Positions 1-34,076 of a stretch of DNA of 34,076 nt are shown here, piece after piece. The notes under the pieces were generated by a model that was given only the letters and a program-made list of their open reading frames with translations, ran no database searches and was not told the DNA's origin. The position numbers and the translations under genes were made by a program. The DNA lies in the IMG/VR virus record IMGVR_UViG_3300022933_000014, positions 1-34,076 of that record. One strand, given 5' to 3'. Within the stretch, counting starts at the first letter, position 1. The number at the start of each line of letters is the position of its first letter. Source of the DNA: a virus.

Positions 1-57
1 TCTACCATAAAATTCCCAAGTGATTGCACCACCTATAAACCATAATAAATACATCAT
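1..57 (-). CDS. Small membrane protein, N-terminal part only (cut by left edge)
   Basis: Nineteen codons can be read from an ATG at 57 to the window edge. They begin [10 protein letters not shown] and look like the start of a membrane helix. The start overlaps the stop of the upstream 60-residue gene (54-236) as ATGA, the same coupling seen across the late operon. The rest lies outside the window, so no function can be given. It may be another small lysis or membrane protein. Confidence 0.45.
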   Translation of the reverse strand, partial: MMYLLWFIGGAITWEFYGR

Positions 58-236
58 TTAACTATCCACCCATGAGACGCTGCCCAAAGATAAACTAGCC
101 CAACGAGAGCCATTGCTGTAATACCTTTAAGACTCCATTTCCCAAACTCCATAAACTTTTTATCTAACCACTCTTGTAAGCCTTCCTTCATCGCTTGCTT
201 ATTCAGTTCTTTAATTTCCTCTGGATTAGGTTTCAT
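54..236 (-). CDS. Small single-span membrane protein, 60 aa
   Basis: The N-terminal half is charged and helical (residues 1-35, many K and E). One hydrophobic segment follows at about residues 38-56 ([15 protein letters not shown]), and the protein ends soon after it. This predicts a single-span protein with a soluble N-terminal helix, as in small holin-like or accessory membrane proteins found after phage tail-fibre genes. The start overlaps the end of the upstream 57-residue gene by 11 bases, so the two are probably translationally coupled. The membrane topology is read from the sequence; any lysis role is inference. Confidence 0.7.
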
Positions 237-399
237 CAGTATCCTCTGGTGTGTTACCCTCTGCTACCCATTCTAGGTATTCTTGGTAGTCTGTGTTGGC
301 AGGGTCAAATGGGATACAAGCTCCATCACTTATACGAATAACACAATGTACATTTCCATCTAAACCTTTTGTGCTTAATTTATAATTCTGCACTTGCAT
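226..399 (-). CDS. Small conserved tail-region protein, 57 aa
   Basis: A short gene with a perfect AGGAGG ribosome-binding site five bases before its ATG at 399. It overlaps the end of the 373-residue tail gene by 20 bases and the next gene by 11. The protein has a charged N-terminal half ([15 protein letters not shown]) and the motif [20 protein letters not shown] near the C-terminus. That pattern, a short segment ending in a YxxYLxWxxxGNTPE-like tail, recurs in small proteins encoded beside phage tail-fibre genes. Its biochemical role is unknown to me; its position suggests an appendage accessory or assembly factor. Confidence 0.75.
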
Positions 400-1501
400 A
401 CCAACCTCCTATAATAAGTTTTTGCGAGCCAGCAGTTAAAGTTCCACCAGAGCTATTTGCTACAGAAAATCCAAATTCTTTTGGACCATTTGGTGTTGCT
501 GCGCTATTTGCCGCATAATCTGTACCGCCATCGTTAGACCATCTAGCTGTATTTGTTGGTGTTGTATATGGATACAAAACAACAGTAGGGCTAGCTCTTT
601 TTGTAACAACAAAGGGTACTGTTGCATAATAATTACCATTAGCTATATTATTATATATATTTGTTACAGTAAATGTAGCATCGGACGCCGTTAAAATTGG
701 TGTCGCTTGCTGGGCAGATTTTTCAAAATATCTCTGACACAAAGCTAACTGCTGTCCGTATTGTAAGTTTTCAAATGGTGTTGCTGTTGTATTTGCTTCT
801 AGTTGTACACCTGTTACATTCCAATTAGAAATTGTACCTATATTAGCAACTGTAGATGTAGGTTGAAATATTTGTCCTGCTTGCCAAGCATCTGCTGTGC
901 CTTCGTATTGAGAACCTGTACCCATACCAAAAGTAATTATCATTCCTGCTGTATTATCTGTGTCCCAAGTCCCTGATGTATCTCCAGCAATAGTTACAGT
1001 TTTATACTCCCATGTGTTAGCAACAGAGATTGTGTAAGCAAAAGGATAACTTCTATCATCATTACCATTATTTAAAGCAGCTCCATGAGAACCTGTTAAA
1101 GATGATTTTACCCAGAATGATATAGTTACTGATTGTGCTGATGCAGTACCAAATCCTAAATCAATAATGTTATAACCTTCAATCATTTGCCTAACCATAC
1201 CAAACTGACTTGTTGTAATTGAAGCGTCAGCAGTTGTTACATTGTATTTTAAACATTTAGTAAATTGTCCTGTAGGACCATCAGTTTCTTGTGAAACTGT
1301 AACAACCGCATCTGAAGCATCCCAAGCCTTCCATCTGTCAGAGGCTAGATAACTTCCACCCGCTCCTGGTGTACCTGTAGTCCCTCTCTGTGCTATCGCC
1401 ATATTACCATTGATGACAAGATTCCTTCCTACAGGAGCTGATGCTTGTAATGAGCCATCATTATATGTAATTCCATTAGTTCCGTTAATAGCTACACTCA
1501 T
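380..1501 (-). CDS. Tail fibre / appendage protein, 373 aa
   Basis: A Thr/Ser/Gly/Asn-rich, beta-rich protein typical of phage adhesins. The N-terminus ([16 protein letters not shown]) resembles short fibre attachment segments. The segment [16 protein letters not shown] at about residues 25-40 is typical of a carbohydrate-binding-like domain in phage and prophage tail proteins (family knowledge), and the stretch that follows looks like a jelly-roll. No enzyme motif is visible. Its start overlaps the stop of the S74-tipped fibre gene as TAATG at 1501. It is probably a structural receptor-binding component, and host range may depend on it. Confidence 0.8.
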
Positions 1502-1518
1502 TATGCGTTCTCCAATGC
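1499..1518. repeat. Direct repeat, left copy, at the 3' end of the S74 fibre gene
   Basis: CATTATGCGTTCTCCAATGC (plus strand) matches 2551-2570 at 19 of 20 positions. It covers the stop codon and last codons of the S74 fibre gene plus the start codon of the next gene. See the finding on fibre-gene exchange. Confidence 0.85.
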
Positions 1519-2553
1519 TTGTATTCTTGTTTCTAAATCTTCTATCTTTGTAATAGCTTCTTGTAGTGCTGCGGTTAGTAATGGCACAAGTTTAGATTGG
1601 TCTATGCCTTGATAGTCAGGGACTTCTCTAGTTCCCATGACTGCTTCAGTTACTACATTATCTTCATCACCTAATACTGCTGGAGTAACTTCATACTCTT
1701 CTGTTTTTATGGCATCTTTAGTGCCAACAACAGCTTCAGGTACAACTTCCTGTGCTTCGTGTGCTAGGAATCCTTCGCCATGAGAACCGTCTTGTACCCA
1801 TGACCATGTGCTTGGTTTGAGCTGTTTTAGTCTGTCTATGCTACCAGACATAGGGACTACATTTTCTTTTAAACGATAGTCTGATGATGTTCCATAACTT
1901 GTTGTAGTTGTTGAAGCTGTAATAGTCCCTACAGCATTATAAGAACCAGAAACAGACCTAATAAACTCAAGAAAATATCCAGTTCCACTAGCATACTCAT
2001 TGAAAAATTGTATATTATAGTTATTAGCTGGAGTGTAATGTTGCCATTGTCCTCCACTTTGAGAACTAGTAAATCCATATAACACTTTACCATCAGAAGC
2101 TATACGCATGCGTTCTGAACTGTTTGTATTAAATCGGATTGGTAAAGCAGCAGTTTGATTTAAAAAAGCACCTAAAGAACCACCATCATCTCCAACATAA
2201 AATGTAGCTGGAGAACCTAAAAGTGATGCTCCGTTAACTTGAAGTTTAGAGGTAGGACTAGCTGTACCAATCCCTACATTACCACTAGAGTTGATACGCA
2301 TTGCTTCTGCACCACCTTCAGCAAAGGCTATGGTATCTGCTGCTGGGAAAAACATACCTGTATTGGTATCCCCTGTTGTAGTAACAGAAGGAGCCCCTGC
2401 AGAACCTGCTGAAAATTGTATGGTTTGTGCACCAGTATCAGTAACAACTGTCCCTGTACTTGCAGGTAAGGTTAAAGTATTCGTTCCAGCAACTGCTGGT
2501 GCTGCAACTGTAATAGCTCCAGAGGTGTTTCCTGTTAATACTATATCAGCCAT
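1501..2553 (-). CDS. Tail fibre/spike with C-terminal S74 intramolecular chaperone domain
   Basis: A 350-residue adhesin. The N-terminal 220 residues are Thr/Gly/Ala-rich, with fibre-type repeats such as MRINSSGNVGIGTASP (85-100) and MRIASDGKVLYG (149-160). From about residue 222 it has the peptidase S74 / intramolecular chaperone domain of endosialidase-type spikes: SSDYRLKENV (223-232, with the Ser and Lys used for self-cleavage in that family), GFLAHEAQEVVPEAV (261-275), and a terminal coiled coil (LLTAALQEAITKIEDLETR). In this family the domain drives trimer folding and is then cut off. Both ends of the gene are TAATG junctions, and a near-perfect 20-bp repeat lies at each end. Confidence 0.9.
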   Translation of the reverse strand: MADIVLTGNTSGAITVAAPAVAGTNTLTLPASTGTVVTDTGAQTIQFSAGSAGAPSVTTTGDTNTGMFFPAADTIAFAEGGAEAMRINSSGNVGIGTASPTSKLQVNGASLLGSPATFYVGDDGGSLGAFLNQTAALPIRFNTNSSERMRIASDGKVLYGFTSSQSGGQWQHYTPANNYNIQFFNEYASGTGYFLEFIRSVSGSYNAVGTITASTTTTSYGTSSDYRLKENVVPMSGSIDRLKQLKPSTWSWVQDGSHGEGFLAHEAQEVVPEAVVGTKDAIKTEEYEVTPAVLGDEDNVVTEAVMGTREVPDYQGIDQSKLVPLLTAALQEAITKIEDLETRIQALENA

Positions 2554-2570
2554 TATGCGTTCTCCATTGC
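2551..2570. repeat. Direct repeat, right copy, at the 5' end of the S74 fibre gene
   Basis: CATTATGCGTTCTCCATTGC (plus strand) differs from 1499-1518 at one base. It spans the end of the 85-residue gene and the start codon of the fibre gene, so the two copies bracket that fibre gene in the same orientation. Confidence 0.85.
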
Positions 2571-2810
2571 ATCTAATTTAGTTTGTATTACTGCTTGTTT
2601 TTCAGCATCTATTTTTATAGTAGCTCCATCAAGAACCCAAGCATCTCTAAATGTTCTATCTTCTGGAAGAACTGTATCTTCTACAATATGATACTCAACA
2701 CCTTCAGGTACATCTTTTTTAGCTAATTCTTCTATTGTATTATTAGCTAACCATTCTTGTGTAGGATGAATAACTACTGCTTTATTATTTTGTTCATATA
2801 TTATTATCAT
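2553..2810 (-). CDS. Tail-region protein of unknown role, 85 aa
   Basis: A small acidic protein between two appendage genes. It starts MIIIYEQNNKAVVIHPTQEW and ends KLDAMENA, the same kind of -ENA ending as the S74 fibre downstream, encoded by the shared 20-bp repeat. The middle has a DRTFRDAWVLDG motif seen in small proteins next to phage tail fibres, where putative fibre-assembly roles have been proposed. It overlaps the fibre gene by one base (TAATG), which points to co-translation. I do not recognise a defined domain. Confidence 0.72.
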   Translation of the reverse strand: MIIIYEQNNKAVVIHPTQEWLANNTIEELAKKDVPEGVEYHIVEDTVLPEDRTFRDAWVLDGATIKIDAEKQAVIQTKLDAMENA

Positions 2811-2812
2811 AA

Positions 2813-3280
2813 TTACCTCATCACAATTAAGTTATTATCAGTAGTATCATACAAAGTTTTATTTGTAGATTGACCAACATAAGCTGCCCAACATTTAACT
2901 GAACCTACAGCTTTTGCATGTGTACATCCACCTACCAGATTAATACCTGATGTTACATCTTGTGGAGTAAAGGTTGCTGCATAGTTAGTGTCTGGCATAC
3001 TTGTTGTAAAGTTGACTGTGTAATCCCCTGTGCCATTATCTGTAATGGAGCTTACATTGGCACTACCTCTAATTGCTACAGTTCCTGTACCATTAAAACT
3101 TACCCAAGCTCTTACACCATATACAGGTGCAACTGAACCATATCCAGAGTTAGCTGATAGAACACCACTAGCATTTATTTCAGCTACTTTAGTTCCACCA
3201 GATTGTATTTCTACAACTCCACTTGTGTCAGAGGTTAACTTTAATCCGTTACTTGTATCTGCATTTATTATTGTAGCCAT
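2813..3280 (-). CDS. Tail appendage protein, 155 aa
   Basis: A beta-rich, Thr/Ser/Gly-rich protein with a short fibre-like N-terminus (LKLTSDTSGVVEIQSGGTKV) that resembles the attachment or repeat unit of phage fibres. It is followed by a compact domain (about 50-155) containing RAWVSFNGTGTVAIRGSANV and TTDNNLIVMR. The RAWVxFNGTGTVAIR pattern with a terminal xxPSxxxVxVxR-like end is common in small phage tail proteins. It has no transmembrane or catalytic motif. It lies two bases after the 162-residue tail gene, in the same run of appendage genes. Confidence 0.75.
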   Translation of the reverse strand: MATIINADTSNGLKLTSDTSGVVEIQSGGTKVAEINASGVLSANSGYGSVAPVYGVRAWVSFNGTGTVAIRGSANVSSITDNGTGDYTVNFTTSMPDTNYAATFTPQDVTSGINLVGGCTHAKAVGSVKCWAAYVGQSTNKTLYDTTDNNLIVMR

Positions 3281-3281
3281 A

Positions 3282-3770
3282 TTATAATATCACCCATCGT
3301 TGTCCAGAAGGAACAGTAACTGTGATGCCACTAGCAATCGTAATTGTCCCAGCAGACATTCCATTGTAGTTTGTAGGAAAAGTATAGTCTGTATTTATTG
3401 TGTCGTTATTTACAAAGATGCCATTAGTTGCACCAAACTGTGGTGCTACACCTGTATTTGTGTTGTCTTGTACTACAGCTTTTTCAGCAGGGTAAGTACA
3501 AAATACATCACTTGTGCCAGACAATGTAATTGCTGAACCAGAATTACTTGACTCCAATATTGTTGTTCTGGATAAAGTTGTGCCTGAAGATGTATAAGTG
3601 CCTAAACCTACCTCATAGTCGTTACCACTTGTAATAGCATAGTAAGTTGTATTACCATTTCCTATAGCAGCAAAAGATTGAAAACCTGTACTTGCTCCAG
3701 CTAATGTAACTGTGCCTGTGCCTGTTGTCGTAGTGGTTTCTTTTACTCTATCCTTTACGATAAGAGCCAT
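3282..3770 (-). CDS. Tail fibre-like structural protein, 162 aa
   Basis: The N-terminal 100 residues carry a pattern well known in small phage tail proteins: VKDRVKETTTTTGTGTVTLA, then GFQSFAAIGNGNTTYYAI, GLGTYTSSGTTLSRTTIL, and a closing TYPAEKAV. The last 60 residues are a separate Thr/Ile-rich segment ending in VTVPSGQRWVIL. It sits between the 130-residue tail protein and the next appendage gene. Likely a baseplate, nozzle or fibre-connector component; structural identity is inferred from pattern and position. Confidence 0.78.
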   Translation of the reverse strand: MALIVKDRVKETTTTTGTGTVTLAGASTGFQSFAAIGNGNTTYYAITSGNDYEVGLGTYTSSGTTLSRTTILESSNSGSAITLSGTSDVFCTYPAEKAVVQDNTNTGVAPQFGATNGIFVNNDTINTDYTFPTNYNGMSAGTITIASGITVTVPSGQRWVIL

Positions 3771-3779
3771 GTTTTATCC

Positions 3780-4172
3780 TTACGCTAATTCTACAGTTAG
3801 GTTGCCAGTTGTGATTTTAAATATATCACCAGAGTCAATAGTTTTAGAAGCATCTAGTGCTGTGTGGTATAACATATTTCCAGAACTAGCAGCATCCCAT
3901 AAACCTATCCATCCTACAGCTCCCCAAGCTGCGGTTGCAGTTGGAAAAGTTATATCTGCATCTGTAGCAACTAAACCTGATGTGCCTGAAGCAGTAGCAA
4001 AAGATGATGCAGTTCTAGCGTAAGAGCCACCAGAAACTTCTGTGCCAGTTCCAGCATCTGTTGGGTTTGCTGTGTGTAATGATACATATGGATTATTTAC
4101 TGCTGTAAAAGCAGTTCCGTTAAGTGTTGCGTTTAGAAGTGCGACTTCTAAATAGTCCGACATTTCAGCCAT
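3780..4172 (-). CDS. Conserved phage tail protein, 130 aa
   Basis: It has the recognisable arrangement of a small phage tail-fibre-related family: N-terminal MSDYLEVALLNATLNGTAF, then YVSLHTANPTDAGTGTEVSG, SYARTASSFA, a WGAVGWIGLWDAA motif, and a LDASKTIDSGDIFKI C-terminus. I know the pattern from podovirus and siphovirus tail clusters, where it is annotated as a tail-fibre protein without proven biochemistry. It follows the head-tail adaptor gene by six bases. An upstream in-frame ATG three codons earlier makes MAEMSDYL; either start is possible. Confidence 0.78.
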   Translation of the reverse strand: MAEMSDYLEVALLNATLNGTAFTAVNNPYVSLHTANPTDAGTGTEVSGGSYARTASSFATASGTSGLVATDADITFPTATAAWGAVGWIGLWDAASSGNMLYHTALDASKTIDSGDIFKITTGNLTVELA

Positions 4173-4178
4173 AATAAT

Positions 4179-4802
4179 TTACCTCGTTGAGTTAGTAATA
4201 GTAAGTGGTTGAGCAGGGTATTCAGATTCATCATCACTCTTGAGTAGAGCTATCATTCCTCTGTCATACATACTTGCCCATGTATTAAGTCTTTCATCAT
4301 TCATCAAATAAGGTTCTGCTTCACCTAATGCAGCGTAAAGTAATAAATCAGGTGTATTAGCTAACCAAAGGTTAGATGAATTAGTGTCGCTCAAATATTC
4401 TGGTTGATAAAAGTAAACCATTTGTAGCGTGTAAACGCTGTCAGGGATTGGAGCAAATTGAAACTCTGCACCTAGCAGTGTGTAAAAATTAGGTAATCCA
4501 GAAACAGCAGTATGTGCATTTCTAAAAAAATTGCTTGTAGATAAAAATTTAATTGTTTGTGGTGGGTTGCCTTGTAAATGCAAATCTTTCATAGCTACAA
4601 AATCTGAAGGCAAAGATACAGTAGCATCACCTGCTGTAGTAGATGCAGTAGCAACTTTAAGCATTTGTCTTATGCGTAAGTCTCTTAACAATCTATCTTC
4701 AGCTAGTCTAATAAACTCTGGTATCTGGGTTGTTAAATCAGAACGAGCTAAATAATCAGCTATAGTAGCTTGTAGCGTTGTGTAGTCTGTAAAAAATGCC
4801 AT
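4179..4802 (-). CDS. Head-tail adaptor (P22 gp4 / SU10 adaptor type)
   Basis: A 207-residue protein with the features of podovirus adaptor proteins that ring the bottom of the portal. The helical N-terminus includes TLQATIADYLARSDL and IPEFIRLAEDRLLRDLRIRQ. A beta-rich middle (VSLPSDFVAMKDLHLQG, FQFAPIPDSVYTLQMVYFYQPEYL) is followed by a helical C-terminal part (NTPDLLLYAALGEAEPYLMNDERL). The FIxxAExRLxRDLR helix and the LPxDFxxxxxL motif are characteristic. The gene lies between capsid and tail genes, the normal place for this function. The start is clear and the stop abuts the next gene. Confidence 0.82.
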   Translation of the reverse strand: MAFFTDYTTLQATIADYLARSDLTTQIPEFIRLAEDRLLRDLRIRQMLKVATASTTAGDATVSLPSDFVAMKDLHLQGNPPQTIKFLSTSNFFRNAHTAVSGLPNFYTLLGAEFQFAPIPDSVYTLQMVYFYQPEYLSDTNSSNLWLANTPDLLLYAALGEAEPYLMNDERLNTWASMYDRGMIALLKSDDESEYPAQPLTITNSTR

Positions 4803-5144
4803 TTAAATTCTGCCCTGTTTTGTTCTAAAAAAACGATTGTCTGGATGATTTAAAAATTCTTTAAATCTCTTTAAATCTATTACATTAAATCCTTGCATTA
4901 TCTTTTTATGATTTAAGTCATCAACAACTGTCATTGGTATAGATGCAATCTTGTTATCAAACATATCATCACCCCATTTTGATGATGAAGTAATAATTTC
5001 TTCTTTGTTCATTTCAACAATATCTGTTACATCTTGTTTTGTTTCTATCACATAACCATCATTATCATGGTCATCGTGTTTTGTTTGGTGTCTATATTTT
5101 ATTGGTTTAGACCAACTGTTCTTATATTCTTTTTTATCTTCCAT
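4803..5144 (-). CDS. Hypothetical head-region protein, 113 aa
   Basis: A hydrophilic protein with a His/Asp-rich stretch near residues 19-29 (HQTKHDDHDNDG) and a C-terminal half containing NVIDLKRFKEFLNHPDNRFF. It is encoded between major capsid and adaptor, where podoviruses often carry a small head-completion or capsid-associated protein. I recognise no family. It is preceded by a hairpin at 5155-5185, so expression may be lower than that of the capsid gene. Confidence 0.7.
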   Translation of the reverse strand: MEDKKEYKNSWSKPIKYRHQTKHDDHDNDGYVIETKQDVTDIVEMNKEEIITSSSKWGDDMFDNKIASIPMTVVDDLNHKKIMQGFNVIDLKRFKEFLNHPDNRFFRTKQGRI

Positions 5145-5154
5145 AATCTTCCTT

Positions 5155-5185
5155 AAAAGATATGCCCACCGAAGTGGGCTATATC
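5155..5185 (-). terminator. UUCG hairpin after the major capsid gene
   Basis: On the minus strand GCCCAC pairs with GTGGGC across a TTCG tetraloop (5164-5179). The stem extends by GATAT/ATATC around one unpaired base, giving about 11 pairs, and is followed by only four T residues. It is a weak or leaky intrinsic terminator, or an mRNA-stabilising hairpin that raises capsid output relative to the genes after it. Confidence 0.65.
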
Positions 5186-5201
5186 AATACTTAATATTTA
5201 A

Positions 5202-6188
5202 TTAAGCGTTTAAATCAGCAACGATTGCATGAGCTGCTTCGTTACTTACTTGCAGAGTTAATTCTGTAAGTATTTGATGTTTTTCAGCATCACCTGTTTT
5301 AGCTAGTAAAGTAGACTGGAATGGTCTTAAAGTTGCACAAGACAACATTGTTGGGTCTATAATAAGAGCTTGTTCGCCATTGTTAGAAGCATAATCAGAA
5401 GTCATGAATCTTTCTGGTATAACTGAAAGCATACCAAAGTCTGAAAGATAAACATCTGCTGCGCCAACAATTGCTGCTGCTTTAGTGCTTTTGCCAGCGT
5501 TGTCAGTCCAAACACGATTAGCTGCAATACCAGAGAAAGCTGATACTTTAACTTTTTGGTTTGGTGGAACAACTAACATAGTTGGAGTGCCACCTGCATT
5601 AAACGCTGCTTTCATAGCAGTTTTTAAAGATGCTTCTGTAAATGCTGCTGTAGTACTAGTTGAAGTTGCAGTTCTAATTGCAGAACCTGGAGGGGATGCT
5701 GGAGCTGCTGGAGAACCTGTACCTACTGAAGTCCAGTTAGTTCTAATCCAAGTTTGTAGAGATGCCATCTTTGGTGCTGTTGAACCTGCTGATGTTACTG
5801 GAGCAACATTACCAAGAATAGCAAATTCTATGTCTCGTTTTAGTTCTTGTCCTGCTTTAGCTAATTGATAAGCTGTTTCTGTCTTACGACCAGCTTTATC
5901 AACTCCATCAAGAGTGCCAGTAATGTTTACTGTTTTACCCATGATTTGAGTTCTGTTTGTAGCTCTAACTGTAGGTACGGCTGTAAATGCTGCTGCATCC
6001 GCTCCTTCAACTAATGCTGTGTTAGCCGCTGCACCTAGTGTATCTGTTTGCCACTCATGTAGAGTAGCTGTTGCTTTTGTTTTTCCGATAGAAGAAACTA
6101 CAGGAGTTTCTGTCGGAGCAATATTGTATATGGTGTTGGATAAATCCTCACGCATACCAATTGCTTGATAAGTATGAAATGAAGCCAT
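5202..6188 (-). CDS. Major capsid protein (SU10 / DUF5309-like)
   Basis: A 328-residue protein whose N-terminus reads SFHTYQAIGMREDLSNTIYN, then IAPTETPVVSSIGKTKATAT and HEWQTDTL. This is the signature of the SU10-type major capsid protein family (also catalogued as DUF5309), an HK97-fold capsid protein. The segment RTQIMGKTVNITGTLDGVDK and the Lys-rich helix ELKRDIEFAILGNVAP fit that family too. It lies immediately downstream of the scaffold-like gene and upstream of adaptor genes, the canonical head order. No protease gene is apparent nearby, so processing is probably absent. Confidence 0.9.
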   Translation of the reverse strand: MASFHTYQAIGMREDLSNTIYNIAPTETPVVSSIGKTKATATLHEWQTDTLGAAANTALVEGADAAAFTAVPTVRATNRTQIMGKTVNITGTLDGVDKAGRKTETAYQLAKAGQELKRDIEFAILGNVAPVTSAGSTAPKMASLQTWIRTNWTSVGTGSPAAPASPPGSAIRTATSTSTTAAFTEASLKTAMKAAFNAGGTPTMLVVPPNQKVKVSAFSGIAANRVWTDNAGKSTKAAAIVGAADVYLSDFGMLSVIPERFMTSDYASNNGEQALIIDPTMLSCATLRPFQSTLLAKTGDAEKHQILTELTLQVSNEAAHAIVADLNA

Positions 6189-6200
6189 TGTTATTTTTCC

Positions 6201-7232
6201 TTAAATAAAGTTTTCAAATAAAGCTGCTGCATCTCTGGCATCACCAGTTTGCAGTAACCTGTTCTGTTGTTTTTTAGTTCTGTCTGTTACAGTCTGCTTT
6301 ACTTTAGCTCCACCTTTTATTGTCTTGGGAGCATTAGCGACTTTCTTTTTAACACCAGCTTTACCTGCCATTAATTTGTCGTATTGTGCCGCTTTATGTA
6401 ACACTAAAACATGGCGAGAGTCATAGACTTGAGATAACTCTTCATCTGTGAAACCAACCTTTTTTCCATAGTTGCGAATACTATTTCTAATTTGTTCGCC
6501 TTTGGCTTTGTCTGAAAACTCTGGCAAGGATTGTGCTAGTTTTTGTGCTTCTTCTGCTACAAACTTTTGCATTTGGTCTGCTCTTACTGCGTTTTGCTCT
6601 TCAGCAAGGCGGTGTCGTTCAGATTGCACAGCTTGTAACTGTTCTTTTTTTTCGGTCATTTCTGCGACCTTAACTGCATATCCTATTGGGTCGTTCTCTT
6701 TCATTGCAGATAAATCTTCTGGGCTGTCATTATTGCCAACCAAGAATTGTTCAACTGCTTGAAGTTTTTGAGCATAGTCATCCCTAACTTGTCTAGCTTC
6801 AAGAATAGCTTTAGCTTCTTGTTCAATTACTTTACGCTGTTCGGCTACTTCTTGAGTCTTTTTAGTATAGTCGCTGCCAAGTTGATAAGATTTCTTTAGT
6901 TCATCAAGGGTAACTTCTTTTTCCTCACCTGCTGCTTTTATGGTGAAAGTTTGTTCTTCCTCAACTTCTTCAGGTTCTTCAGGTTCTTCAACTTCGGAGT
7001 CTACATCTTCTTCCACTTCATCTTCGGTTGCTTCTACAGCTTCCTCGTAATCCGCTTCGTCTTCTGCTTCCTCTACCTCTGCTTCTTGTGTATCTTCTTC
7101 CGTTTCAGTTGGTTGCTCGTTAGAGTCCTCTGGTGTGGATAACATACCCTCAAATGCAGATGTTGCATCATCTATTGTTATAGGGCTATCATTCCCACTT
7201 CCAACTTCTGGAGTCGTGGTTTCTTCACTCAT
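6201..7232 (-). CDS. Scaffolding protein (candidate)
   Basis: A 343-residue, very acidic and helical protein. Residues 1-100 are dominated by Glu, Asp and Thr (runs such as EEPEEPEEVEEE); about 100-270 is a long coiled coil rich in Q, E, K and A. The C-terminus is basic (KKKVANAPKTIKGGAKVKQT), as expected for binding the capsid shell. This composition and its position directly before the major capsid gene are those of podovirus scaffolds. The identification rests on composition and order, not on a specific sequence motif. The Glu/Pro stretch is encoded by a short tandem repeat near 6970-6990. Confidence 0.78.
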   Translation of the reverse strand: MSEETTTPEVGSGNDSPITIDDATSAFEGMLSTPEDSNEQPTETEEDTQEAEVEEAEDEADYEEAVEATEDEVEEDVDSEVEEPEEPEEVEEEQTFTIKAAGEEKEVTLDELKKSYQLGSDYTKKTQEVAEQRKVIEQEAKAILEARQVRDDYAQKLQAVEQFLVGNNDSPEDLSAMKENDPIGYAVKVAEMTEKKEQLQAVQSERHRLAEEQNAVRADQMQKFVAEEAQKLAQSLPEFSDKAKGEQIRNSIRNYGKKVGFTDEELSQVYDSRHVLVLHKAAQYDKLMAGKAGVKKKVANAPKTIKGGAKVKQTVTDRTKKQQNRLLQTGDARDAAALFENFI

Positions 7233-7284
7233 TGTATTTCCTTAATCGCCATCTAGGTGTGGCATTACCATACAGGCTAAATGC

Positions 7285-7515
7285 CTATAATATTGTCCAT
7301 GATTTATCCTTAATCTTGTCGCTGTCTACGATAGATTGAAGTCTAGTCATCATGCTGTCTATTGCCTTAATCCTTTGATAAGCTCTTTCTCTTGTAGCTA
7401 CATCTTCTGGATTAGAATTTTGTATTTCTGCATAACACTCTTTGGTCATATCTTTTATTTCATCAAGAAATGATTGAGTATTTAATACGCTTTTAATTTC
7501 AGCTTTTTTGTCCAT
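7285..7515 (-). CDS. Small helical head-region protein, 76 aa
   Basis: An all-helical, charged protein with a KAIDSMMTRLQSIVDSDKI segment and a C-terminal KSWTIL. Its ATG overlaps the stop of the ADP-ribosyltransferase-like gene by one base at 7515 (TAATG), so the two are probably co-translated. It could be a partner or a small head protein; the sequence gives no specific function. About 50 bases separate it from the scaffold-like gene. Confidence 0.68.
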   Translation of the reverse strand: MDKKAEIKSVLNTQSFLDEIKDMTKECYAEIQNSNPEDVATRERAYQRIKAIDSMMTRLQSIVDSDKIKDKSWTIL

Positions 7516-8489
7516 TATCTTGCTTTTAATCTCTGTAAAAATAATTGTTGGTCTTCACCTGCATTTAATTCATTAGACATTAATAATCCACCAAGTCCAA
7601 GTCCTGCCATACCTCTAACAGCAATTTCGGCTGCCATTGCAGGGTCAGCAAGTAAGCTACCTACTCCACTTGCAACACCAACACCTGTATTACCATATGC
7701 TTGTGCTTGTTGTTGATTAACATTACCTATGGTTTCCATTAAACCTTTAAACATACTTGGTTTAGGTTTTTGTTCTAGGTCTAATTCATCAGCCATTAAA
7801 TCAGCAGATAATACAGAACCAGCTCCTACTCCAGCCATCTTAGGATTGAAGTGTGCAAACTTACTTCTTATGTTAGCTGGGTTATATATAGCAGATGCAA
7901 CTGTTGGGTAATAATCCTTTTCCTTAACATGATAGCCATCATAACCTTTACTTTTAATAATCTTTTGAATTTCTGCTTTTTCCATGTCACTCCAATTACC
8001 ACTTTTAGCGTCAGTTAGTAATGAGTCATATTTTGTTATTCCAAAACCTGAGGCGTACAAAGGGTCAAGTCTTTCTAAGTTTTTGTTCTTTTTTAATTCT
8101 TTGGCTAAGATATTAATATCGTCAACATTATTAAAATCAAAAAGCTTTCCTTTTGTTTTTAAAGGCATGACTACGCCATCATTAAAAGTTATTTTATTTT
8201 TAACTAAACTTCGTGCAAAATCACTCGCTTCTTCAGCATCTGGAGTTACATAAGTAGCATTTCTGCTTTCATCAATAAGGTGTGAGTTTACAACTCTTGC
8301 TTTTCTTGTTGGGTCAAAGCTATTAAAGTCTTTGGTAGTTCCATGATACATATCATCACCAAACCCCATAGCTTTAGCTCTGTCTGATGCTGTGTTGTCA
8401 GGCTTTAAACCTAAACGCTTAACTGCTTCTAGTTGAGCTTCTTTATCCTTGCGAATCCAATCATCTAAATATTTAAAGTAACTAGCCAT
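7515..8489 (-). CDS. ADP-ribosyltransferase-like virion or effector protein
   Basis: A 324-residue protein whose first 215 residues carry the motif order of the H-Y-type ADP-ribosyltransferases found in phage polyvalent and MuF-like proteins. MYHGTTKDFNSFDP (47-60) supplies the NAD-binding His. NATYVTPDAEEASDFA (77-92) supplies the YxTP strand and helix. KGYDGYHVKE (181-190) comes next, followed by IYNPANIRSKFAHFNP (201-216), a classic closing motif. From about 265 a Gly/Ala-rich hydrophobic segment (GVGVASGVGSLLADPAM) may contact membrane or capsid. The start overlaps the portal stop by one base. In this family ADP-ribose is transferred from NAD+ to a target protein; target and virion packaging are inferred here. 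Confidence 0.75.
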   Translation of the reverse strand: MASYFKYLDDWIRKDKEAQLEAVKRLGLKPDNTASDRAKAMGFGDDMYHGTTKDFNSFDPTRKARVVNSHLIDESRNATYVTPDAEEASDFARSLVKNKITFNDGVVMPLKTKGKLFDFNNVDDINILAKELKKNKNLERLDPLYASGFGITKYDSLLTDAKSGNWSDMEKAEIQKIIKSKGYDGYHVKEKDYYPTVASAIYNPANIRSKFAHFNPKMAGVGAGSVLSADLMADELDLEQKPKPSMFKGLMETIGNVNQQQAQAYGNTGVGVASGVGSLLADPAMAAEIAVRGMAGLGLGGLLMSNELNAGEDQQLFLQRLKAR

Positions 8490-10678
8490 TAAATTTTAGG
8501 TGATGCTAAATTTTGTATCTTCTCTAAAGAGTTTATAATTTCTTTTGTTTTATTCATGTCATTTTTTGCTGAATCGTTATTTGATTTTTGTGCTAATTCC
8601 ATTTCTTTTAATGCCATTTCTTTTTCAAATTGTATTTCTCTTTGTTGCAGTTCTAACATTTCTTTTTGCACTTTAAGTTCTAGCTCTTGTTTTTCCATTT
8701 CAAGTTTAGCCATATCTGATTGCATCTTCATCTGTGCTTTTTCTTTTTCTACTTGTGCAAGTATTTTAGCTGCTTCAGTGTTAGGGTCAGATTGTGGTTG
8801 TTGTGCTTGTTGTTGAGCTATTTGGTCAGATTCTTCTTGTGTAATATCTTTTAAGAATCCAGACTCATCTTTAAATCCTGCCATGTTTACAAATTTAGCC
8901 AGTGTGTCTCTGTATTGTTTTAAGCTAACTAATGGATTAGATAATCCGTATTGTGTAAGCATCTGCTCTTGTTTGTCTAACACCATCTGCATAACAGATA
9001 ATTGCTCACTTTTAGCACCATTACCTAGACCAACATTGACTGTGACATTGTATTCTGTATTCCATTCTCTAGGATTCATGGGTACAAATTTGTTATTAAC
9101 TTTAATAATTTTTTCTTTTTGTTGATATTTACATACAAGTTGTAATATACCTTTCATTAAAGATGAGACTCCAGTGTCAGCAAAGATACGAGCTATTAGT
9201 TCTATTTTGCCACCTGCTGCTGAACTCATTGCTGCGACTGCTGTGGCTGTCACATTCTGAAGAATATTAGGGTCTAATCCTTGTGATGCTTCGCTTACTC
9301 CTGTTCTTTTAGCTTGTACTGTGTCTAGGTATTCCAACATAGGGAATGATTGCCCTGCACTAGATTGCACCGCTAATGGAACTAAAGCATTTGGGTTTTT
9401 AATACGAATAACACCACCTGCGGTAGATGTTAGTAAGTCATCAAGATTAACCTGTCCTTCTACTGCACCAACACGATAGTTGTTAGTTAAGTAAAGATTG
9501 TCTAGCATCTGTCTAGTAATAGTAGATTTAATTAATTGTAAATCCATAGTTCTGTCAGCTAATGATTCACCAAAGAACTTATGTGGTATTGGGAACGGGC
9601 ATACACTATGGAATGGTTGATAGTCACATTCTTCGTGCATAAGCACTTTGTTGTCAGCGTAACAAACTCTATGTCGTTCTGCTATGCCATCACCATCTAA
9701 ATCTGCACGAACATAACATTCGTAATACTCAACACGCTGCATACTTTCATTATCAGAGTTGTTATTATCAAAGGGTTGCTCACCTGCACTAAACCTTGCT
9801 ACCCTTTCTGGAGTAAAGTCTAATAAATCTCCAGTAGATAATTCTGCAACAACATCTTTGTCATATCCCATTGCTATTAAATCACTACGAGTTACTAAAC
9901 TTCTTTCTGCTACAAAATCAGCATCTTCAATATTAATAGCACTTTTGTCTATTAAAAATTCTTCTGGAGCAACTGATTCTATTTTAACTTTAGAATAATC
10001 TTTTGTTCTGGCTACCTTAATATTATAATAAACATTAATGATTGGTGGTGTCTCCATCATCATTGGCATACCCATCTCATCCATCATTGGCTGACCCATC
10101 TGGTCTACTGCTGGTTGTGGGTCTTGTTCTATAACTTCTTCATACTGTTCTTGAGAAACAACCTCTACCTCTTCATCTTGCATAATCATAGCAAGTTCAT
10201 CTTCAGTAAGCATTTCGTATTTTTCTTTGGTTACATCTTTTTTGTCATCCCAGTAGCATTTAAGTACTCCTACTTTTTGACACAGTGCATCCCAAAACAT
10301 ATCGTGCAACAATTCAAAACCATTGTTGTCTTTATAAAAAATGTGGTTTACATAATTTGTAGCTTGTTCAGCCATCTCACCATCACCCTCATTAACTGGT
10401 TCAAATACTACTGCTTTTTGTGATTGTGTAAAGACCTTGATAAGTTGCGGCAATGCTCCATCTACAGCCTCTGCAACCTCTGCTGTTACTATTTGACTAC
10501 GACCCTCTACCTCATTTCCATAAGGCTCTCTCATATAATAGTCTAATGCAGATGCCCTTTGTAATTGAGTTTCGGTTGCAATAAAGCCTAACGAGTCATC
10601 AATATGGTCGCCAATAATATTAACTAATTCTCTATTGTCACTTTCATCTACTTTCATTTTTTTCTTATCGTATGCCAT
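8489..10678 (-). CDS. Portal protein (P22 gp1-like)
   Basis: 729 residues, close to P22 gp1 (725). Recognisable parts are an N-terminal helical region with LDYYMREPYGNEVEGRSQIV, DGALPQLIKVF, the stem region CPFPIPHKFFGESLADRTMD, and GAVEGQVNLDDLL, all common to large podovirus portals. The last 110 residues are a Gln/Glu/Lys-rich coiled coil (such as LELKVQKEMLELQQREIQFE), matching the long helical barrel of P22. The portal forms the dodecameric DNA gate and binds terminase, encoded just upstream. It starts one base after the terminase stop and ends inside the start of the ADP-ribosyltransferase-like gene. Confidence 0.9.
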   Translation of the reverse strand: MAYDKKKMKVDESDNRELVNIIGDHIDDSLGFIATETQLQRASALDYYMREPYGNEVEGRSQIVTAEVAEAVDGALPQLIKVFTQSQKAVVFEPVNEGDGEMAEQATNYVNHIFYKDNNGFELLHDMFWDALCQKVGVLKCYWDDKKDVTKEKYEMLTEDELAMIMQDEEVEVVSQEQYEEVIEQDPQPAVDQMGQPMMDEMGMPMMMETPPIINVYYNIKVARTKDYSKVKIESVAPEEFLIDKSAINIEDADFVAERSLVTRSDLIAMGYDKDVVAELSTGDLLDFTPERVARFSAGEQPFDNNNSDNESMQRVEYYECYVRADLDGDGIAERHRVCYADNKVLMHEECDYQPFHSVCPFPIPHKFFGESLADRTMDLQLIKSTITRQMLDNLYLTNNYRVGAVEGQVNLDDLLTSTAGGVIRIKNPNALVPLAVQSSAGQSFPMLEYLDTVQAKRTGVSEASQGLDPNILQNVTATAVAAMSSAAGGKIELIARIFADTGVSSLMKGILQLVCKYQQKEKIIKVNNKFVPMNPREWNTEYNVTVNVGLGNGAKSEQLSVMQMVLDKQEQMLTQYGLSNPLVSLKQYRDTLAKFVNMAGFKDESGFLKDITQEESDQIAQQQAQQPQSDPNTEAAKILAQVEKEKAQMKMQSDMAKLEMEKQELELKVQKEMLELQQREIQFEKEMALKEMELAQKSNNDSAKNDMNKTKEIINSLEKIQNLASPKI

Positions 10679-11947
10679 TTATACTATCCATTGTTTGTTA
10701 ATCTCTAGTGGTTTATCCCAGCCATCATCTGTTTCATTTAATCCTATTGCTAAATATCTAAAACTATCTGCACAATGAGAAGTGAAATCATGAACAGGCT
10801 TATCAAAAAAAACATCTCTTTTTTCATCATACAATCTTCTATAATTTCTTAATAAATCAATTGCATCTTTAACTTTAGTATCAAACCAACAACGAGGAAG
10901 GATTCTTCTTACAGCTTGTATGCCATCATCTATTCCTAGCTTTGGTACTACTCTGCAATTTAACCCTGATTCTTGTAATACCTCTAGCCTTGATTTACCA
11001 GTACCTAACTCTCTTACTTGAATGTCATGTGGCAACAACATTTCTGCTGTGTCGTATCTATTATCTCTTAACCAACTAATATAAAAATTCAGACCTTGAC
11101 CATGATTTTCCATGTAATCAATAATATGTATTTCTTGTCCTATAATCTGTGCAACAAATATTGCTGTAGAATCTCCCATACCTAAATCCCAAGAGCAAAA
11201 GGTTTTAGCTATATCATCTTTAAGCACTTTACATACTTGATTTTTAAACTCTAGGTCATTAATCATAGTGCCATAATAAGCACCTTCAACTGGTGTTGCA
11301 AAATTGACTTCAAACTCTTGTAAGTATTTGTCCTCACCCATTTCTTTGAGTGCTGCATCTAATTCTTCTTGGTCTACTAAACCAGTTTTACTGGCTTTGA
11401 ACTCTAATAGCTTCCATCCATCTTTTCCTATTGCTGCTTTATCTCGTAATGTTGCAAAATGGTTTCTGCCTTTAGGAGTACCTATAAACATAACCCAACC
11501 TTTTCTATCAGCAATGGCTGGTCTTATAATCTCACTAAATAAACTTGGATTAATTTGTGCGTATTCGTCAATTACAACTCCGTCAAAATATGTTCCTCGC
11601 AGACTATCAATATTATCTGCACCATATAAACTTATTCTGCGACCCATGAAGTCTGACCTCAACTCTGCAATGTTGTTTACAGCTTTTAATGGTCTAGTAA
11701 ATTCTGTTAGCATATCCCATGCAATTCTTTTTGCCTGACTATATGTCGGAGATATTAGAGCGAATCTAGGATTCTTTAGTTTGCAATTTAGAGCACTGTG
11801 TATTAATTGATTTATAGCACCAACAGTTTTACCCATTCTTCTATGAGCTGCCACCACAATAAACCTGTTCTCTCTTACAGCTTTGTGAATCTGTTTCTGG
11901 GGTTCTCTTGGTTTATAACCAGTTTCAACTTTTTTAGTCGTTGTCAT
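10679..11947 (-). CDS. Terminase large subunit
   Basis: 422 residues with complete packaging-ATPase and nuclease motifs. The Walker A-like motif is AHRRMGKT (34-41), Walker B is GVVIDEYA (123-130), and coupling motif III is MFIGTPKG (153-160). The nuclease domain begins with CSWDLGMGDS (251-260, catalytic Asp254) and has a C-terminal HCADSFRYLA containing a second acidic residue. It pumps DNA into the procapsid at the portal and cuts concatemers. The start overlaps the small-subunit gene by 14 bases. The type of packaging (headful or cohesive ends) cannot be decided from the protein alone. Confidence 0.95.
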   Translation of the reverse strand: MTTTKKVETGYKPREPQKQIHKAVRENRFIVVAAHRRMGKTVGAINQLIHSALNCKLKNPRFALISPTYSQAKRIAWDMLTEFTRPLKAVNNIAELRSDFMGRRISLYGADNIDSLRGTYFDGVVIDEYAQINPSLFSEIIRPAIADRKGWVMFIGTPKGRNHFATLRDKAAIGKDGWKLLEFKASKTGLVDQEELDAALKEMGEDKYLQEFEVNFATPVEGAYYGTMINDLEFKNQVCKVLKDDIAKTFCSWDLGMGDSTAIFVAQIIGQEIHIIDYMENHGQGLNFYISWLRDNRYDTAEMLLPHDIQVRELGTGKSRLEVLQESGLNCRVVPKLGIDDGIQAVRRILPRCWFDTKVKDAIDLLRNYRRLYDEKRDVFFDKPVHDFTSHCADSFRYLAIGLNETDDGWDKPLEINKQWIV

Positions 11948-12248
11948 CTATACCAGTAACTACTTGAATCATTAATGGCTGGTCCAAGTCACCAGAGATT
12001 TTGGTATCATTTTGAACCTTGCCTTCAGCCCTATCAAATATCTCTTTAATAGCCTGAACATCTCCGTCTTTAGCTTTAGTAAGTAATGCCTTTACTATCT
12101 TGTTTGCTTCCTCTCCATCTTCTTGCATAAGTCTACGTTTAAGTGTGTCATTTAATACTCTGGACTTTCTAGCGCCATTCTTATTGCCTTTGTTAGCTAT
12201 TGCAGCTTTCTCTCTAGCTTTAGCTAATTGTTCTGGACTATTTGACAT
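11934..12248 (-). CDS. Terminase small subunit (candidate)
   Basis: A basic N-terminal segment (LAKAREKAAIANKGNKNGAR) precedes a short helical domain (KALLTKAKDGDVQAIKEI, about 53-70) and an acidic C-terminus. Position immediately before the large subunit and the small, basic, helical build fit a DUF5681-like small terminase that recognises packaging DNA. I place the start at 12248 (104 residues), because AGAGG lies about nine bases upstream; a longer reading frame upstream has no such site. The DGDVQAIK motif also occurs in the preceding GIY-YIG protein. Confidence 0.75.
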   Translation of the reverse strand: MSNSPEQLAKAREKAAIANKGNKNGARKSRVLNDTLKRRLMQEDGEEANKIVKALLTKAKDGDVQAIKEIFDRAEGKVQNDTKISGDLDQPLMIQVVTGIDDND

Positions 12249-12654
12249 AAGATAAACCTCTAGGTAAGTCCTTGATTCTAATACAAGGTAGACATATTTT
12301 AATAGCATCTAAATTGCCATCACAAGCATCATCAACTATTTGTTTAGCTACTTGATATATTTGTTTTGTACTCATGTTCCATAAAGTCTTTCTATATCTT
12401 TTATAGTTTTTATAATCTACTACTATCCTACTAGTTGAATAACCTTTAGTTAATTTATTCTTTAGCTTACTTATACCTATCTCTTGTATTAAAAATTCTT
12501 CTAGCTCTAATGCTTGAGCTTCAGATAAATTCTTATCTATTATCTTTACAGTGTGGTTGTCATAATCTCTTTTTGTGTAAGCTCTATTGTTTTTACCTTT
12601 GCCTACATAAATAGGTTGATTATCTTTTATATGTATATATGTATAGTATTCCAT
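12238..12654 (-). CDS. GIY-YIG homing endonuclease with terminase-like tail
   Basis: 138 residues. The GIY-YIG nuclease core is at the N-terminus: YTYIH (4-8), PIYVGKG (14-20), Arg24 in NNRAY, and a helix with conserved Glu (EAQALELEEF). After a basic linker, the C-terminal 40 residues (KQIYQVAKQIVDDACDGNLD, then AIK) are unlike a normal GIY-YIG DNA-binding tail and share the DGxxxAIK pattern with the adjacent small terminase. The gene lies directly before the terminase genes, a common homing site, and overlaps the next gene by 11 bases. GGAG precedes its ATG. Confidence 0.82.
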   Translation of the reverse strand: MEYYTYIHIKDNQPIYVGKGKNNRAYTKRDYDNHTVKIIDKNLSEAQALELEEFLIQEIGISKLKNKLTKGYSTSRIVVDYKNYKRYRKTLWNMSTKQIYQVAKQIVDDACDGNLDAIKICLPCIRIKDLPRGLSYVK

Positions 12655-12686
12655 TGATATGCAACTCCGTTATGGGTCATTGCTCC

Positions 12687-13196
12687 TTAAAAGTTTTTAA
12701 GATAGTTAAACATTATCCTTTTATTGTAGTCGTCTTTCATAGCTTCTGCTGTTACATCACCACCAAACATATTACCTAATAATCCTTCTACAGAATAAGT
12801 TGTGTTGTATGGGTCTTTGATAATGTTAGCATTAATATTATTATTATTGTAGCCAAGTCTTTTAATTAGTTCGTCATTAGCTGTTTTTGTTATGCCACCA
12901 GAAAAGTTTCCAGCATTAGCATTTATAGATTTTTGATATTCATCCATAAACCCAGACAAGTTTATATTGTTATTGCCCATTGAAAGACCTGCTCTTGGAT
13001 TTATTCTGTTCTGTTCATTAGTTGGTTGATATGAGCCACCGACCATAGCATCAAAATAATTGTTACCTAAATCAGTTCTATTTGAAAAATTTGCACTTGC
13101 TGTAGGGTCAAGTAAGTTTGCACCTAATTCTAGCTCACCACTGTTTGGGTACATATCGTAAATGCTTATTGTTTTATATTTGTCATATAAACTCAT
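12687..13196 (-). CDS. Asn-rich late protein of unknown function, 169 aa
   Basis: A hydrophilic Asn/Gly-rich protein with a tyrosine-containing N-terminus (YDKYKTISIYDMYPNSGELE) and Asn runs (GYNNNNINANI). No catalytic, binding or membrane motif is visible. As one of the first genes of the late operon it might be a virion or DNA-packaging accessory protein, but this is only from position. Its start overlaps the previous 36-residue gene by four bases (ATGA). Confidence 0.72.
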   Translation of the reverse strand: MSLYDKYKTISIYDMYPNSGELELGANLLDPTASANFSNRTDLGNNYFDAMVGGSYQPTNEQNRINPRAGLSMGNNNINLSGFMDEYQKSINANAGNFSGGITKTANDELIKRLGYNNNNINANIIKDPYNTTYSVEGLLGNMFGGDVTAEAMKDDYNKRIMFNYLKNF

Positions 13197-13303
13197 ACAC
13201 AGTCTCCTACAGACTCAAACCTTCTGCGTAACTCTTCCAGTTTGTTTAATATCTTTTTGGTGGTTTCTTTCCTTTCTTCATTTTTATTTTCCTCGTTAGT
13301 CAT
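13193..13303 (-). CDS. Small charged helical protein, 36 aa
   Basis: A 36-residue reading frame, very rich in Lys, Glu and Arg (MTNEENKNEERKETTKK, then ILNKLEELRRRFESVGDCV). It should be a single amphipathic or coiled-coil helix. It is tied to its neighbours on both sides: TAATG with the upstream gene at 13303 and ATGA with the downstream gene at 13196. This double coupling is the main support for it being real. Function unknown. Confidence 0.6.
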   Translation of the reverse strand: MTNEENKNEERKETTKKILNKLEELRRRFESVGDCV

Positions 13304-13461
13304 TAAATTTTCTCGCATCGTTGTATTCGTAAAAATCCCAAATCTATAATAAAATAATTAAATTTGCTAGTGCGATTATCTTCATAGTATGGGTCTAACT
13401 TATCAGCTTCATACCATTCAAACCCAAAGTGACAACCACAGAACCAGTGCCATGACCACAT
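13303..13461 (-). CDS. First late gene, small aromatic protein, 52 aa
   Basis: A small protein with an unusual aromatic and Cys/His-rich N-terminus (MWSWHWFCGCHFGFEWYEAD) and a hydrophobic C-terminus (FNYFIIDLGFLRIQRC). The CGCH cluster could bind metal. AGGA lies 11 bases before the ATG at 13461; an alternative ATG at 13473 sits directly on the AGG and is less likely. It is the first gene after the intrinsic terminator at 13483-13510, so its transcription probably depends on antitermination of the late promoter. Confidence 0.62.
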   Translation of the reverse strand: MWSWHWFCGCHFGFEWYEADKLDPYYEDNRTSKFNYFIIDLGFLRIQRCEKI

Positions 13462-13482
13462 AATATTTTCCATCCTGTAAAT

Positions 13483-13510
13483 AAAAAAAATGCCACCGAT
13501 TAAAGTGGCA
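13483..13510 (-). terminator. Intrinsic terminator between early left operon and late genes
   Basis: On the minus strand TGCCAC (13510-13505) pairs with GTGGCA (13496-13491) across an eight-base loop and is followed directly by eight T residues (13490-13483). This is a canonical rho-independent terminator. It closes both the left early operon and the short leader described at 13483-13554, and separates them from the late genes. Confidence 0.9.
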
Positions 13511-13554
13511 TTACAAAGGAGTGTGAGAAAGTTCAAGACGAACTTATCCCAACC
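13483..13554 (-). ncRNA. Putative short leader RNA (lambda 6S-like)
   Basis: Between a promoter (13560-13588) and the intrinsic terminator lies a transcript of about 70 nt. Its first hairpin is AAGTTC / GAACTT with a five-base loop (13529-13545). A single-stranded stretch containing ACACTCCTTTGTAAT follows, then the terminator hairpin. In layout it matches the lambda 6S RNA between pR' and tR', read through when Q acts. The middle segment is complementary to the recurrent AACAAAGGAG ribosome-binding motif of this phage. The start point is predicted from the -10 box; the RNA itself is inferred. Confidence 0.55.
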
Positions 13555-13559
13555 CTCCG

Positions 13560-13588
13560 ATTATAACAAAAAATTCTCTATGAGACAA
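13560..13588 (-). promoter_or_regulatory. Candidate late promoter (pR'-like)
   Basis: On the minus strand TTGTCT (13588-13583) and TATAAT (13565-13560) are separated by 17 bases, giving a near-consensus sigma-70 promoter with a perfect -10 box. It overlaps the end of a 26-codon gene. Transcription would start near 13554, run into the terminator at 13483-13510, and with antitermination enter the late genes. A GATAAG element at 13548-13543, resembling a -10 box, could cause promoter-proximal pausing as at lambda pR'. Confidence 0.6.
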
Positions 13589-13641
13589 GCAATTAATGCA
13601 AACAGACCAATCGCTGCCCAGACATCAAATATTAATTCCAT
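13561..13641 (-). CDS. Small single-span membrane protein, 26 aa
   Basis: A 26-residue frame reading MELIFDVWAAIGLFALIACL and ending soon after: an N-terminal acidic residue pair flanking one continuous membrane helix. Its ATG lies inside the last codons of the upstream 66-residue gene (ten-base overlap), so it is probably coupled. Its stop codon is part of the -10 box of the late promoter. Small membrane peptides of this kind are common in AT-rich marine phages, but no role is known to me. Confidence 0.55.
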   Translation of the reverse strand: MELIFDVWAAIGLFALIACLIENFLL

Positions 13642-13832
13642 TCTTTGTGTCCCCCACTTTTTTCATTATCATCATAACCTTCATGATACTCTACTATTTC
13701 TTTTTTAGTTAAAGTGTCTACCCTTGTCCCTAAACTAGAGTCAGCAAATGTCCACTTGTGAGGATTTCTAGGTCTACAATACCAACTATCAGAACCACCT
13801 CTGTCAAATGGTGAGCCATGTTTTTTATTCAT
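13632..13832 (-). CDS. Conserved small early protein, 66 aa
   Basis: Starts MNKKHGSPFDRGGSDSWYCR followed by PRNPHKW and ends with an EGYDDNEKSGGHKEWN-type tail. The N-terminal HGSPxDRGxxDSxYxRPxxPH pattern and the C-terminal xGYDDNExSGxxKEW pattern recur in small early proteins of many phages, without assigned function. I start it at 13832 because the longer frame upstream lies over the previous gene and has no ribosome-binding site. It overlaps that gene by eight bases. Confidence 0.75.
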   Translation of the reverse strand: MNKKHGSPFDRGGSDSWYCRPRNPHKWTFADSSLGTRVDTLTKKEIVEYHEGYDDNEKSGGHKEWN

Positions 13833-13971
13833 AGTCTTCTCCATAATTGTAACAAGCTTCAGGATGTTCTTTATAATCAATTTTAACATCATACGCTTCT
13901 GAAAAACCTTCACTGCTACCAAAGTGTTCTTCTTTCCATCTGGCTAATGCTTCTGCTCTTTCTTTATCCAT
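13825..13971 (-). CDS. Small acidic early protein, 48 aa
   Basis: A 48-residue reading frame preceded by a perfect AACAAAGGAG seven bases before the ATG. The protein is acidic and aromatic (MDKERAEALARWKEEHFGSS at the start, ACYNYGEDYE at the end). It ends inside the start of the 66-residue gene, which indicates co-translation. No known domain recognised. Confidence 0.7.
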   Translation of the reverse strand: MDKERAEALARWKEEHFGSSEGFSEAYDVKIDYKEHPEACYNYGEDYE

Positions 13972-13985
13972 GTTTTTCTCCTTTG

Positions 13986-14120
13986 TTAATATTGATAATG
14001 CAATTGTTTTTGTTTTAATTTTTCCAATTGCCTTTGTTCTAATTCTTTTTTTGCCAATGCAAGTCTTTCATTTTTTTCTTCTGTATTATGCCAACTGTGC
14101 ATTGATAATGCTAGAACCAT
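13986..14120 (-). CDS. Small early protein, 44 aa, possibly the 3' part of a split gene
   Basis: The frame reads MVLALSMHSWHNTEEKNERL and continues as a charged helix ending KQKQLHYQY. The ALSMHSWHNTxEExxRL pattern is familiar from small marine-phage proteins, where it normally follows a short N-terminal segment like the 20-residue frame just upstream. Its own ATG has no close ribosome-binding site; GGAGG lies 14 bases away and belongs to the other frame. It is therefore either translated through coupling or is the second half of a frameshifted gene. Confidence 0.5.
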   Translation of the reverse strand: MVLALSMHSWHNTEEKNERLALAKKELEQRQLEKLKQKQLHYQY

Positions 14121-14173
14121 ATTTGATATAGTAAATCCTCCCTAACCTTTTTACTCCATTTATTATCACTCAT
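14111..14173 (-). CDS. Very short frame, 20 aa, possibly the 5' part of a split gene
   Basis: MSDNKWSKKVREDLLYQIWF, starting inside the stop of the upstream 57-residue gene (ATGAGTGA overlap). It ends ten bases into the next frame. A -1 shift around the CTATAT at 14127-14132 would join it to the downstream frame as ...DLL-ISNMVLALSMHSW, giving a plausible single protein of about 60 residues. It may be a genuine tiny gene, a programmed frameshift, or a sequencing or natural frameshift. Confidence 0.4.
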   Translation of the reverse strand: MSDNKWSKKVREDLLYQIWF

Positions 14174-14339
14174 TAATCAACCCCTCCTCAATTAACGACC
14201 TTGCAGTTCTACCAAATGAACCTTGTAAGTTCCAAACAAGACCTGTAGTTACTAAATGTTGCCATGCTTCTAGCACCTGTTCTTCACTATCTGCTTCTTC
14301 AAATCCTTCTGCAATTCCTACTGCTGTATAATTATCCAT
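14166..14339 (-). CDS. Conserved small early protein, 57 aa
   Basis: Begins MDNYTAVGIAEGFEEADSEE, followed by QVLEAWQHLVTTGLVWNLQG and FGRTARSLIEEGLINE. The order GIAEGFxEA / EEQVLEAWQxLxxTGLVWxLQGxFGRTAxxLIEEG is a strongly conserved small-protein family of marine and other phages, of unknown function. A perfect AACAAAGGAG lies eight bases before the ATG. Its end overlaps the 20-codon frame downstream. Confidence 0.82.
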   Translation of the reverse strand: MDNYTAVGIAEGFEEADSEEQVLEAWQHLVTTGLVWNLQGSFGRTARSLIEEGLINE

Positions 14340-14355
14340 TTTTGTTACTCCTTTG

Positions 14356-14613
14356 TTAATCCCAGAAGTTACCTTCTGCTAAATAGTAATCTGCTTCGCC
14401 ATCATCAAACCATGCAAAGTTCCAAATCTTACCTTTATATAATTTGCGAACCTTGTTGTTCATGGCAGTCATGTAACATGGGTCAGGGTTTTTGTAGCCA
14501 GACTTTTTATAATGTCCGTAGTCATTATATTTTTCTGCTACACGCTTGGTAATTTTGTGAACTTTTTTACCAACTCTAAACAATCCAAAGTCCTTGTTTT
14601 TATATTTTGCCAT
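14356..14613 (-). CDS. Basic early protein of unknown function, 85 aa
   Basis: A Lys/Tyr-rich protein (YKNKDFGLFRVGKKVHKITK at the start) with an acidic, aromatic C-terminus (WNFAWFDDGEADYYLAEGNF). The basic part could bind nucleic acid. Its ATG overlaps the stop of the 32-residue membrane-protein gene as TAATG. Its stop lies within the ribosome-binding site of the next gene, tightly packed. I do not recognise its family. Confidence 0.7.
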   Translation of the reverse strand: MAKYKNKDFGLFRVGKKVHKITKRVAEKYNDYGHYKKSGYKNPDPCYMTAMNNKVRKLYKGKIWNFAWFDDGEADYYLAEGNFWD

Positions 14614-14711
14614 TAGTTAAAGTCTCCTTTGATTATTCTGACTGTTCTCCATAATACAACTAGTGCTATAGCAACCCAAATAAAAGCACCAGTAGGGTTA
14701 TACTTTTTCAT
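14613..14711 (-). CDS. Small single-span membrane protein, 32 aa
   Basis: MKKYNPTGAFIWVAIALVVL is followed by WRTVRIIKGDFN, a single membrane helix with a positive N-terminus and a basic C-terminal tail. AACAAAGGAG lies six bases before the ATG. It is the first gene behind the promoter at 14750-14777 and is coupled to the next gene by TAATG. Role unknown. Confidence 0.65.
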   Translation of the reverse strand: MKKYNPTGAFIWVAIALVVLWRTVRIIKGDFN

Positions 14712-14749
14712 AACTGTCTCCTTTGTTGGTTAATCAAAACTACATATAC

Positions 14750-14777
14750 ATAGTACCATAACTAATCAATAATGCAA
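14750..14777 (-). promoter_or_regulatory. Promoter of the 14711-13561 operon
   Basis: On the minus strand TTGCAT (14777-14772), a 16-base spacer and TACTAT (14755-14750), followed by a GTATATGTAG tail. It has the same architecture and similar flanks (AAAAG before the -35) as the promoters at 22331 and 22835. It lies in a 124-base gap between genes. Confidence 0.62.
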
Positions 14778-14835
14778 GTTCTTTTACAAGTTACTTACCC
14801 CCAATAAACTATTAAGCTTAATTGCTCCCTTTTTT

Positions 14836-15156
14836 TTAACTTAAATCTACAATACGACTTATCCACTTTCCATTCTTCTTATGCCACCCCTCTACTAAAA
14901 TAGTCCACCCTGCATCTCGTAGGAAAGGCAAGGCAGGACTTTCTGTAATTTTCTTTACCCTAGCCCCAATGTTGCTATAACTTGTCACCTGAATGGCTAT
15001 GGTGTCACTTTTGTGTATTGCAAGGATGTCAATAATACCGAACAAGTCTTGCCTTATTCTTGCAAAAGGATTCCAGCGTTCAGTAATTGCTACCAAATCA
15101 TAGTTTTCTTTTCTTAACCTAGCTAAAGTTTTTTGGGTAGGACTAGTCTTTGCCAT
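14836..15156 (-). CDS. VRR-NUC/resolvase-like nuclease, 106 aa
   Basis: Starting at 15156 it reads MAKTSPTQKTLARLRKENYD, then ITERWNPFARIRQDLFGIID with ILAIHKSD and IAIQVTSYSNIGARVKKI. The DxFGxIDxLA ... IQVTSxSNxxxRxxKI pattern is the PD-(D/E)xK-type core of a small phage nuclease family related to VRR-NUC and Holliday-junction resolvases: Asp of DILAI, then the Q-V-T in place of ExK. It probably processes recombination or replication junctions. A longer frame begins inside the preceding gene; I prefer 15156 because GGAAAA precedes it and the family starts there. Function by family resemblance. Confidence 0.72.
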   Translation of the reverse strand: MAKTSPTQKTLARLRKENYDLVAITERWNPFARIRQDLFGIIDILAIHKSDTIAIQVTSYSNIGARVKKITESPALPFLRDAGWTILVEGWHKKNGKWISRIVDLS

Positions 15157-15340
15157 TGTTTTTTTCCAGTAAGTTTCCGTAGCCATCATCATCACCTTCA
15201 TCTTCGGGAGATAATTTTTTCTTTCTAATTTCCTCTATAGCTTTTTCATACTTTTTTTTTGAAATAAATATTCTATCCCAAGCGTCTTGTAACTGTTTAT
15301 CTGTTATTTCTTGTTTTCTTCTGCTGCTTCCTTTACTCAT
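15143..15340 (-). CDS. Small GSSRR-family protein, 65 aa
   Basis: Starts MSKGSSRRKQEITDKQLQDA and continues WDRIF; the second half is a charged helix ending in an acidic stretch (SPEDEGDDDGYG). The GKGSSRRxxx...WxxIF pattern is common in small phage proteins encoded beside VRR-type nucleases. A close relative is the 29-residue gene at 15897-15986. AAAAGGAG precedes the ATG. Role unknown; it may be a nuclease accessory. Confidence 0.72.
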   Translation of the reverse strand: MSKGSSRRKQEITDKQLQDAWDRIFISKKKYEKAIEEIRKKKLSPEDEGDDDGYGNLLEKNNGKD

Positions 15341-15614
15341 TACAACTCCTTTTAAATTTACAATAAGGTATAGTCGTTTTGTATCTCACGCTATTCGTTT
15401 TCATGTCTATGTTTTTAATTGGTGTGCCTTCTGGTAAGTTTATATATTCTTTATTTAAACATCTATATGCCATTTCAACTTTATTTGGGTCTGGGTAATA
15501 AAGGTTTACATACAAGACCGCCTCTTGGCAACTGCGAAAGTTTCCAATATACTCCCAATCTTGCAAAGGGTCTGGTGCTAGATTAATTACCATTACAAAT
15601 GCAAACTCAATCAT
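15333..15614 (-). CDS. Hypothetical early protein, 93 aa, possible exported protein
   Basis: The N-terminus is hydrophobic (MIEFAFVMVINLAPDPLQDW), which could be a weak signal or anchor, followed by a domain with Tyr and four Cys (SCQEAVLYVNLYYPDP, YRCLNKEYINLPEGTP, YCKFKRSC). Paired Cys at the C-terminus would fit a secreted, disulphide-bonded protein. I do not recognise it. It overlaps the next gene by eight bases. Confidence 0.65.
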   Translation of the reverse strand: MIEFAFVMVINLAPDPLQDWEYIGNFRSCQEAVLYVNLYYPDPNKVEMAYRCLNKEYINLPEGTPIKNIDMKTNSVRYKTTIPYCKFKRSCNE

Positions 15615-15616
15615 AA

Positions 15617-15910
15617 TTATTCCTCCAATTTATTAAGTACCCATTCTAAAAGTTCTGCTTCTGTTCCATATTTTTCTTGCCAAGTCTTTGGTGCATGATG
15701 AAATCCATCCTGACCTTGATGATGTTCCCAACAAAGTGGCAGCACCATGTAGTGACTATTCTTTTGTCCCATCCCCATACCTTGTCGGATATGGTGGCAG
15801 TTGGCAGGTAATGGGTCATTTATTTCATAATGTTTACGACAAATAACACAACCAAAGTTACTAATTTTGTTGAGCCATTGCTTTTCGTCTTTAGTTTTAG
15901 ACTTCTTCAT
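15617..15910 (-). CDS. Ref/NinG-type HNH nuclease, 97 aa
   Basis: Zinc and HNH motifs are clear: FGCVICRKH (Cys21, Cys24), NCHHIRQGMGMGQKNSHY (His39-His40), then LPLCWEHHQG (Cys60, His63-His64) and TWQEKYGTEAELL. This order matches the phage Ref/DUF968 and NinG group of recombination nucleases. It lies between NinB and a resolvase-like gene, a typical lambdoid nin-region context. I place the start at 15910 (ATG); a TTG at 15937 in frame is possible but has no ribosome-binding site. It overlaps the 29-residue gene by 14 bases. Confidence 0.78.
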   Translation of the reverse strand: MKKSKTKDEKQWLNKISNFGCVICRKHYEINDPLPANCHHIRQGMGMGQKNSHYMVLPLCWEHHQGQDGFHHAPKTWQEKYGTEAELLEWVLNKLEE

Positions 15911-15986
15911 AAATTTCTTTAACCCTGTTGTATTCAACCATATATTTTTTATCGTCTGTTGGTCTGCGACTGCTTCCTTTACCCAT
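15897..15986 (-). CDS. Very small GSSRR-family protein, 29 aa
   Basis: MGKGSSRRPTDDKKYMVEYN followed by RVKEIYEEV. It has the same opening as the 65-residue protein at 15143-15340 and its second half matches the C-terminus of the 186-residue protein at 16193-16753 (DDEKYMSEYNRIKEI). It starts in a TAATG junction with the upstream gene and overlaps the HNH nuclease gene. Its similarity to two other genes in this operon supports it as real. Confidence 0.65.
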   Translation of the reverse strand: MGKGSSRRPTDDKKYMVEYNRVKEIYEEV

Positions 15987-16174
15987 TACTTAAAAGACTT
16001 TTTTTGTGTGTCTTTACTTAATTTTTTTTGTGCATTAAAAGAACTATTTTTCCAAACTTTTAATAACCCATATGCATCTAAAATATCTTCAACAGACGAG
16101 GCTTTTTTCATTTTTTTTGTCCATTGACGCCCATGTTCTTCTGCTTTTATTATACCTTTTGATTTTTTACTCAT
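15986..16174 (-). CDS. Small basic early protein, 62 aa
   Basis: A Lys-rich protein (MSKKSKGIIKAEEHGRQWTK, then SVEDILDAYGLLKVW and a Lys/Ser tail). Basic helical build suggests nucleic-acid or ribosome contact, but no motif proves it. GAGGA lies eight bases before the ATG at 16174, which supports that start over an upstream TTG. It is coupled by TAATG to the 29-residue gene. Confidence 0.65.
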   Translation of the reverse strand: MSKKSKGIIKAEEHGRQWTKKMKKASSVEDILDAYGLLKVWKNSSFNAQKKLSKDTQKKSFK

Positions 16175-16192
16175 TTTCTTTGTCCTCAATCA

Positions 16193-16753
16193 TTATGTTT
16201 TCCTTTTAAATTCTTCTTCAATTTCTTTAATTCTGTTGTACTCACTCATATATTTTTCATCATCAATACATTTGTTACAAATGCTAGACATATCTTCAAG
16301 ATACTCGTAATTTAAACTTTTTTCTTTACATTTATTTTCTAAACTATTACCTGGATTTCCCCAGCACTCTATTATATCTTTTTTAGGAAGTACATGGTCA
16401 CAACAACTACAAAAAGAATGAGTTACAAGATGTTTTATTTCCCTTCTATCCCAATTTAACAAATCGTAGCCTGAAAAATCACTCCATTTTTTACCCTCTA
16501 CATATGAATAATCTAAAGCGTCATATATGACAATATCTGTGTTGTTATATGTGCCTTCCTCTTTCTCTTTAAATTGATAATAATACAACCCCCTATCGGT
16601 ATCTATTTCTTTCTTGAGGTCTTGTTCACTAATGCTATCAATCATTTTATTTAATTCTTTTTTTGTTTCTTGTAAAGCTCCTTTCAAGTTTTCTGCTTTT
16701 ACAGTTATTAACTCTTTATTTAAATCAATCCATATATCATAAACTTTTTCCAT
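16193..16753 (-). CDS. Cys-rich early protein with zinc-ribbon-like motifs, 186 aa
   Basis: Residues 1-110 are helical and charged with no known motif (MEKVYDIWIDLNKELITVKA at the start). The C-terminal half has CSCC (115-118), Cys130, Cys142 and CNKC (159-162), so it probably binds zinc. Residues 164-182 (DDEKYMSEYNRIKEIEEEF) repeat the core of the 29-residue protein at 15897-15986. An AAGGAG site precedes the ATG. The arrangement is partly like the HNH/McrA type (Cys pairs with His), but I cannot see a full HNH, so I leave it as unknown. Confidence 0.68.
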   Translation of the reverse strand: MEKVYDIWIDLNKELITVKAENLKGALQETKKELNKMIDSISEQDLKKEIDTDRGLYYYQFKEKEEGTYNNTDIVIYDALDYSYVEGKKWSDFSGYDLLNWDRREIKHLVTHSFCSCCDHVLPKKDIIECWGNPGNSLENKCKEKSLNYEYLEDMSSICNKCIDDEKYMSEYNRIKEIEEEFKRKT

Positions 16754-16764
16754 CGTTTTTCTCC

Positions 16765-17124
16765 TTATTCTTCATTTAATTTAAACCCATATCCTCTTGC
16801 AAACTCTTTAACTTTTTCTAGGTACTCGTTAAATTGTTTTACATTTAATTTAGTGGTGCTGCCAATAGTCATTACCTTTAAATTTTTTATCTGTTTTTCT
16901 TCAGATAGTAATTTATATAATAACACTTCGTGCATTTCATTTTTGGACTTTAATCCAAAGTAATCTGCTAACTCGGTAACAAGTTTCCAATAGTATTCAT
17001 TTTGGTCTAGTGAACGAATAGATTTATATGGTTTTACTGTTACAGACCACAATTTGTCTTGGTCTAGTTCTTTTAGTTTGCCAACTAATCCATTCAAATT
17101 ATTTTTGTTTAATGTAAAGTTCAT
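16765..17124 (-). CDS. ninB: NinB-like recombination protein
   Basis: 119 residues. The motif RSLDQNEYYWKLVTELADYF, then GLKSKNEMHEVLLYKLL, is the signature of lambda NinB (Orf), which binds ssDNA and helps RecA-independent or RecFOR-type recombination. The N-terminus (DKLWSVTVKPYKSIRSLDQN) also fits. It starts in an ATGA overlap with the upstream gene. Its presence beside replication and nuclease genes gives the region a lambdoid nin-like character. Confidence 0.85.
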   Translation of the reverse strand: MNFTLNKNNLNGLVGKLKELDQDKLWSVTVKPYKSIRSLDQNEYYWKLVTELADYFGLKSKNEMHEVLLYKLLSEEKQIKNLKVMTIGSTTKLNVKQFNEYLEKVKEFARGYGFKLNEE

Positions 17125-17453
17125 GCAACCCCTCTCATTTTTTTAATTAAACCTTGTAGCTTTTCTGATATTTCTTTTCTTTTTTCTAATGACATAGATT
17201 TGTATGGTATTTTCTTTGCAACTTGTGTATCTAATTTTTTTTGTCTACAAAGTAAAATAATGTCATGTGGTGTAGGAAATTTATTAGAAGTTGTAGTCCA
17301 ACTATCAAATGCTTGATTAACAATTGGCATATCGTAACTTTGTAATTTTAACCACCAAACCCTTAATAGATTTTGGTCGGCATGATTTCTATTATAAATA
17401 TCAAATACAGTATCTAACATTTCTTTAAATTGTTTTTTGTTTTCGTTATTCAA
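17121..17453 (-). CDS. Helicase-loader-like replication protein (candidate), TTG start
   Basis: 110 residues with an N-terminal helical domain containing LLRVWWLKLQSYDMPIVNQA, FDSW and KFPTPHDIILLCRQKK, a pattern like the G39P/lambda P-type helicase loaders (helices, aromatic core, FPxPxDI). The C-terminus is basic. The start is TTG at 17453, overlapping the TGA of the initiator gene; GAGGAG eight bases upstream supports it. The next in-frame ATG is 12 codons later and lacks a site. It would load the host DnaB helicase; no phage helicase is visible here. Confidence 0.62.
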   Translation of the reverse strand: MNNENKKQFKEMLDTVFDIYNRNHADQNLLRVWWLKLQSYDMPIVNQAFDSWTTTSNKFPTPHDIILLCRQKKLDTQVAKKIPYKSMSLEKRKEISEKLQGLIKKMRGVA

Positions 17454-18031
17454 AATGTTATCTCCTCTGTTCTTTCATCTAACCATCTTTTACCATTTAT
17501 GTAAGTAGTTGGATGTGGAATAAATGCACCATTATCTTTAAACCATTCTTTACTTTCTTTTTGCCAAGTTAAAGTTTGCAATACATGGTCTATATTAGGT
17601 TTGTGTTTTACCCACGCTTCTTCAGCTTTACCCTTACCAACTTTTCTTGGATAAGTATTCCAAAACAAATCAAACCCATTATCTACCTCTTTCTCTTTCT
17701 CTAACTCTTTCTCTACTCTTACTCTTACTCTAGGCAACCGATTTGGCAACACTTCGGCAACATCTTGTAAAACAAATGATGACAATTGTTCCAACTGTTT
17801 GTTTATAAACGATTTATCTTTTCTTAATCTAAAAGATATTTCATCAACTGATGGTAAATTACCCTCATTTTCTGATGCTAATAACCACAGTTCTATCAAG
17901 GTTGCTTTGTTGCTATCAGTTAAATTACTCCATTCAAAATCATCAAGAATTTTTCTGTACAACTTAATCCAAATAACATTTCTGTCAGACCTTAAAGGTG
18001 GTTGAAATTGTTTCCAATTTTTTATTTGCAC
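17450..18031 (-). CDS. O-like replication initiator, GTG start
   Basis: 193 residues. The N-terminal domain (about 1-95, IKNWKQFQPP, then LWLLASENEGNLPSVDEISF) is a winged-helix-like replication initiator domain. The C-terminal part contains FDLFWNTYPRKVGKGKAEEA, WVKH and FIPHPTTYINGKRWLDE, a DnaT-like/phage replication protein tail that contacts the replisome. The start is GTG at 18031 with AAGGAG seven bases upstream. As in lambda O, it should bind an origin, possibly within its own gene, but no iterons are obvious. Confidence 0.78.
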   Translation of the reverse strand: MQIKNWKQFQPPLRSDRNVIWIKLYRKILDDFEWSNLTDSNKATLIELWLLASENEGNLPSVDEISFRLRKDKSFINKQLEQLSSFVLQDVAEVLPNRLPRVRVRVEKELEKEKEVDNGFDLFWNTYPRKVGKGKAEEAWVKHKPNIDHVLQTLTWQKESKEWFKDNGAFIPHPTTYINGKRWLDERTEEITF

Positions 18032-18054
18032 TACTTTCTCCTTTGTATTTTTAT

Positions 18055-18261
18055 TTATACCACTTCACCTTTTGCAGTAATTTTAACTTTTAAATTATCT
18101 TTAATTCCTAGTAAAGTTTTAATCATAAAAACTCTGGCTGGTGGTAATTGTGCATCTGGATTTTTAGAATAATGAGCCACAGCTTGAACAGATAATCCTA
18201 AATGTTCTGCCATTTTTCTTCGGCTACCATCATATAATTTTATTGCTTCATTGTAAGTCAT
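18055..18261 (-). CDS. Cro/YdaS-like helix-turn-helix regulator, 68 aa
   Basis: A small DNA-binding protein. Residues 14-34 form a helix-turn-helix (RRKMAEHLGLSVQAVAHYSK), with YNEAIKLYDGS before it, as in Cro/YdaS-type regulators. AAAGGAG precedes the ATG. It is encoded first in the left early operon, divergent from the right early operon, so it probably controls the two promoters in the gap 18262-18407. A candidate palindrome is at 18281-18296. Confidence 0.8.
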   Translation of the reverse strand: MTYNEAIKLYDGSRRKMAEHLGLSVQAVAHYSKNPDAQLPPARVFMIKTLLGIKDNLKVKITAKGEVV

Positions 18262-18280
18262 AACTTCTCCTTTAAATTAA

Positions 18281-18296
18281 AATGCTTCATTGCATT
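18281..18296. promoter_or_regulatory. Inverted repeat, candidate operator
   Basis: AATGC (18281-18285) and GCATT (18292-18296) form a perfect inverted repeat around six bases, between the candidate leftward -10 box and the regulator start codon. Position and size fit an operator for the Cro-like protein. No second copy was found by eye. Confidence 0.4.
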
Positions 18297-18302
18297 GAAT
18301 AC

Positions 18303-18331
18303 ACAATATAATACTTTAAAAACATTTGCAA
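18303..18331 (-). promoter_or_regulatory. Candidate leftward early promoter
   Basis: On the minus strand TTGCAA (18331-18326) and TATTGT (18308-18303) with 17 bases between; TATATT with a 15-base spacer overlaps. It is weaker than the rightward promoter but is the only reasonable candidate before the regulator gene. Confidence 0.4.
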
Positions 18332-18349
18332 TAACTTTTATAAAATAAT

Positions 18350-18377
18350 TTGACATTATGTTTGGGAAGTGTATCAT
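18350..18377 (+). promoter_or_regulatory. Rightward early promoter
   Basis: A perfect TTGACA (18350-18355), a 16-base spacer and TATCAT (18372-18377), 14 bases before the AACAAAGGAG site of the first right early gene. The 16-base spacing is shared with the other promoters of this phage. Confidence 0.65.
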
Positions 18378-18407
18378 GGTGTTATCTTAATAACAAAGGA
18401 GATAAAA

Positions 18408-18572
18408 ATGGAACAACAAGTAATGGAAGAAGCAAGTCAAATATTTGCAATAAATACTTTTTCAGATATTATCTTGGACTCTGGAGCTCATTCAGTTCTA
18501 GGTATGATTAAACAAATTAACCCAGATGCTTACCAAGAATTAGTTATGGCATCTAAAACAAAGGAGATATAA
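18408..18572 (+). CDS. Small early protein, 54 aa
   Basis: First gene behind the rightward promoter. The ATG at 18408 has AAAGGAG six bases upstream; an earlier in-frame ATG at 18369 lies within the -10 region and cannot be the start. The protein is acidic and helical (MEQQVMEEASQIFAINTFSD, ending ELVMASKTKEI). No family recognised. Its stop is next to the ribosome-binding site of the annealing-protein gene. Confidence 0.68.
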   Translation: MEQQVMEEASQIFAINTFSDIILDSGAHSVLGMIKQINPDAYQELVMASKTKEI

Positions 18573-18971
18573 ATGACACAATTAAAAACAATAGACATTA
18601 AAGGAAAATCTTATGTCATGGTTAATGAGCGAATTGCTTATTTTCGTAAAACTTACCCAGAAGGTCTTATTATAACAGAGCTATTATCATCAACTGATGG
18701 TGTGCATACATTTAAAGCAATGGCAATTAGTAATGGAAATGTATTAGCAACAGGTCATGCTTCAGAAAAAGATGGTAGTTCATTTATTAACAAAACTTCT
18801 GCTTTAGAAAATGCAGAAACTTCTGCTGTTGGTAGAGCTTTAGGTATTTTAGGTATTGGAATTGATACCTCTATTGCTAGTGCTGAAGAAGTTGCTAACG
18901 CAGTTCAAAATCAAAAAAGCAACATTGAAGATACTGCAAAAGCTATTATAGATAATGGAGATTTCTTATAA
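18573..18971 (+). CDS. ssDNA-annealing recombinase candidate (Erf/Rad52/Sak type)
   Basis: 132 residues. The segment SSFINKTSALENAETSAVGR followed by ALGILGIGIDTSIASAEEVA resembles the core of small phage annealing proteins. Their ExAExSAxGRALxxxGIG motif is shared with Erf-like and related Rad52-fold families. The N-terminal half (KGKSYVMVNERIAYFRKTYP) carries a plausible beta strand core. The gene sits directly before a YqaJ exonuclease (TAATG junction), the standard two-gene Red-type recombination module, in which the exonuclease makes 3' tails and this protein anneals them. The exact annealing family is uncertain. Confidence 0.62.
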   Translation: MTQLKTIDIKGKSYVMVNERIAYFRKTYPEGLIITELLSSTDGVHTFKAMAISNGNVLATGHASEKDGSSFINKTSALENAETSAVGRALGILGIGIDTSIASAEEVANAVQNQKSNIEDTAKAIIDNGDFL

Positions 18972-19594
18972 TGGAGCAACGAACAGAAGAATGGTATGAG
19001 GTTAGGTTAGGTAAGGTTGGAGCTAGTGAAATAGCAAAAATTATTAACAAAAAGAAAGATGGTAGTCCTTACCAACAAGAGGAAGATTTGTTAATACAAA
19101 AAGTTACTGAACGATTAACTGGCAAAAGAACTGATACATATATTAATCAAGCTATGCAAAACGGAATTGATAGAGAACCAGATGCTAGAAAATTGTATGA
19201 GTTAGTGACTAAAAATAAGGTTGAGGAAGTAGGTTTTATTCCTCACCCTACTATTGCAATGTCAGGATGTAGTCCAGATGGTATTGTGTTTAATCAAGCA
19301 AATTTACCTACATATGTGTTAGAGATTAAATCGCCTTCTGATACGACCCACACTAAAACATTGATGGATAAAAAATTACCATCACAATATAAACCGCAAG
19401 TGCAATTTCAAATGGCTTGTACTGGAGCTATAAAAGTTGACTTTGTATCTTACAACCCAAACTTTGAACCTAAACAACAAATGGTTCTGGTAGAAGTAGC
19501 AAGAGATAATGAATACATAGAAAAAATGGAAGCATCATTGAAAGAATTTTTAACCAAAGTTGACGATATGGTCAACGATATTAAGGAGAAGTAA
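18971..19594 (+). CDS. YqaJ/lambda-exonuclease-type recombination nuclease
   Basis: 207 residues with clear YqaJ motifs: EQRTEEWYEVRLGKVGASEI at the N-terminus, NGIDREPDARKLYE (64-77), MSGCSPDGIVF (97-107, catalytic Asp103), VLEIKSP (116-122, the ExK motif), and KPQVQFQMACTG (141-152). It degrades the 5' strand of dsDNA ends for annealing by its partner upstream. Its start codon overlaps the stop of that gene by one base, implying equimolar synthesis. Length is normal for the family. Confidence 0.92.
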   Translation: MEQRTEEWYEVRLGKVGASEIAKIINKKKDGSPYQQEEDLLIQKVTERLTGKRTDTYINQAMQNGIDREPDARKLYELVTKNKVEEVGFIPHPTIAMSGCSPDGIVFNQANLPTYVLEIKSPSDTTHTKTLMDKKLPSQYKPQVQFQMACTGAIKVDFVSYNPNFEPKQQMVLVEVARDNEYIEKMEASLKEFLTKVDDMVNDIKEK

Positions 19595-19595
19595 A

Positions 19596-19856
19596 ATGGC
19601 ACAAGAGTATGACAATAGAAACACATGGGTTCTATTTAAGAATGATAAAGGAGACAACCCTAAAAGACCTGATTACACTGGAACTGAAATTGATGCTAAT
19701 GGTGTAGAGCATAAGATTGCTGGTTGGATTCGTGAGTCTGCTAAAGGAACAAAATTTATATCAGGAACTAGACAGCTTAAAGAAGATGAACAGCCAAAGC
19801 CGAGTCCTAAACAAGCTCAAAGTTTTGATGATTTAGAGTCTGATGTTCCTTTTTAA
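19596..19856 (+). CDS. Small SSB-like or DUF736-like protein, 86 aa
   Basis: Starts MAQEYDNRNTWVLFKNDKGD and contains KIAGWIRESAKGTKFISGTR, a pattern of small phage proteins with a GWIRESxKGxxFxSG core (as in DUF736-like proteins). The C-terminus is acidic and ends DDLESDVPF, close to the DDDIPF tip by which bacterial SSB recruits partners. It follows the exonuclease with AAGGAG before its ATG. I infer a single-strand binding role in the recombination/replication module; the fold is not shown. Confidence 0.68.
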   Translation: MAQEYDNRNTWVLFKNDKGDNPKRPDYTGTEIDANGVEHKIAGWIRESAKGTKFISGTRQLKEDEQPKPSPKQAQSFDDLESDVPF

Positions 19857-19971
19857 TGTATTGCTAGGAGTAGCTCTCATTATGATGGGAGTTGCTGCTT
19901 TAGCAACATGGATTTTTTTTATTTATATTTTAATTGATAAAGGAGTAAAGTATGTTACAAAATGGAAATGA
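19843..19971 (+). CDS. Small membrane protein, 42 aa
   Basis: A 42-residue frame starting in the last codons of the SSB-like gene (ATG at 19843) and ending 20 bases inside the next gene. It has one long hydrophobic segment (GVALIMMGVAALATWIFFIY) followed by a basic tail (DKGVKYVTKWK). No good ribosome-binding site precedes it, so it would depend on coupling, and an internal start at the double ATG is also possible. Function unknown. Confidence 0.45.
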   Translation: MFLFNVLLGVALIMMGVAALATWIFFIYILIDKGVKYVTKWK

Positions 19972-20185
19972 ATTAACTAAACAAGAAAGTAGAGTATTAG
20001 ATTTTTTAAAATTAAAAAGCAAAATTAACCCATTAAGTTCTTGGAGATTTTGTGGTGTTTATAGATTAAGTGCAGTAATATTTAATTTAAAAGATAAAGG
20101 TTATGACATTAAAACTAACAGAGTTGCTAGAAAAAATAAATTTGGTGAAAAGTGTCATTTTGCAGAATATAAGTTGGAGGGTTAA
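19952..20185 (+). CDS. Winged-helix-like DNA-binding protein, 77 aa
   Basis: A small basic protein: NELTKQESRVLDFLKLKSKI, then WRFCGVYRLSAVIFNLKDKG and YDIKTNRVARKNKFGEKC. The order LTKQExxVLxxL ... RLSAxIxxLKxxGYxIxT is that of small phage helix-turn-helix proteins, with the recognition wing near residues 45-65. AAAGGAG lies before the ATG. It may regulate the right early or accessory genes. Confidence 0.7.
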   Translation: MLQNGNELTKQESRVLDFLKLKSKINPLSSWRFCGVYRLSAVIFNLKDKGYDIKTNRVARKNKFGEKCHFAEYKLEG

Positions 20186-20416
20186 ATGAAATTATTATTA
20201 TTAATGTTGTTAAGTGGTTCTATAAATGCAGAAAGTGTTTGGACTGATGATGGCTCATTAGTTATTATTGATGCACCAGATTCAATTGTGTATATAGACA
20301 ATGAAGGTTTAGTAAACTATGATGTTGAAGTATCTGATAATGAACAAACATTTATTTATGGAACTGATAAATTAACAGTTTGTCAGCCTACTGCAAATGG
20401 TAGTATTTGTTTTTAA
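20186..20416 (+). CDS. Small exported protein with signal peptide, 76 aa
   Basis: The N-terminus MKLLLLMLLSGSINAESVWT is a textbook signal peptide with a likely cut after NA (residues 14-15). The mature part is acidic, beta-rich, and ends with VCQPTANGSICF, whose two Cys could form a disulphide in the periplasm. GGAGG lies four bases before the ATG. An early phage gene exported to the periplasm could act in superinfection exclusion or envelope modulation, but this is inference. Confidence 0.7.
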   Translation: MKLLLLMLLSGSINAESVWTDDGSLVIIDAPDSIVYIDNEGLVNYDVEVSDNEQTFIYGTDKLTVCQPTANGSICF

Positions 20417-20428
20417 GGGAGACATTTT

Positions 20429-20632
20429 ATGGATGTAGATGATGTTCCAATGATAGAAGTTTTTGTAGCCAAGAATGGTTATTTAATTGTAGATGAACTT
20501 GGTGAAACTTATGTTGCTTTAGAGTTAGAAGATATTACAAAAGCTATTTCTATTATTATTGAAAAGAAAAAAAGAAAAGAATTACTAATACCAGATGAGT
20601 ATATTGATGACCCATTAGTAGATGAAGGTTAA
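20429..20632 (+). CDS. Small acidic early protein, 67 aa
   Basis: Acidic and mixed alpha/beta (MIEVFVAKNGYLIVDELGET, then LEDITKAISIIIEKKKRK and a Pro/Asp-rich end). No known motif. AAGGGAGA precedes the ATG. It overlaps the next, zinc-finger-like gene by 11 bases. Confidence 0.65.
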   Translation: MDVDDVPMIEVFVAKNGYLIVDELGETYVALELEDITKAISIIIEKKKRKELLIPDEYIDDPLVDEG

Positions 20633-20771
20633 TTTAAACAAACCACACCTATGCCATGTGTGTAAAAAACAAGGTAAGTTTTTTTATAAAAAATGGTGGT
20701 GTACTTATAATAAATATTTAGAAGGAATTTGTAAGAATGGAAAAAGGGAAAGAAACATTAAAGAAAAATAA
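20622..20771 (+). CDS. Small Cys-rich, probably zinc-binding protein, 49 aa
   Basis: The frame reads MKVNLNKPHLCHVCKKQGKF with Cys11-Cys14 in a CxxC knuckle, then KKWWCTYNKY and GICKNGKRE with Cys27 and Cys37, enough for a zinc finger. The C-terminus is strongly basic, which suggests nucleic-acid binding. The start lies inside the last codons of the preceding gene and has no strong ribosome-binding site, so it is probably coupled. Confidence 0.5.
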   Translation: MKVNLNKPHLCHVCKKQGKFFYKKWWCTYNKYLEGICKNGKRERNIKEK

Positions 20772-20895
20772 AGAACAATGGAAAGAACATAAATATATAT
20801 GGGAAGGATATACATATTTTTTAATGAGTAAAGGAAAAGAATTTCATATTGTTTATGAACCTACAGGAAAGATTGTTACAAAGGGGGAGTTATGA
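20737..20895 (+). CDS. Small basic early protein, 52 aa
   Basis: Lys-rich protein (MEKGKETLKKNKEQWKEHKY, then IWEGYTYFLMSKGKEFHIVY). AAGGA lies 11 bases before the ATG. The start lies within the zinc-finger-like gene and the stop overlaps the next gene as ATGA, so coupling is probable. Unknown function. Confidence 0.52.
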   Translation: MEKGKETLKKNKEQWKEHKYIWEGYTYFLMSKGKEFHIVYEPTGKIVTKGEL

Positions 20896-21314
20896 AATAC
20901 GAAAAATTAAAAAATCAAACTAATCTACATTGGTATAATTTAAAAGATGGCAGGAAATTACAAAGATTTCAAATATCAGAAATGATTTATGCTTTGTTTG
21001 ATGGAGGAAAGGAATTGACTATTCAAGATGTAGCAGAAAATGTTGGAATAGAAGAAACTACATCAGCTCATATTATTAGAAGTTTATGTATTAAAGATTT
21101 ATTAGTAAGAAGAAAAACTCAAAGAAACACTGTATATTCCAAGAAGATTGATTGTGCATTAGCTACAATGTTTTACCCAAAAGAAATACTAGACAACTTC
21201 AAAGTTAAAAGTAAAAAATCTCATAAGATGGATGATGGAAAAAATGTTTCATACCCACAAGCTACCCCTCATATGTATGGATGTGTAAACACTATTTATG
21301 AAGGTGGTGAGTGA
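20892..21314 (+). CDS. Winged-helix transcription-regulator-like protein, 140 aa
   Basis: Residues 27-75 read FQISEMIYALFDGGKELTIQ, DVAENVGIEETTSAHIIRSL and CIKDLLVRRKTQRNTVYSKK: a helix-turn-helix followed by a beta wing, as in MarR/IclR-like winged-helix domains. The last 50 residues are basic with a Tyr/His-rich tail. It starts in an ATGA overlap with a good GGGGGAG site and is followed directly by the Q-like gene, so it may be part of the late-switch control. Confidence 0.68.
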   Translation: MKYEKLKNQTNLHWYNLKDGRKLQRFQISEMIYALFDGGKELTIQDVAENVGIEETTSAHIIRSLCIKDLLVRRKTQRNTVYSKKIDCALATMFYPKEILDNFKVKSKKSHKMDDGKNVSYPQATPHMYGCVNTIYEGGE

Positions 21315-21637
21315 GGATTAATCGTCTTATGATTATACTAGACGATTGGTCTAGGTGGATGAAATCAGATAATCATGGACTAGGTTACCCAAGCAGAACC
21401 AGTTATTTTTCTACTGGTGGTGAGTCTACATCGGAAGTGTTTGAGGATATGGTATCTAAAACTGATATGAATAATATTAAAATTGTTGATGCCGTAATAG
21501 ATGGTCTTTCTGATACTCAAAAAGCAGCAATTTACTATCGGTTTCTTAAAGGAAAAAAACCTATGTTTTATGAAAAAAATTTAGATTTAGCAATGGATAA
21601 TTTATTAACGATTGTAGGTCAAAGAATTTACGCATAA
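21311..21637 (+). CDS. Q-like late antiterminator candidate, GTG start
   Basis: 108 residues: RLMIILDDWSRWMKSDNHGL, then GYPSRTSYFSTGG, SEVFEDMVSKTD and DAVIDGLSDTQKAAIYYRFL. This order (a short basic N-terminus, a WxxWMxxDxxxLGYP segment, and a helical domain like sigma region 4) matches the small phage antitermination (Q-type) family. The GTG start at 21311 overlaps the stop of the regulator gene. It is the last right early gene, placed as Q is in lambda before the late switch. The likely target is the promoter/terminator pair at 13483-13588. Confidence 0.7.
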   Translation: MRINRLMIILDDWSRWMKSDNHGLGYPSRTSYFSTGGESTSEVFEDMVSKTDMNNIKIVDAVIDGLSDTQKAAIYYRFLKGKKPMFYEKNLDLAMDNLLTIVGQRIYA

Positions 21638-21641
21638 AAAA

Positions 21642-21659
21642 AGAGAGCCGAAGCTCTCT
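21642..21659. terminator. Bidirectional intrinsic terminator
   Basis: AGAGAGC (21642-21648) pairs with GCTCTCT (21653-21659) around CGAA. It is flanked by seven A residues on the left and AATTTTT on the right, so it works as an intrinsic terminator in both directions. It separates the Q-like gene (plus) from the convergent accessory unit (minus). Confidence 0.88.
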
Positions 21660-21675
21660 AATTTTTCCTAGTTAG

Positions 21676-22017
21676 TTAATCAGCTCTACTTTGAACATAA
21701 GCATTTTCAATGCCTAACTTTTTAAGTTCATCAACTATAGCTTGAGCACCTTGAATCTTTAAGTCCATGCTTTGACCATAGTGACCTACAACTTGATGTA
21801 CATTTAAACTTACTACTTTTACTTTCCAACTTTTCTTAAAACCTATTGCCATTAAATCTTTAGCAAGTTTACTGTTAGTTCTAGTCACAGGAACTTCTAC
21901 CCAAGCAAAACCACAGTATGCAGGTTCACCATGTTCCTTAAAATATCTTTCCTGACTAAACTGACTAGCAAAAGCTAGTTGGTCTTTAATGATTTCAGCG
22001 TTTTTTTTAATATCCAT
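21676..22017 (-). CDS. Hypothetical accessory protein, 113 aa
   Basis: Starts at 22017 (MDIKKNAEIIKDQLAFASQF) with AAAGGAG before it; the frame can be extended upstream but without a site. It contains GEPAYCGFAWVEVPV, then KSWKVKVVSLNVHQVVGHYG and AQAIVDELKKLGIENAYVQS. Small proteins of this pattern (FAWVxV...KxxVxGxxxxGF) are common in phages; no function is known to me. Expressed with the 75-residue gene from the promoter at 22286-22313. Confidence 0.7.
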   Translation of the reverse strand: MDIKKNAEIIKDQLAFASQFSQERYFKEHGEPAYCGFAWVEVPVTRTNSKLAKDLMAIGFKKSWKVKVVSLNVHQVVGHYGQSMDLKIQGAQAIVDELKKLGIENAYVQSRAD

Positions 22018-22027
22018 AATTTCTCCT

Positions 22028-22255
22028 TTACCAGTTTTTAACAATTTTGTTTTTAATAACTACTGCGTTTCCAACGATTGGAATTCCAACTAATTTACTT
22101 GCTTCAAAATTTAAATCAAGATTTTCTAATCTGCCTTCTTCGTTGACTAGTAAAACATCTCCATTTTCCAAAGCAATTTTTTCAACATAACCCTCAACTA
22201 AAAGTTGTGCTTCCTCAAGTGTTGGCTCTGTTTTTTCAAAAACTGTAACTTTCAT
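22028..22255 (-). CDS. DUF3846-like small protein, 75 aa
   Basis: The sequence carries KTEPTLEEAQLLVEGYVEKI, then LENGDVLLVNEEGRLENLDL and VGIPIVGNAVVIK. The order (TLEExQxLVxGYxExIxLENGDxLxVNEEGxLxxLxxN, then IVGNAVVI) matches the DUF3846/phage inhibitor-like family of small proteins of unknown role. AAGGAG precedes the ATG. First gene of the leftward accessory unit. Confidence 0.74.
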   Translation of the reverse strand: MKVTVFEKTEPTLEEAQLLVEGYVEKIALENGDVLLVNEEGRLENLDLNFEASKLVGIPIVGNAVVIKNKIVKNW

Positions 22256-22285
22256 AATTTCTCCTTATTTATTAACAACAGATAC

Positions 22286-22313
22286 ATAATAACAGTTTAA
22301 ATATAAAAGTAAA
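22286..22313 (-). promoter_or_regulatory. Leftward accessory promoter
   Basis: On the minus strand TTTACT (22313-22308), a 16-base spacer and TATTAT (22291-22286) followed by GTATCTGT. The -10 flank closely matches the rightward promoters at 22331 and 22835; the -35 is weaker. It forms a divergent pair with 22331-22358. Confidence 0.5.
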
Positions 22314-22330
22314 GTATTTTGTTAAAAGAC

Positions 22331-22358
22331 TTGCATTATTCGTTCAGTTTGTTATTAT
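22331..22358 (+). promoter_or_regulatory. Rightward accessory promoter 1
   Basis: TTGCAT (22331-22336), 16-base spacer, TATTAT (22353-22358), preceded by AAAAGAC and followed by GTATTTGTAGG and an AACAAAGGAG site. Same module as 22835-22862. Confidence 0.6.
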
Positions 22359-22392
22359 GTATTTGTAGGTTAAATAACAAAGGAGAAAAATA

Positions 22393-22593
22393 ATGGATAG
22401 AGAATATGAAAGAAGTTTGATGTACATTGCAGGTATGTTGTCTGATGTACAAGAGTTACTAGGTGAGGAACTCAATGGTGAAGATAACGAGGGTTGGGTT
22501 GCACCGAACAATGCTGTAATGGCTACTAAAGTTCTTAACAATGCAAAGAAATTAATCTTTGCAAAAATGGAAGAAGAAAAGGAGATTGCATAA
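22393..22593 (+). CDS. Small acidic accessory protein, 66 aa
   Basis: An acidic, helical protein (MDREYERSLMYIAGMLSDVQ, then LLGEELNGEDNEGW and KKLIFAKMEEEKEIA). AACAAAGGAG lies seven bases before the ATG. It overlaps the next gene by one base (TAATG). Unknown function; acidic small proteins expressed early in phages are often inhibitors of host enzymes, but nothing here proves that. Confidence 0.7.
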   Translation: MDREYERSLMYIAGMLSDVQELLGEELNGEDNEGWVAPNNAVMATKVLNNAKKLIFAKMEEEKEIA

Positions 22594-22811
22594 TGAACCC
22601 AATGAGAGATATTAATAAATCAAGCGGTGTTTGTGAGGAAAAGGTCTGGAGTGGCAGACCTTCCGAAACAGAACCTAAACTTAAATGTGGTAGCACAGGT
22701 TGGAATGGTGATGTAGTTTTTTGTGGAAAATGTGAAGCTGAATGGGACAAGAAATATTCAAATGGGATGCCATATTATCCTGATGATGACTATGATGATG
22801 GTATTTTATAA
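22593..22811 (+). CDS. Small zinc-ribbon-like protein, 72 aa
   Basis: Cys14, Cys32, Cys44 and Cys47 (KCGSTGWNGDVVFCGKCEAE) form a zinc-ribbon-like arrangement with a CGKC knuckle. A very acidic tail follows (PDDDYDDGIL). Phages often carry small zinc proteins of this type beside early regulators. The gene is coupled to the acidic 66-residue gene by TAATG. Confidence 0.66.
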   Translation: MNPMRDINKSSGVCEEKVWSGRPSETEPKLKCGSTGWNGDVVFCGKCEAEWDKKYSNGMPYYPDDDYDDGIL

Positions 22812-22834
22812 CTTAAAAATACTTGTAAAAAGAC

Positions 22835-22862
22835 TTGCTATTTACTGTGGATTTGCTATTAT
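22835..22862 (+). promoter_or_regulatory. Rightward accessory promoter 2
   Basis: TTGCTA (22835-22840), 16-base spacer, TATTAT (22857-22862). It is preceded by AAAAAGAC and followed by ATGTATGTAGGGTTAATAAC, leading into the AAAGGAG site of the next gene. It is nearly a copy of the module at 22331, again with a 16-base spacer. Confidence 0.62.
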
Positions 22863-22896
22863 ATGTATGTAGGGTTAATAACAAAGGAGACAAGAG

Positions 22897-22986
22897 ATGG
22901 AAAAAATACTGGTTGAAGGGTTGGTTTTTTGGGGTGGTTTGGCTGTTGCTTGGGTTGCGTTGGTTATTGAATTGGGAGCTGTGTAA
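22897..22986 (+). CDS. Small membrane protein, 29 aa
   Basis: A 29-residue frame, MEKILVEGLVFWGGLAVAWV continuing as one membrane helix with only a short tail. AACAAAGGAG precedes the ATG by seven bases, and the stop overlaps the next start as TAATG. First gene behind its own promoter, so likely real. Role unknown. Confidence 0.6.
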   Translation: MEKILVEGLVFWGGLAVAWVALVIELGAV

Positions 22987-23180
22987 TGAGTGAATATGAT
23001 TTTCCTTTGATAAAAGGATGGATTGCGTTTTATGAAAAAGAAAAATTAGAAATTAAACTTGGAGAAATTAAAAATGGAATTGCTGCTAATAATTTATATT
23101 TAGCAAAAAAACACGCAATTGAGCACTGGACTGTTCCAAAGTCTAGGTATCATGAGATTGCTTTAGAAGTGGCATATTAA
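22986..23180 (+). CDS. Small accessory protein, 64 aa
   Basis: Mixed charged protein, MSEYDFPLIKGWIAFYEKEK, then EIKLGEIKNGIAANNLYLAK and EHWTVPKSRYHEIALEVAY. No family recognised. It is coupled to the membrane peptide upstream. Confidence 0.65.
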   Translation: MSEYDFPLIKGWIAFYEKEKLEIKLGEIKNGIAANNLYLAKKHAIEHWTVPKSRYHEIALEVAY

Positions 23181-23199
23181 TTAACAAAGGAGAGTAGAT

Positions 23200-23496
23200 A
23201 TGGCTAAAGTAACAAGAGCGACTTTAAAATCATTTATTAAAAATAATATTGATAATTTATATATTAAAGTAAATTCAAAATTTAATGGGATGGTAGATTG
23301 TGTAATGCCTGTTGATGAAAAAGAATATAGCGTTGCAAAAAAAACAAAATTTAGCTTATACAATACATTAGGTATTAATGGTGCTTGGTTTGTTGGTGGG
23401 TCAAGAGATTATTTTACAAAAATAGAAAATGAATCTTTTGAGGGTTATGAAGTTTATAACTGTGTAGGTAGTTTTGAACTAGCAGTAAAAAAGTAG
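23200..23496 (+). CDS. Small accessory protein, 98 aa
   Basis: Begins MAKVTRATLKSFIKNNIDNL, has KFNGMVDCVMPVDEKEY and KFSLYNTLGINGAWFVGGSR, and ends SFELAVKK. The TLKSFIxxN...LxxxxxSxFDGMxDxV pattern is common in small phage proteins, without an assigned function. AACAAAGGAG lies seven bases before the ATG. Last gene before the rightward terminator. Confidence 0.72.
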   Translation: MAKVTRATLKSFIKNNIDNLYIKVNSKFNGMVDCVMPVDEKEYSVAKKTKFSLYNTLGINGAWFVGGSRDYFTKIENESFEGYEVYNCVGSFELAVKK

Positions 23497-23516
23497 GTAA
23501 ACTAACTAGGTTAATC

Positions 23517-23541
23517 AAGCTCCTCAAAAGGGAGCTTTTTT
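23517..23541 (+). terminator. Intrinsic terminator of the rightward accessory unit
   Basis: AAGCTCC (23517-23523) pairs with GGAGCTT (23531-23537) over a seven-base loop, followed by TTTT to 23541. It lies at the convergence with the end of the late operon, whose last gene stops at 23540. On the minus strand only a short A-tract-derived T run would follow, so it is probably less efficient for late transcripts. Confidence 0.82.
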
Positions 23542-24946
23542 AATATCCGTAGATTATATCTCCTAGCACTTCTCCAGAATTATCAAATGCTTCTTTTTCT
23601 GCAATTGGGTCTTTCTTGCCTTTCATAATTCTATTGTAAACTTCATCTGTTATTTTTGTATCTGGTCTTGCTTTTTCTTCTCTTAACAATCTGAATAATT
23701 CTTTTTCTGCCTCTGCTTTAGTTTTAACTTTAGGTAATTCTTTAGTTGTAATTATTTTTGGAACATCAGTTGAGTTGTCTACTACTTTAATATTAACTAA
23801 AGGATTATTTTCATATGCTTTTTCTAGCTTTTTGATTGTGTCTAATGAACCTAATGCTGTTTCTGTCATAGCATCAACTGTTACAATTCTACCACTGCCA
23901 AATTTTTCAGCTTGGTTTCCTGCTCTTTTTAATGTTCCTTTAAAAGCATCACCTAATGGTCTGTATACATAAAATATATCTACTGGTGTTTTGCCTGTTC
24001 CAGATTTAATAGCCATATCAATTTTCTTTTTAGCAGAATCAAATCCAGATAAATTGGTATCATAAAATGCTTTTGAATTTAAATCTGGTGCATCTTTTTT
24101 ACTTAATAAAGACATTATTCTACCCTTACCTGTACCTGCACCACCTGCTGTAAATGTTACTTTATCAGTTGCTCCTTTTGGTATTGGTGCATCTAATAAA
24201 TCTTTATACATTGTTTTAGATAAGTCTGAAGCACCTTCATGAATATCGGATGCTCTATATCTACTACCTGTCAATCCCATTAATTGATTTATAAAAGTAT
24301 CAGGGTTATTGTATTCTGGAAATTGCTCTCTTACTATGTCAGTGTCAATTTTACGACCACCCATTGTATCAGGTCTGTTTTTGTAACTTGCAATCATATC
24401 TCCTTCTTTAAATTTAGCTCTGCTTTGTGCTAATTCATTCATGTCATCTATTGATATGTTGTCTCCAGACTTCATAAAACTAGATGCTTCCATTAACTTT
24501 GGCACTGCTTTTGATAACAAATTTACTCCATATCCAAGAGGTGTTAAAGCTGTTAATCCTAAATCTATTACTCCATCAGCATCAACAGTCTGTCCAAGAG
24601 ACATTTGATTTAGTGCATCACCAGACTTACCATACATTACATCACCAAGAAAACCCTCACCTGTAATATTAGGAACACCTGCTGCTTTTAAACCTTTGCT
24701 AATTGGTGAGCTTAATAGATTTAAAGCATCTACACTATAATTAATTGCATCTCCTGCAACTGCTTGAGCAGGTGCATAAAAAGGTTTGTCTCTGGTATAA
24801 GGTGTATTTTCTATTACTTCAGAAATAATTTCTTGCCCTGTAGAATCATATCTTCCATAAGGTTTTGTTTCTCTAGTAATACCTTTTTCTAACAGTTTTT
24901 TTATTTCTGTTTGTTCAAGCATTTTTCTAATTTGTTGTTCTGTCAT
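23540..24946 (-). CDS. Late protein with zeta-toxin-like P-loop kinase domain, 468 aa
   Basis: The N-terminal third (1-170) is Ala/Gly/Leu-rich with membrane-like or virion-like segments (APAQAVAGDAINYSVDALNL, LTALTPLGYGVNLLSKAVPK). From about 205 a kinase-like domain appears: SRYRASDIHEGASDLSK, then a P-loop VTFTAGGAGTGKGRIMSLL (263-281, GGAGTGKG at 268-275). VDIFYVYRPLGDAFKGTLKR follows (322-341) and then GSGRIVTVDAM (350-360). This matches zeta-toxin/UDP-GlcNAc-kinase-type phage domains. It is the last gene of the late operon. It may phosphorylate a host metabolite or protein after ejection, but activity is unproven. Confidence 0.68.
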   Translation of the reverse strand: MTEQQIRKMLEQTEIKKLLEKGITRETKPYGRYDSTGQEIISEVIENTPYTRDKPFYAPAQAVAGDAINYSVDALNLLSSPISKGLKAAGVPNITGEGFLGDVMYGKSGDALNQMSLGQTVDADGVIDLGLTALTPLGYGVNLLSKAVPKLMEASSFMKSGDNISIDDMNELAQSRAKFKEGDMIASYKNRPDTMGGRKIDTDIVREQFPEYNNPDTFINQLMGLTGSRYRASDIHEGASDLSKTMYKDLLDAPIPKGATDKVTFTAGGAGTGKGRIMSLLSKKDAPDLNSKAFYDTNLSGFDSAKKKIDMAIKSGTGKTPVDIFYVYRPLGDAFKGTLKRAGNQAEKFGSGRIVTVDAMTETALGSLDTIKKLEKAYENNPLVNIKVVDNSTDVPKIITTKELPKVKTKAEAEKELFRLLREEKARPDTKITDEVYNRIMKGKKDPIAEKEAFDNSGEVLGDIIYGY

Positions 24947-25191
24947 CCTTTATCCCAAATAAATGTTAGCCAATATTTCAATTTGTTTAATCTTTGTTGT
25001 TGTTGTGGTTTATCTATTTTTTTTAAAAATGTCTGTCTAAACGCTAAAGTCTTTTTAGATAAATTTAATGCTTCACAATAGACCATATAGTCCTTGCTGC
25101 AATTGTGTGTTTCTGTGCCGTCTGGAAGTGTCATAGGCTTCGTGGTGCGGTTTTTATTTGTTTTTGATACAAAGAGGTCTTGGCTAATCAT
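24943..25191 (-). CDS. Basic late protein of unknown function, 82 aa
   Basis: Reads MISQDLFVSKTNKNRTTKPM, then LPDGTETHNCSKDYMVYCEA and a Lys/Gln-rich helix ending WLTFIWDKG. No family recognised. I prefer the ATG at 25191, overlapping the upstream stop, over one five codons earlier; both are possible. It is coupled to the zeta-like gene by ATGA, so it might be an immunity or partner protein, which is speculation. Confidence 0.6.
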   Translation of the reverse strand: MISQDLFVSKTNKNRTTKPMTLPDGTETHNCSKDYMVYCEALNLSKKTLAFRQTFLKKIDKPQQQQRLNKLKYWLTFIWDKG

Positions 25192-25345
25192 CAAGCTCTT
25201 GTACATTCATATATATACTATCTACTATTAATTCTACAGAACTGCCATCAGATAAATGTATAATCAGTTCTGACTCGCCTTGTACAACATCTACTGCATC
25301 TATGGTTTTGTCTGCCATGTGCAATGCTATTAGTTGTACATCCAT
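25184..25345 (-). CDS. Small acidic late protein, 53 aa
   Basis: MDVQLIALHMADKTIDAVDV followed by VQGESELIIHLSDGSSVEL: a small acidic, beta-rich protein. AAGGA lies eight bases before the ATG at 25345; the frame extends upstream over the exonuclease gene but without support. Unknown function. Confidence 0.62.
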   Translation of the reverse strand: MDVQLIALHMADKTIDAVDVVQGESELIIHLSDGSSVELIVDSIYMNVQELDD

Positions 25346-25356
25346 TTCTATTTTCC

Positions 25357-26097
25357 TTATATGGGTATAACCGACTCTGATTGTATTTTTTCTATGGGTT
25401 TTTTTCCTTTGCTCCACTTGCCGCAATCTTGGCATTGAAATCTTTGGTACTTGTTCGTTAGAGATATTTGCACTCCTCGTTTTTGTAAATTATAACTTCC
25501 ACAATTTGGGCAACACATTTCTTTAGTTTCTAAATTATGATTTGGATGAACTGTAATCCATCCATGAAGTTTGTAGTAAACTTCTTCTGTTAATTTTACA
25601 TCATTAATATTGTACTTTTTCATTAACTTCCATGCTTTAGGATTTTTTGCCATACACTCAATCCATAATGGCATCCCCTCATGGCTAGTTTTCATACCAA
25701 TACCTAAAACTTGTGCAATGTAATCTAGTTTGTTACTAGCAAATTTAAATTTATTTCTAGTTGTTGTTAATAAATCTATATCTTTGTAAGGACTTGGAGG
25801 TGGTAGTTTGTGTATTAAAAATTCTTTGTTTAATGTTGGCATATCAAATCTTTTGCCATTGTAAGTTATAACAGCATCAGCTTCATTGATTAACTCATGT
25901 ACTTCTTTAATCATTTTTGCTGCTGTTGTGTCATACACGCTAGAAAAAAATATTTTCTTTTTATCTAACCATTTTGCTGCCCAACACAAAACTGTTGATG
26001 ATTCTATAAGTTGATTCAAGCTAATGTTTTGTTGAAACAACCCCCAATGAAATCCTGTGTGTGGACTTGTTTCTATATCCAAAACTAATATTTTCAT
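25357..26097 (-). CDS. 3'-5' exonuclease (RNase H-like) with C-terminal zinc ribbon, 246 aa
   Basis: Starts MKILVLDIETSPHTGFHWGL. DxE motif I is at 7-9, motif II is VITYNGKRFDMPTLNKEF (N and D), and motif III is YNINDVKLTEEVYYKLHGW. This is a DnaQ/RNase_H_2-type exonuclease fold. The C-terminal 50 residues hold CCPNCGSYNLQKRG and RFQCQDCGKWSKG, a four-Cys zinc ribbon that probably binds DNA or RNA. I start it at 26097, where the ATG overlaps the stop of the 33-residue gene. Its place in the late operon rather than among early genes is unusual. Confidence 0.82.
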   Translation of the reverse strand: MKILVLDIETSPHTGFHWGLFQQNISLNQLIESSTVLCWAAKWLDKKKIFFSSVYDTTAAKMIKEVHELINEADAVITYNGKRFDMPTLNKEFLIHKLPPPSPYKDIDLLTTTRNKFKFASNKLDYIAQVLGIGMKTSHEGMPLWIECMAKNPKAWKLMKKYNINDVKLTEEVYYKLHGWITVHPNHNLETKEMCCPNCGSYNLQKRGVQISLTNKYQRFQCQDCGKWSKGKKPIEKIQSESVIPI

Positions 26098-26195
26098 ATA
26101 ATGTATATTACCAATAAGTAGATTGTTAATAATAACAAACAAATGCCTAGCATAGTTAGTAATGCTTTTAAAACTATTTTGTGTTTAAGGGGCAT
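26094..26195 (-). CDS. Small membrane protein, 33 aa
   Basis: MPLKHKIVLKALLTMLGICL continues with a hydrophobic run to the end. A basic N-terminus and one membrane helix suggest a small lysis-cassette or membrane peptide. It is held between the endolysin (TAATG at 26195) and the exonuclease (ATGA at 26097), so it is probably co-translated with both. Confidence 0.6.
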   Translation of the reverse strand: MPLKHKIVLKALLTMLGICLLLLTIYLLVIYII

Positions 26196-26638
26196 TATTG
26201 CGAGTAAATCATTGTTCCTTTCTTATTAATAATTAACGCTTTTTTCCTAGCACTTTCTCCATCTTTTGGAAAAGCCAAATGACACCAGCTACTATGTTCC
26301 AAAATAATCTGGTCATAAAGAATATCAGACCTAAAAATAGCATCCACAATGTCATCAGGGTCACCGAACTTTGGGCAAGTAAAGTCGCAAGCCAGTCCTC
26401 TAATGTGTGCCGAAGTTGGTTTAGAACCCAGTAATTCATTAAGCTCCAAACAACGATAGCCACTGCTAATAAGTATAGGATTATTATTAAGTAGTTCTCT
26501 AACATTTTCCATCTCCATTGCTGTTTTGTATAGGTTGTCTAACACATCATCAGATGGTGTATTGTCTATACCTTTTCTTGCCGCAGTTTCACTAAATGTT
26601 AATTCTTCTATACTAAAATGAGGTGATGCTTTTATCAT
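26195..26638 (-). CDS. Endolysin, M15-type peptidase
   Basis: 147 residues. SSGYRCLELNELLGSKPTSA, then HIRGLACDF (His78, Asp85) and SSWCHLAFP (His120) supply the three zinc ligands of M15-type D-Ala-D-Ala-like peptidases. The N-terminus (MIKASPHFSIEELTFSETAA) is the usual one for phage M15 endolysins. There is no signal peptide, so it needs a holin. The start overlaps the holin gene by four bases. It cleaves peptidoglycan cross-bridges at lysis. A second reading frame is embedded in it. Confidence 0.88.
   Translation of the reverse strand: MIKASPHFSIEELTFSETAARKGIDNTPSDDVLDNLYKTAMEMENVRELLNNNPILISSGYRCLELNELLGSKPTSAHIRGLACDFTCPKFGDPDDIVDAIFRSDILYDQIILEHSSWCHLAFPKDGESARKKALIINKKGTMIYSQ
26233..26505 (-). 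CDS. Embedded membrane protein frame inside the endolysin gene, 90 aa
   Basis: In the +1 frame of the endolysin gene a 90-residue frame begins with an ATG at 26505, with GGAG seven bases upstream. It encodes MLENYLIIILYLLAVAIVVW (first helix), two further hydrophobic segments (LMTLWMLFLGLIFFMTRLFW, NIVAGVIWLF) and ends KMEKVLGKKR. This is a holin/antiholin-like or spanin-like topology with a basic C-terminus. It may be a genuine overprinted lysis gene or a chance frame; the good Shine-Dalgarno and the topology favour the former, only moderately. Confidence 0.42.
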   Translation of the reverse strand: MLENYLIIILYLLAVAIVVWSLMNYWVLNQLRHTLEDWLATLLAQSSVTLMTLWMLFLGLIFFMTRLFWNIVAGVIWLFQKMEKVLGKKR

Positions 26639-27027
26639 TTAGCTATGCCTTTTAGTTTTTCAAAAGTACGCAATCCAGACATTCCGAGTAAAGCAAAAGT
26701 TAATTCTAATAAAATCTCATGGTCAATAGTAGGGATAGGAGATGTTACACCATCTAACCCATCTATATAAACTGCAAAAGGATGCCCTACAAAAAGCCAA
26801 AACACACCAAAGGCACATGACCAACCTATCATTGGTCGCCATCCTGCAACAAACAATGACCTATGTCCAGCTTCTACTTTATTAATTTCTGTTTGTGCTA
26901 ATAATAATTCATTAGCATTCTCAACAAGAGACTTTTCTATTTCTCTTTTTGCTTTAGCGTTAGCGTTCTTGTCAGGAACAACTCTATCTATGACATTTCC
27001 AATTAGTGGTAACAGTGCTTGTAACAT
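26635..27027 (-). CDS. Holin (3TM / GTA holin-like), 130 aa
   Basis: An N-terminal amphipathic segment (LQALLPLIGNVIDRVVPDKN) with a Lys-rich stretch is followed by AGHRSLFVAGWRPMIGWSCA, FGVFWLFVGHPFAVY and LLELTFALLGMSGLRTFEKL. The order HRSxFVAGWRPxIGW ... LLGxxGxRTxEK is the signature of the GTA-type 3TM holin family (two or three helices). It should permit endolysin release. It lies directly before the endolysin gene and starts in a TAATG junction. Confidence 0.86.
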   Translation of the reverse strand: MLQALLPLIGNVIDRVVPDKNANAKAKREIEKSLVENANELLLAQTEINKVEAGHRSLFVAGWRPMIGWSCAFGVFWLFVGHPFAVYIDGLDGVTSPIPTIDHEILLELTFALLGMSGLRTFEKLKGIAK

Positions 27028-27137
27028 TATTCAACCCATCCATATAATAAACAAAGTGCTACTGGTGTTACAGGTAATACAGCTAATAAACCTAATGTAA
27101 TAAGAATAGGTTTAAGTTTGTTTTTTAATTTATCCAT
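27027..27137 (-). CDS. Small membrane protein of the lysis cassette, 36 aa
   Basis: MDKLKNKLKPILITLGLLAV followed by LPVTPVALCLLYGWVE: a basic N-terminus and one membrane helix. It overlaps the upstream 67-residue gene by 13 bases and the holin by one base (TAATG), so it is translated with both. It may be an antiholin or an accessory lysis peptide; unproven. Confidence 0.62.
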   Translation of the reverse strand: MDKLKNKLKPILITLGLLAVLPVTPVALCLLYGWVE

Positions 27138-27328
27138 TGCTTTATAAATATAGTTACTAATGAAGATGCAAAGGCAGCAATAGCCATACCTGCCCAGAAC
27201 CCACCTTTACTTTGGTTTGCTAGAGCCAACATTGCCTTCATGTCTTTAGCAAGTTCATCTTGGCTTTTTTGTAAATGCTCTATTTGTTCTTTCATTCTTC
27301 CAAACTCTTGTGGGTTAATATCGGTCAT
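27125..27328 (-). CDS. Holin-accessory-like membrane protein, 67 aa
   Basis: A helical, coiled-coil-like N-terminus (EFGRMKEQIEHLQKSQDELA) is followed by one hydrophobic segment (FWAGMAIAAFASSLVTIFIK, about 43-63). This is the topology of XhlA/phage holin-accessory proteins. It is the first gene of the lysis cassette and abuts the last large virion gene. Role by topology and position only. Confidence 0.72.
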   Translation of the reverse strand: MTDINPQEFGRMKEQIEHLQKSQDELAKDMKAMLALANQSKGGFWAGMAIAAFASSLVTIFIKQWIN

Positions 27329-28807
27329 TTAATTGCCATACAAATTTTTAACTTCTTTAAAAGGTAGTAAACTATTGTCATAGTTTGCATCACCAACTGT
27401 GCCTAAAAGATTTGTTATTAATGGTCTAGTAGCTTTATTGTCTAATAATGCAGATATTGGATTATTTCTGTACTCATTAAATGCTATTCCTAGTCCAGAT
27501 TTTACTCTTGGCATATCAAAGATACCTGAAAGAACTCCTGCTGCTGCTCCTGCATCACCAGCAATAGCTCTACCGCCAGATGATTTTATGCCAGGTCCAA
27601 TTCCCATAAAATCTCTATTTCCTATTCTATCTGCTCCTCGTATTAAATAAGGCTCTAAATTTAACAAATCACTTAATTCTTTATTTAATGGAGATATTTC
27701 TGGTATTGCGTCTGCAATGCCTTCTTTTGCACTTTTGCGTAAATTTTTAAATAATTTTTCTTCTGTTGGAGTTCCTCTTAAATTTTTGGATTTCCAATTA
27801 ATTTTAGAGCTAATATCAATTTTAAATTCTTGCAAATCTTTTGCTGTAACTGTTTTATCTTTTCCTATTTTTTTTATCCATTTTTGAAATTTTTGTTCAA
27901 TTATTGCAATTTCTTTTAAATCGTCAGCAGCGTCAATTCTAAATCCACCAACATCTTTTTTTAAATCTTGTAAATTTTTAAATATAACATCTGATGGAAT
28001 ACCTCCATCTGCATCAGTTGCTGTATCTATTAATTTATCTACTCTTGCATTTAAATCAGCAACACGACTTTGCAACTTATCTATTCCACTAGAATTAATG
28101 CCTAATTTGTTATCTAATGCAGTTTTTACTATAGCCTTTCTTTGATTTTGTGGAAGTGTCATAGATGGCTTTAAAGCACTTTCGTACAAATTAGATGCAA
28201 CATCTTCACCTGCTCCTAATAATCTAATGCCTTGACCAGCACCAGTTAATGAAGTATTTAACGCTATATTAAAAGGGTCAATAGAAGCACCGACTTTTGC
28301 TACATCACCTGCAACATCAGCAACTTTTCCTAAAGTTTCTGTTTTTGCAAGTTTATTAACTAGACCAACACTTTTTGCTGTGGCAGTTGCTCCACCAGTA
28401 ATAAACATAGAGGCATCACCCAGCACTGAAGCAGGGTTATTTTGTAGCTCTCTTTTAAAAGCATTTAAACTTCCATATTTATTTGCGTAATATTCACCTA
28501 TAGCGTTAGCGTATTTAATTTTATCACCACTAGTATAACCAGAAGGGGCTAACTTTTGAACACCACCTATAATAATATTTAATAAACTTTCGCCTGTTTC
28601 CATAGGACTCATAAGTGCAGAACCTATATCTATTGCTTCTTGTTTTAAGCTAGGCAATAAATTTTCCATCATTTTATTTGCTGAAAAATCAATATCTGCA
28701 TTAGGGTCTACAACATCCTTTTGCATAGGGTTTATTATTGAAAATTGATTTTGCCCATCTGGAGTTACAGTAACTGTTGGAGCTATTATGCTAAATTTAT
28801 CTGTCAT
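27329..28807 (-). CDS. Large ejection or internal virion protein candidate, 492 aa
   Basis: A Lys/Asp/Ala-rich helical protein with a Gly/Ala-rich segment around 130-200 (GDASMFITGGATATAKSVGL, NIALNTSLTGAGQGIRLLGA) and a long charged coiled-coil (LQSRVADLNARVDKLIDTAT, LKEIAIIEQKFQKWIKKIGK). Such large helical proteins after the tail hub are typical of podovirus internal core or DNA-ejection proteins. The C-terminus (SALLDNKATRPLITNLLGTV) is conserved-looking. No catalytic motif is visible. Confidence 0.68.
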   Translation of the reverse strand: MTDKFSIIAPTVTVTPDGQNQFSIINPMQKDVVDPNADIDFSANKMMENLLPSLKQEAIDIGSALMSPMETGESLLNIIIGGVQKLAPSGYTSGDKIKYANAIGEYYANKYGSLNAFKRELQNNPASVLGDASMFITGGATATAKSVGLVNKLAKTETLGKVADVAGDVAKVGASIDPFNIALNTSLTGAGQGIRLLGAGEDVASNLYESALKPSMTLPQNQRKAIVKTALDNKLGINSSGIDKLQSRVADLNARVDKLIDTATDADGGIPSDVIFKNLQDLKKDVGGFRIDAADDLKEIAIIEQKFQKWIKKIGKDKTVTAKDLQEFKIDISSKINWKSKNLRGTPTEEKLFKNLRKSAKEGIADAIPEISPLNKELSDLLNLEPYLIRGADRIGNRDFMGIGPGIKSSGGRAIAGDAGAAAGVLSGIFDMPRVKSGLGIAFNEYRNNPISALLDNKATRPLITNLLGTVGDANYDNSLLPFKEVKNLYGN

Positions 28808-28815
28808 TTTTTTTC

Positions 28816-30087
28816 CTAAAAATCATAATTATAATCTAGCCACTTAAAGCCTTCTACTTTATTATTAGATACATTTCCTTCATCATCTAAATAATAAGAA
28901 GTTCCATCAGCGTAAATATTAAAAACTTTCCCTGTTGTATCATTTTTACCTTGAGAGATAAGAGGTGTGTTTGCCCCCTCTTTAAGATTAATAGAACTTA
29001 ATTTAGCTATTTTTTGTACCCTATCAAATCTACCACTAGAAAGACCTATATTGTAATCTTTGGCAATTTTTGCAAATTGTCTTCTTCTTATCATAGTCAT
29101 TTTTGTTAATGTATCTCTTGTCATTCCAATCTCACCAGTCATTACTTGTTGTAAGAATTTTCTTTCTGCAGGTGTATCAAGACCTCTTGCTCCAATACCT
29201 AATGCTTTAATCATAGGAAATACATCTGACCCTAACAGAGAGTCTAATAGTTGAGTATTACTTACTGACTCTGATATTTTACCACCAACATTTAAGAATT
29301 TTAATTTAGCTGCGTCTATCCTTGTTTGAAAGTCTGCAAAAGAGCCAACATTTGTTTTTGGATTTCTAATTAACTGTACAGTTTCGTCCATTTTTTGTAA
29401 ATTTACTGGCACTCGTTCAGCTTGTTCTATTAAATTTAAATCTTTAGTTCCTCTTCCTGTTCCTACAGTTTTATCATAAGAAGTTTCTATTGCTGGTTGA
29501 TTAAATATAGTTTGATTTTGACCTTTCTTTCTTTCTTGAATGTTTTTAAATGCTTGGTTTCTTATAACTACTTTATCTACATTATTGTATTCAGGAAGAC
29601 TTGATAAAGATGCAATTTCACTATTTAATTCTTGCACATTGTAAGGAAGTTCTTTTGCTGTTCCAAACCTTTGTTTATAAACTTCAACAGGATTTTGCAT
29701 TACAGCAGCTCTTGCTATTGGGTCATTTGCTATAGATGGGTCTTTTAACAACTCATCCCTTAATGTTTGATTTCTTTTTGTATCTTTTAATTTTTCGCCC
29801 ATTAAATATTTATCTGCTACTCCTTGAAATGGCACTTGAGCTGCTTGGTTAGCATTTAAAAATGCTTTAGCAAGGTAGGGAGCTGAACTTCCATATCCTT
29901 GATTTTTAGGTTGTGCAAGATAACTAGCAAGACCAGTAATAAGACCTGAACCAATAGATTGTTTTTTAGCTCTTTCTATTGCTTCTTTTGAAATAAGGTC
30001 GTTGTCTAATAAACTTTGCACTTGACCACCTGGAGATACTCCAAAAATGTTCATGTTGTTAAAGTAATCAAATAATCCGTTTGCCAT
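28816..30087 (-). CDS. Large virion/ejection protein candidate, 423 aa
   Basis: Starts MANGLFDYFNNMNIFGVSPG, then a helical, Lys/Gln-rich middle with SYLAQPKNQGYGSSAPYLAK and DPIARAAVMQNPVEVYKQRF, and ends FKWLDYNYDF. The short Gly/Phe-rich N-terminus and the PYLAKAFxxANQAAQxPF segment are seen in podovirus internal virion proteins next to lysis genes. No enzyme motif found. It is encoded between two similar virion genes. Confidence 0.7.
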   Translation of the reverse strand: MANGLFDYFNNMNIFGVSPGGQVQSLLDNDLISKEAIERAKKQSIGSGLITGLASYLAQPKNQGYGSSAPYLAKAFLNANQAAQVPFQGVADKYLMGEKLKDTKRNQTLRDELLKDPSIANDPIARAAVMQNPVEVYKQRFGTAKELPYNVQELNSEIASLSSLPEYNNVDKVVIRNQAFKNIQERKKGQNQTIFNQPAIETSYDKTVGTGRGTKDLNLIEQAERVPVNLQKMDETVQLIRNPKTNVGSFADFQTRIDAAKLKFLNVGGKISESVSNTQLLDSLLGSDVFPMIKALGIGARGLDTPAERKFLQQVMTGEIGMTRDTLTKMTMIRRRQFAKIAKDYNIGLSSGRFDRVQKIAKLSSINLKEGANTPLISQGKNDTTGKVFNIYADGTSYYLDDEGNVSNNKVEGFKWLDYNYDF

Positions 30088-30096
30088 TGTTTTCCC

Positions 30097-30861
30097 CTAT
30101 GTTGCTCTTGATATATAATTTCCACCAATGCCTTGATTGCCTTGTGGCAAATTACCTCTCATTACATTAGCTTGTTGTATTTCTAGTCTTTGTCTTTGTT
30201 CTGGTGTAAGTGCATTTATTCCCATACCCATTGCCATTTCATTCATAACTGCGTTTGATGGTGCATAATCAGATACTTTAAAATTGTCTAGCAATCCATA
30301 TTCATATCCACCACCACCTTCATTTGTTCCTGCTATTGGTGTAAAGTTAGGTTGATAGTTTAGTTGGTCTGGAGTTAAGGTAGGGTCATAACCACCATTT
30401 GTAAATAAATCAGGATTGTCTAAACCAATTGTTTGTGTAGACCCTAAATTATCAGAAGCCATCATACTTAAATCACCTGTATAAGCATCTGTAGGTGATA
30501 TTGGTGCATTGTATGCAGAGTCCATTAATAAGTTAGGTGTGTTTTCTGGAGTTACTACACTTCCAAATTGTGGCACTCCGACTGATGCAAATGTAGGTGT
30601 TGCTCCTAATAAACCTTGTCCTGCTGCTGTATTCATACCACCTTGACCTAATGCTGTACCTGCATTTGCTATACCTGTTGAAGCTGTATTTGCTGCTACA
30701 TTACTTCCCAAATCAAACCCAAATCCAGAGCCAAATCCTCCTGCACCACCAAACATACCACCACTTGCACCACCAACTGCTGCTCCCATTAGTGGGTTTT
30801 TACCCATAGCTAAAGAAGTTAATGCACCCACTCCCATTCCTACTAATACTGGAGCTGCCAT
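30097..30861 (-). CDS. Gly/Ala-rich virion protein candidate, 254 aa
   Basis: The N-terminal 60 residues are Gly/Ala-rich and hydrophobic (VLVGMGVGALTSLAMGKNPL, MGAAVGGASGGMFGGAGGFG), followed by Asn/Thr/Gly-rich linkers and a C-terminal helix (MNEMAMGMGINALTPEQRQR). This build, with membrane-active or flexible segments, suits an ejected or tail-associated protein. It starts one base before the end of the 302-residue gene (TAATG at 30861). Confidence 0.65.
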   Translation of the reverse strand: MAAPVLVGMGVGALTSLAMGKNPLMGAAVGGASGGMFGGAGGFGSGFGFDLGSNVAANTASTGIANAGTALGQGGMNTAAGQGLLGATPTFASVGVPQFGSVVTPENTPNLLMDSAYNAPISPTDAYTGDLSMMASDNLGSTQTIGLDNPDLFTNGGYDPTLTPDQLNYQPNFTPIAGTNEGGGGYEYGLLDNFKVSDYAPSNAVMNEMAMGMGINALTPEQRQRLEIQQANVMRGNLPQGNQGIGGNYISRAT

Positions 30862-31769
30862 TATTTACCCCCACCTGAAGATGTTGTAGTTGTATTAACT
30901 GGAGCTGGAGCTCCATATGCTGCCGACAAGTAAGACTGTAATTTATTATAAGGTTTATTTTCACCAAACTCAAACCTACCAATATCTGCATTTAATTTAT
31001 CTTTTGCATATTGTTCTTGAGTTTGACCTATTTTAGCTAATTGATTTATGTCTGTATAATCTGCAGCTGCCATTTGTGGAGCTGATGCAATAGCTGCATC
31101 TTGTCTTGCCCTTTCTGCACCAAAGTTACTGTAAGCTAATTCTGCTGCTCTGTTAGTTAAAGAGTTTGCTAAATTTTCTGTTGCTTGTGATTCCATTTCG
31201 CCCATAGCACCTGAACCATATCTACCTGATGCTGCTGTTCTGCTACCAATATCTCTAATAGCTTTATTAAATTCATTTACAGCAGGAGTTGCTGCACTTG
31301 CCATCATTGCAGAAAAATATGGATTACCTGCTGATAGTCTGTCACCACTAATTGTGCTTAACTGTTGTGCTTGAGCTGCTGGTACTAATGGACTACCAGT
31401 TCTTGCTCTGTCACCTGCTAAACCTAATGCTTCTGTTGTTGCTCCTGATGCTGGAACATAAGTTGCATCTGGGTAATATTCTGGGGAAGCATCTTGATAT
31501 AAACCTTTTGCTTCATCTAAACCATAAGTTATGTATGGCAAGATAGCAGGGTCAATATTTTGTGTAGTGTTTTGTGTTTGTCCACCACCACCACCTTTCA
31601 TTTGAACCAATCCTGTTTTTAAGTTAATGCTACCCTCACCCCCTACGGATTTAAGAAGTTTATCTTCAAAGTCATTAATATGAGCTAGTTTAGTATCACC
31701 TTCAATACCATAACCTGCTACATCTTTTAAGAGCTTTTTAAGTAGCCATACTTTAAGTTTTAATATCAT
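30861..31769 (-). CDS. Virion/ejection protein candidate, 302 aa
   Basis: The N-terminus is a basic amphipathic helix ([20 protein letters not shown]), then a Gly/Gln stretch ([20 protein letters not shown]), and a long helical region containing [40 protein letters not shown] and [20 protein letters not shown]. The [15 protein letters not shown]-type motif is common in small-podovirus internal or tail proteins. AGGA is seven bases upstream of the ATG. It overlaps the homing endonuclease gene by 17 bases. Confidence 0.7.
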
Positions 31770-32184
31770 TGTTGTTCCTATGTTTAAATGTTAGTGTTGC
31801 TAAATAAGCTCCGCAAGGAGTTCCAAAATAACCTATATGTTTTCTTTTATTGTTGATTCTTCTTTGTGCTACATAAGGTCTAGTTTTGTTACTATTGTCT
31901 ATAGAAAAACCTTTTGGGATAGTTCTTCTTGCACAATTTTGTAGATTAGTAACTAACTGTAAATTTTCTAATCTATTATCAAAGCCGTTATTGTTAATAT
32001 GGTCTATCTGTAATTTTTTAGGTATATCTCCATTGTGCATTTCCCAGATAATTCTGTGAACACGATAAGTTTTTCCTTTATGCGTTGTTCTAATATAATT
32101 TTTATCTTTCCATCCAACCTGTATATTTTCTTTAGTTAGTAGCAATCCATCTTTGTAATTATATTTTTTGTTCCAATTAATCAT
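31753..32184 (-). CDS. HNH homing endonuclease with AP2 domain, 143 aa
   Basis: An HNH core with [11 protein letters not shown] (42-52) and [20 protein letters not shown] (58-77) is followed by [20 protein letters not shown] and [14 protein letters not shown] (about 91-128), an AP2-type DNA-binding domain. Such HNH-AP2 proteins are free-standing homing endonucleases. It lies between two structural genes, overlapping the next by 17 and the previous by eight bases. It may move itself or be fixed in place; it does not interrupt a gene here. Confidence 0.88.
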
Positions 32185-32587
32185 CTAATTTGAGTTCCAT
32201 CAGCGTATATTTTTTTTGATAACCATATAGCCTATTCCATAACCTAGCTATACTCTCGTATTTAGTAGACCCTTGTATTGCTGTACCACCATTATGTTTG
32301 ACCCACTGTTTAAACTGCTCAAACCCTGCTTTAGTATTTTTACCACCTATATAAGTAATATATGCAACCCTATCATTTGGGTAATTAATAAACTGAACAG
32401 TGACAGCTACATAACACTTATCTTCTTTCATTACTAAAAGTAATTGTTGCTGACCTTGCGTTACTAGCAGTTTTAGTTGGTCTGCTGTAAATTCGTTGTT
32501 ACCTTTGTCTAATGCTTTTTGTAATAAAGGTTCTGCAAGATACCAAAATCTTTGCACTTGATTCGTAGGCACTACATATAGTTTCAT
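32177..32587 (-). CDS. GNAT-like small virion protein, 136 aa
   Basis: Contains [20 protein letters not shown], then [40 protein letters not shown] and [20 protein letters not shown]. The strand-helix pattern with the final [19 protein letters not shown] tail resembles the acetyltransferase-like small proteins of podovirus virions (T7 gp13 type), where the enzyme activity may be lost. It follows the 104-residue gene by five bases. Confidence 0.7.
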
Positions 32588-32592
32588 AAAAT

Positions 32593-32907
32593 TTATCCAA
32601 CAATGATATAATCATATGTTACATCAGTATGAGATGTATTTCTATGCCCTATAATAAAACTACCTTTGGCTTTTGTTTTAATATATGTATGGTCTGACTC
32701 TGCTGCTGCATTTGCAGTTCTTGATGACAATACGATAACTGAATCAAAACCTGCTCTTTCATTATTAACTGTAGTTTCTGTAGATGATGTTGCTAAAGTA
32801 AAAGTACCACTATTATTAGTTTTACCATTCATAGCGTTATTAACTACTTCTGCAACTGCTCTAGGGTCACCACCTTGATAGGGAAGTGTACGATACATTC
32901 TAGGCAT
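32593..32907 (-). CDS. Conserved small virion protein, 104 aa
   Basis: Starts MPRMYRTLPYQGGDPRAVAE, then VVNNAMNGKTNNSGTFTLAT and a beta-rich part ending VTYDYIIVG. The YRTLPYQGGDPRxVAEVVNxxMxGKxNxxGxxTL opening is a well-known pattern of small phage proteins beside the tail hub, function not established. It is coupled to the hub gene by TAATG at 32907. Confidence 0.76.
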   Translation of the reverse strand: MPRMYRTLPYQGGDPRAVAEVVNNAMNGKTNNSGTFTLATSSTETTVNNERAGFDSVIVLSSRTANAAAESDHTYIKTKAKGSFIIGHRNTSHTDVTYDYIIVG

Positions 32908-34076
32908 TATCTATTGCCTTGTGGTTTTACATCTACATCTACAGACATTGCTGTTGTCCAATTACCTGTAGGTTGTACATTAAACCTATGATACCTACCT
33001 GCACTTCTTAAATTACATCTACCCTCTGATGTAGCAGGAACAAATGAGCTAAATGTAATTGTGTCATCTAGTTCTCTGCGACTAGCTACAGCCACTTGTG
33101 CTGTGCCATTATCTATTTGTGGTCTTGCTAATGTTGCTACAGAATTATAGCCAATTTCTATATCTGTTGTAATAAGTTGTGGAGTTATAGATGTTCCTGT
33201 AAATACTACTATTTTAGTACCTTTAGCACCTGCAAATAAAAATTTACCACCTATAAACAATCGTGAATCTAGTGATGCAGGCATAGTATCTATATCTGTA
33301 TAACCTAAACTACTTACTAAAGTTTCTAATGTTTCTCCTAAAGTAGCAATAGTACCTACTACATCTGATGTAGTTTCAGCTCTTGACCATTTTCCTAATT
33401 GCCAATTATAAATAAGTATTCTTCTGTTTCCATCAACATCGGCATAATTCCAAACAACAAGGTTTTTAACTGGGTCTACAGCAGCACTCATTGTATTAAT
33501 TTGAGTTAAATCAACTCTACTAAAAAACCATCTATCTATTTTTTCTAATCCTATGTTTGTTACTGTTTGTCCATCTGTAGAATACCACCCATCATCTGAC
33601 AGGAAGAAACTAATGTTTCCGTACCTAGCAACAGAGTTACCCTCTAAACAACCTAATCCACTAGAGATGGTATCAAATTGAAAGAACAATGGCGAACCAA
33701 CATATGAAGCTCTAACCACAGATTTTTCTAAAAATATAACACCAAATTCACCACCTGTAATAGCTTGAACATTACCACCATCAGGAATAATTTGAAAGTC
33801 ACTTTGACTTGTAGCACCAGAAGTCCAATCTGTTTCATCATTAATATCAGACCATTGAACTTTATCTGGATTTGTGCCTGTACCAATGTTACCTGCAAAT
33901 ACAAAGTCACGAACAACAGCAATGTCTTTAGCTACAGGAGCTGCTGCTGCTGCATCTGCAAACGCTGTAGATGAACCTATAGTCCATGCTTGTATTTTTT
34001 GCGTATCGTTACAAGCTAACACGACATTACCAAACTGCTCAAATCTCCATGTGCCATTTCCTGTGTAACCACCTGA
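32907..34076 (-). CDS. Tail hub / DNA stabilisation protein (P22 gp10-like), N-terminus missing
   Basis: The frame runs without a start to the right edge: GGYTGNGTWRFEQFGNVVLA precedes ACNDTQKIQAW. Recognisable are FVFAGNIGTGTNPDKVQWSD with INDETDW, FGVIFLEKSVVRASY, NISFFLSDDGWYSTDGQTVT and LVVWNYADVDGNRRILIYNW. The order KVQWSDINDxTDW ... FLSxDGWYxxDGxxVxxIG ... WxYxxxDGNRxILIYNWxxxKWS matches the beta-propeller tail hub of P22 gp10 and its relatives, which closes the portal channel. About 390 residues are present; the family usually has roughly 100 more at the N-terminus, outside the window. Confidence 0.85.
   Translation of the reverse strand, partial: SGGYTGNGTWRFEQFGNVVLACNDTQKIQAWTIGSSTAFADAAAAAPVAKDIAVVRDFVFAGNIGTGTNPDKVQWSDINDETDWTSGATSQSDFQIIPDGGNVQAITGGEFGVIFLEKSVVRASYVGSPLFFQFDTISSGLGCLEGNSVARYGNISFFLSDDGWYSTDGQTVTNIGLEKIDRWFFSRVDLTQINTMSAAVDPVKNLVVWNYADVDGNRRILIYNWQLGKWSRAETTSDVVGTIATLGETLETLVSSLGYTDIDTMPASLDSRLFIGGKFLFAGAKGTKIVVFTGTSITPQLITTDIEIGYNSVATLARPQIDNGTAQVAVASRRELDDTITFSSFVPATSEGRCNLRSAGRYHRFNVQPTGNWTTAMSVDVDVKPQGNR

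Follow-up and report, generated by a model that had tools for sequence, protein, structure and literature searches.

A probable Q-type late-gene switch with a leader complementary to early-gene Shine-Dalgarno sequences in a family of marine and freshwater phages

In the window, i.e. the whole analyzed stretch of 34,076 nucleotides, a compact module precedes the late genes on the minus strand. An extended -10 promoter is followed by a leader of ~41 nt, a strong intrinsic terminator and the late operon. We consider it very probable that this module is a Q-type late-gene antitermination switch. Its leader carries the segment CUCCUUUG, whose complement CAAAGGAG serves as the Shine-Dalgarno sequence for ten early genes in the window but for none of the late genes. 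With somewhat less than even confidence we therefore propose that the "off" RNA of the switch regulates these about ten early genes by CUCCUUUG/CAAAGGAG pairing, which would tie early shut-off to the late promoter. All features are listed in Table 1.

The late promoter is composed of TTGTCT (13588-13583), a spacer of 17 nt and an extended -10 element (TGT-TATAAT, hexamer at 13565-13560), with a predicted transcription start at ~13553. An earlier note on this DNA had described the TTGTCT-17-TATAAT arrangement and direct reading confirmed it. Promoter consensus scans alone were uninformative, with 57 promoter-like sites in the window compared to 58.7 expected. Between 11 and 24 kb, the only match with a TG extension and at least 10 of 12 promoter bases was the late promoter itself. 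The combination of a 10-of-12 promoter with a terminator 15–90 nt downstream occurred once in the real window and in none of 100 dinucleotide shuffles, which thus gave no comparable promoter-terminator pair. A 26-codon ORF, MELIFDVWAAIGLFALIACLIENFLL (13641-13561, minus strand), has its stop codon inside the -10 hexamer, and a related short ORF is located at the same position in several relatives.

The terminator consists of a stem of 9 pairs, a 6-nt loop and a U8 tail. In the alignment of relatives, both-sided changes were found at 2 of the 9 pairs, at one of them in 12 of 27 sequences. The leader with one hairpin, the intrinsic terminator and the first late gene at 13461 were all present as the earlier note had stated, and so was the Q-like ORF in the right early operon. 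Further terminator-like stems are located between convergent gene blocks at 21642-21659 and 23517-23537; the former reads as a terminator on both strands.

The same note had suggested that GATAAG just after the start could pause RNA polymerase. A -10-like pause element is indeed present in the initially transcribed region by sequence and conservation, and GATAAG turned out to be a portion of a longer conserved element, TTGGGATAA-TTCGYC. Its role in pausing is a prediction from these letters.

Table 1. Features of the putative late switch and its predicted targets in the window
Feature	Position	Strand	Basis
Late promoter	13560..13588	-	-35 TTG and -10 kept in 25 distinct window-type sequences
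Leader hairpin 1 (GGAG..CUCC base, AAGUUC/GAACUU arm, 5-nt loop)	13518..13558	-	single-sequence folds
TTGGGATAAGTTCG, sigma-dependent-pause-like element (TGn-GATAAG), about +2 to +15	13539..13552	-	conserved in window-type, D and E lineages
ACUCCUUUGU, predicted pairing segment to early-gene Shine-Dalgarno	13513..13522	-	conservation, complementarity tests
Intrinsic terminator (tR'-like), stem 13512-13489 and U tail	13483..13512	-	sequence reading; paired changes in relatives
First late-operon gene, 52 aa, no function assigned	13303..13461	-	ORF reading
Q-like antiterminator candidate, 108 aa	21311..21637	+	homologues directly upstream of module in freshwater relatives
Predicted target CAAAGGAG, early gene starting 13971	13978..13985	-	complementarity
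Predicted target CAAAGGAG, early gene starting 14339	14348..14355	-	complementarity
Predicted target CAAAGGAG, early gene starting 14613	14624..14631	-	complementarity
Predicted target CAAAGGAG, small early ORF starting 14711	14718..14725	-	complementarity
Predicted target CAAAGGAG, replication initiation gene starting 18031	18038..18045	-	C kept in 20/20 homologues
Predicted target CAAAGGAG, early gene starting 18408	18394..18401	+	C kept in 17/17 homologues
Predicted target CAAAGGAG, early recombination-region gene starting 18573	18559..18566	+	complementarity
Predicted target CAAAGGAG, early gene starting 22393	22378..22385	+	complementarity
Predicted target CAAAGGAG, small ORF starting 22899	22882..22889	+	complementarity
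Predicted target CAAAGGAG, early gene starting 23200	23185..23192	+	complementarity

Conservation in relatives is a stronger test of the module than the chance level in shuffles. Searches with TerL and the Q-like protein yielded 160 IMG/VR loci, and a blastn search using 221 bases that surround the switch returned 24 different sequences, the window among them. In all 24 the -10, the leader and the terminator were kept. Since several of them carried unrelated sequence further upstream, it is the module and not its neighbourhood that is conserved.

MW202481 (phage ctXG6705) and the L150 type were reached through a search in which the seed of the leaders was masked. With the Q homologue of MW202481 as query, 80 further IMG/VR loci were obtained, resulting in a set of 81 freshwater loci (E-type) with a Q-like gene close to that of ctXG6705. 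Here, the order was Q, promoter TTGACA/TATAAT, a pause-like element TTGGGATA..TCGYCC, leader, terminator and late genes. The stop codon of Q was located inside the -35 TTGACA in 81 of 81 loci. The order of TATAAT, TTGG(G)ATA..TCGYCC, leader and terminator was read in 80 of them, the remaining locus stopping at the contig end. Among 43 distinct E-type sequences, the initially transcribed region (+2 to +18) had a mean majority identity of 0.92 and the promoter spacer of 0.60. The pause-like element starts at +2 in these loci, which is the position of the annotated sigma-dependent pause element in phage 21. The lambda-like late switch, which the earlier note had inferred for one genome, is thereby supported by Q stopping inside TTGACA ahead of the same module.

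The L150 type showed this order as well. In EBPR podovirus 1 (L376, 1840-1966), a distant homologue of Q is succeeded by TTGACA, a less distinct -10, a leader rich in GC and, ahead of TerS, a terminator. In lineages B and C (L058 4190-4270, L224 and L047 1000-1070), the late genes are preceded by a promoter-hairpin-terminator module, and no Q of the window's family was detected; the gene immediately upstream of the module in lineage B resembles a small winged-helix protein. The isolated OM43 phage Venkman (L001) carries a Q homologue with 71% identity, annotated as "antitermination-like", though the module was not found in it. Several dozen copies of GTTTAAACA are present in Venkman, some directly before early start codons (e.g. 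GGAGTGTTTAAACATG). They were considered as Venkman's equivalent motif and rejected, as no matching leader was found there. A TerL scan of genome contigs gave no host or prophage link.

The Q-like gene of the window is part of the right early operon and lies ~8 kb from the module. Family searches with its product gave no relevant match. Among 28 homologues, weak matches to sigma region 4 were found in 10 and to Phage_antitermQ (PF06530) in 5, and no match reached a curated cut-off. Profile comparison (hhalign) with nine 21Q/QuuD-type proteins aligned the N-terminal W..W region with an E value of 8e-4 at a probability of only 24%. The AlphaFold model had a pLDDT of 79; searched against the PDB it returned nothing significant, with weak sigma-region-4 matches, and a PDB sequence search with the Q profile gave repeat-protein and other irrelevant matches only. 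For comparison, 21Q has a sigma-region-4-like fold (PMC6606751). The product is thus best called a Q-type candidate whose resemblance to known Q families appears weak. In the -35/-10 spacer (identity 0.60) no conserved Q-binding element was found and no direct repeat could be established. Immediately before the Q-like gene, a predicted winged-helix protein with only weak matches to transcription regulators is encoded at 20892-21314.

Based on these parts, host RNA polymerase would start at ~13553 and probably pause over TTGGGATAAGTTCG. Without a phage factor, transcription would end at the terminator (13483) and an RNA of ~70 nt would be released. The Q-like protein, presumably made late in the right early operon, would load on the paused polymerase, and read-through into the minus-strand late operon would follow, a Q-dependent step expected to depend on TTGGGATAAG. 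Taken together, the parts, their order, the chance level, the conservation and the adjacency of Q and module in relatives make the lambda-type reading well supported. The strongest support for the comparison with lambda comes from the module order in the freshwater relatives together with the same order in phage 21. What weighs against the switch are the weak family matches of the Q-like protein, its distance from the module in the window, the spacer without a recognised Q-binding element, lineages B and C with a similar module but no detected Q, and Venkman, where Q was found but the module was not.

In single-sequence folds of the leader, a single hairpin closed by a loop of 5 nt is connected through a short linker to the terminator hairpin. 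The region of hairpin 1 was paired in most relatives despite sequence change, and RNAalifold did not recover hairpin 1 as a consensus helix. An Rfam search gave nothing above a gathering score. CUCCUUUG is partly unpaired and was identical in 24 of 24 leaders found by blastn, all of which contained ACUCCUUUG or GCUCCUUUG. As several other leader sets were found by a pattern requiring CTCCTTTG, invariance is claimed from the blastn set and the seed-masked search only. CUCC..GUA is shared by the leaders of lineages D and E, and part of this element may therefore serve a different function.

Either the terminated RNA or the leader carried on late mRNA may pair via CUCCUUUG with CAAAGGAG of early genes and thereby lower their translation. 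In window-type relatives, complementarity to the leader of at least 9 nt was found in 19% of 390 early genes and in none of 166 late genes. Complementarity between leaders and genes of different lineages was 0–1%, except for B genes with the C leader (2.6%). Lineage B has a different matched pair, the linker AUCUUCUCCU and AGGAGAAGAU, with 11% of 117 early genes matched versus 0 of 57; between lineages A and B, a change in the RNA segment would have been accompanied by one in the early motif. No such complementarity of leader and early genes was found in lineage C. A compensatory seed in lineage E (leader GTCTCCT, Shine-Dalgarno GGAGACT) proved negative (p = 0.66). For MW202481 the test with its own leader was weak (4/31 vs 1/35), and the D leader scored better there.

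The C preceding AAAGGAG tracks the lineages with a window-type leader (66% vs 0–25% elsewhere). It was present in 75 of 114 cases (66%) at a Q identity of 76–92%, in 23 of 46 at 61–69% and in 4 of 23 at 52–60%; among the relatives in the last range, the window-type leader was not found. Lineage E had it in 15 of 60 cases, and B, C and other TerL relatives together in 1 of 29. The simple script used for gene calling favoured start codons preceded by a Shine-Dalgarno sequence, and related contigs are only partly independent. As a guard against this, protein families were counted: C was in the majority in 53 of 99 families (p = 1.6e-13, compared to 0.2). Some families always kept the C (20/20, 17/17, 13/13) and others never (12/12 with A).

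Duplex energies were better for early than for late genes with the leader, but also with the 16S tail, and early genes have stronger Shine-Dalgarno sequences in general. Energy alone is therefore not diagnostic and the argument rests on the flanking C. Of 84,980 species genomes, only 17 had a 16S tail ending in CUCCUUUG, and Methylophilales appeared in none of their titles; this tail is so rare that ribosome pairing does not explain the C. The rarity of this tail also argues against the CAAAGGAG context being a preference of host translation. Nevertheless, we give an even chance to the possibility that this context reflects such a preference, or a recombination linker of early cassettes, and is unrelated to the leader. 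The motif often follows TAA, as TAAC-AAAGGAG, and no match to the leader emerged in lineages E and C. On the other hand, late genes of the same phages are without the motif and sister phages with Q but without a window-type leader lack it. In conclusion, regulation of early genes by the leader is plausible from correlations, with two lineages in favour.

Three other readings concern the switch itself. That the terminated leader acts mainly in trans, as an sRNA repressing early genes, with incidental or leaky read-through, appears improbable to us. It would fit the invariant, partly unpaired CUCCUUUG, the complementarity confined to early genes, the C before AAAGGAG in 53 of 99 gene families, the tracking of the leader lineage by this C and the second matched pair in lineage B. 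However, it leaves unexplained why the module stands before the whole late operon and why the Q stop overlaps it in relatives, and in the E lineage, which has the module, no early genes are clearly matched. A plain promoter next to an ordinary terminator of the early left operon, without antitermination and with leaky termination or other promoters serving the late genes, is very improbable. It is true that the early minus-strand operon ends at the terminator and that consensus scans alone were uninformative; yet promoter, pause element and terminator stay together across great divergence, in many relatives directly behind Q. Equally remote is control of read-through by the leader RNA instead of Q, be it put-like as in HK022 or a riboswitch. 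A structured leader, and lineages B and C without a detected Q of the window's family, would be in line with it. However, no Rfam match came up to the gathering score, the hairpin sequence of the leader differs between lineages while the pause-like element is kept, and constitutive put action would leave the conserved terminator pointless. Furthermore, put is a conserved two-stem cis RNA acting without a protein, whereas here, judging from leader folds and the comparison of lineages, the hairpin sequence varies and the second stem is a terminator.

The preferred Q-type switch can be compared with several known systems. Lambda pR'-6S-tR' with Q shares with the window the promoter, the early pause element, the short terminated RNA, the terminator and the late operon, as well as a right early operon that ends with Q. 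In contrast to lambda, the Q protein of the window is unrelated and encoded ~8 kb away, a Q-binding element was not recognised in the spacer, and the leader carries a conserved segment complementary to early genes. As in the window's relatives, phage 21 Q lies immediately upstream of TTGACA at pR'21, with the pause element from +2; its sigma-region-4-like Q has weak profile similarity to the window-type Q. However, the phage 21 leader is almost entirely terminator, and its direct-repeat Q-binding element was not seen here. AlpA of Pseudomonas aeruginosa binds in a promoter and enables polymerase to read through a terminator located right before the operon (PMC7969949); it is an unrelated protein and not a phage late switch.

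With respect to the leader, the nearest report found was that of StxS, an sRNA of Stx phages which derives from the pR'-tR' transcript and binds a ribosome-binding site (PMC7873438, PMC12197685). By its architecture, the window would likewise yield a short transcript bounded by late promoter and terminator. StxS acts on a toxin gene and on rpoS, repressing stx1B and activating rpoS, whereas the predicted targets of the window RNA are about ten of the phage's own early genes, reached via one shared motif. New here is the complementarity of the leader to early-gene Shine-Dalgarno sequences, possibly a variant of the late switch with a regulatory RNA.

No mention of antitermination was found in the examined literature on OM43 phages. 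The module would act as a conserved switch that turns late genes on or off throughout a large family of phages from marine and fresh waters. Lambda-type late control would thus be documented in a family with an isolated relative, Venkman, that has OM43 methylotrophs as hosts. In the freshwater relatives, the Q gene overlaps its own putative target promoter. If true, the pairing of leader and early genes would offer one function for a lambda 6S-like RNA and would couple early shut-off to late switching in a simple way.
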